From positions 1 through 64,000 of the forward strand of contig JAFKJB010000013.1 in NCBI GenBank assembly GCA_017306155.1: a stretch of DNA of 64,000 nt, given 5' to 3'. The notes beneath the pieces are model-generated. The model had not been told where the DNA came from. It made no database searches and was given only the letters and a program-made list of their open reading frames with translations. The position numbers and the translations under genes are program-made. This DNA is from Nitrosospira multiformis. GTDB taxonomy: Bacteria; Pseudomonadota; Gammaproteobacteria; Burkholderiales; Nitrosomonadaceae. This document shows positions 1 through 64,000 of this stretch, piece by piece. Numbering within the stretch: the stretch's first letter is position 1; each line of letters begins with the position of its first letter.

Positions 1-146
1 ACACAACCTGCGCATGATTCTGAGGAAGCTGCGGCTTCTTCTCGCCCTGATTCTCGTTCGGCTGCAGGCGCAAACAGCGAATGATGACAGAGATGGGCAC
101 CAGCTTATAGCAGCCTGTTCCTGAAAATCAAATTATTCAGGGATGA
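1..146 (+). mobile_element. Right end of an IS5-family insertion sequence (cut by window start)
   Basis: This is almost identical to 40705-40850; the differences seen are a few substitutions. It encodes the last ~40 residues of an IS5-type transposase, with the stop at 122-124, then a short non-coding end finishing in GGATGA. Identity between the two copies stops at exactly this point. The next four bases are CTAG here and CTAA at the other copy, both fitting the YTAR target duplication of the IS5 group. The left part of the element lies outside the window, so whether it is intact is unknown. Confidence 0.8.
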
Positions 147-211
147 CTAGCTATGGGACGGGCTTTGCTTCCCGCTTGCAGGCAAGAAAGTGAGCCGTGT
201 GAACTGCGTTC

Positions 212-673
212 TCAAATCGCTTTGACGCCATGCCGCGCCGCATCGCGCAGATGACGGACGCGATCATGATTTCTTTTAACGCCTTCGTATTGCCTGTCGA
301 GCAGCGCGCGCAGATCGAACGGCATCTCTTCTCTGAGGGCGTTGTCATAGGCCATCACGGCGGCGGCTTCGCCCCGCTCGCATTCTTCAAGCACCGCCAG
401 GTTATCGTTGCTGGTGATTGCCGTCTTCAAGTCAACCCACATGCGATGCAATGTGCCGGTAGTGGTGCCGCTCGTATCGGGATCTCCGCCGTAACGCCTG
501 ACTTCCACACTTAAATCGCGCACTGCTTCCTCGCAGCTCTGTGCCCGGTTTCGAAGATACATCTTCAACTTGGGATCGTTGATATCATCCGCGCAGGTTT
601 TGAAGCCTTCTGCGCCATCACGCGAAATATCGATGAGACCGTTCAACATACTTATGATTCGCTCGTTATCCAT
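212..673 (-). CDS. DUF2383 / PA2169-family four-helix-bundle protein
   Basis: A 153-residue soluble, mostly helical protein. The N-terminal pattern MDNERIISMLNGLIDISRDG followed by regularly spaced Glu, Asp and His residues (SCEEAV, ECERGE, RNHDRVRHLRD) matches the PA2169/DUF2383 family, which has a ferritin-like four-helix bundle. Family members are linked to stress and stationary phase, but no biochemical role is established. AGGAG lies at a good distance upstream of the ATG. It stands alone: the IS5 end is downstream and an unrelated small gene is upstream on the same strand. No signal peptide or membrane segment is seen. Confidence 0.85.
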   Translation of the reverse strand: MDNERIISMLNGLIDISRDGAEGFKTCADDINDPKLKMYLRNRAQSCEEAVRDLSVEVRRYGGDPDTSGTTTGTLHRMWVDLKTAITSNDNLAVLEECERGEAAAVMAYDNALREEMPFDLRALLDRQYEGVKRNHDRVRHLRDAARHGVKAI

Positions 674-910
674 CTTTATCTCCTGATGAAAACCTGAATA
701 TTGCTTTTAAAAAGGATAGAGAAATCCTTGCTGCCGTTCTGTACGCTGAGGCACATTCGATATTTGCAGGCACCTCGCATGAAGGGAAACGAAGACTTGC
801 AGCGCTTCGGTAGTTATTGATTCGATCAGGAAATACTATGAATCCCCTCGTGCGGGGCCTGATCCGGATCCGGCGCGGGAATTCGGGGAATTGTAGGAGA
901 TGGGCGGTGT

Positions 911-1222
911 TTACAGTTGCAGCCAGTAAATCACCCCGTCGAAATCGACCGGGGCGAAGCGTGCCGCTCCCACATTCGTCCCTTCCAGCACTTTTCTATA
1001 ATCCTCGAAGTAGCTGTTGCGAATCAGGTTCGACCCTTTGTCGTAGGTTGAAACGACGGCAGCGGCATCAACGTTTTTGACAAATGCCTGCAACGCCTTC
1101 AGTTCTTCAGAGTATGCATCGGAGCACCGGTAATTGAGTTGCTGCTCGAGCCAGTTGATGCGGGTGAATAAATCTTTCGAATTAGTTATGTTGATCGCAT
1201 TGCTGATCGGTTTTGGGTCCAT
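911..1222 (-). CDS. Conserved-looking hypothetical protein, 103 aa
   Basis: I do not recognise the family. The product is soluble, has no signal peptide, and is predicted helical in its first two thirds (LFTRINWLEQQLNY, EELKALQAFVKNVDAA). It ends in an aromatic-rich tail (DFDGVIYWLQL). A purine-rich AGGAAAT element sits just upstream of the ATG, which supports a real gene. Its neighbours give no functional clue. Coding composition resembles the flanking genes. Confidence 0.6.
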   Translation of the reverse strand: MDPKPISNAINITNSKDLFTRINWLEQQLNYRCSDAYSEELKALQAFVKNVDAAAVVSTYDKGSNLIRNSYFEDYRKVLEGTNVGAARFAPVDFDGVIYWLQL

Positions 1223-1264
1223 GAATTATTTCCTGGTTCATTAGAAAAAGCGGGCTCGGCATTT

Positions 1265-1296
1265 AGTAATCGTAAGAAAAAGTAATCGTAAGAAAA
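1265..1296. repeat. Perfect tandem duplication of a 16-bp unit
   Basis: The unit AGTAATCGTAAGAAAA occurs twice head to tail with no gap. It lies in the intergenic region between the divergent 911-1222 gene and the dehydrogenase at 1426. A further self-complementary AGTATATATACT lies closer to the dehydrogenase start. Either could be a regulator site, but this is only suggestive. Confidence 0.8.
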
Positions 1297-1425
1297 CCGG
1301 AATCTCTGCGGCGAAGAAACTCTGTCCACAATAGGGTGTTAATGGTTATTTTGTCCGGGATCAAGTATATATACTAAACATTTTTTTGGACTCAACCAAC
1401 GCACGTTTCAGATGGGAGGCAAACG

Positions 1426-2436
1426 ATGACCAACAAGGCAATCTATGTGCAACCGGGTGGTGGATTTGATCGTGTAACGCTGGGTACATGCGAATCAATA
1501 GCGCCGAAAGCAGGCGAGATTACCGTCAGGGTTCGGGCAAGTTCATTGAACTACCATGATTACGCAGTGGTAAGCGGGATGTGGCCACCCCCGGTACCGC
1601 GTATTCCAATGTCCGACGGAGCGGGAGAAGTTGTTGCCGTGGGGGAGGGCGTTAACGAATTTGCAATAGGTGACCATGTCGTCAGTACCTTCTTTCCAGG
1701 CTGGCGTGAAGGGCAACCCGAGATTGATGACATGGGCACCGTTCCGGGGGATGGCATCGATGGTTTTGCGTGCCAGCAAGTGACAATGGCCGCTACCGGT
1801 TTCACTCACGCCCCGAAGGGTTACAGCCATGCGGAGGCAGCTACTCTTACGTGTGCAGGTCTAACAGCGTGGCGGGCGCTAATGGCAGACGGTTCATTGA
1901 AGCCGGGCGAAACGGTACTGATTCAGGGAACCGGCGGAGTTTCAGTATTCGCCTTGCAATTTGCGAAGGTGGCGGGAGCAACGGTAATAGCCACCTCTTC
2001 CAGTGACGAGAAGCTCGCCCGCCTGGAAACGCTTGGCGCAGATCACCTCATCAATTACCGGAAACATGAAAACTGGGGTGATCTGGTACGTGAATTGACA
2101 GCGGGGCGCGGGGTCGATCATGTGATTGAAGTGGGGGGATCTGCCACGCTGGCTCAATCAATGGTAGCGGCGCGCATCGGCGGACACATCGCCGTAATCG
2201 GCATCCTCTCGGGTATGACCGGAACGCTACCGCTGCTCTCTGTGTTGACCCGGCAATTGCGCCTTCAGGGGCTGGTCGTTGGCAGCCGCCGTCACCAGAT
2301 CGAGATGATTCGGGCAATCGAGGCTACCGGACTGCGGCCGATAATCGACCGTCATTTCCCGCTGGAAGAACTCGTGGAGGCTTTTCGCTATCAGGAAACC
2401 AGCCGGCACTTCGGCAAGATATGCCTCGATATCTGA
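1426..2436 (+). CDS. Zinc-type alcohol dehydrogenase / quinone oxidoreductase (MDR superfamily)
   Basis: A 336-residue medium-chain dehydrogenase/reductase. The N-terminal GroES-like domain contains ASSLNYHDYAV and the DGAGEVVAVGEGV turn. The C-terminal Rossmann domain has the nucleotide-binding signature QGTGGVSVFALQFAK and GADHLINY. The set of Cys/His ligands expected for a structural zinc is not evident, so it may be a zinc-independent NADPH reductase of the quinone oxidoreductase type. GGGAGG precedes the ATG by seven bases. Substrate cannot be inferred. It is monocistronic, converging with the FMN reductase at 2484. Confidence 0.9.
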   Translation: MTNKAIYVQPGGGFDRVTLGTCESIAPKAGEITVRVRASSLNYHDYAVVSGMWPPPVPRIPMSDGAGEVVAVGEGVNEFAIGDHVVSTFFPGWREGQPEIDDMGTVPGDGIDGFACQQVTMAATGFTHAPKGYSHAEAATLTCAGLTAWRALMADGSLKPGETVLIQGTGGVSVFALQFAKVAGATVIATSSSDEKLARLETLGADHLINYRKHENWGDLVRELTAGRGVDHVIEVGGSATLAQSMVAARIGGHIAVIGILSGMTGTLPLLSVLTRQLRLQGLVVGSRRHQIEMIRAIEATGLRPIIDRHFPLEELVEAFRYQETSRHFGKICLDI

Positions 2437-2483
2437 ATGTACCCATCATTCCCGGCAAGGAATGAAAAAAGGAAATGTCATAA

Positions 2484-3038
2484 TCAGGCAGCATGCCTTT
2501 TCACCCAATCGACATAGCTGTTCATCCAGTTCTGCAGGAATTTCCTGCTGTCTTCATTGCCGATGTTCCCATCCTTGTCAAACAGCCCTTCTTTTACATG
2601 TATAAACGCTTCTGGCTGGCCCAAGGTGGGAACGTCCAGGTAGGCCAGGGAGTTGCGCAAGTGCTGCTGCGCTACGGCTGTGCCGATAGAGCCAATGGAG
2701 GCGCCGATTACTCCCGCCGGTTTGCCTGCCCATGCATTCTGCCCATACGGACGGGAAGCATGATCGAGTGCGTTCTTGAGTACGCCCGGCATGGACCGGT
2801 TGTATTCGGGTGTGACGAACAGCAGGCCTTGAGCTGCGGCGATTTCAGCCTTCAACCGTTCGACCGACTCGGCCTGATTTTCATCGTCATCCTGGTTGTA
2901 TAGCGGCAGGTCGCCGATATTCAGGTATTTGAATGTAAATTCCGGTGGAGCCAGTTTTATCAGGGCATCAGCCAGTTTGCGGTTGAATGAGTCGCGGCGA
3001 AGACTGCCCACCACTACAGCAATTTGATACTGGCCCAT
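2484..3038 (-). CDS. NADPH-dependent FMN reductase (ChrR/YieF-like)
   Basis: A 184-residue flavodoxin-like protein. The phosphate-binding loop near the N terminus (VVGSLRRDSFNRKLA) and the TPEYNRSMPGVLKNALD segment at residues ~77-95 are the signature of the FMN_red family. That family reduces quinones, chromate or azo compounds with NAD(P)H. A strong AAGGAGAT ribosome-binding site lies seven bases before the ATG. It is a likely cytoplasmic homotetramer with an oxidative-stress role, by analogy with the family. It is convergent with the dehydrogenase at 1426. Confidence 0.92.
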   Translation of the reverse strand: MGQYQIAVVVGSLRRDSFNRKLADALIKLAPPEFTFKYLNIGDLPLYNQDDDENQAESVERLKAEIAAAQGLLFVTPEYNRSMPGVLKNALDHASRPYGQNAWAGKPAGVIGASIGSIGTAVAQQHLRNSLAYLDVPTLGQPEAFIHVKEGLFDKDGNIGNEDSRKFLQNWMNSYVDWVKRHAA

Positions 3039-3141
3039 GTCATATCTCCTTATAAAAGATCGTAATGTGACCGGGTTGGTCGCTCATATAGCCGTACAGG
3101 CTGAAAGCCATGGCGTTTGATCGAGTGCCGCCGCTTCCGGG

Positions 3142-3276
3142 ATGATGGCTAAAAGATGGGCAAGGCATGAAAATATCGTCTATATCGATAATATAGCAGG
3201 AAAAGTTCACACGTTCGAGGCCGGAGATAAGGAGCCCGAAGAATTCATCTCCTGGGATATCGATAAGAAGAACTGA
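3142..3276 (+). CDS. Possible small protein, 44 aa
   Basis: A short open frame starting ATG-ATG and ending TGA at 3274-3276. It encodes an acidic, soluble peptide ending in EEFISWDIDKKN. It lies between the divergent FMN reductase and the exported protein at 3336. The phrase NIVYIDN in it resembles RIVYIEE encoded just in front of the next start, so a decayed internal duplication is possible. There is no recognised family and no clear Shine-Dalgarno sequence; it may be a chance frame. Confidence 0.3.
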   Translation: MMAKRWARHENIVYIDNIAGKVHTFEAGDKEPEEFISWDIDKKN

Positions 3277-3335
3277 AAGCTTCCCAGGGGTTGGGTAAGA
3301 AAAGGATAGTCTACATCGAGGAGCAGTTTATCCAG

Positions 3336-3851
3336 ATGTCCCGCAAGGTTTCATTCAATGCCCTTATGCATGCCAGGCATCTTGCGCTGTTTGCGTACCC
3401 GGTGCTGCTGGTATCGTTGCTGTTCTCCCCAAAGGTTTTAGCCCAGCAAAAGGGGGAGTTCGATTGCAGAGCGAGTGTCAAGTATGAATGTACCGCGGAT
3501 CAGTGCGAGCGGGTGACAGAAGATTTTCAGCGCGAGGAGTCGTTTCTTTATAACGCAAAAACCGGTGAGTTGTCCGCTTGCCTCCGGACCAACTGCTACT
3601 CGGCCAAAACCAAAGCTTTCACCGTGAAAGCAGGGGGCGCGATTACTGCTATTGGCAGACTGGTCCCGGCCGTTCATCCGAAAAACAAACCGCTTGTCGT
3701 CTCCCTGACCATCAAAACCAGCGAAATCGAGCGTGGGCCAGATGAAAAGAAAGTATCCTTTACCGCCATATGGGATTACGGAGGTGACAGGCTCACGTTC
3801 GATATGGGTGAGTGTGTACTCAAACCTCCCGCCAAGGAGAGCAAGGGATAG
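3336..3851 (+). CDS. Exported protein of unknown function
   Basis: Starts at ATG 3336 with GAGGAG about 12 bases upstream. An in-frame TTG at 3291 exists but would put a charged tail ahead of the signal peptide. The product (171 residues) has a basic N terminus, a hydrophobic core (LALFAYPVLLVSLLFSP) and a cleavage-like VLAQQ. The mature part contains four early cysteines (CRASVKYECTADQCERV, CLRTNCYSAK) and a late one near the C terminus, compatible with periplasmic disulphides. No family recognised. Confidence 0.7.
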   Translation: MSRKVSFNALMHARHLALFAYPVLLVSLLFSPKVLAQQKGEFDCRASVKYECTADQCERVTEDFQREESFLYNAKTGELSACLRTNCYSAKTKAFTVKAGGAITAIGRLVPAVHPKNKPLVVSLTIKTSEIERGPDEKKVSFTAIWDYGGDRLTFDMGECVLKPPAKESKG

Positions 3852-4161
3852 ATCGGGGTCGATTTAAACGCACCCAGCGATCAACTTCCTAAGTCGGGGT
3901 CACCTGACCAAACGCTGGCGGTTCAGTTCCTGAACCAGGTGCTCGGCCACTACTGCGTCTGCGCCTGTTGTCCTGCTCGCCCGAAGATATAAACGTGGCT
4001 ATCCCCGGGTTGTACTTTGGTCCAATAGGCAAAGCTGTTCAAGCTGGTAATATGCAAACCGGGGAAGCAAGGGTGGATCGGAAACAGACAGCTTCTCCAG
4101 TAGCAGTAAACGAGGTAGAAGTAGAAGTCAATGTAGACGATGTAGAAGCAAACGCCACCGC
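3852..4161. other. Intergenic stretch with an inverted repeat
   Basis: About 310 bases without a convincing gene. The 7-bp inverted repeat GGTTCAG-TTC-CTGAACC lies at 3920-3936. An open frame runs through and past the terminator at 4162, which argues against coding. A run of related GTAGAAG/GTAGACG units lies at about 4110-4148. Confidence 0.5.
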
Positions 4162-4198
4162 GCCCGGCAGCAGGCCCCCCTGTGCCGGGCTTTTTTTT
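4162..4198 (+). terminator. Rho-independent terminator
   Basis: A perfect 8-bp stem GCCCGGCA / TGCCGGGC (4162-4169 and 4183-4190) is followed directly by eight T residues (4191-4198). The transcript it ends is not obvious; it is ~310 bases after the exported-protein gene at 3336, or it may end a small RNA from 3900-4160. Confidence 0.8.
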
Positions 4199-4232
4199 GG
4201 ACACTTTCATTATTCCTTTTGAGACGTCCGCT

Positions 4233-4361
4233 ATGCGTATAAAAATCATAATTGTTGCGCTGGTGGCAGGGCTGGTATGGGGAGGAGGAAGGGATTCAGA
4301 CAAGCGCGACAGCAAGGAAGGCATCTCACCCCTTCTTGTCACTGCGTCTGAAGAGCAGTAA
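4233..4361 (+). CDS. Possible small membrane or exported peptide, 42 aa
   Basis: An ATG frame right after the terminator encodes a basic start (MRIK), a short hydrophobic stretch (IIIVALVAGLVW) and a charged tail rich in Asp, Lys and Arg. This looks like a signal anchor or a truncated exported protein. It lies 178 bases ahead of the methyltransferase gene on the same strand. No clear ribosome-binding site and no family. Confidence 0.3.
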   Translation: MRIKIIIVALVAGLVWGGGRDSDKRDSKEGISPLLVTASEEQ

Positions 4362-4539
4362 GCAACGGGTCAGGCAGCAAGAGCGAAAACGACACCTTTC
4401 AAGAGATTCTGCGGCCCGAAGGGCGGTAGCGCAGCAGCAATGTTTCGTCACGGCAGATCCATGGCAGATCAATTGCGCACAGTGCCTATAAAAGCGAGAA
4501 TATGAGGCCAAGTGTCAGATAGAGCGGAATGACCAGGGG

Positions 4540-7521
4540 ATGAGCAGGAATATGCAGGAAAACGCGGAATCGGACAATGTGCCTTTTGACCTGGAACTGC
4601 AGGAGGTTCCGGAAATGCCGGATGCGACTCCGCGAACTGCCAGGCGCGGGTCTGCCTCAACCGCGCGTACCGGAAAACCATCAGGGGGAACAGGTGAATC
4701 GCAGGTTCTCAGCTATCGCCATCCGGACAAGCGCAAGAACAATCCTCATGTAGGACTGGTAAACGAACATACCGATCCGGGGCAGCCGAAGACCGCGTGG
4801 CGATACGATCCGCATATCGACCCGGCATTATCGTTCGATACCGGCCGGACGCAAATCGAAAACCTGATAGACGACGCACTGGCAAGCGGTGATGCGGGCG
4901 TCATGAGGAGAGCTCTCGAAGAGCTCAAGCGCATGCAGTCACCTTATCTCGATTGGGCAGGCAAGGCCGAACGCACAAGCTTCGAGGTGGATACGGTCTC
5001 CCTGCACGTGCACGAGCGCGTCGATGCGATGAGCATACTTGCCGCAGTCCGCAAGCGAATGAATGGTGAAAAGACGGGAAAGATCAGCGAGGCAATACAG
5101 CCCGGACTCTTCAACGCGCCTTTCGAGAACCTGCCGCTGCGCGACGCCATCGATTTTTACAAGCACGAGCGCGGCTGGGCAAACCGGCTGATTGCGGGCG
5201 ATTCCCTGCTGGTGATGAATTCGCTCCTGCAAAAGGAGAGCATGGCCGGGCAGGTGCAGATGATCTACATCGACCCACCGTATGGCATCAAATATGGCTC
5301 AAACTTCCAGCCCTTCGTGGACAAGCGGGATGTAAAAGACCGCAAGGATGAGGACCTCACGCAAGAGCCGGAAATGGTCAAGGCGTTCCGCGATACCTGG
5401 GAACTGGGCATCCATTCCTATCTCACCTATCTGCGTGACCGGCTGCTGCTGGCAAGGGAATTGCTGAGCGACTCGGGAAGCGTGTTCGTGCAGATTGGGG
5501 ATGAAAACCTGCACCTAACGCGAAACCTGCTGGATGAAATTTTTGGCATTGAAAACTTTATTTCTCTGATTACTGTTCAGAAGACAAGTAGTGCCACATC
5601 GGAGCTTTTGGCTGGCACGGCTGACTATATATTGTTTTATGCGAAAAACAAAGAAAGTCTCAAATATCGACAACTCTTGAAGTTGAAGGGTTTAGATGCT
5701 GAAGGTGCTTCCGCTTACGAATTTGTTGAGCTACCTGATACTCGTCGGGTTCGAGCGAATAGCGTGTCAGCAACTCATCCTGGCTTAAATGATGGGAAAC
5801 CGTTTCGCTATAGTGACATGAGGAGTTCAAGGCCTCCCGGATCTTTTCCTGTGTCATTTCGTGGCCGCAAAATAGTACCGCGGGTAGGTTACTGGAAAAC
5901 AGGTAACGAAGGTTTTAGAAAACTCATTCGCGCAAACCGCCTGGAGTTAGGCGGTAATACGCTAAATTACGTCAGATACTTAGCCGATTTTCCAGCTTTT
6001 CCAATTCATAACGTCTGGTCTGATCTCAGTAGCAGCATTGGTAGCGATAAGGTTTATGTTGTGCAAACCTCGCATCGAATTGTTGAACGTTGCCTCCTCA
6101 TGACCACCAATCCTGGCGACCTGGTGCTCGACCCCACTTGCGGTTCCGGCACCACCGCATTCGTCGCCGAGAAGTGGGGGCGACGCTGGATCACCTGCGA
6201 CACGTCGCGGGTGGCGGTGACGCTGGCGAAGCAGCGCCTGATGACGGCAAGCTATGATTACTATGAACTGCGCTATCCTCAGGAAGGCCTGCGTAGCGGG
6301 TTTATTTACAAGACCGTGCCCCACGTTACCCTCAAATCCATCGCCAACAATCCTGAAATCGACGAGATTTACGAGCGCATGCATCCGGCCATCGAAGCAG
6401 CGCTGACCAACCTGAACAGGGCAGCAGAAAAAGATGCGGCGGATTCCCTAAAGGAATGGGAAGTGCCGTTCGATTTTCCTGCCGATTGGCCGCAGGCGGC
6501 GTTCAAGCCGTTCGAGGCATTCCATGCGGCGCGCCAGGCGATGCAGAAGCGTATGGATGCTTCCATCGCCGCTCATGCGGAATCCGAAACACTCTATGAC
6601 CAGCCTGCCACAGCCAAGGACAAGCTGCGCATTACGGGGCCCTTCACGGTCGAAGCCGTGCCGTTTCCCAGCGTATTGCCGCTGGATGAAGCCGAGCAGC
6701 CCAAGGAGGCGGATGTGGCGATTGCACGTTCCGGTGAATCGGCACGTCAGCACGGCTGGCGGGAAGAATTGCTCAAGAGCGGCATACGCGGCAAGGGCGG
6801 GCAGATGCTCAAGTTCGAGGAACTGGATATCCTGCCGGGTGCGGAATGTCTGCATGCCAGCGGCAGGCTGGAGACAGGGGAACGGGTAGTGGTGAGTTTC
6901 GGCCCGGAGCATGCTGCCTTGGAGCAGAGACAGGTGGAACGGGCGTTCCGGGAGGCGGGGGAGTTGTTTCCGCTACCCAAAATGATCGTCTTCTGCGCCT
7001 TCACCTTCGATCCGGAAGCGGCCAAGGATATCGATGTCATGCGTGGCATCATTGCGCTGAAGGTGCAGATGAATACCGATCTGCTGACGGAAGACCTGAA
7101 GAAAGCGCGTTCCAGCAACCAGAGCTTCTGGCTGATGGGCCAGCCGGATGTGGAGTTGCGCAGACAGAAGAACGGCAAATACGTCGTGGAGGTCAACGGG
7201 TTCGATTATTTTGATACCGCCAGCGGCGAGCTGGTCTCGGGAGGCAAGAGCAAAATCGCAATGTGGCTGCTGGATACGGATTACGATGACCGCTCGCTTT
7301 TTCCGCGCCAGGTGTTCTTCCCCATGGCAGGCAAGGACGGAGGCTGGCGCCGGCTTAAAAAAGCCATCCGGGCCGAGTTGAACGAGGAATTGCTGGACGG
7401 CTTTCATGGCACCGTATCGCTGCCATTTGAAACGGGTGAAAATCGCAAGGTGGCGGTCAAGATCGTGGACGACCGCGGGATTGAATCACTAAAGGTTATC
7501 GCAACAGGAGATGAAAGATGA
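4540..7521 (+). CDS. mod: Type III-like adenine DNA methyltransferase (Mod)
   Basis: A 993-residue N6-adenine methyltransferase. The catalytic DPPY motif (D245-Y248, within IYIDPPYGIKYG) comes before the AdoMet-binding motif DPTCGSGTT (from D531), the order of the beta class used by type III Mod subunits. The region between them, about residues 330-515, would hold the target-recognition domain and is visibly more AT-rich than the rest. The C-terminal ~400 residues are an extension beyond a typical ~650-residue Mod and I cannot assign them. An alternative ATG at 4552 has a better placed AGGA. The stop overlaps the antitoxin start (ATGA), so the gene heads a four-gene translationally coupled unit ending in res. 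Confidence 0.92.
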   Translation: MSRNMQENAESDNVPFDLELQEVPEMPDATPRTARRGSASTARTGKPSGGTGESQVLSYRHPDKRKNNPHVGLVNEHTDPGQPKTAWRYDPHIDPALSFDTGRTQIENLIDDALASGDAGVMRRALEELKRMQSPYLDWAGKAERTSFEVDTVSLHVHERVDAMSILAAVRKRMNGEKTGKISEAIQPGLFNAPFENLPLRDAIDFYKHERGWANRLIAGDSLLVMNSLLQKESMAGQVQMIYIDPPYGIKYGSNFQPFVDKRDVKDRKDEDLTQEPEMVKAFRDTWELGIHSYLTYLRDRLLLARELLSDSGSVFVQIGDENLHLTRNLLDEIFGIENFISLITVQKTSSATSELLAGTADYILFYAKNKESLKYRQLLKLKGLDAEGASAYEFVELPDTRRVRANSVSATHPGLNDGKPFRYSDMRSSRPPGSFPVSFRGRKIVPRVGYWKTGNEGFRKLIRANRLELGGNTLNYVRYLADFPAFPIHNVWSDLSSSIGSDKVYVVQTSHRIVERCLLMTTNPGDLVLDPTCGSGTTAFVAEKWGRRWITCDTSRVAVTLAKQRLMTASYDYYELRYPQEGLRSGFIYKTVPHVTLKSIANNPEIDEIYERMHPAIEAALTNLNRAAEKDAADSLKEWEVPFDFPADWPQAAFKPFEAFHAARQAMQKRMDASIAAHAESETLYDQPATAKDKLRITGPFTVEAVPFPSVLPLDEAEQPKEADVAIARSGESARQHGWREELLKSGIRGKGGQMLKFEELDILPGAECLHASGRLETGERVVVSFGPEHAALEQRQVERAFREAGELFPLPKMIVFCAFTFDPEAAKDIDVMRGIIALKVQMNTDLLTEDLKKARSSNQSFWLMGQPDVELRRQKNGKYVVEVNGFDYFDTASGELVSGGKSKIAMWLLDTDYDDRSLFPRQVFFPMAGKDGGWRRLKKAIRAELNEELLDGFHGTVSLPFETGENRKVAVKIVDDRGIESLKVIATGDER

Positions 7522-7766
7522 ATACTCCTCAAATGAGCAGTCATGTCAGGCAGTTGCTCGAGCAGGCGAAAAGCCTTTCCGAGGATGAGCGGATATTGCT
7601 GGCCGATCTGCTCTATGCGGAATCGCCACTAAGCAAGGAAGAGTGGGAAGCAGCCTGGCTTGAGGAATGCGAGCGCCGCCTTGGCGAATACGAACGAGAC
7701 GAGGTAGAGGCCGTGGATTCGGACGAGGTTTTTGCACGATTAAAAAGCAAATATAACCTCAGGTGA
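7518..7766 (+). CDS. Addiction-module antitoxin (unstable antitoxin family)
   Basis: An 82-residue acidic protein with the pattern VRQLLEQAKSLSEDERILLADLLYA typical of the 'putative addiction module component' family (Unstab_antitox). Members neutralise a cognate RelE/ParE-type toxin encoded directly downstream. The start codon overlaps the stop of mod as ATGA, so it is probably translated by reinitiation after Mod. The toxin follows seven bases later. Its location between mod and res is the unusual part. Confidence 0.85.
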   Translation: MNTPQMSSHVRQLLEQAKSLSEDERILLADLLYAESPLSKEEWEAAWLEECERRLGEYERDEVEAVDSDEVFARLKSKYNLR

Positions 7767-7773
7767 GCTGCGG

Positions 7774-8085
7774 TTGAACATTCGGTACCTGCCCGGTGCA
7801 TTGGGCGATTTAAATGAAGCGCTGACTTATTATTACGAGCGTAGTCCCAATGTGGCGCAGCGGTTCGCCAATGCGGTTCGTGCTGAGGAACGGACAATCC
7901 GTGATTTTCCGGAGATAGCTTATTCACTTGGCAGCAACCTACGTATATTGCGGGTGACGAAGTTTCCCTATTCACTGGTATATCGTCCAATTGAAGACGA
8001 TATCCTGATCATTGCCGTAGCCCACCATAAACGCCGCCCCGGCTATTGGAAAAGCCGGGTGCATAATGCCAATTTCGCCAATTGA
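7774..8085 (+). CDS. RelE/ParE-family toxin
   Basis: A 103-residue small basic protein. It opens with NIRYLPGALGDLNEALTYY, has the conserved core FANAVRAEERTI and FPYSLVYRP, and ends with IIAVAHHKRRPGYW, the standard layout of ParE/RelE toxins. The start is TTG with AGGTGAG upstream; no ATG gives a better fit. Members act on ribosome-bound mRNA (RelE) or on gyrase (ParE), and the sequence alone does not decide between them. The stop shares bases with the TTG start of res (TTGA). Confidence 0.88.
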   Translation: MNIRYLPGALGDLNEALTYYYERSPNVAQRFANAVRAEERTIRDFPEIAYSLGSNLRILRVTKFPYSLVYRPIEDDILIIAVAHHKRRPGYWKSRVHNANFAN

Positions 8086-10889
8086 TTACCCCCAACTCCC
8101 TCATCATCAATTCCCCGTACACCGGCCCGGACAAGCACTGGGCGCAGCCGCGGGACGGAACTTTGAAGCTTGTCCCTACTCGCCGTCCGGCCGGTTATGA
8201 AATTTTTGACATACGCAACAATACCCGGCGCGAAGTATTGCTTGATCAGGTGAATGAAATTCGCGCCCGTGTGGATGGGTGGCGGGAAGCCGGTTATCCC
8301 GGCATAACCGGCGTGACGCAGAGTCTTCTTGAGCACTGGCATGACAGGACGGCTCGAATCCATCCTTTTTATTTCTGTCAGCTCGAAGCCATCGAAACCT
8401 TGATCTGGTGGGTGGAAGCCGCACCCGAGTTCAAGCAGGGGATCTTCATCCAGGGAGATGGAGGCCCCTGGGAACGCCTTTGCAACAAGATGGCAACCGG
8501 CAGCGGCAAGACGACGGTGATGGCGATGATTATCACCTGGCAGGTGCTCAACGCGGTCAACTACCCTAAACGCAACAAGGATTTCACACGCGCCATATTT
8601 ATCGTTGCCCCAGGGTTGACTGTCAAGGAACGTTTGCAGGTGCTGCTGCCCGGTGCAACCGAGAATTACTATGATGCGTTCAGCCTGTGCCCGTCGGAGT
8701 CGATGCGCCAGAAACTCAACCGGATGGAGCTGTTGATTGAAAACTGGCATGCGCTCATGCCGCTGAGAGAACCGGAAAAATCGGTAGTGAAGAAAGGCCG
8801 GGAAAGCGATGAAGCCTTTACCCGGCGGGTACTGGGCAAGCTGGCTGCCTGCCGGGATCTGGTGATTATCAATGACGAGGCGCACCATGCCTATCGCAAA
8901 CCCGCCGAGATCAAGATCAGCAGGAAAGATGCGGAAGCAATGGGGTTGGACCTGGAGGAAGCGACGCGCTGGATCGAGGGGCTCGATCGTATACACAGGA
9001 CACGGCGCATACAGCATTGCTTTGATTTGTCCGCCACGCCGTTCGCGCCTACCGGCAAAACCAATACTGAGGCAGCGCTATTCGACTGGATCGTGTCGGA
9101 CTTCGGCTTGAATGATGCAATCGAAGCCGGGCTGGTGAAAACGCCGCGCGTGGTGATTCGGGATAACGCATTGCCCAACAGCAAAGACTTCCACTCAAAG
9201 CTCTACCATATCTATCGCGAACCGGATGTCTCCCAGGACCTGAACCGCAGGGCCCAGCCGCATGAAGCGCTGCCCAAGCTCGTGCAGGATGCTTATACGT
9301 TGCTGGGAGCGGATTGGCGCGAATCCTTGAAACAATGGGAGGAGGAAGGATACGCTTCACCCCCGGTCATGCTCACAGTTTGCAACCGGACGGAAACAGC
9401 CGCGCGAATCGAGCACTACTTCCGGAATGGGGATGCCCATTGGGCTGAATTGCGCGCTCCGAAAAGGACGTTGCGAGTCGATTCGAAAGTGCTTGAAAAG
9501 GCAGAAGTGGGAGAATCATCCGGGGTTGACCGCGATTATGAAATTACGCTGAAGAGCATTGTCGAGGCAGCCCATATTCCCGCCACACGCAAGACCGGGT
9601 TGCTTCAACTCAAAAAGGAAGAGTTGTTGCGCGCGATTGTGGACAATGTGGGCAAACAGGGAACGGCGGGGCAGGATTTGCAGAATGTGATTTCCGTAGC
9701 GATGCTCTCTGAAGGCTGGGACGCAAAGAACGTTACCCATATCATGGGTCTGCGTGCCTTCACCAGTCAGCTTTTATGCGAGCAGGTGATCGGTCGCGGC
9801 TTGCGCCGGGTATCTTACGACATGGATGACAATGGCTTTTTTGTGCCCGAGTACGTGAACGTATTCGGTGTTCCGCTATCCATTTTCCAGAATATGACCG
9901 GTGAAGGAGACTCGCCGCCCAGGCCGAAGCCAAGCACCCAAATCGAGTCATTGAAGGAGCGAAATTCGCTCGAAATACGCTGGCCCAATTTGCTGCGGGT
10001 GGATCCAGTGGTACGTCCCCTGCTTATCATCGATTGGAATGCGGTTGAACCGCTCACCCTTGACCCGGCGTTGACGCCGTTGAGCGTGGACATTGCACCT
10101 GCTCTCAATGGCGCAACTGACTGGAGCAAGGTACATGAAATCGACCTGGAAAAGCTGCCGGAAGATTTCCGCCTGCAGCGGCTGATCTTCAAGGCGGCGC
10201 GCAAGGGGTTCGAGGAATTGCAAGCGAATTTCAAGGGACGCCATGAGTTTCTGGTCGTACAAATGATCCGGCTGGTAGAGCAGTTTCTTAGGTCTGACAA
10301 ACTGGTAATCCCGTCGTTATTCCATCAGGAGTCCCTGCGCAAACGCATACTGTTTTCGCTGAATGTCGACCAGATTGTTCAGCATCTGCTGCGTCATGTT
10401 GTGGAGAAAAACATCGAACGCCTCGAACCCGTGTTCGACCAGGAATTCCCGATAGGATCGACCAGTTATATGCGCACCTGGTACACGACCAAGCCGTGTA
10501 TTGCGACCCAAAAGTCTCAAATCAGCCACGTGACGGGGGATAGCGCATGGGAGCCCTACGCGGCGAATGTGCTCGAAAAGCATACAGAGGTTCTATCCTA
10601 TGCAAAGAACGATCACTTGGGATTTCAGTTGCATTATCTATGGAAGGGGTCCCGAAGGCGTTTCGTGCCGGATTTCCTGATCAGATTAGTCAATGGCTAC
10701 ACTCTGATTCTGGAAATCAAAGGGGAGGACTCCGAGCAGGATAAGGGAAAACGTGCTGCTCTGGATGCATGGGTGAAGGCGGTTAACACTAGGGGTGGGT
10801 TCGGCGCCTGGGCGTGGGACGTGGCATTTCAACCCGGGCAAATAGAGGATATCGTAAAAAAATGGAGCGCTTGGTTAGTTGCGGCTTAG
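8082..10889 (+). CDS. res: Type III restriction subunit (Res-like): SF2 helicase with PD-(D/E)xK nuclease
   Basis: A 935-residue protein. Walker A is ATGSGKTT (K143), the DEAH box is at residues 265-268 (NDEAHHAY), and a motif VI-like segment QVIGRGLRR lies near residue 570. Near the C terminus, PD (863-864) followed by E878-x-K880 (LEIKG) forms a PD-(D/E)xK nuclease site. Size and order match type III Res subunits. The assigned start is a TTG overlapping the toxin stop (TTGA); the frame has no ATG near this point. With Mod it should form a restriction-modification complex that translocates on or scans DNA with ATP. Confidence 0.92.
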   Translation: MITPNSLIINSPYTGPDKHWAQPRDGTLKLVPTRRPAGYEIFDIRNNTRREVLLDQVNEIRARVDGWREAGYPGITGVTQSLLEHWHDRTARIHPFYFCQLEAIETLIWWVEAAPEFKQGIFIQGDGGPWERLCNKMATGSGKTTVMAMIITWQVLNAVNYPKRNKDFTRAIFIVAPGLTVKERLQVLLPGATENYYDAFSLCPSESMRQKLNRMELLIENWHALMPLREPEKSVVKKGRESDEAFTRRVLGKLAACRDLVIINDEAHHAYRKPAEIKISRKDAEAMGLDLEEATRWIEGLDRIHRTRRIQHCFDLSATPFAPTGKTNTEAALFDWIVSDFGLNDAIEAGLVKTPRVVIRDNALPNSKDFHSKLYHIYREPDVSQDLNRRAQPHEALPKLVQDAYTLLGADWRESLKQWEEEGYASPPVMLTVCNRTETAARIEHYFRNGDAHWAELRAPKRTLRVDSKVLEKAEVGESSGVDRDYEITLKSIVEAAHIPATRKTGLLQLKKEELLRAIVDNVGKQGTAGQDLQNVISVAMLSEGWDAKNVTHIMGLRAFTSQLLCEQVIGRGLRRVSYDMDDNGFFVPEYVNVFGVPLSIFQNMTGEGDSPPRPKPSTQIESLKERNSLEIRWPNLLRVDPVVRPLLIIDWNAVEPLTLDPALTPLSVDIAPALNGATDWSKVHEIDLEKLPEDFRLQRLIFKAARKGFEELQANFKGRHEFLVVQMIRLVEQFLRSDKLVIPSLFHQESLRKRILFSLNVDQIVQHLLRHVVEKNIERLEPVFDQEFPIGSTSYMRTWYTTKPCIATQKSQISHVTGDSAWEPYAANVLEKHTEVLSYAKNDHLGFQLHYLWKGSRRRFVPDFLIRLVNGYTLILEIKGEDSEQDKGKRAALDAWVKAVNTRGGFGAWAWDVAFQPGQIEDIVKKWSAWLVAA

Positions 10890-11000
10890 CAAAGCAATAT
10901 TTCCCGGCGTACTGGCTTTCCAGCATCCGATATCCACCCTCTCTTAAAAGGAAGAGATACTGGCTTATTACCGCTTGCGTATGTTGTGCTGCAACGGCAC

Positions 11001-11318
11001 CTACTCCGGCAAAAAACCATACTCGACCGGGAACCTGACATAAAAGAGGTCGATGTTTTCGGCTTGCAGCAGATGTATGAAATCTTCAGCTTCTTCTTTG
11101 CCGAGAATAAAACTGACTTCCACGGGCAAGTCCGGCGCCAGTTCAAGAAAGGTTTCCGTGTGCAATACGCCATGGCGACCAAAACCAGCCAGGGCGCGGG
11201 TTGCGGTCCCGCCATCAAGGCCGCATTTTTTTGCGCGCTCCAGCAGCCACTCGTACAGCAGTACGCCATTATGCTCGCGGTATTCACTTACATAGAATTT
11301 GAGAAAGACTCCTTGCAT
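11001..11318 (-). CDS. DUF190 family protein (PII-like fold)
   Basis: A 105-residue soluble protein beginning MQGVFLKFYVSEYREHNGVL, then LYEWLLERAKKCGLDGGTATRALAGFG, the signature of DUF190. The family has a ferredoxin-like, PII-related fold and is very often encoded beside crcB. Here it is the last gene of the minus-strand order aldolase, crcB, DUF190, about 65 bases after crcB. A role in regulating or supporting the fluoride channel is a guess from context only. Confidence 0.9.
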   Translation of the reverse strand: MQGVFLKFYVSEYREHNGVLLYEWLLERAKKCGLDGGTATRALAGFGRHGVLHTETFLELAPDLPVEVSFILGKEEAEDFIHLLQAENIDLFYVRFPVEYGFLPE

Positions 11319-11383
11319 ATCCTCTTCCGTTTGTCCCTCTCATTCCCTGTATCATTCTTTCCCCGGATCTGGAAAGTCCCGTT

Positions 11384-11770
11384 TCAATGCTGGGCCAGCC
11401 ATTTGATGGTCATTATTCCCAGTATAGTCATCACGAGGGAGCCAGCCACATGTGAAAATATGATGGCAAACGTCCAGGCATATTGTCCACGCAGGAGCAG
11501 GGTGACGGTTTCGGCTGAAAAGGTGGAGAAGGTTGTCAATCCGCCGAGAAAGCCGGTGATGGCAAACAGCCTTGCCTCGGGCGGGAGAAAGCTGTTGTGG
11601 TGAAAATACTCGATTGCGACGCCGATAAGATAACCTCCGGTCAGGTTGGCGGCGAGAGTACCCAGGGGAAGGATCGGAAACAGAGGGTTTAATGTCATCC
11701 CAAACCACCAGCGTAACCAGGCGCCCAGCGCCGCCCCTGCGCCTACCGCCGTTAATGCATAGACGCCCAT
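11384..11770 (-). CDS. crcB: Fluoride ion channel CrcB/Fluc
   Basis: A 128-residue protein with four hydrophobic segments. Diagnostic pieces are GAWLRWWFG near the N terminus, PLGTLAANLTGGYLIG (with the pore Asn) and the GFLGGLTTFSTFSAE motif with the conserved phenylalanines that coordinate fluoride. The family exports fluoride passively as a dual-topology dimer. The gene starts only ~23 bases after the aldolase stop on the same strand, so the two are probably co-transcribed. No fluoride riboswitch can fit in that gap, and I saw none ahead of the aldolase. Confidence 0.95.
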   Translation of the reverse strand: MGVYALTAVGAGAALGAWLRWWFGMTLNPLFPILPLGTLAANLTGGYLIGVAIEYFHHNSFLPPEARLFAITGFLGGLTTFSTFSAETVTLLLRGQYAWTFAIIFSHVAGSLVMTILGIMTIKWLAQH

Positions 11771-11793
11771 TGCTTATACCCGTGTCCGCAAGT

Positions 11794-12816
11794 TCAGCTA
11801 TCTTCCATCGAGCGGTTATAAAGCCCCTCTCGCGCCAGGCCATTTAACTGGCAACGTTTGGAAAATGCGCGCTGTGCTTCAGCCACATTTTTTTCCTCTC
11901 CCTTCCAGGCAGCAAGAACCGGTTCCTGGAGCGCCCGGCCATAAGAAAAGCTGAGTTGCCAGGGGCAGTTTCCCCTCATGGTGTTAATGGCATTCAGGTT
12001 ATCGGTCGCCTCCCCGGGGTTTTGACCGCCCGAGAGAAATACGATTCCCGGCACTGCCGCTGGAACATAACGGCGCAGGCAGCGGATCGTTGCTTCCGCA
12101 ATCTGCTGAGAGCTGACCTGAAGCGCGCATTTCTTTCCCGGGATGACCATATTGGGCTTGAGCAGCGCCCCCTCGAACACTACGCCGTGGGCGTCGAGTT
12201 CCCCGAACAAAGTTTCAAGCATGGCGGAGGTGATGCTTTCGCACCGTTCGATATCGTGCGCGCCATCCATCAGAACTTCCGGTTCCACAATGGGTACGAG
12301 GCCGGCTTCCTGGCAGAGGGCTGCATAGCGAGCCAGGGCGTGACAGTTTGCCCGGATGGCATAGGCAGAAGGAAGGGATTGCTCATCGATCTCCATGACT
12401 GCCCGCCACTTGACAAATTTTGCACCCAACTGTTTGTATTCCGCCAGCCGCTCGCGCAAGCCGTCCAAACCTTCAGTGATTTTGTTTCCAGGTTGCAGCG
12501 CCAGCGGCTTCGCACCCTTATCCACCTTGATGCCCGGTATGATTCCCCGCGCCGACAGTACCTGCGGAAACGGCAGGCCTTGCTTCGAACTCTGCCGTAT
12601 CGTTTCATCATACAGGATGACGCCGCTGATGTAGCGTTCGATGCCCTCGGCGGTGAAAAGCAGCTCCCGGTAGCGGCGCCGGTTTTCCTCGGTGGATTCA
12701 ACGTTGATTGGAGCAAAACGTTTTTTTATGGTGGGATTGCTTTCATCCGCTGCCAGAATCCCTTTCTGCCGGGCGACAATGGCCTCCGCTACTGACTTGA
12801 GTTCATCAATGTTCAT
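11794..12816 (-). CDS. Fructose-bisphosphate aldolase, class I
   Basis: A 340-residue Schiff-base aldolase of the animal/plant type. Signatures include KGILAADESNPTIKKRF near the N terminus, KWRAVMEI, VEPEVLMDGAHDI and GALLKPNMVIPG, where K220 is the Schiff-base lysine. FLSGGQNPGEATDNLNAIN is the usual late motif. It cleaves or forms fructose-1,6-bisphosphate in glycolysis, gluconeogenesis and the Calvin cycle, without a metal. Downstream are crcB and DUF190 on the same strand. Confidence 0.95.
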   Translation of the reverse strand: MNIDELKSVAEAIVARQKGILAADESNPTIKKRFAPINVESTEENRRRYRELLFTAEGIERYISGVILYDETIRQSSKQGLPFPQVLSARGIIPGIKVDKGAKPLALQPGNKITEGLDGLRERLAEYKQLGAKFVKWRAVMEIDEQSLPSAYAIRANCHALARYAALCQEAGLVPIVEPEVLMDGAHDIERCESITSAMLETLFGELDAHGVVFEGALLKPNMVIPGKKCALQVSSQQIAEATIRCLRRYVPAAVPGIVFLSGGQNPGEATDNLNAINTMRGNCPWQLSFSYGRALQEPVLAAWKGEEKNVAEAQRAFSKRCQLNGLAREGLYNRSMEDS

Positions 12817-12892
12817 GAGCTTTATCCTCCTTAAGTATGTGCAGAATCAGGGCAGGTAGCCGGATACGCGATTTTTCACCCTCATTGCCGGA

Positions 12893-15040
12893 TTATCGAA
12901 TGGGCGGCGGCCCAAAAACCCCAAGCTGCCACATGATGAGCAAGAGCATGAGGATTCCGATGGTCAAAAGATAGAATGGCCATACGGTTTTTTTATCCTC
13001 GTATGGATCTGCCAGTGAGCGGCGCGCCCCTTCCGGCAAGCGGGCGAGCTTGGTAAGGGATGTTCCAAACGGAATATTGATGTGTGCACGCGCATTGATG
13101 GCCCATCCATTCGCGTCCAGAACCGGACCGAGGTTGCGTTTTTTCAGCTTGAACCATGCGGTCAGCATGGCGGGGCCGGAAATCAGCAATATCAGACCGA
13201 TGATCGCAAGCGGTATCTGCCAGAATTCAAGTCCCAGTATGCCTGTGACGATGGAAGCAATGACACCTCCGATTGCGCCAAGAGCCAGTCCTATTGCTGC
13301 AAATATCCCGGCGAATTTGCCTACATCGAAGGGTTGCGCGGAGGGCGGAGGAGGGGTGCCGGGGGTCGGGGGGGCCGCGATTCCAGCCGCCGCAGCAGTC
13401 AGTTTTTCATCCGCCTCGGCGGCTTTCCGGCTGGCCATTTTTTCCAGTTGCTCATTGACGAATTTCACCAGCTTTTTATAAGGGGACCAGAAAGCCTGAC
13501 GAATGCTGATGGGGTGGTCGATGATTCGCACGATCGTGGCGTCCCAATCCTGGCCTTTTCGGTCATAGAAAATACCGTTTCGCCCGACCATCAGGAAATC
13601 GGAGTCGCCAGCGGTAAAGGCAGCTGCGATACTCATTTTTTCGGTGCCACCCTTACGTATGCAGTCGCAATACGCCAGATAGATCCCGCTCATGCTTGCA
13701 AATTCCGCATGCTTGGCAATATCATCCACTGTTACGCACAGATCACAGCTTCGCCCGTCGAGGTACAGTGTGCCCACCTGGAAGAGCGCTTTATCCCTGC
13801 CTGTATAAAAGCTGCGGAAGGATACGAAATTATTGACCAGATTGAACAGGTCACGATTGTAGCGCAATAGTTTTTCCACTGATCGGGTTGCCTTTACTTC
13901 CCCTTCTACCGCTTTATCCTGGCTGATCAGCCTGTCGATCTCCTCCTTGTGCCTGCCGGTGGAAATTTCGCGCAAGCGTGCGTCTCCAAGAGGTTCGACA
14001 GAGCAGACGGGCTTGCTTGCCTGCCAGGCTTCAAATGCTGCAAACTTGTTGCATAGCCCTTCCCATTCTGGAGCCGATAGATCTGTTTTCTCGCCGAGTG
14101 ATGGCATGACCACCAGGTTGCGGAATGCATCGATTTCTTTTTGCCAGGCAGGGTTTATTCCGGGTCCCAGGGGCAGGGGTTTATCCGGTTCTATCGTGGC
14201 CAGAGGAAAGCTGGCGATATCTCCGCTTTTTGCCGACAATGTTTGCGCGGCAATGCCTTTGTAGTCGTCCGCGGAGCGGCTCAAGGGCGCGGCTGAGCGT
14301 ATGTCGTAGGCAGCCAGCCGGCAGCGCATGAAGTAATCATCGATTTTTTCTTTGACCGCGTGGAAGGCCATCGCCGCTGCCTGCGTTTTGTCTCCCAGGA
14401 ACTGGATATTGTCGTCACTTTCGCCCCTGGCTTGCCAGGCTGAATAACCCGCAACTTCGGCAAAGAACGCATCGCTGATTTCCTGATCGATGCCTGGCTT
14501 TCCGCTCACGTCGGTTGCTGATCCACGGCATTTCATGATGTCTTCTACGGTTGCGCGCAGTGCAGCATCGGAAATCTGGCTTGCGGTGATTACCCCATCG
14601 CCATTGAAATCCAGTCCTGCGACAAGTTTCTCGATGTCCGCCATATCGGCAAGAGAAATTTCAGGCGCGTCGGGCTTGCTAAGACTGCTCAGGATGTATT
14701 GCGCCGATGCCAGCACCTGCTGCCCTTCATCGGTGCTGTTGTCAATATCGGCCAGGGCAACACTGCCGGAGCCATTGATCAGCAGGTCCGGATTCCTCAG
14801 CAGCCTGCCTGTCCATGCGATTGCGGCGAGCACCTCGTTTGCATGCACGCGCCCGTCATCGTCATGGTCGATCAGGTCGAGTGTTTTCGTGTCGAATTCT
14901 ATGCCGCGCGTGGGGCAGCTCAACGCTACCCACAATTTCTGATCCAGGTCTTTCAATACCAGCAGGTCGGCTCCGGTATCAATTTGTACCTGATCAAAAC
15001 CGCCTGCCCGGAAAAATTTCCATTGGTGCGTGGTAGCCAT
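12893..15040 (-). CDS. EF-hand protein with C-terminal membrane segments, unknown function
   Basis: A 715-residue protein. Residues 58-69 (DHDDDGRVHANE) form a canonical calcium-binding EF-hand loop; residues 144-155 (DFNGDGVITASQ) form a second. The middle part is soluble with scattered cysteines (CDLC, CDC). After a Pro/Ala-rich linker (PPTPGTPPPPSAQP) there are two or more hydrophobic segments at ~575-640 and one near 690-710. The N terminus has no signal peptide, so the EF-hands are probably cytoplasmic. I recognise no enzyme domain. Monocistronic, minus strand, followed by the aldolase gene. Confidence 0.75.
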   Translation of the reverse strand: MATTHQWKFFRAGGFDQVQIDTGADLLVLKDLDQKLWVALSCPTRGIEFDTKTLDLIDHDDDGRVHANEVLAAIAWTGRLLRNPDLLINGSGSVALADIDNSTDEGQQVLASAQYILSSLSKPDAPEISLADMADIEKLVAGLDFNGDGVITASQISDAALRATVEDIMKCRGSATDVSGKPGIDQEISDAFFAEVAGYSAWQARGESDDNIQFLGDKTQAAAMAFHAVKEKIDDYFMRCRLAAYDIRSAAPLSRSADDYKGIAAQTLSAKSGDIASFPLATIEPDKPLPLGPGINPAWQKEIDAFRNLVVMPSLGEKTDLSAPEWEGLCNKFAAFEAWQASKPVCSVEPLGDARLREISTGRHKEEIDRLISQDKAVEGEVKATRSVEKLLRYNRDLFNLVNNFVSFRSFYTGRDKALFQVGTLYLDGRSCDLCVTVDDIAKHAEFASMSGIYLAYCDCIRKGGTEKMSIAAAFTAGDSDFLMVGRNGIFYDRKGQDWDATIVRIIDHPISIRQAFWSPYKKLVKFVNEQLEKMASRKAAEADEKLTAAAAGIAAPPTPGTPPPPSAQPFDVGKFAGIFAAIGLALGAIGGVIASIVTGILGLEFWQIPLAIIGLILLISGPAMLTAWFKLKKRNLGPVLDANGWAINARAHINIPFGTSLTKLARLPEGARRSLADPYEDKKTVWPFYLLTIGILMLLLIMWQLGVFGPPPIR

Positions 15041-15289
15041 TGTGTCTCCTTTATTTTTTGGTCTTATTCTAGAACTACGTCTTTATACAGAATAGACAGA
15101 ATTTATAGGCATAGCCTGTTTTCATTCAAGATATGTAAACGGATGACGTTGAAACTGGAAAGCCTTCCAAGAATGAAACCTGCGGTGACTGCAGGGATAA
15201 CGCCGCATCCAGGGAAAAGATTACTTCATAGTGGACGCCGCAAAGCCCCAATGGCCCTGTTCACGGCATCATGCTTTTGAATCAAAAAT

Positions 15290-17404
15290 CTATTTTATGG
15301 CCCTGCCGGCCATGCCGTCGAAATCCAGTTTTATCAATGCTTTTCGCTCGGCTTCGCTTTGGACGCCCAGCGCGATCACTTTCATTCCCAGGGCGTGAGC
15401 TTGTCCGCACAGATTTTTCAGGAATTTCTGGTTCGCTTTATTCTGGTTAATGCGGTGAATGAAACTATCGGTTACTTTAAGATAGCTTAGTCCGGCCCCG
15501 GCGAGACTTTGAATACTGTCGAGATGGCGCCCGAAGTCCTTGATACCAAGGTGACAACCCAACTGCCCGAAAGCGTGGCAAAAATCGCGGAAGGCTTCCG
15601 GCTTGCGAAAAGCGCCATACTCCGGTACTTCGAGCCAGAGCCGGCGGCACAGTTCGGGATGTGGACGCAGCAGTGCGTCAAGCTTGTTGCGAAAACGATG
15701 GTTCGCGACTGTTTCAATCGATAAACCAACCGCGATCTCACCAGCATTCGATCGCAGGAATTCCAGTGCGTGGCGCAATACCGCTGCGTCAATGGGACCT
15801 GTGATGTTCAGGCGAGCGGCGATGTTGATAAAGTCGGACGCCTCCAGCCAGCCGCCTTCCGGTTGAGCCTGCATGCGTGCAACGCCTTCCTGGTGCAGGA
15901 TCGCACCAGTGGGATCGACAACGGGATGGAAAGCCAGCATGAAGCGGTTGGCAGTCAAAGCATCACTGAAAATGTGGCGCCAGTCGGCGATATTGAGGGA
16001 GACAGAAGTTTGTCCTGATGGCGGGGCAGCGAGATGCCAGGCGTTTGCTCCGGTCTGCTCCGCCGTGGCCAGTGCTGCGTCTGCTCTGGAAAGAAGCTCG
16101 CTGAGCGTATCACCGTGTTGATAGGGCGCGGCGCCGATATGGCAGAAATCGGTGATCCTGTCACTGTCACGCAGTGGGAGTGCTGCAAGCTCTTCAACCA
16201 GTCGCGTGGCAAATTTTGCCGCATTCCTGACATCAGGAGCAAGAAGCGCGAAATCCGAGCCATTCAGCCGCGCAGCAAGCGGCGAAGAAGATGCGATCTC
16301 CTCGAATTCCTCGGCGATGCTGCCGATCAGTGAACCGACCCGATGAAGCAGTTCATTTGCGCCAGCTCTGCCGAGCTTGCGGTTGATCTCTTCCAGATTA
16401 TTGATGCGTATGAGGAAAAAAATTCCCCGTGTGTCATGTATCTGGCCTTGTATCTGTCCTGTCGCTGCATCCGCAACAGTTGCAGTTGAAGCGAGGGTTT
16501 TTTCCTCGTGCAGGACAACTTCGCCGTGTTCACCCATAGAATGATATTTTCCTTCGCTGGCTTCATCCTGGGCCGTGTCCTGTACTTCGCTGGCTGCCGC
16601 AGGTTTCTGTTCTGCTTCATGACCTTCTCTGCCAATTAAAATCTGGCTAAGCTGGTTCATGAAGTACTCCCGCCTGGCCAGGCCTGTGACCGGATCAAAG
16701 TTTATCTGCTTGTGCAAAGCTTCCAGGCGCTTGGCTTCTTCGATGCCGCGGTTATGCAGGCGTCTGATCATGTCATTCGTGGCACGCGCCAGGCTGAGCA
16801 GTTCCGGTATGCGGGGTTCTGAAATAGTGAGAAAGCGGCGTTCTATGATCTCATCAGCCTGCTCGACCATCTCCGCCAGCGGTTTATGGATGCGCTGCAA
16901 TATCAGCGCCCCGATCAGCATGCATACGATCGATGCACCCAGGCACCAGAGCATCAGGGTTTTCGCCTGCTCCCAGAGCGCCTGATGCGCGAGCTGAGCC
17001 TGGCTGACCACCTTGATCACGCCAAAATGCAGTAAGGCATCCGATATCCGGGCTTGACCCGGTGTTGCACTGATTGGAAAGAGACGAGTGAACCATCCGG
17101 GAACAGTCGTTTCTATCTTGTTCTGCTCGCGTTCTGTGATTAGCTTGCCATCAGCGGAGGTGATGGAAATGGCCTGGTATTGACCACTATCAAAAAATGC
17201 AGCGATTTGAAGACCGATGGTGATAGGGTCCTTGCGGAGTTGGGAAATCGAATATGCGAGAGAATTCGCGCTATCGATGTTTTTGCGGTGAAGCTGCTGC
17301 TCCAGATAACTTCGTGTGCCAAGCAGGCTTACAAAAAGGCTGCCGGTAAAACTTATGATGGTCACCAGGATAACGGCTAGCCATAATTGTCGAAAGAGAG
17401 ACAT
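15290..17404 (-). CDS. lapD: LapD-like c-di-GMP receptor (degenerate GGDEF-EAL)
   Basis: A 704-residue inner-membrane protein with TM1 near the N terminus (LWLAVILVTIISFTGSLFV), a periplasmic LapD/MoxY-type domain (~30-145), TM2 (~150-170), HAMP and GGDEF-like plus EAL-like domains. Both catalytic sites are lost: GGDEF reads NGSDF, the EAL reads EGV, and the DDFG motif reads KDFGRHLDS. This fits a receptor rather than an enzyme, like Pseudomonas LapD, which controls the LapG protease and adhesin retention. A charged, Glu/Ala/Gln-rich insert lies at about 255-320 between HAMP and GGDEF. No lapG is in the window. Confidence 0.85.
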   Translation of the reverse strand: MSLFRQLWLAVILVTIISFTGSLFVSLLGTRSYLEQQLHRKNIDSANSLAYSISQLRKDPITIGLQIAAFFDSGQYQAISITSADGKLITEREQNKIETTVPGWFTRLFPISATPGQARISDALLHFGVIKVVSQAQLAHQALWEQAKTLMLWCLGASIVCMLIGALILQRIHKPLAEMVEQADEIIERRFLTISEPRIPELLSLARATNDMIRRLHNRGIEEAKRLEALHKQINFDPVTGLARREYFMNQLSQILIGREGHEAEQKPAAASEVQDTAQDEASEGKYHSMGEHGEVVLHEEKTLASTATVADAATGQIQGQIHDTRGIFFLIRINNLEEINRKLGRAGANELLHRVGSLIGSIAEEFEEIASSSPLAARLNGSDFALLAPDVRNAAKFATRLVEELAALPLRDSDRITDFCHIGAAPYQHGDTLSELLSRADAALATAEQTGANAWHLAAPPSGQTSVSLNIADWRHIFSDALTANRFMLAFHPVVDPTGAILHQEGVARMQAQPEGGWLEASDFINIAARLNITGPIDAAVLRHALEFLRSNAGEIAVGLSIETVANHRFRNKLDALLRPHPELCRRLWLEVPEYGAFRKPEAFRDFCHAFGQLGCHLGIKDFGRHLDSIQSLAGAGLSYLKVTDSFIHRINQNKANQKFLKNLCGQAHALGMKVIALGVQSEAERKALIKLDFDGMAGRAIK

Positions 17405-17594
17405 TGAACGCCTTGTTGTTTTAGACAGCGTCTTCAGGATAATGTCCTCCGCGGGGATGATGAGGGTTTCGTCAAGAAATTATCAACCTGCGGCGGATTC
17501 CCGAGTTATGAGATTAGCACGGAGTGAACAGGGGTTCAATTTGCAGAAAATACAGCCGGCGAAGGCAACAAGACGACATCAAGAGAGATAGTCC

Positions 17595-18539
17595 ATGCGA
17601 TCCGCTTCCCATACTGCCTTTATTTCCCATTCGGATTGCCTGCTGCACGAAATGGATTTTTATCATCCTGAAAGTCCGGCGCGGCTGAAGGCGATCGAGG
17701 AGGGGCTATCTGCTTCAGGGCTGATGGATAAACTGAGACATTATACAGCTCCCTTGGCCACGACTTATCAACTGGGGCGTGTGCACACACAGGAGCACAT
17801 TGCACGACTGCAAGCCGCTGCATCTCGCGCAATGTCAGGAGGCCTCGCCTACCTTGATCCGGATACCGCCATGAATCGTTATAGCCTCCAAGCCGCCTAT
17901 CGGGCTGCGGGAGCCGCTGTCCTTGCAACTGATCTCGTGATTGGAGGGGCGGTGGAGAATGCTTTTTGCAGTATTCGTCCCCCCGGCCACCACGCCGAAC
18001 GCGGGCGTCCGACGGGTTTCTGCCTATTCAACAATATTGCCGTAGCGGCTGCCCACGCGCTTGAAGCACATGCCCTGGAACGGATCGCGATAGTAGATTT
18101 CGACGTGCATCACGGCAATGGTACGGAAGACATCTTTCAGCACGACTCGCGTGTCATGATGGTTTCGACATTCCAGCACCCGTTCTATCCTTATGGCGGC
18201 ATCGCGGGCCGCTCGGAGCGGATGGTCAATATCCCGCTGCCGGCGGGAAGCAACGGCAAGGTATTTCGAAAAGCAGTGGATGAATTCTGGCTACCGGCGC
18301 TGGAAAGATTCGAACCGGAAATGCTGTTTGTTTCCGCTGGTTTCGATGCCCATACCGACGATGAGCTTGCTTCCCTGAATCTGGTGGAAGACGATTATGC
18401 GTGGATAACTGAAAAAATCAAAGAGATTGCCTGCGCATATGCCGGGAAACGTATCGTGTCGGTGCTGGAAGGCGGGTATGCGTTGGCTGCGTTGGGACGA
18501 AGCGTGGCAGCACATATAAAAGTCCTTATGGAGTGCTGA
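17595..18539 (+). CDS. Histone deacetylase family protein (class II-like)
   Basis: A 314-residue zinc hydrolase. The charge-relay histidines H132-H133 lie in RPPGHHAERG. Zinc ligands D170 and H172 lie in IVDFDVHHGNG, with the third Asp in SAGFDAHTDD. The late VLEGGYALAAL glycine-rich motif is present. The family removes acetyl groups from lysines, polyamines or small molecules (acetoin-utilisation and acetylpolyamine amidohydrolase type); the substrate here is not decided. It is divergent from lapD. Confidence 0.92.
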   Translation: MRSASHTAFISHSDCLLHEMDFYHPESPARLKAIEEGLSASGLMDKLRHYTAPLATTYQLGRVHTQEHIARLQAAASRAMSGGLAYLDPDTAMNRYSLQAAYRAAGAAVLATDLVIGGAVENAFCSIRPPGHHAERGRPTGFCLFNNIAVAAAHALEAHALERIAIVDFDVHHGNGTEDIFQHDSRVMMVSTFQHPFYPYGGIAGRSERMVNIPLPAGSNGKVFRKAVDEFWLPALERFEPEMLFVSAGFDAHTDDELASLNLVEDDYAWITEKIKEIACAYAGKRIVSVLEGGYALAALGRSVAAHIKVLMEC

Positions 18540-18854
18540 CGAGTGCCGGCAGCTCAAAAAGTGTCTCCCCAATACCCATATTCCAGATGCCCCTTCGACC
18601 TATCCGACTTGTCCTGAAGACCCTTCCTCAAGCATGTCTGGGTCTGCCCACGGGCTTAAGGTGAAGGTGAATGGAGGCGAAGGGAGAACGGAAAAGAGGC
18701 GTACAGGTCGAATAGGAGGAAGGTCAGGTCGAAAACAGGAGACTTTTATTCAGGGGAACTGTCCCGAAGGCATTCCGCTATTCCCCTATGAAGTCTATGA
18801 TGGAAATAGCAAGGGAGGGATCAGACACGGTATTTTCCGCCCATATCGAAGAGG
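18540..18854. other. Intergenic stretch upstream of the signalling operon
   Basis: 315 bases. The motif CAGGTCGAA is repeated at about 18704 and 18725. A Gly/Arg-rich 74-codon frame ends at 18858 and overlaps the next start, but it lacks a ribosome-binding site and looks non-coding. The promoter of the signalling operon should lie here; I could not place it. Confidence 0.45.
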
Positions 18855-20195
18855 GTGACATTGAAAGGCAACCATAAACTGGGTATTCCCCTGATTCTGT
18901 TGATCGTTCTCGCGATCATGGGGGGAGCGGTATGGCTATATTTTGACGGAAATAAGCCGAGCATCAGGATAGGTGTATTGCACTCCCTCTCCGGTCCGAT
19001 GGCCGCAAGCGAGAAACCGCTGGTCGATGCGATACAGTTGGCTATTGAGGAGGCCAATGCCACAGGAGGCATCCACGGTCACAAAATCGAAGCTGTAGTG
19101 GCGGATTGCAGATCCGAGGAAACTCATTGCGCCCGCGAGGCCGAACGCCTGATTCTCGAAGAGAGGGTAGAGGCATTGTTCGGTTGCTGGACTTCTGCCT
19201 GCCGCCACCTCGTGAAACCGATCGTGGAACGGCACAATCACTTGCTGTTTTATGCGCTGCGGTATGAGGGCATGGAACAGTCGCCCAATATCATCTACGG
19301 AGGTGCTGTACCAAATCAGCTGGTGATGCCGACCGCATACTGGGCGCTGGAAAACCTTGGCAACCGGAAGCACCTGGGTCCAAGGGGTAAGCGAGTCTAT
19401 TTGACGGGATCGGATAACATCTTTTCGCGAGTCGTGAATATCCTTATCAAGGATCTTCTGGCAGCAAACGGCGCAATCGTGTCAGGAGAGCATTATCTGG
19501 CTCCAGGATTCCAGGACATGGACTCTCTTGTGGCGGATATCGCGGAGCAACACCCCGATCTGATTCTGAGCACCATCGCGGGAGCCGACAATGCAAGCTT
19601 CTTTCAAGCCTTGAACAGGAGAGGAGTCACGGGGGAGAGCATTCCGGTATTGTCGTTCAGTGTTACCGAGGTCGTGCTGTCGACCCGGGATAAGATACCA
19701 ATGGCGGGACATTATGCTGCGCGGACTTATTTCCAGACCATTCCTTCACCAGAAAATCAGGCATTCGTCCAGCGGTTCTGCGATCACTATGGGGAGAAAG
19801 CTGTTATTGACAGCCCCACAGAAACCTCTTACGTCAACATGCATATGTGGATTCAAGCCGCCTCCGAGGCAGGGTCAGGGAATCTGAGAAGGGTACAGAG
19901 ATTGATATTACGTCAGAGCCTTCCTGCTCCCGAGGGGATCGCGGCGCTCGATCCGGTTACGCGCCACGAATGGAAAATGGCTCGAGTTGGCAAGGTGCGG
20001 GAAGATGGCCAATTCGATATTGTCTGGAGCTCTACCCGGCCGCTGGAGCCTTCGCCCTTCCCGTCCTACCGGTCGCGTGCAGAGTGGAACGCGCTGCTGG
20101 AAAAGGCACTGAACAAGCCTGCAGTGCGGCAGACCGCGCAATTCATGGGAAAACCCGCCGATGACCCTCCAGAACCGGGAGGGGGAGGCGGATGA
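18855..20195 (+). CDS. Membrane-anchored urea/amide-type substrate-binding protein (sensor partner)
   Basis: A 446-residue protein with a GTG start. An N-terminal hydrophobic anchor (IPLILLIVLAIMGGAVWLYF) is followed by a type I periplasmic-binding fold: IGVLHSLSGPMAASEK, EEANATGGIHGHKIE, FGCWTSACRHLVKP. These are signatures of the Peripla_BP_5 group (UrtA, FmdD, AmiC). No lipobox or cleavage site is seen, so it probably stays anchored facing the periplasm. The stop overlaps the hybrid kinase start (ATGA), and no ABC permease or ATPase gene is nearby. It most likely presents a ligand to the kinase rather than to a transporter. It ends in a Pro/Gly-rich tail. Confidence 0.85.
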   Translation: MTLKGNHKLGIPLILLIVLAIMGGAVWLYFDGNKPSIRIGVLHSLSGPMAASEKPLVDAIQLAIEEANATGGIHGHKIEAVVADCRSEETHCAREAERLILEERVEALFGCWTSACRHLVKPIVERHNHLLFYALRYEGMEQSPNIIYGGAVPNQLVMPTAYWALENLGNRKHLGPRGKRVYLTGSDNIFSRVVNILIKDLLAANGAIVSGEHYLAPGFQDMDSLVADIAEQHPDLILSTIAGADNASFFQALNRRGVTGESIPVLSFSVTEVVLSTRDKIPMAGHYAARTYFQTIPSPENQAFVQRFCDHYGEKAVIDSPTETSYVNMHMWIQAASEAGSGNLRRVQRLILRQSLPAPEGIAALDPVTRHEWKMARVGKVREDGQFDIVWSSTRPLEPSPFPSYRSRAEWNALLEKALNKPAVRQTAQFMGKPADDPPEPGGGGG

Positions 20196-23100
20196 TACGC
20201 TTTACTTCACTTACACAGCGTTTTGCTGTCTGGTTTGTAGCCGTTTCCCTGCTGCCTATCCTGATCATCGGTTATGCCCTGTTGCGCACCTTTGAGACGG
20301 AGGCGGAGAAAAGCGCGATTCAACAGGTATCAGCAATCGCCGACATGAAAGCGGAACAGATCGACAGTTATTTGCGCGAGCGTTTGCTGGATGCGAGGGT
20401 GATTCAGACTACCAGTACGGCGCGCATGGCTGTGCGGGATTTCAGCCGTGTATATGCGAAGAGTGGAGTGGACTCCGCTGCCTATCATCAACTCGATGTG
20501 TTTTACCGCGAACAGTTCAAGCGCTTCGTGGAGGATGCAGGGTATTACGATCTGTTCCTCGTCTCCCCCGAAGGCGAAATCGTCTACAGTCAGGCCCATG
20601 AATCGGATTTTGCGACAAGCTTGATTACAGGGCCCTATCGAAACAGCAGTTTTGCCCGGCTTGTGCGCGCCGCACTCGATACCTTGCAGGGAGGCGTCTC
20701 GGATTTTGAACACTACCCACCCTCGAAAGGTGCGATTGCGGCCTTCATGGCATTGCCCATCATCGTTGATGGAAAACTGGAAGGTGTGCTGGCGCTGCAA
20801 ATTTACAGCGAACGCGTGTTCGAGGTTGTGACTGATAATGTGGGACTGGGAGCAAGCGGTGAAACTGTCGTAACGCGTCTTCTCAATGATCGCACCGCGC
20901 TTGTGATCGCCCCGCTCAAGCACGAATCCAATGCAGCGCTGAATCTCAAGATACCTTTGGCAAATCCTCCATTTTCAATCACTATTCAGAGCGGATTGCA
21001 CGGAGAGCGCGGGGGCGGAGTGAAAATGGATTACCGCACCAAGGAGGTGGTGGCCGCCTGGCGTTACCTGCCGCGCATGAACTGGGGCATCGAAGTCAAG
21101 ATGGACGCGGAGGAAGTGTTTGCCTTCGTTCCAAGGGTGCGTAACTACAGTTTGATCGTCCTGGGGTTCATCCTGATTGCCGCCATGCTAGGAGCTTTGC
21201 TGTTCAGCCGGCGCGTGGTCACCACACTGAAAAACCTCAGCCATAGCGCGCAGCATATCGCCGGTGGAAATCTGAAGCAGCGTGTTCCCGTTGCCGGATG
21301 GGATGAAATCGGTCAACTGGCCAGCACCTTCAATACGATGACTGAGCACCTGACCGCCAGCAATCGCCAGCGCGACGCAGCCGAAAAAGATTTGCGCCAG
21401 CTCAACCAGAACCTCGAAAACCGTGTTGCCAAACGCACAGCCGACCTGGAAAAGGCGAATGCGGTGCTTATCAGCAAAGAAGAGGAAATGCGCTCGATCG
21501 TGGAGCACATGGTGGATTGCATCATTACGATCGACGACAAAGGCATCATACGCTCGGTCAATCCCGTTATCGAAAAACTCTTCGGTTACACCCGGGAGGA
21601 AGCAATCGGCCAACCTATTTCCATCCTGATGCCCGAACCTTTCCGCAGCGGTCATGAGGGATACGTCGAAAGATACTATCGGACAGGAAGGGGCCGGTGT
21701 GAATTCGATCACATTCTGACCCTGGAAGTCGAAGGGGTGCATAACATCGGCATGGGCCGCGAAGTCGAAGGTCAGCACAAGAATGGCGAACTCATTGATC
21801 TGTATGTTGCAGTCAGCGAATACTTCGTGGGCGGCAAACGTTATTTTACCGGCGTGCTGCGCGATATCCGCGAGCGCAAGCGGGTCGAGCAGGCTCTGCG
21901 CAACAGTGAACAGCGTTTTCGAACCATCGTGGATAATCTGGCCGCGCTTGTTGGCGAAATGACGGCCGACGGAGTGCTGGTGGAGATGAATCGGACCGCC
22001 CTGGAGGTGGGCGGCCTGCAAAGCCGGGATGTCATGGGCAAGTGTTTGTCCGAGACCGGATGGTTTTCCCACCAGCCGGAGGTGCAGCAACAGATCCGCG
22101 ACGATATCCGGCGGGCAGTGGCGGGCGAGATCGTGCGCCATGACGTCGAGATACACATCGCCAATGGCGGGCTCATGACCATCGATTTCATGCTGGTGCC
22201 GGTGCGTGATGATAAAGGCAAGGTGATCAAGCTGATTCCGTCCGGCATCGATGTCAGTGAGAGAATCCGGATTCTCAAGGACCTCGAGCAGGCCCGGCAG
22301 GATGCCGAGCAGGCCAACCAGGCAAAATCCATTTTTCTTGCGGCCATGAGTCACGAGATACGCACTCCCATGAATGGCGTGATCGGCATGGCTGACGTCC
22401 TGCAGCAAACAAGTCTGAGCGGTTATCAGATGGAAATGGTTGATCTCATCCGCGAATCGGCTTTCGCCCTGCTGGAAATCATCGAGGATATCCTCGATTT
22501 CTCAAAGATCGAGGCGGGGCGACTGGAAATCGAGCAGGCCAAGATGTCCGTGGAAAAGGTTGTGGAAAAAGCATGTGCCATGCTCGAAAGCCTGGCCGCC
22601 AGGAAGGCTGTGGAACTTACCCTGTTTCTCGACCCGGCGATACCGGATGAAGTCCTCGGTGATGCGCTGCGTCTGCGCCAGGTGCTCGTCAATCTTGCCA
22701 ATAACGCCATCAAGTTTTCCAGTGGATTACAGGAGCCAGGTCGGGTGGCAGTGCGCGCGCTGCTCGTTGATCGCGGCCAGGATACGGTAACGGTGGAGTT
22801 CGAGATAACCGATAATGGCATAGGCATGAACGAGGAGGTGCAGTCACGCCTTTTTACCTCTTTTACCCAGGGAGATACGTCCACCACCCGGCGCTACGGT
22901 GGAACAGGGCTGGGTCTGGCGATTACTCATCACCTGATTCAGTTGATGGGAGGCAGTATCCGGGTGAGGAGCGCCCCGGGCGAAGGGTCGGTTTTCACTG
23001 TGCGATTGACGTTTGCCCTCGTTCCTTCCGCGCACGTGGGAGATAAGGTTATCGATCTTACCGGTGTCTCCTGCCTTGTAGTCGGTGCTGAAAAAGGTCT

Positions 23101-24394
23101 GGCAGACGATCTGGCGGTATATCTGAGATACAGCGGCGCGGTTGCAGAACGGTTGATCGATGTGCCCGCCGCACTCAAGCGCATCGAGATACTCCCGCCG
23201 GGGCTATGGCTGCTGGTCATGGACGCCGGCCATGAAACACCACCGCTTGAAGAATTGCGTGCTGCCTTCCGTTCCCGTCCCGACCTGGACCCGCATTTCG
23301 TAGTCCTCGAGCACGGTCATCACCAGCCTGATATCGAGCCCCGCTTTGTCGTCATTCGCCGGGGGCGCAGGCGGCATGAGCGTACCGAAGAGGTCGATAC
23401 CGTTACCCTGGATGGCGATGTCATGCATCGCGACGCCTTCCTGCGGGCGGTCGCGCTCGCTGCCGGAAGACTGCAGGAGGAATTACCCCCGCCGCCAGCG
23501 GAGGAAGTCAAGGCGGTGGCATTGCCGTCGCGAGAAAGGGCGCTCAGTGAAGGCCGCCTTATCCTTGTCGCCGAAGACAGTGAAATCAACCAGAAAGTGA
23601 TCCGCCAGCAACTTTCTCTGCTGGGTTATGCGGCGGATATTGCGAAGGATGGACAGGAGGCGCTCAAGCGCTGGGAAAGCGGCAGCTACGCATTGCTGCT
23701 GACAGATTTGCACATGCCGGAAATAGACGGTTATCAATTGACTGCGGCAATTCGCGTCAAAGAGGGAGAGCAGGGTGTTGCGCGCAAGCCTATTATTGCC
23801 ATCACGGCCAATGCGCTCAAGGGCGAGGCTGAACACTGTCGTGCCGTGGGAATGGATGACTATTTGAGCAAGCCCGTGCAGCTCTCGCATTTGAAAGCGG
23901 TACTGCAGAAATGGCTGCCTTCCCCTGCCAGCACTGAATTGCTCGAACTGGCTCCGCCAGGCGCTACTGCGCCGGCACCTTCCGCCACAGTCACGCCTGT
24001 CGCTCCCGCTACGCCCAAGGAATCTGCTACTACCGGCGCGCGCGCCTTATCCGCGGTTGCGGCAAAACCTGTCGATGTCAGTATCCTTGAACAGCTCGTA
24101 GGTAACGATCCCGCCGTGATCAGTGAATTCCTCCAGGATTTCCGGGTGAGTGCACGAAAAACAGCAGACGAGTTGCGAGCAGCGTGCCAGGCAGGCGATG
24201 CGAAAACAGCCGGCAGTATCGCACACAAGCTTAAGTCCTCGGCCCGCTCAGTAGGTGCATTGCAATTGGGTGAGTTGTGCGCTCAAATGGAACAGGCGGG
24301 CAAGGCAGGTGACATGACCCGGTTGAATGAGCTATTGCCATCTTTCGAATCGGAATCTGCTGCTGTGGATAAGTACATCGGATCATTGGCATGA
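20192..24394 (+). CDS. Hybrid sensor histidine kinase (Cache-HAMP-PAS-PAS-HisKA-HATPase-REC-Hpt)
   Basis: A 1400-residue phosphorelay kinase. In order: TM1 (~12-33), large periplasmic Cache-type sensor, TM2 (~322-344), HAMP, coiled coil, PAS (~437), PAS (~573), HisKA with H721 (MSHEIRTPMNGVIG), HATPase with NLANNAIKF, DNGIGM and GGTGLGLAI, a receiver-like but degenerate domain (~957-1080), a good receiver with D1172 (LLTDLHMPEIDG), a Pro/Ala linker, and an Hpt with H1345 (AHKLKSSARSVGA). It therefore carries all steps of a His-Asp-His relay. Its likely output is the REC-EAL protein encoded 71 bases downstream. The upstream binding protein is translationally coupled. Confidence 0.95.
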   Translation: MIRFTSLTQRFAVWFVAVSLLPILIIGYALLRTFETEAEKSAIQQVSAIADMKAEQIDSYLRERLLDARVIQTTSTARMAVRDFSRVYAKSGVDSAAYHQLDVFYREQFKRFVEDAGYYDLFLVSPEGEIVYSQAHESDFATSLITGPYRNSSFARLVRAALDTLQGGVSDFEHYPPSKGAIAAFMALPIIVDGKLEGVLALQIYSERVFEVVTDNVGLGASGETVVTRLLNDRTALVIAPLKHESNAALNLKIPLANPPFSITIQSGLHGERGGGVKMDYRTKEVVAAWRYLPRMNWGIEVKMDAEEVFAFVPRVRNYSLIVLGFILIAAMLGALLFSRRVVTTLKNLSHSAQHIAGGNLKQRVPVAGWDEIGQLASTFNTMTEHLTASNRQRDAAEKDLRQLNQNLENRVAKRTADLEKANAVLISKEEEMRSIVEHMVDCIITIDDKGIIRSVNPVIEKLFGYTREEAIGQPISILMPEPFRSGHEGYVERYYRTGRGRCEFDHILTLEVEGVHNIGMGREVEGQHKNGELIDLYVAVSEYFVGGKRYFTGVLRDIRERKRVEQALRNSEQRFRTIVDNLAALVGEMTADGVLVEMNRTALEVGGLQSRDVMGKCLSETGWFSHQPEVQQQIRDDIRRAVAGEIVRHDVEIHIANGGLMTIDFMLVPVRDDKGKVIKLIPSGIDVSERIRILKDLEQARQDAEQANQAKSIFLAAMSHEIRTPMNGVIGMADVLQQTSLSGYQMEMVDLIRESAFALLEIIEDILDFSKIEAGRLEIEQAKMSVEKVVEKACAMLESLAARKAVELTLFLDPAIPDEVLGDALRLRQVLVNLANNAIKFSSGLQEPGRVAVRALLVDRGQDTVTVEFEITDNGIGMNEEVQSRLFTSFTQGDTSTTRRYGGTGLGLAITHHLIQLMGGSIRVRSAPGEGSVFTVRLTFALVPSAHVGDKVIDLTGVSCLVVGAEKGLADDLAVYLRYSGAVAERLIDVPAALKRIEILPPGLWLLVMDAGHETPPLEELRAAFRSRPDLDPHFVVLEHGHHQPDIEPRFVVIRRGRRRHERTEEVDTVTLDGDVMHRDAFLRAVALAAGRLQEELPPPPAEEVKAVALPSRERALSEGRLILVAEDSEINQKVIRQQLSLLGYAADIAKDGQEALKRWESGSYALLLTDLHMPEIDGYQLTAAIRVKEGEQGVARKPIIAITANALKGEAEHCRAVGMDDYLSKPVQLSHLKAVLQKWLPSPASTELLELAPPGATAPAPSATVTPVAPATPKESATTGARALSAVAAKPVDVSILEQLVGNDPAVISEFLQDFRVSARKTADELRAACQAGDAKTAGSIAHKLKSSARSVGALQLGELCAQMEQAGKAGDMTRLNELLPSFESESAAVDKYIGSLA

Positions 24395-24465
24395 TGGCGT
24401 CTGACAGACGAGCTGCCTCCAGCGATGTCCGGATTCAGAAACCTGACTGAACAATAACTGAAAAG

Positions 24466-25713
24466 ATGAACGTTATGGTCGAACCATCGGCAGTGAAGAT
24501 TCTGGTGCTTGACGACGAGTCTTTCATGCTCAAGCTGCTGAATCGCATTTTATCCAACCTCGGATATGGCTCGATCACACTTTGTGACAGCGGCCGTGCC
24601 GCGCTGGAAAAAATAGCCAATGCAGACGCTGATACGGTACCCAATGTGATTCTGCTGGATCTCAACATGCCCGAAATGGATGGGATCGAGTTCGTGCGGC
24701 ATCTCGGGGAGCTTCACTATCCCGGCAGCCTCATATTGGTCAGCGGTGAAGATGAGCGCATACTTCAGACAACTGAAAAACTTGTGCGCGCCCACAAGAT
24801 TCCCATACTGGGTTACCTGCATAAACCAGTGACACCTGACGCCCTGGCCGCCATGTTGGGAAAGTGGGGGTCGCCTTCCGCCAGTGCCCCGGGTACAGCG
24901 AAGAAAGTCTACAGCGCGGATGAGCTTCGTGCCGCCATAAAAGGGGGTGAACTGATCAACTATTATCAGCCGAAAGTTGCAGTAGCGGATGGTGAAGTGA
25001 TTGGCGTAGAGACACTTGTAAGGTGGCGCCACCCGACAGATGGAATAGTGTTTCCGGATCAGTTCATTGGACTGGCGGAAGCCTCGGGTTTGATCGATGA
25101 TTTGACTCAGACCGTATTTACTGCCGCCATGACCCAGGCGAAAGCCTGGCAGAATGCCACGTTGCAGCTGCGGATTGCCGTCAATGTCTCCATGGATAAC
25201 CTCGCGTCGATCGATTTTCTGAATTTTGTGGCGGAAGTGGCGGCAAAAGAGGGGGTAGCGCCCCAAAATGTGGTACTGGAGGTAACTGAAAGCCGATTAA
25301 TGCAGGATACACGGGCGCCGCTTGAGATTCTGACACGGCTGCGGTTGAAGCGTTTCCGCCTTTCCATCGATGATTTTGGCACAGGACATTCATCACTGGC
25401 CCAGTTGCGCGATATTCCCTTCGATGAGCTCAAGATAGATCAGGGTTTCGTACACCGCGCCTCGGTGGATGAAACCTTGCGGGCAATTTACGACGCAAGC
25501 TTGTCGCTTGCTCGACAGCTGAATATGGAAGTCGTGGCGGAAGGCGTGCAGGACCGGGAGGATTGGGATCTCCTGCGCCATACCGGGTGCGACCTTGCAC
25601 AAGGAACTTTTGTCTCGCACCCTCTGCTGCCGGAGGAGATTCCGGGCTGGATAGAGCTGTGGCGGGAGCGGGTTCGAACCGAACTTTCTCCGACGGAAGA
25701 TGTAAAGGAATAA
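24466..25713 (+). CDS. Response regulator with EAL c-di-GMP phosphodiesterase domain
   Basis: A 415-residue protein. The N-terminal receiver (residues ~5-125) has the acidic pocket (LVLDDES) and phosphoacceptor D65 (LLDLNMPEMDG). The C-terminal EAL domain keeps the catalytic glutamate as E182-T-L, plus NVSMDN, LEVTESRL, IDDFGTGHSSL and ELKIDQGFV, so it should hydrolyse c-di-GMP to pGpG. It is the third gene of the operon and the probable target of the Hpt domain of the kinase. A second ATG lies three codons in; either could be used. Confidence 0.93.
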   Translation: MNVMVEPSAVKILVLDDESFMLKLLNRILSNLGYGSITLCDSGRAALEKIANADADTVPNVILLDLNMPEMDGIEFVRHLGELHYPGSLILVSGEDERILQTTEKLVRAHKIPILGYLHKPVTPDALAAMLGKWGSPSASAPGTAKKVYSADELRAAIKGGELINYYQPKVAVADGEVIGVETLVRWRHPTDGIVFPDQFIGLAEASGLIDDLTQTVFTAAMTQAKAWQNATLQLRIAVNVSMDNLASIDFLNFVAEVAAKEGVAPQNVVLEVTESRLMQDTRAPLEILTRLRLKRFRLSIDDFGTGHSSLAQLRDIPFDELKIDQGFVHRASVDETLRAIYDASLSLARQLNMEVVAEGVQDREDWDLLRHTGCDLAQGTFVSHPLLPEEIPGWIELWRERVRTELSPTEDVKE

Positions 25714-25871
25714 CCGGCAGAGCGGCAGGGTAGGAGCGATCTCTGCGGGAATGACGGAATGTTCTCATTGAGGAACGCATCAACAGGCCGCGCACGAGTT
25801 GTGAGAGGAAGGCAGCGGGAGTTGCCATGGTTATGAGATGGTCCGTTTTCCGGGTGAAGCGGGTGGATGAG

Positions 25872-26243
25872 TTATTGCATGGAATGTAATCCGATCATAT
25901 TACCCTCGGTGTCGAGGATGAGGGCGATGAAACCATATTGGCCAATGGACATTTTTTCCTTGAAAAGACGCCCGCCATGCTCGGCAGCACGGGCGGCCTC
26001 TACCGCACAGTCCTCACACTTGAAATAAACCAGCGTGCTGCTTCCGCCGGACGGGCAGCCCTCCATTTTTGCCAGCGCGCCGGCCGCGCCATAGCCGTCC
26101 TCCGACATGGGGAAGGCCCACAGTTCTATATCGGGGCTTGGTATCCGCTCGAGCTTTCCTTGCAGGACGCCTTCGTAGAACGTTTTTGCGCGTTCCATGT
26201 CCTGCACATAAATTTCAAACCAGACGACTGGATTGGTTTTCAT
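25872..26243 (-). CDS. VOC (glyoxalase-fold) family protein
   Basis: A 123-residue single-domain protein with the vicinal-oxygen-chelate pattern: PVVWFEIYVQDMERAKTFYE at the N terminus, a central AALAKMEG-type strand, and FIALILDTEGNMIGLHS at the end, with the usual Glu/His metal-ligand spacing. The paired beta-alpha-beta repeats suggest a dimer. The substrate cannot be assigned; family members include glyoxalases, dioxygenases and resistance proteins. It lies alone on the minus strand after the EAL regulator. Confidence 0.88.
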   Translation of the reverse strand: MKTNPVVWFEIYVQDMERAKTFYEGVLQGKLERIPSPDIELWAFPMSEDGYGAAGALAKMEGCPSGGSSTLVYFKCEDCAVEAARAAEHGGRLFKEKMSIGQYGFIALILDTEGNMIGLHSMQ

Positions 26244-26458
26244 GGCGTTGCTCCCTGATAGTTGTTGTAATCCCGTATTTGCGGTAAATCCTCACCGGAA
26301 GCGCGCGTCGTATGTTCAGCGCCGTATCTTTTTTGCCTGAATTTGCAAAGCCTCGGGATGAGCGGGATCGATGAGGATGTTGTTTTCTTCCGGTACGATT
26401 ACGGATGGCACGCAGGGTGACCAAAGGATTTCGGGTATACGGGCTGAGCGGGTGATCG

Positions 26459-26839
26459 CTAAATGAGCAGTGCTGCTGCCACACGCCGTTCTTCCGCCGA
26501 TAATATATTGTAAGTGCGGCAGGCGGCGGCGGTATCCATCACTTCTATGCCAATACCGGACTCGATCAGGCTTCTGGTAAGTTGCGGATGGGGAAAACGC
26601 AATGTGGCGCCCGTTCCGAACAGGACCATTTCCGGTTGCAGCGAGAGGATGAACTGAAAGTGTTCAGTGCTGAGTTCCTCGAATGTTTTTGCCTCCCACT
26701 CTTCAATCAGGCGATCGGGCAATACGATCAGGCTACGATCGTAGCGTATGTGATTGATCATGACATAGTCGGCTCCGTAACCAGTAAACAGGTTGTGCCC
26801 GGTAGGACCGGAAAGATGCAGTTTCACACGAGACTCCAT
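26459..26839 (-). CDS. Mth938-like (DUF498) domain protein
   Basis: A 126-residue protein matching the Mth938/NDUFAF3 family: a beta-rich start, HIRYDRSLIVLPDRLIEEW, and the conserved PEMVLFGTGATLRFPHPQL, then GIGIEVMDTAAACRTYNIL. Mitochondrial members assist complex I assembly; bacterial members have no established role. No signal peptide. Neighbouring genes are unrelated, with alaA divergent. Confidence 0.88.
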   Translation of the reverse strand: MESRVKLHLSGPTGHNLFTGYGADYVMINHIRYDRSLIVLPDRLIEEWEAKTFEELSTEHFQFILSLQPEMVLFGTGATLRFPHPQLTRSLIESGIGIEVMDTAAACRTYNILSAEERRVAAALLI

Positions 26840-27056
26840 TTGCGGCAGTTTAGCGGGTCGGGTAACATTACATCTTTTTCCCGTCGCGATAAAGGTTTTG
26901 CGTCGAATAAAACCGGAACTGCAGAATCACTGGATTTTCAGTACTCAACTTCGCAGGCGCTCCCGGTCACGGCGTTTTCCATCTGAACCAGGCATTGTAA
27001 TGATCCTTCGGCGACCTTTGCTGTAACGTTTCTACCACCTATCTCTCCCATATCTG

Positions 27057-28286
27057 ATGCAGCCCATCCTGAAATCCAGCAAGTTGGCCAACGTATGCTA
27101 TGACATTCGCGGACCGATACTTGACCGGGCGCGGCAAATGGAAGAGGAAGGGCATCGCATCATCAAGCTGAATATCGGGAATCCGGCATCATTCGGTTTC
27201 GAAGCTCCCGAAGAAATTCTCCAGGACGTGATGCATAACCTTTCCGCCGCTTCCGGTTACTGCGATTCGAAAGGACTGTTTGCGGCACGCAAGGCCATTA
27301 TGCATTACACGCAGGAGAAGCATATCGAGGGTGTCCGGCTGGAGGATATCTACATCGGCAACGGTGTTTCAGAACTGATCGTGATGGCAATGCAGGCGCT
27401 GTTGAACACAGGCGATGAGGTGTTGATTCCTTCGCCCGATTACCCGTTGTGGACGGCAGCGGTGGTGCTGGGCGGCGGAATTCCGCGCCATTACGTATGT
27501 GACGAGCAATCGGGCTGGTTGCCTGATCTGGAGGATATTCGCTCGAAGATTACCTCGAATACCCGCGCGATCATTGTCATCAATCCGAATAATCCGACAG
27601 GTGCGCTTTATCCAGATGAAGTATTGCATGGAATCATCGAGATTGCGCGTCAGCATCAACTCATCGTCTATGCGGATGAAATTTACGACAAAGTCTTGTA
27701 CGACGATGCGACCCATACTTCGATTGCTTCCCTGGCGGATGACGTGCTGTTCGTTACATTGAACGGATTGTCCAAGAATTATCGTGCCGCGGGATTTCGT
27801 TCGGGATGGGCAGTGGTTTCCGGAACAAAACACTATGCCAGTGACTATATCGCTGGCCTGACCATGCTGGCCTCCATGCGGCTGTGTGCAAATGTTCCCT
27901 CGCAGTTTGGCATTCAAACGGCATTGGGGGGTTATCAAAGCATCAAGGATCTGGTCATGCCCACTGGCCGGCTTATGCGGCAACGCGATCTTGCCTGGAA
28001 ATTATTGACGGAGATTCCGGGTGTATCGTGCTACAAACCAAGGGCGGCAATGTATCTTTTCCCGCGCCTGGACCCCGCAATCTATCCGATCGAGGACGAC
28101 GAGCAGTTTGTACTGGATTTACTGCTGGAAGAGAAGGTGCTGCTGGTACAGGGCAGCGGTTTCAACTGGCCGTATCCGGATCATTTCCGTGTTGTATTTC
28201 TACCTAATAGCGACGCGCTGACCGAGGCCATCAGCCGCGTTGGAACCTTTCTGGCCCGCTACCGCAGGCAGCACGGAACCGGGTGA
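27057..28286 (+). CDS. alaA: Alanine-synthesising aminotransferase (AlaA type)
   Basis: A 409-residue PLP-dependent fold type I aminotransferase that closely follows E. coli AlaA in its motifs: NVCYDIRGPILDRA, KLNIGNPASFGF, GYCDSKGLFAARKAI, PSPDYPLWTAAV, INPNNPTGALY and NGLSKNYRAAGFRSGW, with K240 as the PLP lysine. It should transaminate pyruvate with glutamate to give alanine. It lies 69 bases ahead of hom on the same strand, with thrC after that, so alanine and threonine synthesis may share a transcript. Confidence 0.93.
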   Translation: MQPILKSSKLANVCYDIRGPILDRARQMEEEGHRIIKLNIGNPASFGFEAPEEILQDVMHNLSAASGYCDSKGLFAARKAIMHYTQEKHIEGVRLEDIYIGNGVSELIVMAMQALLNTGDEVLIPSPDYPLWTAAVVLGGGIPRHYVCDEQSGWLPDLEDIRSKITSNTRAIIVINPNNPTGALYPDEVLHGIIEIARQHQLIVYADEIYDKVLYDDATHTSIASLADDVLFVTLNGLSKNYRAAGFRSGWAVVSGTKHYASDYIAGLTMLASMRLCANVPSQFGIQTALGGYQSIKDLVMPTGRLMRQRDLAWKLLTEIPGVSCYKPRAAMYLFPRLDPAIYPIEDDEQFVLDLLLEEKVLLVQGSGFNWPYPDHFRVVFLPNSDALTEAISRVGTFLARYRRQHGTG

Positions 28287-28355
28287 GGCGAACTCAACCT
28301 CCGTAAACGAGAACGCCGCGTACGAATAAAAGTCTCTTTCAGCAAATATGCAAAT

Positions 28356-29705
28356 ATGTCCGAAAAATTCATCATTACCGAAGATATGAAACCTATCAGC
28401 GTGGGCCTGTTGGGGGCAGGCACTGTCGGCAGCGGCACGTACGCCGTTCTCAAACGCAACCAGGAAGAGATTATCCGGCGCGCCGGCCGCAGTATCGTCA
28501 TTCGCATGATTGCTGATCGAGAGGAAGAGAAGGCCCGCCGGATTGCAGGCGACGATGATGTCATCGTCACTCGCGATGCGAATGGAGTAGTGATGAATCC
28601 CGACATCGATATCGTGGTCGAACTGATCGGCGGCCATACCGTGGCCAAGGATCTGATACTGAAAGCCATCGAAAATGGCAAGCATGTCATTACCGCCAAC
28701 AAAGCCTTGCTTGCTTCACATGGGACCGAAATCTTTGCCGCGGCGCAGAAAAAAGGCGTGATGGTGGCATTCGAAGCGGCGGTGGCCGGGGGCATTCCTA
28801 TCATCAAGGCTTTGCGTGAAGGGTTGACTGCCAACCGCATCGAGTGGATTGCCGGAATCATCAATGGCACGAGCAATTTCATCCTCTCGGAAATGCGGGA
28901 TAAGGGATTGACGTTCGAAACCGTATTGAAGCAGGCGCAAAAACTGGGCTATGCAGAGGCCGATCCCACTTTTGACATCGAAGGTATCGATGCGGCACAT
29001 AAACTCACGATCATGGCCTCGATTGCCTTTGGCATCCCGATGCAATTCGACAAGGTATATACCGAGGGTATAACGAAACTGACCCGCGAGGATATCCGGT
29101 ATGCGGAGGAACTGGGCTATCGCATCAAACTGCTGGGCATTACGAAACGTACGCCTGGAGGAATCGAGGTGCGTGTGCATCCGACACTCATTCCTGCCCG
29201 CAGGCTGATCGCCAATGTCGAGGGCGTCATGAATGCCATCGTGGTGAGAGGCGATGCGGTAGGTTCTACCCTCTATTATGGTCCGGGTGCAGGCGCTGAA
29301 CCTACAGGGAGTTCAGTCGTGGCAGACCTGGTGGATATAACCCGCATGCACACAGCCGATCCCAGGCACCGCGTTCCTCATCTCGCTTTCCAGCCCGGCC
29401 GCCTGTCGGATACGCCGATCCTCGCGATGGACGAGGTGGAAACGTCTTATTACCTGCGACTGCGGATCATGGACAAACCCGGTGCCCTGGCCGATATCAC
29501 GCGTGTGCTTGCCGATCTCGGCATTTCCATCGAAGCCATGATGCAGAAAGAGCCAAGCGAAGGCGAAGACCAGGTGGATATCATTATGCTTACCCATTTG
29601 GCAGTGGAAAGGAACGTTAACGACGCTATTGCCCGAATAAAGCGATTGCCCATAACAACGGGCAAGGTGACCCGCATCCGACTGGAGCATCTGGGCAGCA
29701 AATAA
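28356..29705 (+). CDS. hom: Homoserine dehydrogenase
   Basis: Encodes NAD(P)-dependent homoserine dehydrogenase, which reduces aspartate semialdehyde for threonine and methionine synthesis. The nucleotide loop is GLLGAGTVGSGTY. The catalytic region has ITANKALLASHG, AAVAGGIPIIKALREG and GTSNFILSEM. A C-terminal ACT domain (LRIMDKPGALADITRVLADL) implies allosteric control, typically by threonine. An in-frame ATG at 28386 (MKPISVGLLG) gives 439 residues and fits the family start better than the listed ATG. thrC follows after ~145 bases. Confidence 0.95.
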   Translation: MSEKFIITEDMKPISVGLLGAGTVGSGTYAVLKRNQEEIIRRAGRSIVIRMIADREEEKARRIAGDDDVIVTRDANGVVMNPDIDIVVELIGGHTVAKDLILKAIENGKHVITANKALLASHGTEIFAAAQKKGVMVAFEAAVAGGIPIIKALREGLTANRIEWIAGIINGTSNFILSEMRDKGLTFETVLKQAQKLGYAEADPTFDIEGIDAAHKLTIMASIAFGIPMQFDKVYTEGITKLTREDIRYAEELGYRIKLLGITKRTPGGIEVRVHPTLIPARRLIANVEGVMNAIVVRGDAVGSTLYYGPGAGAEPTGSSVVADLVDITRMHTADPRHRVPHLAFQPGRLSDTPILAMDEVETSYYLRLRIMDKPGALADITRVLADLGISIEAMMQKEPSEGEDQVDIIMLTHLAVERNVNDAIARIKRLPITTGKVTRIRLEHLGSK

Positions 29706-29851
29706 TTTCCAAACCGGTTGCAATCAGTACTGCTTCGCGGGCATGACGGTCTCGATGAATCTATTGCCAGAATTCCTCATCCCGCTTTCATATTTCATGC
29801 ATCGCTTCACTTTCACCTTTTTGCAGGTTTGTACAAGGCGGATTTAGGATA

Positions 29852-31285
29852 ATGCTCTACATTTCCACTCGTGGCGGCATGCCGCCTAAAAAATTCTCCA
29901 GGATTCTTCTCGGTGGCCTTGCTCCGGATGGCGGGCTGACGATGCCGGAAGCCTATCCGAGGTTCGACAGCGCACAACTGCAGGAACTGCGTGGCATGGA
30001 TTACCGGGAGCTGGCGTTCGAGATCCTTTCGCGTTTTGCGAATGACATTCCTGCCCCGGACTTGCGCGGTATCATTGCGCGAACTTATACCGCCCAGTCG
30101 TTTCAAAACGATGAAATCACACCGCTTAAAACCCTGGAACCGGGGTTGCACATACTCGGTTTGTCGAATGGGCCAACGCTGGCTTTCAAGGATATCGCCC
30201 TGCAATTGCTGGGCAACCTGTTCGAGTATGCGTTGGACAAGAGTGGCGAGCAACTGAATATCCTCGGCGCAACTTCCGGCGATACCGGGCCGAGCGCAGA
30301 GTATGCCATGCGGGGCAAGCGCGGCATTCGTGTGTTCATGCTTTCGCCGCATGGGAAAATGAGCCCATTCCAGACAGCTCAAATGTTTTCCCTGCATGAT
30401 CCGAATATTTTCAATATCGCGATCCGTGGCGTGTTCGACGATTGCCAGGACATTATCAAGGCTGTCAGCAATGATTATGCGTTCAAGCAGAAATACCGCA
30501 TCGGTACGGTTAATTCCATAAACTGGGCGCGCATTGCCGCTCAGATCGTTTATTACTTCAAAGGTTATTTTGCCGCCACCCGCTCGAATACGGAGCAGGT
30601 ATCTTTCGCCGTGCCATCGGGAAACTTCGGCAACATTTGTGCCGGGCATGTAGCACGCATGATGGGTCTGCCTATCAAAAAGCTCATACTTGCCACCAAT
30701 GAAAATGATGTGCTGGATGAATTTTTCCGGACGGGACATTATCGTCCGCGCACAACCGCCGAGACTGTGCAGACCAGCAGCCCTTCGATGGACATCTCCA
30801 AGGCCTCCAACTTCGAGCGCTTCATTTTCGACCTGGCTGGAAGGGATGCCGCCAAAGTGAAGGAATTATGGCAGGCAGTAGATGAGGGCGGCGCCTTTGA
30901 TCTCGCCAATACGCCCCTGTGGGAGAGAGTCGCCGACTTCGGTCTTGTGTCGGGAACCAGCAGTCATGCAGATCGAATCGCAACCATCCGCCGGGTGCAT
31001 GACCGGTATGGCCTGGTGATAGACCCGCATACAGCTGACGGTGTGAAAGCGGGATTGGAACATCGTGACGCCAATGTGCCGCTGATCTGTCTTGAAACGG
31101 CATTGCCCGTCAAATTCTCGGCAAGCATTGTCGAGGCAATCGGACATGAACCCCTGCGTCCGGCCGGGTATGAGAATATTGAAGAAAAAGCGCAGCGCTA
31201 TATAGTCATGGATGCGGATGCGGGAGCGGTCAAGGCGTTTATTACGGAGCAGGCGGGGCAGGCACAAACCGCGCCTGAGGCATGA
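29852..31285 (+). CDS. thrC: Threonine synthase
   Basis: A 477-residue PLP enzyme that converts O-phosphohomoserine to threonine. The start MLYISTRGGMPPKKFSRILL is the usual N terminus of the family's long form. K113 in LAFKDIALQ is the PLP-binding lysine, followed by ILGATSGDTGPSAEYA and VPSGNFGNICAGH, the phosphate-binding turn. The length fits the proteobacterial type. It lies after hom on the same strand and completes the last steps of threonine synthesis except homoserine kinase, which is not in the window. Confidence 0.96.
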   Translation: MLYISTRGGMPPKKFSRILLGGLAPDGGLTMPEAYPRFDSAQLQELRGMDYRELAFEILSRFANDIPAPDLRGIIARTYTAQSFQNDEITPLKTLEPGLHILGLSNGPTLAFKDIALQLLGNLFEYALDKSGEQLNILGATSGDTGPSAEYAMRGKRGIRVFMLSPHGKMSPFQTAQMFSLHDPNIFNIAIRGVFDDCQDIIKAVSNDYAFKQKYRIGTVNSINWARIAAQIVYYFKGYFAATRSNTEQVSFAVPSGNFGNICAGHVARMMGLPIKKLILATNENDVLDEFFRTGHYRPRTTAETVQTSSPSMDISKASNFERFIFDLAGRDAAKVKELWQAVDEGGAFDLANTPLWERVADFGLVSGTSSHADRIATIRRVHDRYGLVIDPHTADGVKAGLEHRDANVPLICLETALPVKFSASIVEAIGHEPLRPAGYENIEEKAQRYIVMDADAGAVKAFITEQAGQAQTAPEA

Positions 31286-31333
31286 GCTAGCGATGAGACG
31301 GGAGGTGGAGCCCCGTAATAAGCGCGGGCGCCA

Positions 31334-32110
31334 TTATTCACGCTGCTTTTCGGCTGCAGCAAGAAAATCATCCAATATGGGACCGGAATCGAGCAGGTCT
31401 GTGGCCGGACCATGGAATTCGGGATGCCATTGGAATCCCGTCACGTAATTATCTCCGTGCATGCGTATTGCTTCGATGATGCCGTCAGACTCGGACACTG
31501 CCTCGACCATGGAGTCCCGTCCCAATTCCTTGATTGCCTGATGATGTATGCTATTGACAAGGTGTTGGTAGCGATTGCCATAGAGCTTTGCCAATCGGGA
31601 ATTTTCTCCAATCAGCAACGCATGCCGATGCTGGTCATATAACACCGCATCCACGTGAATGAGGCATTCCGGGCGATCTGTCGCGATATCCTGGTACAGG
31701 CTTCCACCCAACGCTACGTTGATGAGCTGGAGCCCGCGGCAGATCCCCAATACCGGTTTTCTTTGTACCACACATTCCCAGAAAAGCTCCATTTCGTAAA
31801 GATCACGCACCCGGTCGCCGGACCACTCCGGCCGGTGAGGCGTTTCACCGTAGGAAACGGGAGATACATCCGCGCCGCCTTGCAGCACCAGGCCGTCGAT
31901 TTCCCGGACGTAGTCGCTTATGCGCACATGAGAACGCTCGACGCCGCCGGTTTCTATTGCCGGCAACATGAATGCCAGTGCTCGTCGGCGCATGATCCAG
32001 TGGGCGACAGTCTGTTCAAGGTATTGCAGGGTTTTGTTGCGAAAACCCAGTTCAGGGGGCGGCTGATGGAGGATACGCGGGGACAGGCCGATACGCAACG
32101 GGCGGGGCAT
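31334..32110 (-). CDS. Gamma-glutamyl-GABA hydrolase-like class I amidotransferase (peptidase C26)
   Basis: A 258-residue protein with the C26 catalytic triad: nucleophile C124 in GICRGLQLINVALGG, H229 and E231 in GFQWHPEFH. An early GLVLQGGADVSP forms the oxyanion region. PuuD-type enzymes of this family cleave gamma-glutamyl-GABA in putrescine breakdown. No puuA/B/C genes are nearby, so the substrate may be another gamma-glutamyl compound. It lies downstream of the GCS2 ligase on the same strand, with a ~210-base gap that contains a repeated TTACATATAG motif. Confidence 0.9.
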   Translation of the reverse strand: MPRPLRIGLSPRILHQPPPELGFRNKTLQYLEQTVAHWIMRRRALAFMLPAIETGGVERSHVRISDYVREIDGLVLQGGADVSPVSYGETPHRPEWSGDRVRDLYEMELFWECVVQRKPVLGICRGLQLINVALGGSLYQDIATDRPECLIHVDAVLYDQHRHALLIGENSRLAKLYGNRYQHLVNSIHHQAIKELGRDSMVEAVSESDGIIEAIRMHGDNYVTGFQWHPEFHGPATDLLDSGPILDDFLAAAEKQRE

Positions 32111-32322
32111 CTCAGGTAACGAATGAGTCCTCAGAAATATGAATGTAATTAGATTTTGGAATTTCCGCGGTGTTCTCGTTACATATAGGTTACATATAGA
32201 TAACTAGATAACTTTGCGCTCTCCTTTACATTGCCTTAGGCAATCGATGTTGCGCTACTTTGTTCCGCTGGTTTTTCTCATCGATTCAATCTAACTGACA
32301 GTTTTGACACTCATCATGAGAA

Positions 32323-33438
32323 TCAGTTTCCCATCCATAACTCGGCTTGCAATTGCATGACGTCGGCAAGGTTGTGCTCGTTGGCATAAGCCCTGCGCTG
32401 CCAGCTTGTACCGTTGCCGACGATGAGTATTTCGCGGATGCGTTCCATTGCTTCCCCCGCACGCAGTTCTCTTGCGTGGTCGGAAATGTGTTCGAGCATC
32501 TCCATTATATCTTCCCGGATACTGCGCTGCTGGTGGGTACGAGGATCGATAAAGACGCCTTCCAGGCCAAAGCGGCATGCCTGGAAGCGATTGAACGTAT
32601 ACACCAGATAGTCGTCCTCTTCGGGTGCCGTACGCTGCTCTACCATGATGTATCTGGACATGGCCTGGATATAGCAGGCAATGGCAGCCGCAATCTCGAC
32701 TGTAAGAGGCGTGTCGCACACCCTCACCTCGAGGGTGCCGAATTCGGGCTTTGGCCGTATATCCCAGTAAAAATCTTTCATGGATTCAACCACCCCCGTT
32801 CCCGCCATTTTGGCAAAGAATTTTTCGAAATCGTTCCAGCGCAATACAAAAGGCGCTCGTCCACTTAACGGAAAGGAAAAAACGGAGTTCAGCCGCGCAG
32901 AGGCAAAACCGGTATCATGCCCCTGCACAAACGGCGAACTGGCCGACAGGGCAATAAAATGCGGAATGTAGCGCGAGAGCATATGCATCAGATGCAACGC
33001 TTCGTCCGGACCGGGACAGCCGAGGTGTACGTGCTGTCCGAATATCGTGAATTGTTTAGCCAGATAGCCATACAGTTCCGAGAGGTAATGAAAGCGCGGC
33101 GCATCGGAAATCTTCTGCTCGCTCCAATGCTGGAACGGGTGCGTGCCTCCGCCTGCAACAGCAACGTTGAGAAAGCGTCCGGCATCGGAAACAACATCCC
33201 GCAGGGCACGCAGTTCCGTTACCAGTCCCGCATAGTCCTGCTGCACCGAGGTGTTGATCTCTATCATGCTGCGCGTCATTTCCGGCTTGATTTCCCCGGG
33301 ATGGGTGCGTTTTGCTACGCGGCGCAAAATCTCGGGTGCCGAAGGGGCGAGGTTATAATCGTTGCAGCCAAGCAACTGCAGTTCAAGCTCCACTCCTATG
33401 CTCAGGGGACGGGAGGGCGCGAAGGGCATCAGGCTCAT
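32323..33438 (-). CDS. Carboxylate-amine ligase, GCS2 (YbdK-like) family
   Basis: An ATP-dependent ligase of the glutamate-cysteine ligase type 2 family. Signatures are SIGVELELQLLG near the N terminus, EIKPEMTRSMIEINTSV, GGGTHPFQHW, FGQHVHLGCPGPDEA and DIRPKPEFGTLEVRVCDTP. The start chosen (ATG 33438, MSLMPF) gives 371 residues, the usual family length. A longer frame to 33522 would run into the 3' end of the antiporter gene and adds a basic low-complexity tail. YbdK shows weak gamma-glutamylcysteine synthetase activity; the true substrate is open. It follows the antiporter by ~10 bases, so the pair is probably one operon. Confidence 0.9.
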   Translation of the reverse strand: MSLMPFAPSRPLSIGVELELQLLGCNDYNLAPSAPEILRRVAKRTHPGEIKPEMTRSMIEINTSVQQDYAGLVTELRALRDVVSDAGRFLNVAVAGGGTHPFQHWSEQKISDAPRFHYLSELYGYLAKQFTIFGQHVHLGCPGPDEALHLMHMLSRYIPHFIALSASSPFVQGHDTGFASARLNSVFSFPLSGRAPFVLRWNDFEKFFAKMAGTGVVESMKDFYWDIRPKPEFGTLEVRVCDTPLTVEIAAAIACYIQAMSRYIMVEQRTAPEEDDYLVYTFNRFQACRFGLEGVFIDPRTHQQRSIREDIMEMLEHISDHARELRAGEAMERIREILIVGNGTSWQRRAYANEHNLADVMQLQAELWMGN

Positions 33439-33448
33439 GGCATCAGAT

Positions 33449-34657
33449 TCATGTTTTTTTTTCCGGTGTTTCCCCGGCCCGGCGCAGGGCAACTTGCACC
33501 AGAATGGGCCCGGCCAATTCAAGTATGACGATCCAGCTCATCAGCACCATTCCAAGGCCGAACGCGAATTCGGGGAAATCGATTGCAGTATCCAGGGTCA
33601 GGAGAAGCGCCACGCTTGACATGGGGACCAGTGCAATGCCGAGTGATATCGCCTGGCGCCAGCCAATGCCGCTGTGGGTTGCCAGAGGCAGTACGGCCAG
33701 CAGCTTTGCAATGATTCGTACGACGATAAGCAGCAGAACCAGTAAAGAGCCATCCCGCAAGCCTCTGAGGTCAGCTGCCAGACCATTCGCGATAAACATC
33801 AATACCACCAGAACAGCACCGGCGGAGCCGAAGTGCGGCGGGAACGTGCGGGTGTGTTTGCGCTGGTAGCGGGTGATCAATCCGGCAGCAAGCAGGACAA
33901 GGATAGGGCTGAGCCTGAGCGTCGAGGCCATGATGGTGGCAAAGGCGATCATGCCGAACAGGATAAAGGAAAAAGTTTCCTCGTGCTGTCCGAGGTGGTG
34001 ATGGATGCGTTCGAAGGTAATGCCGAACAACCATGCCAGCAACGCAGACCCCCCGAGGAGGTAGAGCGGGGGGAATATGGTATGCACGAAGCTCGTGCCC
34101 GCCTGACCGTGCATGACGGCAATCGCCAGCTTGTGGAAAATCACCGCATAGATGGTGTTGAGCGCTGTCATGAGCAGGAGCCGATCGGTTACCTGGCCCT
34201 GAGCGCGGGATTCCGTTACGGTGCGTACTATGATAGCGGGTGAAGTGGCGATTGCGATGGTTGCAACGACGGCAGCAGCAGTGCTGGTAACATCAAGCCA
34301 TACCAGCACCGAGAAGACAGCTCCAAAAGTAGCGATGGCTTCGAGAAGACTGGTGCCCGCAAGCCAGGGGTTGGCTTTCAGCCAGCGCAGATTGACCTTG
34401 CTGCCCAACTCAAACAGGAGAATCCCAAGTGCGAGATCAACCACCAGGCGCCACTCGTCCACGGGAAGCTGAGGGATAAAACCCAATCCACCTGGTCCCA
34501 ATATTGCGCCAATGCCGATATAACCAACTATCCGGGGCAGCCTCAGATGACGTACCAGCGCTTCGCCTAGAAGTACAGCGACAACGAGTGTGAGCGCCAG
34601 CCACAGCGCTGGACTGATTTGAAGCGGCCAGGCTGGAAGATAATCAGACCAGGTCAT
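33449..34657 (-). CDS. Kef-type (CPA2) monovalent cation:proton antiporter
   Basis: A 402-residue membrane protein with about 11-12 hydrophobic segments. RLPRIVGYIGIGAILGPGGLG near residue 45 and LALGILLFELGSKV are typical of Kef/CPA2 antiporters. The usual cytoplasmic TrkA-N (RCK) domain of KefB/KefC is absent, so it is a membrane-domain-only form with no visible ligand gating. It is co-oriented with and only ~10 bases before the GCS2 ligase. Kef systems are glutathione-gated, so the pairing with a glutamate-cysteine-ligase-like gene is suggestive. Confidence 0.9.
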   Translation of the reverse strand: MTWSDYLPAWPLQISPALWLALTLVVAVLLGEALVRHLRLPRIVGYIGIGAILGPGGLGFIPQLPVDEWRLVVDLALGILLFELGSKVNLRWLKANPWLAGTSLLEAIATFGAVFSVLVWLDVTSTAAAVVATIAIATSPAIIVRTVTESRAQGQVTDRLLLMTALNTIYAVIFHKLAIAVMHGQAGTSFVHTIFPPLYLLGGSALLAWLFGITFERIHHHLGQHEETFSFILFGMIAFATIMASTLRLSPILVLLAAGLITRYQRKHTRTFPPHFGSAGAVLVVLMFIANGLAADLRGLRDGSLLVLLLIVVRIIAKLLAVLPLATHSGIGWRQAISLGIALVPMSSVALLLTLDTAIDFPEFAFGLGMVLMSWIVILELAGPILVQVALRRAGETPEKKT

Positions 34658-35332
34658 GCATTTATGATCAAGTGCTCCTGAGGATGAAGAACCGGCATGA
34701 GACTCATCCGACCGCTGTAAACGTTACTGTAAGATACATCAGTGCCTCCTTCAGGCAAATACGGATATTGGATCTGTTCAAATCCGGTAAAAACCGGCCA
34801 GATCCGAAACTGACTCCAGAAAGCGTTGTATTTTTTACTGCTTTTGCGGGATTGTGAATGAGGTATTGAGTCAATATTGGGAGAGATGCCCGGATTATAA
34901 ACCATGAATCGAAGCAGGGATAACTCTTCGAAGCTGACGAGTATGGGCAGACCGCAGTTTTTCTCATGATAGTGACCCTCAGGGAATTTTCAGTTGCGCG
35001 GCAGTCCGGGATATGTGATGGGACGAACAGACAGGCGCGGGTTCGATGTTCAATAATTTCCAGGCTCTTTTTCAGCGGGCGGAGATGCAGAAAAGGATCC
35101 GGCTCTCAGGAGTGGTTTTGAAACAACGATCCGAAAATTTCGAAAGTTTTGCCCTGCTTTTATACCTTTTTACCTTAACCAGCCCTCTCTTCGAAAATCC
35201 CGGGCTGCGGGCGACCTGACCTCAGCCTGCTTCCCAAATGGGCGAGATAGAGGCATGGAACCCGGGGAATGAAGGTGATCGGCAGATCAGGTCAAGCAAA
35301 TTGTTTCGCTCATACGGAAAAACGTAGAAAAA
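34658..35332. other. Divergent intergenic region before putA
   Basis: About 675 bases between two divergently transcribed genes. I see no convincing gene. One 57-codon frame (35046-35219, plus strand) has no family or ribosome-binding site. The promoters of the antiporter operon and of putA should lie here, but no clear -10/-35 pair stands out. Confidence 0.5.
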
Positions 35333-38300
35333 ATGGTCATCTACCCCCGATTTTTGCGCGCTGCAATTACCAGTGCGTATCGGCGCAATGAGGTTGAGAG
35401 CGTGAATGGTTTATTGAGCCAGCTCGATTGGCCGCCGCACAGCCGCGCGCGAACAGAGGAACTCGCCCGTGAGCTGGTGACCTTGATGCAAGGCAAACAT
35501 AGCCATAGGGGAAGCATAGTTGCATTGATGCACGAATTTTCCCTGTCGAGCCAGGAAGGTATAGCTCTGATGTGCCTCGCCGAGGCGCTGTTGCGCATTC
35601 CGGACCGGGAAACCGCGGATCGCCTCATACGGGACAAGATTAGCAAGGGCGACTGGCGCGCACACGTGGGGCACAGCCCTTCGCTTTTCGTAAACGCGGC
35701 GGCCTGGGGCCTGCTGATCTCTCGCAAGCTGGTTTCGACCCATAGGGAGGACGGGCTGTGGGCCGCACTATCGGAACTGGTGAAGAAGGGAGGTGAGCCC
35801 CTGATTCGCAAAGGAATGGATCTGGCGATGCGTGTGCTGGGCCATCAGTTCGTGATTGGCGAAACCATCGAGGAGGCGCTGGAGCGTAGCCGGGAGCGCG
35901 AGATGCAGGGGTATCGTTATTCGTACGACATGCTGGGTGAGGCGGCAATAACGAAGGCCGATGCCGAGCGCTACTGTGCTTCTTACACCTCGGCCATCCA
36001 TGCCATTGGCAAATGGAATGGCGGGTGTGGTGTTTACGAGGGACCGGGAATTTCCGTAAAGCTTTCCGCATTGCATCCGCGCTACGTTCGCTCGCAACGC
36101 GAGCGTGTGATGGCTGAGCTGCTGCCACGTCTTAAATTACTGCTGCTGCTTGCGAAGCACTATGACATGGGTCTCAACATAGATGCAGAGGAAGCCGATC
36201 GGCTCGATCTCTCGCTCGACCTTCTGGAGGCACTTGTGTTCGACCCGGATCTTTCGGGTTGGGATGGCATCGGCTTTGTCATCCAGGCCTATCAGAAGCG
36301 ATCCCCGTTCGTTGTCGACTGGCTCATCGCCCTTGCGCGCCAAAGCGGTCGCCGCATTATGGTTCGCCTGGTCAAGGGCGCGTACTGGGATGCGGAAATC
36401 AAGCGTGCACAGGTAGAGGGGCTGGATGGCTATCCGGTTTATACGCGCAAGATTCATACCGACATATGTTATATGGTTTGCGCCCAGAAGCTTCTTTACG
36501 CGATGGAGGCGGTCTATCCCCAGTTTGCCACCCATAACGCGCACACATTATCAGCCGTACAGCAGATGGCCCAGGATGCGGGTGTCGAAGGTTACGAATT
36601 CCAGTATCTGCATGGGATGGGCGAAAGGTTATACGACCAGGTCGGGTGTCTGGCGGAGGAGGATCGGTTTGCAAAGCCGTGCCGTGTCTATGCGCCCGTA
36701 GGCAACTACGAGGCGCTGCTTGCTTACCTTGTGCGCCGCCTGCTTGAAAATGGCGCAAATTCGTCATTCGTCAATCGCATTCTCGACGACGCTATCAGCA
36801 TAAAAGAGCTGGTTGCGGATCCGGTCAGCCAGGTCGAGCAGGAGGGAGTGCATCCGCATCCGGCGATTCCCTTACCCTGTGATTTATACGGTCACAAGCG
36901 GAGGAATTCGGCAGGCCTCGATTTCAGCGACGAGCAGGCGCTGGCCAAGCTGGCTGCTGAATTGGCTGAAATGGAAAGGCGTGAATGGCGGGCGGAGCCT
37001 GTGCTTGCAGACGATGGGCATGCCGGAAATGGAGGTTCACCGGTTCTCAATCCGGCTGATCATGCCGATTCCGTTGGCATTGTGATAGAGGCGACCGGGC
37101 GGGATGTCGAAGGGGCGATCACAGCCGCGCACGCGTTCGTGTCCGAATGGCAAAGTACCCCGAATGAAGCGCGGGCTGCAATGCTTGAACGGGCAGCGGA
37201 TGCACTGGAAGCGCACCGTACGGAACTCATGGGGCTGGCGGTACGCGAAGCTGGCAAGTCGTTACCGGATGCCGTCGCGGAAGTGCGTGAAGCAGTTGAT
37301 TTCTGTCGTTATTACGCTCAACAGATACGCGACCGGTTCAGCACCGATCCACCTTCAGTGCTCGGCCCTGTAGTCTGCATCAGTCCCTGGAATTTCCCCC
37401 TGGCAATATTCATTGGCCAGGTAAGTGCCGCGCTTGCTGCGGGCAATCCCGTACTTGCGAAGCCAGCCGAGCAGACGCCCTTGATTGCCGCCGTTGCCGT
37501 CAGGCTGCTGCATGAGGCTGGCATTCCACGGCCTGCGTTGCAGCTTTTGCCCGGACGGGGCGAGAAGGTTGGAGAGCAGCTTGTCAAAGATGTTCGTGTG
37601 CAAGGGGTCATTTTTACCGGCTCAACGGAAGTCGCGCAACTCATTCATCGTACGCTCGCTCTTCGTTCACAGAAAGGTGAGATCCTCTTCATCGCTGAAA
37701 CCGGAGGCCAGAACGCGATGATCGTCGATTCGTCAGCACGTATCGAACAGGTCGTGCAGGATGCGTTGACATCGGCGTTCGATAGCGCGGGACAGCGTTG
37801 CTCGGCGCTGCGTGTGTTGTGCCTGCAGGAAGACATCGCTGAACAGGTGCTGGAGGTTCTGAGAGGCGCGATGATGGAACTCACGGTGGGTAATCCCCGG
37901 CGGCTCGCTACTGATGTTGGCCCGGTGATTGATGCAGAGGCTCAGCACGCGTTGCTCGATCATATCGAAAAAATGCGCGCGGCAGGTCATACCGTGTTCC
38001 AACCGGCGTTGCCGTCGGCTTGTACGAACGGCATCTTCCTCGCGCCTACCCTGATCGAGATTGACCGCATAGATGAGCTGGAACACGAGGTGTTCGGGCC
38101 GGTGCTGCATGTCGTGCGTTTTGCCCGCGAGCGATTGGGCGAACTTGTTGCCCAGATCAATGCGACGGGATATGGATTGACGCATGGTATTCACAGTCGC
38201 GTCGATGAGACCATTGATTTCATTACCAAGCGTGTGCATGCCGGCAACATCTATGTCAATCGCAATATGATCGGTGCCGTAGTCGGTGTGCAACCCTTTG

Positions 38301-39040
38301 GCGGGGAGGGAAAATCGGGTACCGGACCCAAGGCCGGAGGACCGCTCTATCTGCATCGACTGATGCCTCAGACGTCCTCGTTGCGGATGGATAATGGCAG
38401 CCTGCGGGTCAATGATGCGCCAGCCGAGCTGCAAGCTCTTGCCGATTGGGCCCGGCAAGCCGGATGGGACATGCTCGTCTCGTTGTGCGAGGATTATGCC
38501 AGACGCACGCCGCTCGCATTCAGCATTCCGCTACCGGGGCCGACAGGCGAGAGCAATACATTGAGATTCGCCCCGCGGGGAGTGGTAGCCTGTATTGCCA
38601 TGGACGACGATGCGCTGCTTGAGCAGATGGCAGCGGCACTGGCAACCGGCAACCAGATCATATTGACTGATAACCCGCCTTTGCACGCGTTACTGGATAA
38701 ACTGCCGTTCCTGGTGCGGGAGCGGTTGCGCATCGAGCGGGACTGGATTCACGCACCCATTTCCGCGGCACTCTATTCAGGTTCTGAAGACGAGGCGTAC
38801 CGGCTTCGAAACGAGCTGGCGGAACGCGAAGGTGCTCTAGTCGACTTCATTACTGCCTCCGGTACCGATTTCCCTTTATACCGTTTGATGGCTGAGCGGG
38901 TAGTTAGCGTGAATACTGCTGCTGCCGGCGGCAACCCTGGCTTGATGGCACTTGATTTCAATGGTGACCCTATTGATTCTGAAACTTCAAGTGTCGGGAG
39001 CGCGAACTCCATGTCCAACGCTAAAGTTTTCAATTGCTGA
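35333..39040 (+). CDS. putA: Bifunctional proline dehydrogenase / glutamate semialdehyde dehydrogenase PutA
   Basis: A 1235-residue fused enzyme that oxidises proline to glutamate. The FAD-dependent proline dehydrogenase barrel (~residues 130-440) shows NIDAEEADRLDLSLDLLE, RLVKGAYWDAEIKRAQ and ATHNAHT. The NAD-dependent aldehyde dehydrogenase part (~530-1000) has SPWNFPLAIFIGQ, ETGGQNAMIVD and catalytic C823 (GQRCSAL). A third C-terminal domain (~1030-1235) is typical of long PutA proteins. The N-terminal ribbon-helix-helix DNA-binding domain of E. coli PutA is absent, so it should not repress its own gene. Confidence 0.95.
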   Translation: MVIYPRFLRAAITSAYRRNEVESVNGLLSQLDWPPHSRARTEELARELVTLMQGKHSHRGSIVALMHEFSLSSQEGIALMCLAEALLRIPDRETADRLIRDKISKGDWRAHVGHSPSLFVNAAAWGLLISRKLVSTHREDGLWAALSELVKKGGEPLIRKGMDLAMRVLGHQFVIGETIEEALERSREREMQGYRYSYDMLGEAAITKADAERYCASYTSAIHAIGKWNGGCGVYEGPGISVKLSALHPRYVRSQRERVMAELLPRLKLLLLLAKHYDMGLNIDAEEADRLDLSLDLLEALVFDPDLSGWDGIGFVIQAYQKRSPFVVDWLIALARQSGRRIMVRLVKGAYWDAEIKRAQVEGLDGYPVYTRKIHTDICYMVCAQKLLYAMEAVYPQFATHNAHTLSAVQQMAQDAGVEGYEFQYLHGMGERLYDQVGCLAEEDRFAKPCRVYAPVGNYEALLAYLVRRLLENGANSSFVNRILDDAISIKELVADPVSQVEQEGVHPHPAIPLPCDLYGHKRRNSAGLDFSDEQALAKLAAELAEMERREWRAEPVLADDGHAGNGGSPVLNPADHADSVGIVIEATGRDVEGAITAAHAFVSEWQSTPNEARAAMLERAADALEAHRTELMGLAVREAGKSLPDAVAEVREAVDFCRYYAQQIRDRFSTDPPSVLGPVVCISPWNFPLAIFIGQVSAALAAGNPVLAKPAEQTPLIAAVAVRLLHEAGIPRPALQLLPGRGEKVGEQLVKDVRVQGVIFTGSTEVAQLIHRTLALRSQKGEILFIAETGGQNAMIVDSSARIEQVVQDALTSAFDSAGQRCSALRVLCLQEDIAEQVLEVLRGAMMELTVGNPRRLATDVGPVIDAEAQHALLDHIEKMRAAGHTVFQPALPSACTNGIFLAPTLIEIDRIDELEHEVFGPVLHVVRFARERLGELVAQINATGYGLTHGIHSRVDETIDFITKRVHAGNIYVNRNMIGAVVGVQPFGGEGKSGTGPKAGGPLYLHRLMPQTSSLRMDNGSLRVNDAPAELQALADWARQAGWDMLVSLCEDYARRTPLAFSIPLPGPTGESNTLRFAPRGVVACIAMDDDALLEQMAAALATGNQIILTDNPPLHALLDKLPFLVRERLRIERDWIHAPISAALYSGSEDEAYRLRNELAEREGALVDFITASGTDFPLYRLMAERVVSVNTAAAGGNPGLMALDFNGDPIDSETSSVGSANSMSNAKVFNC

Positions 39041-39175
39041 TGTGTATTTCAATCTCGAACCTGATTCCGCAATTCCTATCTCTATCTAAAAGCAGCAACG
39101 GTTCAGGCGCAATGCATTATTTCACCTGCCGGAGCATTTCGTACAGCACCATTGTTACTCACGACATTTGTCATG

Positions 39176-40270
39176 ATGACCCGCAATAGCACAATCGACG
39201 TAGCAAAAGGAATCGGCATATTTCTTGTCGTGCTCGGACATAATTGGCTTTCAATCCATGAGACAAGCGAACTTCACAGAGTCATTTTTTCATTTCACAT
39301 GCCTTTGTTTTTCTTCCTGGCAGGAATATTCCTGAGAGCACCGGACGGAATCCTGCGTTTCGCAATAGGCCGGACAGGATCGCTTCTGAAACCCTATTTC
39401 GTTGTCCTGATAGCCTTGGGCGTCCTCAAGATGCTGGCAGCTGCGCTGGGCGTGAGCCATGAAGCTGGCCTGAGCGGCATGGATTATTTCATAGGCCTGC
39501 TTTATGGTACCGGCGATACTATTGAGTGGATTGCCCTGTGGTTTTTACCCCATCTTTTTATCTCGTTGATCGCGTCCCTGATCATCTTGAGGGCGATTGA
39601 AGCCTGCACGGACAACAAGGTATGGATAGTACCAGTTGCCCTCATGCTCTTAGGGATTGGCATAGCTTCTATCGATGCCTATCGCCACCCTACGGCAATA
39701 GCCGCAAGCCTTATGGGCCCAGGGCGATTCCTGGGACTTCCCTGGGGCGTTGATCTTATTCCGATAACATCTTCCTTCATTATCTTCGGGTATCTGTTCG
39801 CTACACCTGTAAAATCAATGAAATTCAGCCTGCCCGGCTTATTTGTATCTACCGTAGTGTTTGTTGCTCTGCACTTTTATTTTGATGCCACCATTGATCT
39901 TAATGAAAGGGTATATGATAGTGCGGTTGTATCGACCTTGGAGGCGGCGACAGGGATATATATAACGCTCAGTATCGCTTCGTTACTACAAAATTTTACA
40001 TCCTTCAGAAAACCGCTGGCATACCTGGGATCAGGTACGCTTTTTATCCTGATCTTTCACGGCTTCCTGCAAACCCGGGCATTTGTCGCGCTGCACCATA
40101 TCAGTCCTTATGTGTATCTAAACTGCGTTGTAAGTCTTGCATGCAGTATCGCGGCGTCTTTGCTCCTGTGGGAGATGGCGAAGCGTCAGCGATGGTTGTC
40201 AAAGCTGCTGTTACCACAAAAACCACAAAAGGTAATTGTTCGTGACGAGTTGGGGCGAGGTGCCTGCTAA
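39176..40270 (+). CDS. Acyltransferase family 3 membrane protein
   Basis: A ~364-residue integral membrane protein with about ten hydrophobic segments. The N-terminal TIDVAKGIGIFLVVLGHNW and VIFSFHMPLFFFLAGIFL are the Acyltransferase_3 (OafA/YcfT-like) signature; the histidine of LGH is the usual catalytic residue. Members O-acylate surface sugars or other periplasmic molecules. The ATG at 39176 (MTRNSTIDV) gives the normal family start; a TTG at 39152 and an ATG at 39173 are also in frame. The acceptor is unknown. The gene ends right before the rearranged nadC/IS5 patch. Confidence 0.87.
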   Translation: MTRNSTIDVAKGIGIFLVVLGHNWLSIHETSELHRVIFSFHMPLFFFLAGIFLRAPDGILRFAIGRTGSLLKPYFVVLIALGVLKMLAAALGVSHEAGLSGMDYFIGLLYGTGDTIEWIALWFLPHLFISLIASLIILRAIEACTDNKVWIVPVALMLLGIGIASIDAYRHPTAIAASLMGPGRFLGLPWGVDLIPITSSFIIFGYLFATPVKSMKFSLPGLFVSTVVFVALHFYFDATIDLNERVYDSAVVSTLEAATGIYITLSIASLLQNFTSFRKPLAYLGSGTLFILIFHGFLQTRAFVALHHISPYVYLNCVVSLACSIAASLLLWEMAKRQRWLSKLLLPQKPQKVIVRDELGRGAC

Positions 40271-40295
40271 TCTGTCGCTTAAAGATCCTCAATAT

Positions 40296-40330
40296 CCTCA
40301 AAAAACCGGGCGCAACCACATTTTTTGAGG
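40296..40330. repeat. AT-rich inverted repeat after the acyltransferase gene
   Basis: CCTCAAAAAA (40296-40305) and TTTTTTGAGG (40321-40330) are perfect complements around a 15-base GC-rich loop. It could act as a weak bidirectional terminator between the acyltransferase and the rearranged patch, though the T-run is inside the stem. Confidence 0.5.
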
Positions 40331-40355
40331 CATGTCAGGTACGAGAAGAAAGCTA

Positions 40356-40471
40356 CATCGACAAGTCTATGGCCTTTATATCCTTTGGTAAGGCCGCCAA
40401 TGGAGATGCGGTTCACACCGGTTTTGACTATTGCGCGGACATTGTCAAGGGTAATTCCCCAGAGGCTTCCA
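40356..40471 (-). pseudogene. nadC: Fragment of nadC (3' end copy)
   Basis: These 116 bases copy 44833-44948, the region encoding the C-terminal part of the intact nadC, in the same orientation. I count about four substitutions and two single-base indels (an extra T near 40385, a missing G near 40460), so the reading frame is broken. The copy ends abruptly where IS5 transposase sequence begins. It cannot encode a functional enzyme. Confidence 0.9.
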
Positions 40472-40850
40472 TACATCACAGCCTTCTTGGACCTGGGCTA
40501 TCGTGGCGCCCCTGTCCCAAGCGGGATCAAGGTCTGCCACCGCAAACTCAAGCGCGACATCACTGCGCGGCTCAAGCGTGACATTCGACGGCACAACGCC
40601 ATTGAGCCTGCGATCGGGCACATGAAAAACGACGGGCGACTGTGCAGAAACTGGTTGAAAGCCGCACAAGGGGATGCTTTCCATGCCTTGCTCTGTGGTT
40701 GCGGACACAACCTGCATATGATTCTGAGGAAGCTGCGGTTTCTTCTCGCCCTGATTCTCGTTCGGCTGCAGGCGCAAACAGCGAATGATGACAGAGATGG
40801 GCACCAGCTTATAGCAGCCTGTTCCTGAAAATCAAATTATTCAGGGATGA
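40472..40850 (+). mobile_element. Truncated IS5-family element (transposase 3' half)
   Basis: Encodes the C-terminal ~110 residues of an IS5-type DDE transposase: FLDLGYRGAPVPSGIKV, then AIEPAIGHMKNDGRL, which carries the catalytic Glu region, and GCGHNLHMILR. The stop is at 40826-40828. The 5' half is missing, replaced by the nadC fragment, so it is inactive. The right end GGATGA is followed by CTAA. The last ~146 bases match the element at window position 1 almost exactly. Confidence 0.88.
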
Positions 40851-40974
40851 CTAACTACTTCCAGCATCGGAGTGTAGGAATTCGGCGAACCTGACCGTGG
40901 TATTCTTCAGATGCGCAGAGCGCTTCGCTTTACCTGACTTCCTGCGTCACGACGCCAAGGACTAAAAACTCTGC

Positions 40975-42429
40975 TTACACAGTTCTGCTCAAGTTTTTCT
41001 CAGATAGCCTGCGAGGACGGGAAATAAAACCCATCAACCCCAGACCCGCCAACAGCATGGCATAAGTTTCGGGTTCTGGCACAGGGGCAATATAGCCAGC
41101 TAAATCAGCCGCGGAGACTTTATAGGCGTGGAGCACGCCAGGGATGAGCGCGTATCCAGTGGTGTCGGTGACAGGGACTGCTGTCATAACGCCGTTGCTG
41201 TCGATACTGAAGCAGTTGTCAAGCGTCCCGAGTTCACACGCCGCGCGTTCACTCGTAACCGGGTTGTAGAGGATATCGAACTGGGTGCCGCTAGCATTCT
41301 GCGAGACTGAATAGTCGTTGTCCGTTCCGGCAAGTATGAGATAGGAACCATCGTCGAGCCTCGGTCCTATCGCGAGGCCTTCCCATTTTTCCGGCACCTT
41401 GCCGCCGAGCGCAGTGAGCGTATCGGCCGCCAGATCTATGAAGGGCGCATTGTTCTTGGCGACAGCCGTAAACGTTGCGTTCGAATCAAGATCAACTGCC
41501 GTCACGTCCGTGGCGCCGTCGAGGTCGATCGTGAACACTTTCTTGTTCGCTGGGGTCAGTTCGGAATCGACTCCCACACCCCGGTTATTGCGCTCGATCA
41601 CCATGAATTCATGATCGTTGATCGCCACCAATGCGGACGTTCCCCGACCCTGAGTGGAGCCTTCCATTTTGTATGCATACTGGGCTACGGCGGTGCCGCT
41701 GGTATTGTCGAACTTGACGATACGATCATAGACACCGTTGCCGCCACCCTCGTCCAGCATCGCACTCTGCAGCATCGCGTAGGTGTTCTGCCCATCAGGA
41801 CTGATGGCGAGACCTTCAAAGCCGCGATTGCTTCGCTTGCCCGCGATATTGCCGGTATTGCTGGCATAATTTGGTATATCCGCGGCGTCCCGGGGTATGA
41901 TATTGGCTGGGACGGTGAAAGAGCGGACAAACTGCCCAGTGCGGTCGAATTCATACAGGGACGGGCCATATTCGTCGGATACCAGTAAATGGCCGTTATG
42001 CGGGTTGACCACCAAGCCCTCCGGATCGAAGGAATTGCCCCGCACATTGATGGGGTTGGGCGCAAACCCGTTGAATGAGTTTGCGCCATTCATGAATTTT
42101 ATCGTCTCGGCCACCTGGAAATTGGATATGGAGCCAGTGTTCTTGTCCACATCCAGAGTAAAACGCTGTACGCGCGTGTCGTAATTCATGGTACCACCGC
42201 CGGGCCCCCGATCGGACAACCCCCACCACTCGTTTCGGTTGGTATCGTAGTAAATATCGGAAAAGAAGCCAACACGGCCGTTGTTGACGCCGGAGCCGAA
42301 GTGGTCGCTCGTACTGCCCGGAATGGCAATACCATTAACGAATGCGGGCGCAGCGAGGACAGACGTATTGTGGGCAATAGCCACGAGTGTGCTGGACAGC
42401 AGAAAGACCATCGTATTTTTTTCGAACAT
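40975..42429 (-). CDS. Phytase-like (esterase-like) exported protein with PEP-CTERM anchor
   Basis: A 484-residue secreted protein. The signal peptide is MVFLLSSTLVAIAHNTSVLAAP. The body fits the 'esterase-like activity of phytase' beta-propeller family, with DIYYDTNRNEWWGLSDRGPG, SFDPEGLVVNPHNGHLLVSDEYG and NRGFEGLAISPDGQ. The C terminus has the PEP-CTERM sorting tripartite tail: VPEPETYAMLLAGLGLMGF followed by basic residues (SRPRR). Such proteins are exported and processed by an exosortase and often appear with exopolysaccharide. No exosortase gene is in the window. The actual substrate (phytate or another phosphoester) is not shown. Confidence 0.88.
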   Translation of the reverse strand: MFEKNTMVFLLSSTLVAIAHNTSVLAAPAFVNGIAIPGSTSDHFGSGVNNGRVGFFSDIYYDTNRNEWWGLSDRGPGGGTMNYDTRVQRFTLDVDKNTGSISNFQVAETIKFMNGANSFNGFAPNPINVRGNSFDPEGLVVNPHNGHLLVSDEYGPSLYEFDRTGQFVRSFTVPANIIPRDAADIPNYASNTGNIAGKRSNRGFEGLAISPDGQNTYAMLQSAMLDEGGGNGVYDRIVKFDNTSGTAVAQYAYKMEGSTQGRGTSALVAINDHEFMVIERNNRGVGVDSELTPANKKVFTIDLDGATDVTAVDLDSNATFTAVAKNNAPFIDLAADTLTALGGKVPEKWEGLAIGPRLDDGSYLILAGTDNDYSVSQNASGTQFDILYNPVTSERAACELGTLDNCFSIDSNGVMTAVPVTDTTGYALIPGVLHAYKVSAADLAGYIAPVPEPETYAMLLAGLGLMGFISRPRRLSEKNLSRTV

Positions 42430-43094
42430 CTTTAACTCCCTGGAATGATTTTTTAGACAATATTATGGTTTCGCGGGTGCGATAGGGCGGCAAACCGGTT
42501 ACCCGCGCCTGCAAACAGGCTGCCTTGCATGTTGCAATCATGGAAAGCTCCGAATTCGACCGCGATGATGTTGGCGTTGCAGTACGAAAGGAAACTGCTG
42601 AGCAAATCCTCCGCAGAGCGCATTGCTGCCAAAATCTGGATGATCACAAGGCGCGCGATGGAGGTCGTAGCCCGGGACTACGATGCCAAGGAGTGCAACG
42701 AAGTAGTACCCAAGAGCGTCGCCCGAGGGACCCGGCGAAGCGGGAATCGGGTAGCGTCGGGTGGCAGGACCGTGATCCAGGCTGCATCCTGGGCGCCAGC
42801 ATCCCGCTTCGAGGTGCGGAAGGCACTGCTCCGCCCTCCGAGGTCACGTTCGCGTCGTCGCCTGTCGCGCATCTCATCCCGCAAGGCAAAGTACCATCGC
42901 GCCTGCGAGGAATTTATTCGGTGGTTCCATATGAAATATAACGGGTAAATATGACGGAAAATACTTCGCGACAGTCCACGGATATAGATCATCAGGGCCA
43001 GGTAGCAGGTCAACATACGACTTTGGCTTGATATCCGTGGTAAGGGTCGCGGGAAATTTGCCCAGATGCGCCCGAACGTACTTTCGCATCAAAA
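42430..43094. other. Non-coding stretch in the rearranged zone
   Basis: About 665 bases with only shadow frames rich in Arg, Ser and Pro and no ribosome-binding site. Part of it (42690-42880) is noticeably GC-rich. No similarity to the nadC or clpB region could be followed by eye. It may be decayed sequence of the same rearrangement or the leader of the divergent phytase-like gene. Confidence 0.45.
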
Positions 43095-43382
43095 CAAGAT
43101 CGAACGCGAGGCAGTGAAGAAGGAAAAAGACGAAGCTTCGCAGAAACACTTAAGTTTGCTGGAAGACGAAATAGCCAAACTGGAGCGAATACGCCGATCT
43201 GGAAGAAATCTGGAAAGCGGAAAGATCCCGGGTACAGGGCACCCAGCCTGTCAAGGAGGAGATAGAGAAGGTCAAGCTCGAAATAGACGCCGCCACCCCG
43301 CAAGGGTGGCTGGCAGAAAGTTTCCAAACTGTGCAATACGGGCGCATTCCGCAAGTGGAGGCAACCACAGGCACAGGAGGCG
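43095..43382 (+). pseudogene. clpB: Fragment of clpB (middle-domain copy)
   Basis: About 288 bases clearly homologous to 48649-48932 in the intact clpB, in the same orientation. It corresponds to the coiled-coil middle domain (shared text such as [17 protein letters not shown], then [10 protein letters not shown]). The copy diverges more than the nadC fragment and carries frame-shifting changes, so it does not encode a continuous ClpB segment. Both ends are abrupt. Confidence 0.9.
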
Positions 43383-43405
43383 GCACCAGTCGGGCGGGTT
43401 TTTTT

Positions 43406-43425
43406 GACCCTGGTTCTCCAGGGTC
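43406..43425. repeat. Hairpin at the 3' end of the EEP gene
   Basis: A perfect 8-bp stem GACCCTGG / CCAGGGTC with a TTCT loop, touching the stop codon of the minus-strand gene at 43425. It is preceded on the plus strand by seven T residues; for minus-strand transcripts the run is A, so it is not a classical intrinsic terminator for that gene. Confidence 0.6.
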
Positions 43426-44540
43426 TAAATATCGATTTCTACCCATAGGGCAGCATGGTCTGATGCAGCATCCTCCGCAGCCTGGATTGTTGGCAGGTGG
43501 GGGAATAATGTTCCGTTTCTCCCACCCCACACTCCACGCCGCTCTATGCCGCCCCTGGTGACTTTTGCGGAAAGCTTTGGAGACATCAGGACGTAGTCGA
43601 GCTTGCCGGATTTCGTTCCGTTGCCAAAGGTACCCGGCCTTTCATCCCCGAGAAACCGGGGATGAACCATAACATCCGTCAGGTCGGAGCCTTGACGTAA
43701 GAGCGGATCCAGGGGTGATGCGCTGGGTACTTCATTCAGGTCCCCGGCAATCGCGATGTATTCAAATCCTTCGTTGATTCTATCGCTATATATTTCACGC
43801 ACTCTCCCTGCTTGCCGACGGCGCTTTACGGCAGTTTCAAAAGATTTGCCATTGCCCTTCGACTTGAAATGATTGACCAGCAAAAGGAGTCTGTTTCCCT
43901 GTGCGGTTTTTACTTCATATTCCGCGCAGTCGCGGCTGAAAATTATTCCCTTGTCATCCACATCGTCCACGTGGCTCCTGATCTGGATAATCCGGTGGTC
44001 GCGGCGCGTCATGATGCCGACGTCAATGCCCCGATCGTCGTTTCCGTCGATCAGCATGACCTGATCGAAAGAATGTGCGTCAACCGTGGGAAGCACGTCC
44101 GCATTGAAGCGCTTGAGGCCTGTCCTGTCCTCCGCCTCGACCACGCACAGTATGTCGGTGTCCAGCAAGCCGATGATGCGGCCGGTATTCTCGGTGGCTG
44201 TCTCCTTTACCGGTTCACGTTCCAGTTCGAACCACCCAATCCAGTCCCGTCGGCCTGACACCCGTATTTCCACAGGCTTGTTGCGCGGGCGGTAAAGCAA
44301 TTTGCCACGGATGTCACGAAGACGCAGGAATTCGCTCTTGCCCGCCGTCAACAAGCCATCATGACGCGCCATTATCTGCAACAACTCGGTCTTGACAGCC
44401 TCGGTATACTCGGGCTCTTGAATCAATGTGGACAGCCGGCTATAGTCCTCCAGGGCGAGCCTTTCTTCCGCCCAGGTCTCCCGATTCATCGCGCGGGCTC
44501 TCTGAAACATGTTTTCGACGTTAAACGTGGAAAGACGCAT
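43425..44540 (-). CDS. Endonuclease/exonuclease/phosphatase (EEP) family protein
   Basis: A 371-residue protein of the DNase I-like superfamily. Motifs in order: STFNVENMF (metal-binding Asn), VVEAEDRTGL (catalytic Glu), LVNHFKSK (catalytic His region), AGDLNEVP (Asp/Asn pair) and ASDHAALW (terminal Asp-His). No signal peptide, so probably cytoplasmic. Substrate could be DNA, RNA or a phosphodiester-bearing lipid. It lies between the clpB fragment and nadC. A second, shorter EEP protein is at 61087. Confidence 0.9.
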   Translation of the reverse strand: MRLSTFNVENMFQRARAMNRETWAEERLALEDYSRLSTLIQEPEYTEAVKTELLQIMARHDGLLTAGKSEFLRLRDIRGKLLYRPRNKPVEIRVSGRRDWIGWFELEREPVKETATENTGRIIGLLDTDILCVVEAEDRTGLKRFNADVLPTVDAHSFDQVMLIDGNDDRGIDVGIMTRRDHRIIQIRSHVDDVDDKGIIFSRDCAEYEVKTAQGNRLLLLVNHFKSKGNGKSFETAVKRRRQAGRVREIYSDRINEGFEYIAIAGDLNEVPSASPLDPLLRQGSDLTDVMVHPRFLGDERPGTFGNGTKSGKLDYVLMSPKLSAKVTRGGIERRGVWGGRNGTLFPHLPTIQAAEDAASDHAALWVEIDI

Positions 44541-44805
44541 AAGTTTTGTTTCCTTCAGGCAGTCTTTTCATAAGCCATCCTAGTGTAGTGAAGCGCTCTT
44601 AATGAAACTTATAATCAGGCTATAAACCGCGTGAATACTGGGTTTCATATGTTTCAATTAGCGTGTAACACTACACTAGCTGTTTTTCAGAGCCTTGCTC
44701 TTTTCAGTTTCCGTTATATCTTCGGCAAACTTGAGCAAACTTGACTGTAGGATATGGCGCAATGCGCTTCGCTTATTGGCACTCTACCTCGGGCCACCGC
44801 TAAAT

Positions 44806-45681
44806 TCATCCTTGTTTCTGGGCAGCAAACCGCATCGACAAGTCTATGGCCTTTATATCCTTGGTAAGGCCGCCAATGGAGATGCGGTTCACACCGGTTC
44901 TGGCTACTGCGCGGACATTGTCAAGGGTGATTCCGCCAGAGGCTTCCAGCACTGCGCCTTTATTGGTCAGCCGGGCGTTCAATACTACCGCTTCCCTCAG
45001 TTCATCCAGATCGAAGTTATCCAGCAGAATCAGTGTCGCTCCGGCATTCAAAGCGGTGCGGAGTCCTTCCAGTGTTTCCACTTCGATCTGGATGAATATC
45101 CCCTGAGCGGCAATTTTCCTCGCCGCACGCAGTGCCGGTTCAATACCGCCGGCAGCCAGGATATGGTTTTCCTTGATCAGAATGCCATCATATAAACCGA
45201 TCCGGTGGTTGGTTCCTCCGCCGCATTTAACCGCATATTTTTGGGCCAGCCGTAATCCGGGCAAGGTCTTGCGGGTGTCGACAATGACCGCACCTGTTCC
45301 GGATATTGCATTCACGTAACACCGGGTCCGGGTGGCGACAGCCGAGAGCAGCTGCAGAAAATTGAGGGCTGTCCGTTCACCTGTCAGCAGTGCCCTGGCA
45401 TTACCCTTCACTTCACAGAGTTCCTGTCCGGCGCCGACTGTTTCGCCGTCCCGCGCATGCCAGCGTGCTTCGACTTGCGGTTGCAGTTGCCGAAAGCATT
45501 CGTCAAACCATTGGCTTCCACACATCACAGCCTCTTCACGGCTGATCACCGTAGCGGTTGCAGCTTCGTCAGCCGGAATGAGGCTTGCGGTGAGATCACC
45601 GGTACCCACATCTTCGAGCAGCGCCTGGCTGACGTTATTCCTGATTTCGGTTTCGAGATACGTGAAATGATCGCAAAACAT
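44806..45681 (-). CDS. nadC: Nicotinate-nucleotide pyrophosphorylase (carboxylating)
   Basis: A 291-residue quinolinate phosphoribosyltransferase of NAD biosynthesis. Signatures include LLEDVGTGDLTASLIP, ALNFLQLLSAVATRT, DTRKTLPGLRLAQKYAVKCG, HRIGLYDGILIKENHI, and EVETLEGLRTALNAG, ending with a TGVNRISIGGLT glycine-rich phosphate site. Length is normal. It is divergent from the FMN glutamate synthase, with ~60 bases between the two starts. Its 3' end has a broken copy at 40356-40471. Confidence 0.96.
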   Translation of the reverse strand: MFCDHFTYLETEIRNNVSQALLEDVGTGDLTASLIPADEAATATVISREEAVMCGSQWFDECFRQLQPQVEARWHARDGETVGAGQELCEVKGNARALLTGERTALNFLQLLSAVATRTRCYVNAISGTGAVIVDTRKTLPGLRLAQKYAVKCGGGTNHRIGLYDGILIKENHILAAGGIEPALRAARKIAAQGIFIQIEVETLEGLRTALNAGATLILLDNFDLDELREAVVLNARLTNKGAVLEASGGITLDNVRAVARTGVNRISIGGLTKDIKAIDLSMRFAAQKQG

Positions 45682-45741
45682 TTTTATTATGCTTACCGGA
45701 ACGAATGGAGTATTTTAGCTGAATGCAGTAGCGGAGGCCTC

Positions 45742-47223
45742 ATGTCTGATGCGTTGAAAGTAATCTCATACGGTTTCGGCACGATTGTCGGTCTGATCGT
45801 AATAGGGATAGTCGTATTCTGGTTCATCCAGGATGTAACCCAGAAGAAGCATTCCATCCTGCGTAACTATCCGGTAATCGGGCGCCTGCGATTTTTCCTG
45901 GAGAAACAGGGAGAGTATTTCAGGCAATATTTCTTTTCCAGTGATCGGAGCGAAATGCCCTTTAATCGCGCTACCCGCTCATGGGTGTACAGGAATGCAA
46001 AGAATGAGGGCGGCATCATCGGTTTCGGTTCGACCAATGATCTGCGCGAGCCAGGCTCTATTTTTTTCGTCAATGTCGCTTTCCCGGTATTGGAGAGCGA
46101 CCGGTTGCCCACTCCGCCGCTGGTGATTGGCGAGGGCTATTGCGAGCATCCTTTCCATGCGAAATCCATTATCAATATCAGCGGAATGAGCTATGGCGCG
46201 ATCTCGGCGCCCGCAGTCCGCGCATTGTCACTGGGAGCGGCGGAAGCGGGATGCTGGCTGAACACGGGGGAAGGCGGGCTCTCGCCTTATCATCTCGAAG
46301 GGGGTGGCGATATTGTCATGCAGATCGGTACTGCGAAGTATGGTATTCGCGACCAGGAGGGTAATTTTTCACCGGAGCGGGCAAAGGAACTTGCAAAGGT
46401 GGTCAAGGCATTTGAAATAAAGCTCTCTCAGGGTGCGAAGCCGGGTAAGGGGGGCTTGCTGCCCGGAACCAAGGTTACCGACGAAATCTCGGCTATCCGC
46501 GGCATTCCTGCTCATTTTGATTCAATCAGCCCTAATCGCCATCGCGATATCGGGAATGTGGATGAACTGCTCGACAAGATCGCCTATATTCGCGATCTCA
46601 CCGGGCGGCCCGTGGGTGTCAAGGCTGCCATCGGCGGGTGGCGCTTCATCAATGAACTGTGCGACGCAGTGAATCGCAGGGGTTCCGAATACGCGCCGGA
46701 TTTTCTCAACATCGATGGTGGCGAAGGTGGCAGCGGAGCCGCGCCCCAGACTCTGTTCGACCATATGAGCCTGCCCATTGCGGAAGCGTTACCGCGGGTG
46801 GTGGATGCATTACTGGAATCCGGCTTGAGAGACCGCATACGTGTGGTTGCAGCAGGTAAGCTGGTGACACCAGCGCGGGCGGCGTGGGCGCTCTGCGCGG
46901 GTGCGGACTTTGTCAACACTGCGCGCGGCTTCATGTTTTCACTCGGCTGTATCCAGGCCATGCGATGTCACCTGAATACCTGTCCTACCGGTATCACCAC
47001 CCATAATCGGCGTTTGCAGCGTGGCCTGGTGGTACAGGAGAAATATCTGCGTGTTGCCAACTATGCCAAAAACATGAACAGGGAAATCGATATGATTGCC
47101 TACTCCTGCGGCTTGCGTCACGCCCGCCAATTGAAGCGCGAGCATGTGCGCATCGTGGAAACGGCGGGCAAAAGTGTGGCTCTCAACATTTTGTATCCCT
47201 ATCCGGAAATACCTTCGCTTTGA
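45742..47223 (+). CDS. FMN-binding glutamate synthase family protein, membrane-anchored
   Basis: A 493-residue protein. The start is ATG 45742 with GCGGAGG five bases upstream; a longer in-frame reading would overlap nadC. One N-terminal membrane segment (YGFGTIVGLIVIGIVVFWF) is followed by the FMN-barrel domain of glutamate synthase: INISGMSYGAISAPAVRAL, GEGGLSPYHLEGGGDIVMQ, GAKPGKGGLLPG and the 3Fe-4S cysteine set in GCIQAMRCHLNTCPTGI. It lacks the amidotransferase and GXGXG domains of full GltB. Such stand-alone enzymes are poorly characterised; a membrane-bound oxidoreductase acting on a glutamate-like substrate is plausible. Confidence 0.9.
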   Translation: MSDALKVISYGFGTIVGLIVIGIVVFWFIQDVTQKKHSILRNYPVIGRLRFFLEKQGEYFRQYFFSSDRSEMPFNRATRSWVYRNAKNEGGIIGFGSTNDLREPGSIFFVNVAFPVLESDRLPTPPLVIGEGYCEHPFHAKSIINISGMSYGAISAPAVRALSLGAAEAGCWLNTGEGGLSPYHLEGGGDIVMQIGTAKYGIRDQEGNFSPERAKELAKVVKAFEIKLSQGAKPGKGGLLPGTKVTDEISAIRGIPAHFDSISPNRHRDIGNVDELLDKIAYIRDLTGRPVGVKAAIGGWRFINELCDAVNRRGSEYAPDFLNIDGGEGGSGAAPQTLFDHMSLPIAEALPRVVDALLESGLRDRIRVVAAGKLVTPARAAWALCAGADFVNTARGFMFSLGCIQAMRCHLNTCPTGITTHNRRLQRGLVVQEKYLRVANYAKNMNREIDMIAYSCGLRHARQLKREHVRIVETAGKSVALNILYPYPEIPSL

Positions 47224-47321
47224 GCTTTGACAGGCATGCGGTGCTGGATCATCCGATACTGCAATGGCTTTGCTTATTGCATCCTCCATCTCGCTCAAGA
47301 ATCCGGACGCGTGAGGGATAT

Positions 47322-47349
47322 CTTGAAAATTCCACTTTATCCCCTATAT
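47322..47349 (+). promoter_or_regulatory. Sigma-32 (heat-shock) promoter of clpB
   Basis: CTTGAAA (47322-47328), a 12-base spacer, then CCCCTATAT (47341-47349), about 35 bases before the clpB ATG. This matches the RpoH consensus CTTGAAA-N11-16-CCCCATnT in both boxes and is where a clpB promoter is expected. Confidence 0.8.
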
Positions 47350-47383
47350 ATAATAATCATTCATTACCCATAAAGGGCTTCTC

Positions 47384-49993
47384 ATGCGTTTCGACAAATT
47401 AACCACAAAATTCCAGCAGGCGTTGTCCGATGCGCAGAGCATTGCCGTGGGTCAGGACAACCCTTATATTGAACCGCAGCATTTACTGCTGGCGCTCTTG
47501 CAGCAGCAAGATGGGGGCACGGTCTCGTTGTTGCAGCGGGCAGGTGCGAATGTGCCGCCCCTGCGGGAAGCGCTGAAAAAATCGATCGAGCGCCTTCCCA
47601 AAGTAGAGGGTGCGGGCGGAGAGATCAACGTTTCGCGTGATCTGGGCAATCTGCTCAATCTGGCCGACAAGGAGGCGCAGAAACGGAGTGATCAATTCAT
47701 TGCATCGGAAATGTTTCTGGTGGCGGCGCTCCAGGACAAAGGCGAGACCGGCAATCTGCTGAGGCAGAACGGAGCCAGTCGCGATGCGCTGGAACAGGCG
47801 ATCAACGAGGTGCGCGGTGGCGAGAATGTCAGCAATCCCGAGGCCGAAGCCAGCCGCGAAGCTCTGAAGAAATACACGCTCGATCTGACTGAGCGCGCGC
47901 GTACGGGGAAGCTTGATCCGGTTATCGGACGTGACGATGAAATTCGACGTACTGTCCAGGTATTGCAGCGCCGTACCAAGAACAATCCGGTACTGATCGG
48001 CGAACCGGGGGTCGGTAAAACCGCCATTGTCGAAGGTTTGGCTCAGCGTATCGTCAATAATGAGGTGCCGGAAACCCTCAAGGACAAAAAAGTGCTTTCG
48101 CTGGATATGGCCGCGCTGCTGGCCGGGGCCAAATACCGGGGCGAATTCGAGGAGCGCCTCAAATCTGTCCTTAAAGAGATTGCGCAGGCCGCCGGGAGCG
48201 TTATCGTCTTCATCGACGAACTTCATACCATGGTGGGCGCGGGCAAGGCTGAGGGTGCCATCGATGCGGGGAACATGCTCAAACCCGCGCTGGCGCGCGG
48301 CGAGCTGCATTGCGTGGGCGCCACCACTCTGGATGAATACCGCAAGTACATCGAGAAAGATGCCGCGCTGGAACGGCGCTTCCAGAAAGTGTTCGTCGAG
48401 GAGCCGACGGTCGAGGCAACTATTGCGATCCTGCGAGGCTTGCAGGAAAGATACGAGTTGCATCATGGCGTGGATATCACCGATCCGGCTATCGTTGCAG
48501 CGGCTGAACTGTCGCATCGTTACATTACTGATCGCTTTCTGCCCGATAAGGCTATCGATCTGATCGATGAGGCCGCGGCCCGCATCCGGATGGAAATCGA
48601 TTCCAAGCCGGAGGCGATGGACAGACTCGACCGGCGTCTGATACAGCTCAAGATCGAGCGCGAGGCGGTGAAGAAGGAAAAGGATGAGGCCTCGCAGAAG
48701 AGACTGGCATTACTGGAAGATGAGATAGCCAAACTCGAGCGCGAATACGCTGATCTGGAAGAAATCTGGAAAGCTGAAAAATCCCAGGTGCAGGGTACGC
48801 AGCATATCAAGGAAGAGATGGAAAAGACCAAGCTCGAAATCGAGGCGGCGACGCGCAAAGGAGATTGGCAGAAAGTTTCAGAACTGCAATACGGACGCAT
48901 TCCACAACTGGAGGCACAACTTCAGGCGCAGGATCGACAGGGTGACAAGGAGGCCGCGGAGCAAAACAAGCCAAAGCTGCTTCGAACCCAGGTTGGGGCG
49001 GAAGAAATCGCAGAAGTGGTGTCGCGCGCTACCGGCATTCCTGTTTCCAAGATGATGCAGGGTGAACGGGAAAAACTCCTGAATATGGAACAGAAGCTGC
49101 ACGAGCGCGTGGTGGGGCAGGATGAGGCGGTAAGACTGGTCTCGGATGCCATTCGTCGTTCACGCGCGGGACTGGCGGATCCTAATCGTCCCTATGGTTC
49201 CTTTTTGTTCCTGGGACCGACGGGCGTGGGTAAAACAGAGCTATGCAAGGCGCTGGCTGGTTTTTTATTTGATTCCGAAGAGCATCTGATCCGCATCGAC
49301 ATGTCCGAGTTCATGGAAAAACATTCCGTTGCGCGTCTGATCGGCGCACCGCCCGGATACATCGGATACGAGGAAGGCGGTTATCTGACCGAAGCGGTAC
49401 GCAGAAAACCTTATTCGGTAATTTTGCTGGATGAGGTGGAAAAGGCACATCCTGATGTATTCAACGTCCTGTTGCAGGTGCTGGATGACGGACGCATGAC
49501 AGACGGGCAGGGGCGCACGGTGGACTTCAAGAACACTGTTATCGTCATGACTTCCAACCTCGGTTCACAAATGATCCAGCAGATGGCAGGAGACGATTAC
49601 CAGGTCATCAAGCTCGCGGTCATGGGCGAGGTGAAGGCCTATTTCCGCCCGGAGTTCATCAACCGCATAGATGAAGTGGTGGTATTCCATGCGCTGGATG
49701 AAAAGCATATCAAATCCATTGCGCGGATACAGTTGCAGCAACTGGAAAAGCGTCTGGCGAAACTTGAGATGCACCTCAAGGTGACGGATGCCGCACTTGC
49801 AGAAGTGGCCCAGGCAGGTTTCGATCCGATTTTCGGCGCACGGCCACTGAAGCGCGCGATACAGGCTCAGATCGAGAACCCGCTGGCAAAGGAAATTCTA
49901 GAGGGTCACTTTGCTGCAAAGGATACCATCACAATCGATTCGAAAAATGGCATGATCACCTTCTCGAAAGCAAGGGAATCCGTACCGGCTTGA
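47384..49993 (+). CDS. clpB: ATP-dependent disaggregase ClpB
   Basis: An 869-residue Hsp100 chaperone that resolubilises aggregates together with DnaK. It has the N-terminal repeat domain ([14 protein letters not shown]), first AAA+ module with Walker A GEPGVGKT (206-213), the long coiled-coil middle domain (~410-525), and second AAA+ module with GPTGVGKT (611-618), [11 protein letters not shown] and the C-terminal [11 protein letters not shown] sensor-2 segment. The length is normal for the family. A heat-shock promoter precedes it. A decayed copy of its middle domain is at 43095-43382. Confidence 0.97.
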
Positions 49994-50027
49994 GGAGATT
50001 TCCCGCGAGCCAGGCGCGTTCTCTCCA

Positions 50028-50052
50028 TCCCTCTCCCTGCCAGGGAGAGGGA
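50028..50052. repeat. Palindromic intergenic element after clpB
   Basis: TCCCTCTCCCTG and CAGGGAGAGGGA are perfect 12-base complements separated by a single base. It lies ~35 bases after the clpB stop with no T-run, so it is more like a REP-type dispersed palindrome than an intrinsic terminator. The rest of the 50053-50362 gap shows nothing clear. Confidence 0.65.
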
Positions 50053-50362
50053 GTGGATTGGGTTGGATAAGGTTGAAACGAAATAACTGAATTACAGGAC
50101 TTTCCCATAGCCCAGTTATTGCTCATCTCAAGTTACTTGGGCATTGTGCGCAGCCTCCTCTTCTTATGCATGGGAGGACAACCATCAGGTGACAGCAGGT
50201 TCGTCCAGAGTGTTTTGGTTTTCATGACTCTCATCGGTTTCATCCAAGGTGCTGGAACCCGCTCTTCCGGGTGTTGTCTGACAACGCGACCTGTACCATC
50301 GCGAATATGCTTTGCTGGCACCGGATTCAGGTAAAATAGCCATTTTTTTCGAAACTACCTTC

Positions 50363-51265
50363 ATGGATAACGTCGCAATAAAAGGCAGTCTGGTCGCCAT
50401 TGTTACTCCGATGCATGAAAATGGCGAGCTGGATCTGGAGCGTTTCCAATCCTTGATCGACTTTCATGTGGCAGAGGGAACCGACGGTATCGTGGTAGTG
50501 GGAACCACCGGCGAATCACCGACTGTGGATTTCGAAGAGCACCATCTGCTGATCAAAACCGCAGTGGAGCAGGCAGCCGGACGGGTACCAGTAGTTGCGG
50601 GAACCGGAGCCAATTCCACGCGCGAGGCAATTGACCTTTCCATTTATGCGAAGAATGCGGGAGCGGATGCAAGCCTGTCAGTCGTACCGTATTACAACAA
50701 GCCCACGCAGGAGGGTTTATACCGGCATTTCAGAGCGGTGGCCGAGGCGGTGGATATCCCGCAGATACTCTACAACGTCCCCGGCAGGACGGTGGCAGAT
50801 ATCGCCAACGATACGGTTCTTCGTCTCGCGCAAATTCCCAACATCGTCGGAATCAAGGATGCAACGGGTGATATCGGTCGCGGGTTCGATCTGTTGTGCC
50901 ATGCTCCCGAAGATTTTGCAATCTATAGCGGCGATGATGCCAGTGCCCTGGCTTTGCTGCTGCTCGGCGGGCATGGCGTTATTTCTGTCACCGCCAACGT
51001 GGCACCGAAGCTCATGCATGAGATGTGCACCGCGGCATTTGCCGGTGACCTGGCCGCTGCCCGCGCTGCAAACAGAAAGCTTTTGAGGTTGCACCTGGAT
51101 TTATTCATAGAGGCCAATCCTATTCCTGTGAAATGGGCAGTTGCACAAATGGGATTGATCGGCGAGGGGTTACGGTTGCCACTGACACCGTTGTCAGATC
51201 GATATCATCAGACTGTCAGGAAAGCGATGAGCGAGGCAGGAATCGATGTGGCTATATCTGTTTAA
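50363..51265 (+). CDS. dapA: 4-hydroxy-tetrahydrodipicolinate synthase
   Basis: A 300-residue Schiff-base aldolase that condenses pyruvate with aspartate semialdehyde, the first committed step of lysine and diaminopimelate synthesis. [10 protein letters not shown] opens the protein; [26 protein letters not shown] (catalytic Tyr) and VGIKDATGD with K165 are diagnostic. The ATG at 50363 (MDNVAIKG) is the family start; an upstream in-frame codon would add 17 odd residues. bamC follows 56 bases downstream, as in many Proteobacteria. Confidence 0.96.
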
Positions 51266-51321
51266 ATGACTGCCCGAATTCGAGAGCCGCGGGCAGGATT
51301 TTCAGGAATCAAGTATTGCAC

Positions 51322-52446
51322 ATGAGATCGCAGATAATGGCTGCGCTGTGTCTGGCAGCAGTCGTTGCAGGATGCAGTGTTTTCTCGGATATTTTGCCGG
51401 AAGCTAAAAAGATCAATTATAAATCGGCGGGCAAACTTCCGCCTCTGGAAATTCCACCTGATCTGACCGCACCGGGTTCGGACGAGCGTTATCATGTTCC
51501 GGATATCAGTCCCACCGGGGTTGCAACTTTTTCCTCTTACAACAAGGAGCGCAGCAAGACGGCAGGTATCACGACCGGAGGAGCTTCCATCCTGCCCGCG
51601 ATGGATGAGGCCGGAGTACGGATGGAACGTTCGGGCACGCAGCGCTGGCTTGTTGTAAATGGCGAACCGGAGGAAATATGGCCGATCGTCAGGGATTTCT
51701 GGCAGGAACTGGGCTTTCTCATCAAGATTGAAATGCCTGAAGCCGGTGTAATGGAGACGGATTGGGCGGAAAATCGCGCAAAAATTCCAGAAGACATTAT
51801 CCGGAATACGCTTGGCAAGCTTCTGGACAGCATGTATTCAACCGGTGAGCGTGACAAGTTTCGCACCCGTCTGGAGCGCGGAGAAAATGGTACCACAGAG
51901 ATCTATATCAGCCACCGCGGCATGGATGAAGTGATAGAGGGCGCCAACGTACGGACCGTCTGGCAACCCCGCCCCTCTGATCCCGATCTGGAAGCGGAGA
52001 TGCTTTCCCGCCTGATGATGCGCTTTGGCGTGACGGAGGAGCGCGCCAGAAGCGCAGTGGCGAGCACAGGCGTGCAGGAGCGTGCACGCCTCAATAGCGA
52101 AAAAGGCGGGATACTGACCGTAACCGAAGCTTTCGACCGATCATGGCGACGCGTCGGACTGGCGCTGGATCGTATCGGATTTACCGTCGAAGACCGAAAC
52201 CGCTCTCAGGGCATTTACTTTGTGCGCTATGTAAATCCGGATGAGGATAGCGGCACAGGGACGGGTTTGCTTTCGAAGCTTGCATTCTGGCGGGATGAGG
52301 ATAGCGATAAGCCGGATCAATACCGCATCCAGTTAAGTGAAGCGGGAGCCAATACCGACGTCACGGTGTTGAACAAGGATGGCGTGGCGGAGGATTCAGG
52401 CGACGCAAAGCGCATATTGAAGCTGCTGTATGAGCAGTTGAAGTAA
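51322..52446 (+). CDS. bamC: Outer-membrane assembly lipoprotein BamC
   Basis: A 374-residue lipoprotein starting at ATG 51322: a short basic start, a hydrophobic stretch and lipobox VVAGC with lipidated C18. The early segment YKSAGKLPPLEIPPDLTAP is the BamC 'lasso' that wraps BamD. Two helix-grip domains follow (ERSGTQRWLVVNGEPEEIW region and TEAFDRSWRRVGLALDRIG region). BamC is an accessory part of the BAM complex that inserts outer-membrane beta-barrels. The location right after dapA is the classical nlpB position. Confidence 0.93.
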   Translation: MRSQIMAALCLAAVVAGCSVFSDILPEAKKINYKSAGKLPPLEIPPDLTAPGSDERYHVPDISPTGVATFSSYNKERSKTAGITTGGASILPAMDEAGVRMERSGTQRWLVVNGEPEEIWPIVRDFWQELGFLIKIEMPEAGVMETDWAENRAKIPEDIIRNTLGKLLDSMYSTGERDKFRTRLERGENGTTEIYISHRGMDEVIEGANVRTVWQPRPSDPDLEAEMLSRLMMRFGVTEERARSAVASTGVQERARLNSEKGGILTVTEAFDRSWRRVGLALDRIGFTVEDRNRSQGIYFVRYVNPDEDSGTGTGLLSKLAFWRDEDSDKPDQYRIQLSEAGANTDVTVLNKDGVAEDSGDAKRILKLLYEQLK

Positions 52447-52734
52447 TCAGCTTCGATTGCTACTGCTCATATAGCGTATGCCTGATTCGTACCCGGTGCG
52501 ACCGCTTCAGCCACGTGATGCCCGCTCCAGCCCCATGAGCGTTGCAGCGAGCCTCATGCGTCGAGTACGGGGCTTCGCTCCAACCCTCCGGCGGTATTAT
52601 CGGTGCCGCCGCCGGGTATCTCGGAGCGAAGGCTGATACGCTTTTTCCAGCTATCGGGCAAGTTCCGGATAAATCCGGTTATTCGCCTGTAACATGTCGG
52701 CGAATGGCTCTCCGATCGCTTTACCGGGCAATAA

Positions 52735-53163
52735 CTATGTTTCCAGCCTTGCATCCATTGTTATTTTTGCCTTGAACAGTTTGGATACGGGGCAGCCTTC
52801 CTTTGCCTTGCTGGCGATCTCTTCGAATTTCGCCTGATCTGTCCCCGGTATTTTGGCGGCAACGTCAAGGTGGATAGTGGTAATCTCGAAGCCTTCTCCA
52901 ACTTTATCGAGCGTGACAGCAGCGTGCGTCTCGATTTTCTCCGGCGTCAAACCAGCTTCTCCGAGCATCAGGGAGAGCGCCATCGAAAAACAGCCTGCGT
53001 GCGCGGCACCAATGAGTTCTTCCGGATTGGTGCCCTTGCCATTTTCAAATCTCGATTTGAAACCGTAAGGTGCTTCGTTCAGTACACCCGTTTCGGTAGA
53101 AATCGTTCCGCCCCCGTCCTTGATTCCACCTTTCCAAACTGCCCAAGCCTTCTTTGTAGTCAT
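52735..53163 (-). CDS. OsmC-family peroxiredoxin
   Basis: A 142-residue protein of the OsmC/Ohr superfamily. AVWKGGIKDGGGTISTETG opens it. The catalytic cysteines are in AAHAGCFSMALSLMLGEAG and in KEGCPVSKLFKA. The spacing and motifs resemble OsmC, which reduces organic hydroperoxides, more than Ohr. A strong GAGGAGG site precedes the ATG. It stands alone, with bamC convergent to it. Confidence 0.93.
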   Translation of the reverse strand: MTTKKAWAVWKGGIKDGGGTISTETGVLNEAPYGFKSRFENGKGTNPEELIGAAHAGCFSMALSLMLGEAGLTPEKIETHAAVTLDKVGEGFEITTIHLDVAAKIPGTDQAKFEEIASKAKEGCPVSKLFKAKITMDARLET

Positions 53164-53315
53164 GTTTCCTCCTCATATGGAAAAGTTATCGTTTACTTCC
53201 ATCGCACAGCCTGATTATGAAGGCGTTTCAGAAAATGGTTCTGCCGCCCGGATATCTGCTTCATTTTAATCTTCGCTTCCAGCGCGTCCTCTTGCTATTT
53301 CGGCCTGGACCGCTT

Positions 53316-55214
53316 CTACTCACGCTTATGGATTTTTTCTTTCTCTGCCTGTGCATTCCAGAGTATGGCGACACCGATGACTGCCGAGAGAATTGATCCG
53401 CCGAAAATTGCGATTTTGGCGGCCGCATAATCGCTTACCTCAGAGAAGGCCTGGCTGGCTATGAAAAGCGACATGGTAAAACCGATTCCGGCGAGGGCTC
53501 CTGCTCCCCCAAGCTGTCGCCAGGAATAGGCCTCCGGTTTGGTGGCAAAGCCCAGTTGAACAGCGGTTACGGTGGCAGTGATAAATCCGAGGGGTTTGCC
53601 GATGACCAGTGCTGTTGCGGTGCCGAGCATTAACGGTATGTGCTCGTTGAATACGCTTGTCTCTACAACCACTCCTGCATTCGCGAATGCAAACACCGGC
53701 AATACCAGAAAACTCGATCTTGGTGCCAGGTGCCGGAGCATGCGCTCAGCGGGAGATTCCAAGCGGTCATGAATGGCATCCAACGCCTCCAGCGCAGGTT
53801 CGGAAGGACCGTAATGCATAACCTCCCTCCCGCGCCGGCTTTCCGCAGTCAGAATGGCATCCGCCTGAAGCATGAGTGCGCGCAAATTGGGCGGCGGACG
53901 TGTAGGAATGAACAATGCGAGAATGATGCCTGCCAGCGTGGCATGTATCCCGCTTGCGTACACACAAGCCCACAGGGCGATTCCGAGAATCACATACGGA
54001 GATGCGCGATACACGCTGCTCTTATTGAGCAGCGCCAGTAACCCCACAATCGCGGCTGCACTGCCCAGATAACCGGTATTCAGTTCGCCTGAATAAAAAA
54101 TTGCAACGACAATGATTGCCCCAATATCATCGACAATGGCAGCCGCGGTAAGAAAGACGCGTAGCTCGACTGGAACGCGCCTGCCCATCATGGCAATCAA
54201 CGCAACTGCAAATGCTGTATCCGTTGCCGTCGGGATACCCCATCCATATGACCACGTCCCATCACCTCCCTCCGATCCTGGAGCAATTGGTGGTCCTGAC
54301 GGCACTAGAATCAGATAAAGCAAGGCGGGGGCAGCCATGCCACCAGTCGCTGCCGCGATCGGCAACATTGCGGATTGTCGATTCGCAAGATGCCCCACGG
54401 TGAACTCGCGCTTGATTTCGAGGCCGACAACCAGGAAAAAGATCACCAGTAATCCGTCATTTATCCAATGACGCAATGAGAGATCGAACGCCCTGTCCTC
54501 GAACGTAATCCCGAGGCGTTGCTCCCACATTTCATTGAAATCCGCCCCAATGGGCGAGTTGCTCAGAATAACTGCGAGCCCGGTGGCAAGCAGCAGCATG
54601 ATCCCCGTGGAAGGCGCCCATTTGGCAAAATCCAGCGCGGCAGCATGCACAACGTGGCCAAGCGAGCCAAGCAGTGCTTCGGAGAGTGAGCGCACATCCC
54701 AGGGGCCATCGTAACGTCGATCATTAATGAAGAATGTCGGCGTGACGGTCACACCGCTGGCATTCGCGCTGGCTATATCCGCATCTACGCGATCTCTTGC
54801 TCTTGCTCTTGCCGCCGCCGCTGCTTCTTCCTGCTGCCCGGCTCTTTTATTCCCATCCAGCTTCAAATCAGAAATAATGGTGCGCAGATCATCTGTGTTC
54901 AGCTTGTCAGATCGGCTCATCAGTGCGACATGCAGGTTCCAGAACCGGGCGGGATCGTCATATGATTCCACCAGCTCAGCTGCGCGGCGCGCAATTTTGC
55001 TTCCTGCCAGCGGGCGATGGCGAAATACATAGCGCATGCGGTTGCCAAACCGGCTTCGCAACTCGGCAACACGCCCGTGCGCAGAGCGTGAGGGTGCATC
55101 GGCGTAACTACCGTACTCGACCAGGGTAATTTCGGCATCCGCAGGTCCCAGGGTATGGTCATACGCTTCGTCGACCGGCCTGTCTAGGCGATTTGGTGGC
55201 GGTTCAGGATTCAT
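53316..55214 (-). CDS. nhaA: Na+/H+ antiporter NhaA with N-terminal thioredoxin-like domain
   Basis: A 632-residue fusion. Residues ~25-185 form a DsbA/thioredoxin-like domain (LVEYGSYADAPSRSAH at the expected active-site turn; VTVTPTFFIN is the cis-Pro loop), but the CxxC cysteines are missing. Residues ~195-620 are NhaA: LVVGLEIKREFTVG, the Asp in PTATDTAFA (D332) and the sodium-binding pair D362-D363 in IVDDIGAI. It exchanges sodium for protons across the inner membrane. The domain order Trx-NhaA and the dead redox site are the odd features; the extra domain may act in binding or regulation. Confidence 0.93.
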   Translation of the reverse strand: MNPEPPPNRLDRPVDEAYDHTLGPADAEITLVEYGSYADAPSRSAHGRVAELRSRFGNRMRYVFRHRPLAGSKIARRAAELVESYDDPARFWNLHVALMSRSDKLNTDDLRTIISDLKLDGNKRAGQQEEAAAAARARARDRVDADIASANASGVTVTPTFFINDRRYDGPWDVRSLSEALLGSLGHVVHAAALDFAKWAPSTGIMLLLATGLAVILSNSPIGADFNEMWEQRLGITFEDRAFDLSLRHWINDGLLVIFFLVVGLEIKREFTVGHLANRQSAMLPIAAATGGMAAPALLYLILVPSGPPIAPGSEGGDGTWSYGWGIPTATDTAFAVALIAMMGRRVPVELRVFLTAAAIVDDIGAIIVVAIFYSGELNTGYLGSAAAIVGLLALLNKSSVYRASPYVILGIALWACVYASGIHATLAGIILALFIPTRPPPNLRALMLQADAILTAESRRGREVMHYGPSEPALEALDAIHDRLESPAERMLRHLAPRSSFLVLPVFAFANAGVVVETSVFNEHIPLMLGTATALVIGKPLGFITATVTAVQLGFATKPEAYSWRQLGGAGALAGIGFTMSLFIASQAFSEVSDYAAAKIAIFGGSILSAVIGVAILWNAQAEKEKIHKRE

Positions 55215-55335
55215 CAGAGATCGAGCGTATCAAATATATTCGCTCCCTCCTGGCAATGGCGCCGAAGGTTTACCGCTTTTTGCTCTCTATCCGCTCGATG
55301 AAATTGGGGTTGCGAAGCGAACTGCTGCGCTTCGC

Positions 55336-55644
55336 TTAATAGATGAGAAACGGATTGTATGTTTCCGCCAGCACCGGGGTTGCAAGCTCGTGGTCTTCAA
55401 GGCGCTCGATTGCTCTCGACAATGCGTCTCGAAGCTCTCGGGCCTGTTCAGCCTGCATCACGTAGGGCCTGCCAGGATCTGCCTCGGTAAGCTTTTGCTG
55501 CTCGTGAGATAAAAATGGAAACCGGACCGAGAGCAATCCATCAACAGGTTCTGTTTTTATTTCCCATCCCGTGATTGGGAATTGAAAAAGATCGTCACCC
55601 ATTACAGCAACTCCTGTCATTCTCTGAAACCCAAAGCCTAGCAA
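55336..55644 (-). CDS. Small protein, possibly BssS-like
   Basis: 102 residues as listed; in-frame ATGs at 55620 and 55602 are also possible, the last giving MGDDLFQFPITGWEIKTEP. The ITGWEIKT start, then a beta strand (LLSVRFPFLS), then QAEQARELRDALSRAIERLE recalls the layout of enterobacterial BssS, a small biofilm-related protein (VGWDI near the start, ARQ...ILEAGI helix near the end). This is a by-eye resemblance and could be wrong. No membrane segment. Confidence 0.55.
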   Translation of the reverse strand: MLGFGFQRMTGVAVMGDDLFQFPITGWEIKTEPVDGLLSVRFPFLSHEQQKLTEADPGRPYVMQAEQARELRDALSRAIERLEDHELATPVLAETYNPFLIY

Positions 55645-55751
55645 AAAAAACGATTCTTTTTCGTTGGATAGCGCACATAGAGGAACATTTGGCGGGCAGC
55701 ATGACTTGTTTCCCGTCTCCTCCGGAATTTACCCTCAGGCTTATGGCTTCT

Positions 55752-56951
55752 TTAGATATAAGGCGTCCACCAGCTGTCGCGGTGCCGGGACTTGAATGCG
55801 GCGAACCGCCGGCAGATCGGATAGAGCAGCGCGGTTATCACAACCCAGACAAGGTAAACAACTGGAAGGCTGAATCCCCACCAGGATGGAAATTCCCACG
55901 AAGAAGTCATGAATGAGCTGATATCGGCTCCCATTGCCAACGCAATGAGCAGGGCGAGCCCGTGAATAAAATACAGATGAATGAGATAGAAAAACAAGGG
56001 CACGCGCCCAAAGGTGATAAGAAAACGCCCCGCGCCGCCATGCGGTCCATGTGCCTCATGCCACCAGTCAAATGCAGATATCAATAGGAACATGAGTCCG
56101 AGCGTCATCAGCAGATAGAGCAGCGACGGCGGATATTTTGTCGCATTCAGGAAAGATAGCAGGGTAAATACCGAGGTTTCCTGCACAACCCATGGACCCG
56201 GATCACCATAGATATTCAGGGCCCGGAGAATGAGGAAGCCTGCGACAAGAATAACGCCGCATTCAAGCACTGCCTTTATTCTTGCCTTCGATGGCAGCAG
56301 CATGATCGGACCAAATGCGTAACCTGCGGCCATTACTCCGATCCAGGGAATGAGGGGATACACTACCGGGAAGTGGGGGATATGGAGCACACTCAACAGC
56401 CATCCTTTCCAGGTGAGCGAGCCGCCCGCTGTCTGAAAATCCTCAAGCCGTATGCCATCGAGCAGATTGTGAGTCAGGATCATGCCGATGCCAAAGCCGG
56501 CTATCGCCCATAGCGGCAGATAGACGAGGGCTGCCAGAGCAATCATCGACCAGCCCAGCGCCCAGATCACCTGCAAATCCATCAAGCTGTAATCCAGGTT
56601 GAAGAACCAGGCAAAACGCACCACTGTCAGCTCAAGAAATACCAGCCACAACCCCCGCAGGAGTAACCGTTTTGCCAGTTGTGAGCGCTGCATGCCTCTG
56701 GATGCAGACAGATAAGCGCTCGTGCCCGCCAGAAAGACAAATACCGGTGCGCACAGGTGAGTGATCCATCGTGTCAGGAAAATGGCGGGAGTGGTGCGGG
56801 CAAGATCCGTGGAGCTGAAATCCGCATCGGTGAAAAACCCGCGCACATGGTCGAGCGCCATGAGAACCATGACCAGCCCACGCATGAGGTCGATGGAGGT
56901 AATATAGGGTGGTGGGGTTGAGGAAGGTTTAGGGGGGGATTTATTGGGCAT
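55752..56951 (-). CDS. DUF1624 / HGSNAT-like membrane protein
   Basis: A ~399-residue protein with about ten hydrophobic segments. YITSIDLMRGLVMVLMALDH at the N terminus, containing the conserved Asp-His, and the FLTRWITHLCAPVFVFLAG motif place it in the DUF1624/heparan-alpha-glucosaminide acetyltransferase-related family, a relative of acyltransferase 3. The ATG at 56951 (MPNKSPP) seems the better start than one ten codons upstream. It may transfer acyl groups to a surface glycan; the substrate is not known. A second acyltransferase-type protein is at 39176. Confidence 0.88.
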   Translation of the reverse strand: MPNKSPPKPSSTPPPYITSIDLMRGLVMVLMALDHVRGFFTDADFSSTDLARTTPAIFLTRWITHLCAPVFVFLAGTSAYLSASRGMQRSQLAKRLLLRGLWLVFLELTVVRFAWFFNLDYSLMDLQVIWALGWSMIALAALVYLPLWAIAGFGIGMILTHNLLDGIRLEDFQTAGGSLTWKGWLLSVLHIPHFPVVYPLIPWIGVMAAGYAFGPIMLLPSKARIKAVLECGVILVAGFLILRALNIYGDPGPWVVQETSVFTLLSFLNATKYPPSLLYLLMTLGLMFLLISAFDWWHEAHGPHGGAGRFLITFGRVPLFFYLIHLYFIHGLALLIALAMGADISSFMTSSWEFPSWWGFSLPVVYLVWVVITALLYPICRRFAAFKSRHRDSWWTPYI

Positions 56952-57044
56952 GGCGAACGTTCCCCATTGTTTTCTCGTCAACTTACCGGAAGACCCGTAT
57001 CAAGATTTTTGGATATTGCGATCAGTGCCAGCAGCAGAAAACAT

Positions 57045-57299
57045 CTATTCATTCACCTCCTTCCACTTCGCCGCCGCGAGACAAGCCGCTTCCCGCAGAG
57101 TGGCGGCGCTGCTTCTGATTTCATCGCAATGGAGAGTGAAGCCAGCGCAAGATTGCGGTGTCGAGCGATTATAGATGGCCTGGTCACAGTATTCGCTTAA
57201 CCAGTCCAGTATCTCGGTATCCGAGAGATCACAGGGGGCAGGACGATGTTCGGTCCACGCTGCCATCCAGCTCATCCATCGTCCCACCCCGTTTCCCAT
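57045..57299 (-). CDS. Small accessory protein, 84 aa, likely phage-like
   Basis: A soluble protein with LSDTEILDWLSEYCDQAIYN, a central GFTLHCDEIRSSAATLREAA, and a short AAAKWKEVNE tail. I do not recognise the family, but the composition recalls small early-region proteins of prophages. GAGGGAGA precedes the start. It is the first gene downstream of the leftward promoter-operator region at 57527-57582, with a ~225-base leader that contains the hairpin at 57478-57519. Confidence 0.6.
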   Translation of the reverse strand: MGNGVGRWMSWMAAWTEHRPAPCDLSDTEILDWLSEYCDQAIYNRSTPQSCAGFTLHCDEIRSSAATLREAACLAAAKWKEVNE

Positions 57300-57477
57300 C
57301 ACGCTCTCCCTCGCTCTGCCATAGTTTGCCCTTTCAAGTCGGGCTCAAGTTCCGCGCCAGGCACGGCCTGGATATTTCTTTATGCCTTTCCCTTCCCTGA
57401 CCGCTTGTCTTTCGACGCCCTGAGGGTCTTAATCGATCGAGGCTATGCCTGAGGCAGGCTGCACGTCTGTTTCACGG

Positions 57478-57519
57478 ATGCTGCAACACCAGGACCGAGT
57501 AACTGCGGTGTTGCAGCAT
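57478..57519. repeat. Strong hairpin in the leader downstream of the leftward promoter
   Basis: ATGCTGCAACACC (57478-57490) and GGTGTTGCAGCAT (57507-57519) are perfect 13-base complements around a 16-base loop. It starts a few bases after the expected start point of the leftward promoter at 57527-57555. There is no T-run, so it is not a plain intrinsic terminator. Confidence 0.75.
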
Positions 57520-57526
57520 GGAGAGC

Positions 57527-57582
57527 ATATTACAAGTATTACTTGTAATTGTCAAGACATACTTGTAAACAAGTTTGCCTTG
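57527..57582 (-). promoter_or_regulatory. Leftward promoter with three tandem CAAG-N5-CTTG operators
   Basis: Three copies of CAAG-N5-CTTG at 57533-57545, 57553-57565 and 57570-57582. On the minus strand TTGACA (57550-57555), a 17-base spacer and TAATAT (57527-57532) form a near-consensus sigma-70 promoter. The first operator lies wholly inside the spacer and touches the -10 box, so bound repressor would block the polymerase. It matches the region at 59050-59112 in both site and geometry. The regulated gene is the 84-residue protein at 57045. Confidence 0.8.
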
Positions 57583-57620
57583 TTTACAAGTATGGAATGG
57601 AAGGAGGGTTGAGTTTTGAG

Positions 57621-57947
57621 TTAACGGCCGGGGACCCTGACGAAAGGAATTTCAGCCTGGCGCTCGTGCGTTCTGCCAGGGCCGAATTCCATCACATGAT
57701 CATCATGAAGGATGACTGAATAATCGACAGTATTCGGATAGGGTCCACTGAACAAGGACCAGGTGTGCCGACGATCGATATAGAGCAATGCCTCATAATC
57801 GCCGCTGCGCTGATAGCCGTCCGGATTACCCGCAATATTTATCACTTGTGCTTTTGTCATGCCTTCCCGGACGCCTGACATTTTTCCTGTGATGACACAC
57901 GAAGAAAGCACCAGCATACTGAACAAGGCAACAATAATATTTTTCAT
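57621..57947 (-). CDS. BamE/SmpA-like small lipoprotein
   Basis: A 108-residue exported lipoprotein: basic start, hydrophobic core, lipobox LSSC with C17. The mature part begins VITGKMSGVREGMTKAQVIN and continues with IAGNPDGYQRSGDYEALLYI, the 'G-M-T-x-x-Q-V' turn and small beta sheet typical of BamE/SmpA and related lipoproteins. It is probably not BamE itself (too short, unlinked). AGGAG precedes the ATG. It is the last gene of the minus-strand group behind the XRE repressor. Confidence 0.75.
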   Translation of the reverse strand: MKNIIVALFSMLVLSSCVITGKMSGVREGMTKAQVINIAGNPDGYQRSGDYEALLYIDRRHTWSLFSGPYPNTVDYSVILHDDHVMEFGPGRTHERQAEIPFVRVPGR

Positions 57948-58046
57948 ATGAGCTCCTGATCAATAAAAAAGGCGAAAAAAAAGAATAAGACATAAACTAT
58001 AAAATCAGTACATTATTTCATGCTAAATTTCAGCTTTCCGGATAAA

Positions 58047-58268
58047 TCAGCTCTCCAGTTCCCGGATAAGCAATGCGACTTCCGCTACTTCACCCAGCAC
58101 TTCCTTTACTGCCTGCTCAAGTGTATACCTCCTTTTTTCGAGTTCCCGCAATTCCTCGGGGAATTGCATAATATATTTGTCACGTTTTGCACGTGCCTTT
58201 TCTGAAACATGAAAAGCGAGCAGCATCTCCGTGCTGTCATACGGCAGTCTGTTTGCTAATGGTCTCAT
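58047..58268 (-). CDS. Small helical hypothetical protein, 73 aa
   Basis: A highly charged soluble protein that is probably one or two long helices (KRDKYIMQFPEELRELEKRR, TLEQAVKEVLGEVAEVALL). There is no known family and only a weak ribosome-binding site. It lies between the XRE repressor gene and the lipoprotein gene, all on the minus strand, so it could be transcribed with the repressor. Confidence 0.5.
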   Translation of the reverse strand: MRPLANRLPYDSTEMLLAFHVSEKARAKRDKYIMQFPEELRELEKRRYTLEQAVKEVLGEVAEVALLIRELES

Positions 58269-58482
58269 GATGGCAGGAGCGTTACTGGCATATCACTGGT
58301 CCAGATTATTGTAAGGCGCACCACTCTTCTATTGTTCCGATGATATTTACGAGTGGGCGACGGGAATATGTTTCGTATTTCCGTATATATATTTTCTTTT
58401 TATAAACATGCTACTACAGCATGGTCAGCCTCGGCGTCTGTCACTTTTGCGACGATCTGGTCCGTGCCTGGAAAACTGGCGT

Positions 58483-59037
58483 CTATCTGATTGCCGTCTT
58501 TCCTCTGACCTTCGTTCTACTCTCGGGCATCCGACGCGGAGGAAAAGCTGGAGGTGGATGAGGAGGCAGATCCGGTACCGGCAACGGTTTCAAATCTACC
58601 GAAGGGACCGCTTCAACCACTTCGGCAGATGTTTCGCCGACCAGGGCTTTGCTTATTGTTACCAGGCGGGCTGCATCTTCTTTCGACATGCGCCGCATTG
58701 CTTCGACAACCTGATCGATAAGCGCATCGTTCTCCGAAGCCGGTTTCTCAGCGATGCGGGGAGAAGTACCTCGGGTTCCACGTGCCAGATTCTCCGGCTG
58801 AGGCGATACAGTAGTATCAGGCACAGCCGGAACTTCCAGTGACATCCCGAAGTGCATCATCGCTGGAGGCAGCTTGAGCACTTCCGCGATCCTGTTCAGT
58901 CTTTTCCCGCGAGGCTGCGTAGCACCGGATTCCCACTGCTGAACCGCTTGCGGAGAGACGCCCACGAGCTCCGCCAGCTCCGACTGGTTCAGTTCAAGCT
59001 TTTCGCGCCCTTCGCGAATTATCCGCGCAATGTCCAT
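58483..59037 (-). CDS. XRE-family repressor (CI-like), 184 aa
   Basis: The N-terminal helix-turn-helix (MDIARIIREGREKLELNQSE, then LAELVGVSPQAVQQWESGATQP) is a typical Cro/CI-type DNA-binding domain. The remainder is a low-complexity linker and a helical part (ALIDQVVEAMRRMSKEDAAR), ending in a Pro-rich tail. No LexA-like Ser-Lys peptidase is seen, so cleavage control is unlikely. The ATG at 59037 is chosen; a TTG at 59052 also exists. The two operator clusters flanking the gene region (57533-57582 and 59050-59106) carry the same palindrome, and the nearer one starts 13 bases upstream of this start, which suggests it represses itself and both outward promoters. Confidence 0.88.
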   Translation of the reverse strand: MDIARIIREGREKLELNQSELAELVGVSPQAVQQWESGATQPRGKRLNRIAEVLKLPPAMMHFGMSLEVPAVPDTTVSPQPENLARGTRGTSPRIAEKPASENDALIDQVVEAMRRMSKEDAARLVTISKALVGETSAEVVEAVPSVDLKPLPVPDLPPHPPPAFPPRRMPESRTKVRGKTAIR

Positions 59038-59049
59038 GCCATCATAATA

Positions 59050-59112
59050 CAAGCAATTCTTGCACCCCGCTTACAAGTTTCCCTTGACATCTACAAGTAA
59101 AACTTGTAATAA
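59050..59112 (+). promoter_or_regulatory. Rightward promoter with three tandem CAAG-N5-CTTG operators
   Basis: Sites at 59050-59062, 59074-59086 and 59094-59106, centre-to-centre 24 and 20 bases. TTGACA (59084-59089), a 17-base spacer and TAATAA (59107-59112) form a rightward sigma-70 promoter. The third site fills the spacer right up to the -10 box, exactly as in the leftward region. The first site is adjacent to the repressor gene start. The layout resembles lambda-type operator regions with three sites. Confidence 0.8.
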
Positions 59113-59320
59113 TATCTTTCATTGGAAATCTTCAAGCAAAAAAGGTTCGCCCATCACAGTGGACCACAAAGCAATGCCACTTATCGTCGAACAAATGGCT
59201 CTGCACCCTGAATGACTACAGATGCACCGGGTGCCTATCAGCAACAACCTGTGGCACAGGCATTCACAAAGGACGGCTGCAATCATGGTGGAAAATTTTT
59301 AAGGAATCAGAGGGTAACCA

Positions 59321-59551
59321 ATGAGAACGGGTATCAGAAGATCAGACACCGAAAAGAACGGTATACGCTTGCCTCTTGAGCGTTGGGAGTATGGAAATCC
59401 AGAAGCGGTTGCAGAGCGCAGACAGGCCCGGTCATGCCATGGCTGCCGGCATGAATCGAAAATCCGGATGGGGTGGAATAACCTGGAGTTTTGTGAAAAA
59501 GGGCGAAAACACGGCATTCGTTGTACATTTTTTTCAAAAAAGGGAATATGA
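59321..59551 (+). CDS. Small cysteine-rich (possible zinc-binding) protein, 76 aa
   Basis: Basic protein with CHGC, then two single cysteines in LEFCEKGRKHGIRC, a spacing that could bind one zinc ion. Similar short Cys-motif proteins are common in prophage early regions. It has purine-rich sequence (AAGGAATCAGAGGG) ahead of the ATG. It is the first supported gene after the rightward promoter, and its stop is only three bases before the next gene. No family name can be given. Confidence 0.55.
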   Translation: MRTGIRRSDTEKNGIRLPLERWEYGNPEAVAERRQARSCHGCRHESKIRMGWNNLEFCEKGRKHGIRCTFFSKKGI

Positions 59552-59554
59552 AAA

Positions 59555-60079
59555 ATGAAGTTTAATGATCCGCAGCATGCATTGAGCTGGGCATATGAAA
59601 CCACTAGCCGTCCGATCGTAAAAATCTCATCCGTTAACGCAATGCGTGGAGCTGAAAGAGCAGGGGAGGGGGGCGCAAATGATGAATTGACCGCGTATGA
59701 TCTTCACGCGCAGGCAGCGCTGATTCTAAGTCTATGCAAGCGCATATTATCCGATCTGCATATGGCGTACATAAATGTTCAATTCGGCCGGGAAGCGAGC
59801 GGCTTCGATCTGCTCAGCCGGCACCTCGCTGCAAATTTTGGGACGGGAATCCACAATCGTAGAGGTATCGAGCAGATAATTCGCGCCTACTGCGGCCAAA
59901 AGATCGGGTTGCGTGAAATCAGGAAAACCATGGCCTGTGGAATGCTCAAGGCAGCCTCATTGCGTAATCGCGGCTATGATGCGCTCGATCTGCTTCATGA
60001 TCAGGCAATGGATATGCTGCAAAGGGAGATGGAAAGCCGCGGCCTGCTGCGGAACCCGCGGGTCAGTGAAATGGCGTAA
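59555..60079 (+). CDS. Hypothetical protein, phage-early-region-like, 174 aa
   Basis: A soluble helical protein (MKFNDPQHALSWAYETTSRP, SSVNAMRG, QAALILSLCKRILSDLHMAY, GIHNRRGIEQIIRAYCGQKI). The C-terminal half, with GQKIGLREIRKTMACG, looks like a DNA-binding helix-turn-helix. I cannot name the family. Its position at the end of the rightward transcript after a CI-like switch is where phages often place an antiterminator or late activator, but this is only positional inference. Confidence 0.65.
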   Translation: MKFNDPQHALSWAYETTSRPIVKISSVNAMRGAERAGEGGANDELTAYDLHAQAALILSLCKRILSDLHMAYINVQFGREASGFDLLSRHLAANFGTGIHNRRGIEQIIRAYCGQKIGLREIRKTMACGMLKAASLRNRGYDALDLLHDQAMDMLQREMESRGLLRNPRVSEMA

Positions 60080-60321
60080 TTAGACCAGACCAGAAGAAGA
60101 TCGAGCTGGTATGCCGTAAACTTCCTGCCCCGGCTCGATCCCGGTTCTGCGCCGATCCAGAATGGAGTTCTGTAACGGCTCTGTCTTTTTTCAGGTTGAG
60201 TACGCCACCGCACAGAATTAGTCTGCTGATTTATGCAATTCTCAAATGGTATGAACACGGACAGAACGGTGAGTACCGGATCTGTTTTATCACAGATAAT
60301 CTACCCTCGAAGAATTTACCT

Positions 60322-60612
60322 ATGAGAGAGAAGACGACTATCGTTTCAGTAGGAATGAGCGGACTCGTGATAGTAATGCTTGCGGGATGCGGTACCCGCA
60401 CCACCCAGGAAGACGTCAGATCCGTTGACTGGTATGAGGCGCATGCAACGGAACGAACTGCAAAGCTAAATGATTGCATGACCAATCCGCATACGCTGGA
60501 TGCAACGCCCGATTGTGTCAATGCGAGCCGTGCTGAAAATAACGTTAAAGCAACGACCAAGTGGGCTACGCCAGACGAAGGTGTCCGCACTGAGCCCACT
60601 ATAAGCAATTAG
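60322..60612 (+). CDS. EexN-family-like lipoprotein
   Basis: A 96-residue lipoprotein: start MREKTTI at ATG 60322, lipobox VMLAGC with C23. The mature part SVDWYEAHATERTAKLNDCM followed by ATPDCVNAS matches the EexN pattern (VDWY..H..ER..KL..C, then D..C.NA). EexN-type lipoproteins are encoded on conjugative plasmids and elements and are linked to entry exclusion. No conjugation genes are in the window, so it may be an orphan. A longer in-frame reading from 60196 has no signal peptide and is rejected. Confidence 0.75.
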   Translation: MREKTTIVSVGMSGLVIVMLAGCGTRTTQEDVRSVDWYEAHATERTAKLNDCMTNPHTLDATPDCVNASRAENNVKATTKWATPDEGVRTEPTISN

Positions 60613-61086
60613 CAATTAAGAACGAACAGGAGGATGCTGACTTCCCGCGATGTAAAGAAGGTACGAAGTAAGCGGAGGTTGGCTCGGATGCTGCCTGTAA
60701 GATTGCTGAACTATCGGCAACAAAGTGCTTTGATCGTACCACGGGAGGAACTGGTACGATTTTTGAGTTTGAGAACTACTACAGCGAATATTGTCGACCG
60801 AACCGCGCCACGCTCCAGTTTCCTTTCCGTGGTTTTCGAGAAATTCCTTGAAGCACTGTTAGCACTGTTCGTACGGGCTTTTATTGCCCCAGAGCGTCCC
60901 CCAGCCCTTCAAGGAAGCCCTGTGGTTCATAATCGAGATTTCCCGGGCAGGGTCTGTTAACATTTGTATTCCCCGGCATGCTGCTTGCCGTAACAGGTCA
61001 AGATAACTGGATCAAGAAGACAGTTCTTGGGCAAGGAGAAGGTCGGCTGCATAAATCCCGATTGCGCAGATGCTCAAGAGAGACGG
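60613..61086. other. Stretch without a supported gene
   Basis: About 470 bases. A 108-codon frame from 60634 has AGGAGG directly against its ATG, too close for normal use, and an unremarkable basic product. Other frames are antisense to the EEP gene at 61087. I see no RNA gene or clear terminator. Confidence 0.45.
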
Positions 61087-61773
61087 TCAGATTTCTATTA
61101 TGGCTTTCAAGGGCAGGTGATCCGATGCAATCCGTGCGAGGCCGCTGGTATGAGCTTCGAGGCTTTTCAGTCGGCGGCGGGGATGCACCCACAGACGGTC
61201 CAGCGCCATAAAAGGTTTTCGCGCGGGAAATGTGGCGCAATGAGGGGGACGCTTGAAGTGAGCGTGCAACCAGCGAAGAGGACGCCCCCACAGGAACCAC
61301 TCATTGAGATCGCCCATTAACACATAGGTCTCCGTAAGACGGATTTCAAACAGCCTGAGCAGGTGGCGCACCTGTTGCCGTCGTTCCCAAGGTCGCAGGC
61401 CGAGGTGGGTTGCAACCACATGCACTTGTCGTTCGTTCCAGGCAAGAGTGACATCAAGCGCCCCGCGCGGCTCCCGCCCCGGCAGGGTGAGATCTATCCG
61501 ATTTACCGCCACGACCGGAAGCCTCGTTAACAGGGCATTTCCATAATGGTGTGTTCGGCGTACCAGGGTTGGTCCGGCAATGGCGGTGAGGCCGGTCTTC
61601 GCTGCGAAATAATCCAGCAGGTCATGACCTTCAATCTGGTGATGCTCTACTTCCTGCAGAGCGACTATATCCGCATTCATCTCCTGCAGAACGTCTATGA
61701 TGCGGTCAGGCTTAAAGCGTCCATCGGCGCCGATGCAACCGTGTATATTGTAGGTGGCCAATGTCATTTGCAT
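61087..61773 (-). CDS. Endonuclease/exonuclease/phosphatase family protein (short)
   Basis: A 228-residue single-domain EEP protein. Motifs: TLATYNIHGCIGADG, ADIVALQEVE (catalytic Glu), VVATHLGLRPWERRQQ, LMGDLNEW (Asp-Asn pair) and ASDHLPLKAII (terminal Asp-His). It belongs to the branch often encoded beside phospholipase D/VTT proteins, as here (gene at 61866, same strand, upstream, ~90-base gap). A role in phospholipid or polyphosphate metabolism is plausible; substrate unknown. Confidence 0.9.
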   Translation of the reverse strand: MQMTLATYNIHGCIGADGRFKPDRIIDVLQEMNADIVALQEVEHHQIEGHDLLDYFAAKTGLTAIAGPTLVRRTHHYGNALLTRLPVVAVNRIDLTLPGREPRGALDVTLAWNERQVHVVATHLGLRPWERRQQVRHLLRLFEIRLTETYVLMGDLNEWFLWGRPLRWLHAHFKRPPHCATFPARKPFMALDRLWVHPRRRLKSLEAHTSGLARIASDHLPLKAIIEI

Positions 61774-61865
61774 AGAATTTCATGAATCCCCGTTTTTTTA
61801 TCCGAACAGGTGTTTAAACTGAAAGCTGCCGGGCTGAAAGCAGGGAGCCGGCGCCCGGGCAAGCT

Positions 61866-64000
61866 TCAGTCAGCTTGAGTAACTGGTGATGCGTTCATCG
61901 TCTCACGGCGTCGATTCACCCATCTCCAGCATGCCCATGTGATAACGATTATGATCGCAGCAACGGCAACCAATGCGGTAAACGCGGGCAGGTCAGGTTT
62001 CTGGATAGCGGCAGCCAGCTGATCCGTAAAAACGGATATGCCGGTTATCCCTGGCAGCAAACCTATTGCGCTTCCCAGCATGAAATCCCGGAAACGGATC
62101 CGTGACGCTCCTGCAACGAGATTGATGACCGTGAATGGGGCGAGCGGTAGAATCCTGAGAGTGATGATAGTCATCAGACCGCGCCGGGCCAGGCGTTTAT
62201 TCAGTTCCCTGATTTTTCTTCCGGCAAAGCGCCAAACTGTATGGCGTCCTACCAGATGGCCGATACCGTAGCTGGAAGCCCCACTCAATAGCGCCCCCGT
62301 CATCGAATAGAGAAAACCGTACCAGGGGCCAAATACCAGCGCACATACCACAATAAGCACAGTGAGTGGAAATGCAACCAGGCCACCTAGAAGAAATATG
62401 GCGAGCGTAATGAATGGAGCAGTTGGGGCGCGCTCGAATTCAGCGGCAAGCGTTACCAGGGTACTGATGTCTATCCATTCCTTGAGCGGCGACCAGCGCC
62501 ATGCGGCCGCGAGCGCCACTACACTGACCAGTATCGATACGATAAGACCGATGTGACTTCGCGCAGGGGCGCGTTCTCCCTCGGGAATAAGCTTCGCCAT
62601 CAGCAGGCTTGCATCGAGCGGCTTGTCCGGATCCACGATATCCTCGTCCGGCACCAGGGCATCCACATCGGCATCGACCCGAAACCGCCACGGACGTAAG
62701 GTACGGCCATGACCTCGCAACACTTCGATCGTATGTATCAGCGACCCTTCCTGGGCGAGGCGCTCTTCGATTTTATCAGCCTCCATGTCTAAATGTTCGG
62801 CAAGCAGACGGGTTCTAAAACCCGCTATTGCCCGGCCTATATCCTCTCTGCCATTCGCTTCAAGCATAAGATCGCATTCGGTATCCAGTCCCATGGAGCG
62901 ATTATTGAGATTGGCCGATCCGATACGCAGCCGCTCATCGTCAATGATGATGACCTTGGAGTGGACATTGACGCACTCGTTGACAAGCCGGGGTATGCAC
63001 GGCTCGTAAAGGGCCAGGCGGTGGTGCCGATCTGCGGCGACCAGGCGCTTGAGCAAGCGCTCGCGCAGTACATCCATTGTGTATTGCGATAGCCAGCCGA
63101 CTGTCTGTTCCGCCAGCAGCATGACGACTTCCGGTCCGTGCTCTTCCTCCAGTCGCCGAACCAGTGCATCCGCTACGATGTGGGTAGTAAAATACTGCGC
63201 TTCGATATAGATGTTATCGCGCGCGGAGGCGATCAGATCCAGCACCAGCCGTTCCACCTCACGCACTTCTTTCTGGTTTTCATATTCGGGAACAGTGCGG
63301 GCGATTGCGACCTCGATGTTCTCAACGTCAGGTGCAAGATAATCCGGCCAGCAGTTTTGCTCTCTCCTGACCCTGGGAGCAGAAAGTTTCTGTCCCGTTG
63401 CAAGAAACCACCGCTCACGCGCCAATTCTCCCAGTGCGGTTGCGATCGGGCCGGAAACCATCATCTGGATATCGTGATAGGGCTGGGGTATGGGTTCTGT
63501 CAGCAGATCCCTGCGGCGCTCGTCACACGCCGCGTGCTCAGTGGTGTCCCAGCGACCCAGCGTCAGATCCAGCCCACCCACAAACGCCACCTGGTCATCG
63601 ACCACCACGACTTTCTGGTGATGCGAGGCTCCGGCGGGATGGTGATCATCAAGATGAAAATGTAAGCGTCGGTGGCCATTCCATCGTTGTTTATAAAGAG
63701 GAAGCCATTCGCGGTCTGATGCAAATAGCATAATAAAATCCCAGTCGAGGACATGAACGTGGAGATTTCTGTTACGCTTGACCAGGCTGTTGAGGAAGTC
63801 ACCGAGGGTGATAGGCCAGTCATCGGGTTCCTCATCCCGTACCAGTTTCAACCTGCTGTCGATGTCCCAGGCCATGATCAATATGGAACGGCGGGCGTAT
63901 TTTACCGTTTCCCGGAAAGCACGAAAAAAATCCGCTCCATCAACGATAAAAGCAGCCTTGTCCGCGTTTTCGATGCGCCAGCAGTTATTCCTCGGCTTCA
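61866..64000 (-). CDS. Phospholipase D-like / VTT (DedA-related) fusion protein, 5' end outside window
   Basis: The frame is open to the window edge and continues N-terminally past the ATG at 63881 (NCWRIENADKAAFIVDGADF), so the gene is cut; at least 711 residues are present. Two HKD motifs are seen: ASHHQKVVVVDD and NVHSKVIIIDDERLRIGSA, forming one phospholipase D active site. The C-terminal ~230 residues are a membrane domain of the SNARE-associated/VTT (DedA) type (FPLTVLIVVCALVFGPWYGF, ILPLAPFTVINLVAGAS). Similar proteins are thought to act on membrane phospholipids, in synthesis or translocation. Confidence 0.92.
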   Translation of the reverse strand, partial: KPRNNCWRIENADKAAFIVDGADFFRAFRETVKYARRSILIMAWDIDSRLKLVRDEEPDDWPITLGDFLNSLVKRNRNLHVHVLDWDFIMLFASDREWLPLYKQRWNGHRRLHFHLDDHHPAGASHHQKVVVVDDQVAFVGGLDLTLGRWDTTEHAACDERRRDLLTEPIPQPYHDIQMMVSGPIATALGELARERWFLATGQKLSAPRVRREQNCWPDYLAPDVENIEVAIARTVPEYENQKEVREVERLVLDLIASARDNIYIEAQYFTTHIVADALVRRLEEEHGPEVVMLLAEQTVGWLSQYTMDVLRERLLKRLVAADRHHRLALYEPCIPRLVNECVNVHSKVIIIDDERLRIGSANLNNRSMGLDTECDLMLEANGREDIGRAIAGFRTRLLAEHLDMEADKIEERLAQEGSLIHTIEVLRGHGRTLRPWRFRVDADVDALVPDEDIVDPDKPLDASLLMAKLIPEGERAPARSHIGLIVSILVSVVALAAAWRWSPLKEWIDISTLVTLAAEFERAPTAPFITLAIFLLGGLVAFPLTVLIVVCALVFGPWYGFLYSMTGALLSGASSYGIGHLVGRHTVWRFAGRKIRELNKRLARRGLMTIITLRILPLAPFTVINLVAGASRIRFRDFMLGSAIGLLPGITGISVFTDQLAAAIQKPDLPAFTALVAVAAIIIVITWACWRWVNRRRETMNASPVTQAD

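Follow-up and report, generated by a model that had tools for sequence, protein, structure and literature searches.

A Lambda-Type Control Region in Nitrosospira

How does a switch built like that of a temperate phage come to sit in a bacterial chromosome, and whom does it serve there? The question is raised by a 64,000-nucleotide stretch of Nitrosospira DNA (the window), in which a leftward XRE repressor gene lies between two clusters of the palindrome CAAG-N5-CTTG. A sequence-only reading of this DNA had seen in it a lambda-type layout, one repressor with two matched three-operator promoters, and had taken it for a relic or a domesticated switch driving small genes. The module reads, in order, p85, PL/OL, p108, p73, repressor, OR/PR and p174. 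We consider it likely that an ancient lambdoid-type prophage left its early-control region here, and that this region became domesticated ahead of the divergence of the Nitrosospira species and has been inherited vertically since.

Operators and Predicted Promoters

The six palindromes lie where they had been reported, at 57533, 57553 and 57570 on one side of the repressor gene and at 59050, 59074 and 59094 on the other. Such a number is not expected by chance: 100 dinucleotide shuffles of the window gave a mean of 1.16 sites and none reached six (0/100), and 300 simulations of the window with a first-order Markov model never produced two or three sites within 60 bp of each other. The genome-wide search that the sequence-only reading had proposed gave a divided answer. 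The bare 13-mer is unremarkable, with 49 matches against 43 for a backwards control pattern, but the extended form TACAAG-N5-CTTG-NNA has five exact matches, all of them inside the OL and OR clusters; OR3 is one mismatch away from this form, and the site at 57570 falls outside it. Across the genus, 48 of the 52 matches to TTACAAG-N5-CTTG-NNA are in the module.

The predicted promoter PL (minus strand, 57555-57527) consists of TTGACA, a 17-nt spacer and TAATAT. The putative operator OL1 (57533..57545, minus strand), present in 22/22 module loci, occupies the spacer, and OL2 (57553..57565, minus strand; strict form in 9/22 loci) overlaps the -35 box. On the right, the predicted promoter PR (59084..59113, plus strand) has TTGACA at 59084 and a spacer of 17 or 18 nt to TAATAA or AATAAT; putative operator OR1 (59094..59106, plus strand) is the palindrome in its spacer, and OR2 (59074..59086, plus strand) overlaps its -35 box. 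At PL and PR alike, one palindrome is flush with the -10 box, as had been claimed, and a second covers the -35 box. It should be pointed out that a plain promoter scan did not exceed chance (4 found, 4.1 expected); PL and PR are convincing because they are conserved, and not from the scan itself.

A third predicted promoter, PRM, which would be the repressor's own, is not mentioned in the sequence-only reading. It shares the register of PL and PR: its minus-strand -10 box, TATTAT at 59044..59049, abuts the site at 59050, which places the palindrome of putative operator OR3 (59050..59062, plus strand) in the PRM spacer. PRM has no recognisable -35 box (AAGCGG at 59067-59072), the centre of OR2 is near its position -43, and transcription from it is predicted to start roughly with the first base of the repressor's ATG (59037). 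Over the 22 loci the -10 box is TATTAT in 15, TATCAT in 5, and TACTAT and TATGAT in 1 each, and the ATG is 13 nt from OR3 in 17/22 loci and 52-60 nt from it in the other five.

The two operator clusters are not equally constant. In all 22 loci OR holds three operators whose spacing is fixed (OR3-OR2, 24 bp in 22/22; OR2-OR1, 20 bp in 18/22 and 19 bp in the other 4), and conservation in the OR region is almost confined to the operators and promoter boxes. At OL, 13 loci have a single strict site, 8 have a pair and just 1 has three. The notion of two matched three-operator promoters thus stands for OR but not for OL, where the third palindrome, OL3 (57570..57582, minus strand), is found in the window genome only (1/22), so that a three-operator OL is not general.

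The Repressor and the Small Proteins

The product of the repressor gene (58483..59037, minus strand; 22/22 loci) carries an XRE/HTH_3 domain (PF01381, E 2.1e-15). Its nearest solved structure is P22 C2 (E 1.8e-7), with 434 also among the nearest, and its best NCBIfam match is DicA (E 3.8e-15; 55.9 bits, under the cut-off of 101), which is also at the top by coverage among its phage matches. No INPHARED record covers at least 80% of it, 163 match it partially, and the 80 relatives in IMG/VR are of low identity and mostly restricted to the HTH. Since no S24 domain was found among 19 Pfam matches (E up to 1), induction would not proceed by LexA-like self-cleavage. A cro gene is also absent: between PR and the first gene, 19/22 loci have no ORF of at least 40 aa (ATG or GTG starts), and the ORFs of the remaining three match no Pfam family. 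With neither cro nor S24 found, the module is not a complete lambda switch.

Four small proteins accompany the repressor. The lipoprotein-like p108 (57621..57947, minus strand; 22/22 loci) is weakly BamE/OsmE-like (PF04355, E 0.0059; OsmE, E 0.0025; both below cut-off), and p73 (58047..58268, minus strand; 22/22 loci) is a conserved small protein. p76 (59321..59551, plus strand) has four cysteines, invariant in 17 aligned sequences; it occurs in 18/22 loci, one copy (G007) being in two frames, and was not found in the other 4. p85 (57045..57299, minus strand; start taken as the ATG at 57299, the listed ORF beginning with GTG at 57302) is the first and sole module gene after PL. It is present in 22/22 loci and has no significant match in Pfam, PHROG, NCBIfam or PADLOC; a relative with 37-42% identity occurs in the prophage locus L056.

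Conservation across the Genus

The repressor and p174 were found in 22 of 23 Nitrosospira genomes, the exception (G002) being an 80%-complete assembly that also has no dapA match. In every one of the 22 loci p85, p108, p73, the repressor and p174 keep the same order. The divergence of the module tracks that of dapA (Mantel r 0.926, 0/2000 permutations), and dN/dS is 0.05-0.38 across genes and repressor parts (p85, 0.17; p73, 0.07-0.15). The parts of the module are conserved, vertically inherited and under purifying selection. Of the flanking genes, an acyltransferase was found in 8/22 loci and an exo/endonuclease gene in 12/22 within the stretch fetched, which also speaks for the preferred reading. 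The replication-type genes DUF1376 and DUF6475 precede p76/p174 in 17/22 loci and are missing in the N. multiformis group, which accounts for the other five loci, the window's among them.

The loss of these replication-type genes in five loci is what one would expect of a decaying, functionless prophage relic, and so is the lack of adjacent integrase or structural genes. The earlier suggestion of a relic is nonetheless very improbable, as it is contradicted by the retention of the module in 22/23 genomes, by divergence that follows dapA, by dN/dS below 0.4 in every gene tested and by the fixed operator geometry; the other half of that suggestion, a domesticated switch driving small genes, is supported. 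No intact prophage with integrase, structural and lysis genes was found at the locus, structural genes being judged from the ORF lists of four relatives and PF04860, and integrase from PF00589 (tyrosine type). The integrase had been correctly noted as absent: PF00589 has 0 matches on the window contig (C20) and 8 elsewhere in the genome.

Signs of phage origin are the likeness of the repressor to P22 C2 and 434 and the DUF1376/primosomal PHROGs, and relatives of p174, DUF1376, DUF6475 and p85 occur in Nitrosospira prophages. The composite operator-promoter pattern has 0 matches in IMG/VR, and therefore no matching phage is known. This bears on another explanation, namely that independently acquired defective prophages or satellites, reduced to the immunity region, have been kept for superinfection immunity, with p73 and p108 as rex-like exclusion genes of the repressor operon. 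In lambda, rexAB follow cI; p73 and p108 likewise come after the repressor gene and share its strand in 22/22 loci, and the lipoprotein-like character of p108 would suit such a role. However, separate acquisition sits badly with a module that tracks dapA and with an operator pattern absent from IMG/VR, and immunity alone leaves the conserved p174, p85 and RNA unexplained. We regard this explanation as unlikely, and the vertically inherited, domesticated control region remains the preferred one.

p174, a Probable Antiterminator

The last gene of the module, p174 (59555..60079, plus strand; 22/22 loci), probably encodes an antiterminator of the AlpA/Q type, an assignment that is new. AlpA is its only PDB match, and a weak one (E 0.036; 0.14 and 0.19 in --max runs). 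The match scores 15.2 bits, a value that none of 5000 shuffles approached (highest, 6.8), and the hhalign alignment covers only residues 3-125 and leaves the HTH unaligned. No PHROG antiterminator family matches p174, and INPHARED has no match to p174 or to AlpA; five p174 relatives are found in IMG/VR. Gene position is also consistent with a Q-like role. In prophage L053 the p174 relative has RusA before it and a terminase after it, and in L054 it stands between NinB and a terminase; in L056 a NinB-like ORF comes after it, unlike the usual order.

No conserved promoter was found downstream of p174. The element TWCGCYRSCGCACAGA, which lies there, was rejected as a late-promoter target: of its 20 occurrences in 16/23 genomes, 11 are at the module, and the remaining 9 precede host genes, lipoprotein-like and others. 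Both this element and p138, the EexN-like gene that follows it, are treated as host features outside the module. A gene transfer agent (GTA) or a split prophage served by p174 was rejected as well: structural genes served from elsewhere would be expected throughout the genus, but the PF04860 portal, the portal type covered, is present in only 7/23 genomes, so that there is no conserved structural cluster of the PF04860 type for p174. The single PF04860 match of the window genome is on contig C26. Prophage L053, for its part, carries a P22-type portal.

The Leader RNA of PL

Between PL and p85 lies a conserved structured RNA element of about 150 nt (57328..57478, minus strand), present in 21/23 genomes of the genus in one copy each. 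Its alignment, from which G017 was excluded because its leader has no 3' half, has 33 consensus pairs, with 655/660 cells paired and double changes in 7 pairs. Upstream of it, where the PL transcript is predicted to begin, is a hairpin (57479..57519, minus strand) with double changes in 4/11 pairs over the 14 loci aligned; seven other leaders have a different, shorter hairpin. Base pairs of the leader RNA covary beyond the controls, although one of these controls is inflated by relatedness and the alignment is also the one that yielded the structure. Further pair types are not above shuffles (102/500 for the element, 433/500 for the hairpin), and in fold energy the leader of the window does not surpass shuffles (z -0.11).

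The element matches no Rfam (15) family at gathering score. INPHARED has no match to the RNA and IMG/VR none to its core, and the 67 IMG/VR stretches with its 15-base pattern include 0 that match the RNA model. This candidate RNA family, absent from Rfam 15, is new. Two other interpretations of the conserved leader were rejected: single-base insertions shift the frame between species, which speaks against a coding region, and the pairs fit worse on the opposite strand (611/660 cells against 655/660 on the PL strand). A rightward terminator-like hairpin at 57357-57371 overlaps the leader and may be a second role of this DNA.

What might the RNA do? One tentative answer is that it works in cis as an antiterminator without protein, in the manner of HK022 put, or controls transcription or translation of the PL transcript in some other way. 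The leader begins at the predicted PL start, is highly conserved and structured, and no N-like basic protein follows PL; HK022 putL, too, is directly downstream of PL. However, put is about 70 nt with two stem-loops and is found at PL and PR, while the leader is about 190 nt and is found at PL only. Only one short gene, p85, follows the element, about 30 nt on, and the fold energy and the lack of an Rfam match also speak against this answer.

Possible to a similar degree is a toxic operon of the dic kind, in which the leader would be processed to a trans-acting sRNA, p85 would act on the host and a DicA-like repressor would silence both. The best NCBIfam match of the repressor, albeit below cut-off, and the common gene logic of repressor, RNA and small protein agree with this, and so does G017, where the 3' half of the RNA is gone and p85 is intact, so that p85 is independent of the RNA. 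Yet p85 has no similarity to any known division inhibitor, and DicF is a much shorter RNA, encoded in an operon with several genes.

Broader, and put forward with equal reserve, is the idea that the leader represents a new structured RNA class, kept genus-wide in a domesticated lambda-like switch throughout the history of the genus. As a protein-free antiterminator or a regulatory RNA, it could form, together with the AlpA/Q-type antiterminator, a two-stage host regulator that serves no phage.

How the Switch Would Work

From the layout we infer repressor binding, PRM activation, antitermination and a role for the RNA. The XRE repressor would bind OR1 and OR2 and shut PR, and bind OL1 (and OL2 where present) and shut PL. 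From OR2, whose centre is close to position -43 of PRM, it may activate its own leaderless transcription from this promoter, which lacks a -35 box; OR3 in the PRM spacer would limit that transcription. Once repression is lifted, PL would make the leader RNA, with its 5' hairpin and folded element of about 150 nt, and then p85; PR would make p76 and p174. Like AlpA and Q, p174 would probably load onto RNA polymerase and read through a terminator.

Comparison with Known Systems

To our knowledge, most descriptions of domesticated phage switches, such as Qin dic and alp, concern a single strain or species. In Nitrosospira a genus has kept the whole set, namely operators, promoter geometry, repressor, a probable antiterminator and a structured RNA, so that it supplies 22 natural variants of the switch for comparison. 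The module offers a direct route to what a bacterium gains from a phage-free repressor-antiterminator circuit, and adds a candidate RNA family in ammonia-oxidising soil bacteria, a group central to nitrification. The literature searched, with most subscription papers and preprints outside its scope, has no description of the locus.

The lambda-type layout is borne out in comparison with lambda, P22 and 434: the gene of an XRE repressor flanked by OL and OR, three OR operators, early promoters that diverge and each carry an operator in the spacer, and a near-leaderless self-promoter without -35 box and with OR2 near -43. Unlike those phages, the module has no cro, no S24 and no nearby integrase or structural genes, is inherited vertically throughout a genus, has mostly one or two OL sites and has a long structured RNA after PL.

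Three further likenesses draw on PMC7969949, PMC9371919, PMC11150451 and PMC9378689. With HK022 put the module shares a structured RNA with which the PL transcript would begin, though the leader differs in size, architecture and its single location. With the Caulobacter GTA (RogA, GafYZ) it would share a repressor controlling an antiterminator, which there serves phage-derived genes; no genus-wide HK97-type portal cluster was found here (PF04860, 7/23 genomes). P. aeruginosa alpR-alpA-alpBCDE is likewise a chromosomal, prophage-derived pairing of a repressor and a Q-like antiterminator (in the module a probable one), but AlpR is autocleaved after DNA damage, the module repressor has no S24 domain, and the targets of AlpA are known. 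In the E. coli Qin dicA-dicBF system, a repressor without a cleavage domain silences an operon of an RNA and a small protein. Qin is described in PMC10448788 as a cryptic prophage with a lambda-like switch in which dicC has the Cro role and Rem is the antirepressor; dicC- and Rem-type parts were not found in the module, and its RNA is larger and genus-wide. By analogy, the module is best read as a counterpart of both E. coli dicA-dicBF and Pseudomonas alpR-alpA.

Distribution and inheritance of the module

The named relatives (18 loci) all belong to Nitrosospira or Nitrosovibrio, with N. multiformis strains the closest. The gene of the module's last small protein, p174, was found in 22 of the 61 genomes searched, that is, in all 23 genomes of the genus except G002, an assembly that is 80% complete and is also without a dapA match. 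The same 22 genomes have a strong full-length match to the XRE repressor, while matches in other genera are weak and cover the HTH part. The order p85, OL/PL, p108, p73, repressor, OR/PR, p174 is fixed in all 22 loci, and the small protein p76 was detected in 18. Genes for DUF1376 and DUF6475 proteins lie between PR and p174 in 17 loci and are missing in the five loci of the N. multiformis group, the window among them. Nine loci (L039-L041, L044-L048 and L051) have a glycine-/glutamine-rich ORF between DUF6475 and p174, for which a family search gave no significant match.

Module distances (five concatenated genes) correlate with dapA distances over the 22 genomes (Mantel r 0.926); none of 2000 permutations reached this value, the largest giving 0.41. 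No module gene has a dN/dS near 1. Over pairs with dS < 1, which are not independent of one another, dN/dS is 0.13 for p174, 0.14 for DUF6475, 0.15 for p73, 0.17 for p85, 0.20 for DUF1376, 0.21 for p108 and 0.26 for p76; for the repressor it is 0.22 as a whole, 0.05 in the HTH and 0.38 in the remainder. The sequence-only reading had allowed for a relic. This was not borne out, and the evidence fits instead an anciently domesticated early-control module, neither a relic nor a working prophage.

Operators, promoters and the repressor

All six CAAG-N5-CTTG palindromes proposed from sequence, three at 57533-57582 (predicted operators OL) and three at 59050-59106 (predicted operators OR), were confirmed, and their clustering is far above chance. 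The bare 13-mer is common genome-wide (49 matches versus 43 for a control pattern); exact matches of the extended operator are confined to these two clusters in the genome search. The promoters PL and PR, their spacer lengths and the site flush against each -10 box are as originally described, and the repressor gene indeed lies between the clusters, reading leftward with its ATG at 59037. The predicted promoter of the repressor itself lacks a -35 box; it has a TATTAT directly adjoining the site at 59050, and transcription would begin at the ATG. The equivalent of the 59050 site is exactly 13 nt from that codon in 17 of 22 loci and 52-60 nt away in the other five.

The idea of two matched three-operator promoters holds for OR, where the spacings are fixed in all 22 loci (24 throughout, then 20 in 18 loci or 19 in four) and conserved bases are almost confined to operators and promoter boxes. 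It does not hold for OL as a general feature, since strict sites number one in 13 loci, two in eight and three in a single locus. Across the genus, 48 of the 52 listed matches to TTACAAG-N5-CTTG-NNA fall inside the module, so the regulon looks local. The four outside are single operator-like matches in the relatives G007, G008, G009 and G012; those of G008 and G009 resemble each other and might be one conserved site.

The repressor has an HTH_3 domain (Pfam, E 2.1e-15), and no S24 domain was found in the Pfam search. Its closest solved structures are P22 C2 and the 434 repressor, and its best NCBIfam model is DicA, with a score under the model's cut-off. No cro was found: an ORF of at least 40 aa ahead of the first PR gene is lacking in 19 of 22 loci, and those present in the remaining three gave no Pfam match.

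A conserved leader RNA

The stretch from PL to p85 contains a noncoding element of 147-150 nt with a mean identity of 88% (57328..57478, minus strand, in the window). It occurs once in each of 21 of the 23 genus genomes, and DNA similarity did not find it in the 58 non-genus genomes among 81 searched. In G017 its 3' half is missing. The consensus fold has 33 pairs, with 655 of 660 cells paired, 45 of them G-U; the complementary strand accommodates these pairs less well than the PL strand does. Seven pairs have changes on both sides, compared with 1.5 in shuffles (0 of 500 reach seven) and 0-3 in slid controls. Further pair types are not enriched, the fold energy of the window's leader is ordinary, and Rfam gave no family at gathering score for the window stretch and five loci. 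At the predicted PL transcript start, a hairpin (57479..57519, minus strand) has double changes in 4 of 11 pairs over 14 loci. The element also contains, at 57357-57371, a terminator-like hairpin that reads rightward and has a T-rich tail.

p174 as a candidate antiterminator

No fitting family for p174 was found in Pfam, PHROG or NCBIfam. When its profile (25 members) was run against the PDB, the one chain matched with an E no higher than 1 was Pseudomonas aeruginosa AlpA, over nearly the full length and at a weak E of 0.036. With this profile AlpA scored 15.2 bits, and the highest of 5000 shuffles reached 6.8; a profile of the 22 module members alone gave 14.6 compared with 8.2. For this single comparison hhalign gave P 3.4e-5, with an alignment that ends before the HTH. 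Published work describes AlpA as an antiterminator forming a ring within the RNA exit channel.

Relatives of p174 in the prophages L053 and L054 follow RusA or NinB and precede terminase genes, the position of Q in lambdoid phages; in the prophage L056 a NinB-like ORF follows the relative. We consider it likely that p174 is an antiterminator of the AlpA/Q type. These three Nitrosospira prophages combine relatives of p174, DUF1376, DUF6475 and p85 in different ways, and carry repressors other than that of the module. Elsewhere in the window's own genome, integrase and portal matches lie close together (contig C26, 30147-37303), probably a separate prophage.

The gene following p174 encodes p138 (60196-60612), a lipoprotein assigned to the EexN family (NF033894, E 9.1e-16, scoring above the cut-off) with related genes elsewhere in the genus. 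The motif TWCGCYRSCGCACAGA occurs at 60201-60216 and at 19 further places in the genus, 11 of the places being after p174 at the module and nine elsewhere, often ahead of lipoprotein-like genes; its control pattern has one match in 23 genomes. The motif is possibly a host promoter element.

Comparison with known systems

The module shares its layout with the lambda immunity region but lacks two defining features of it, cro and S24, and usually a third, the set of three OL sites; it is therefore not classed as a lambda switch. Its closest analogues among working systems are dicA-dicBF and alpR-alpA.
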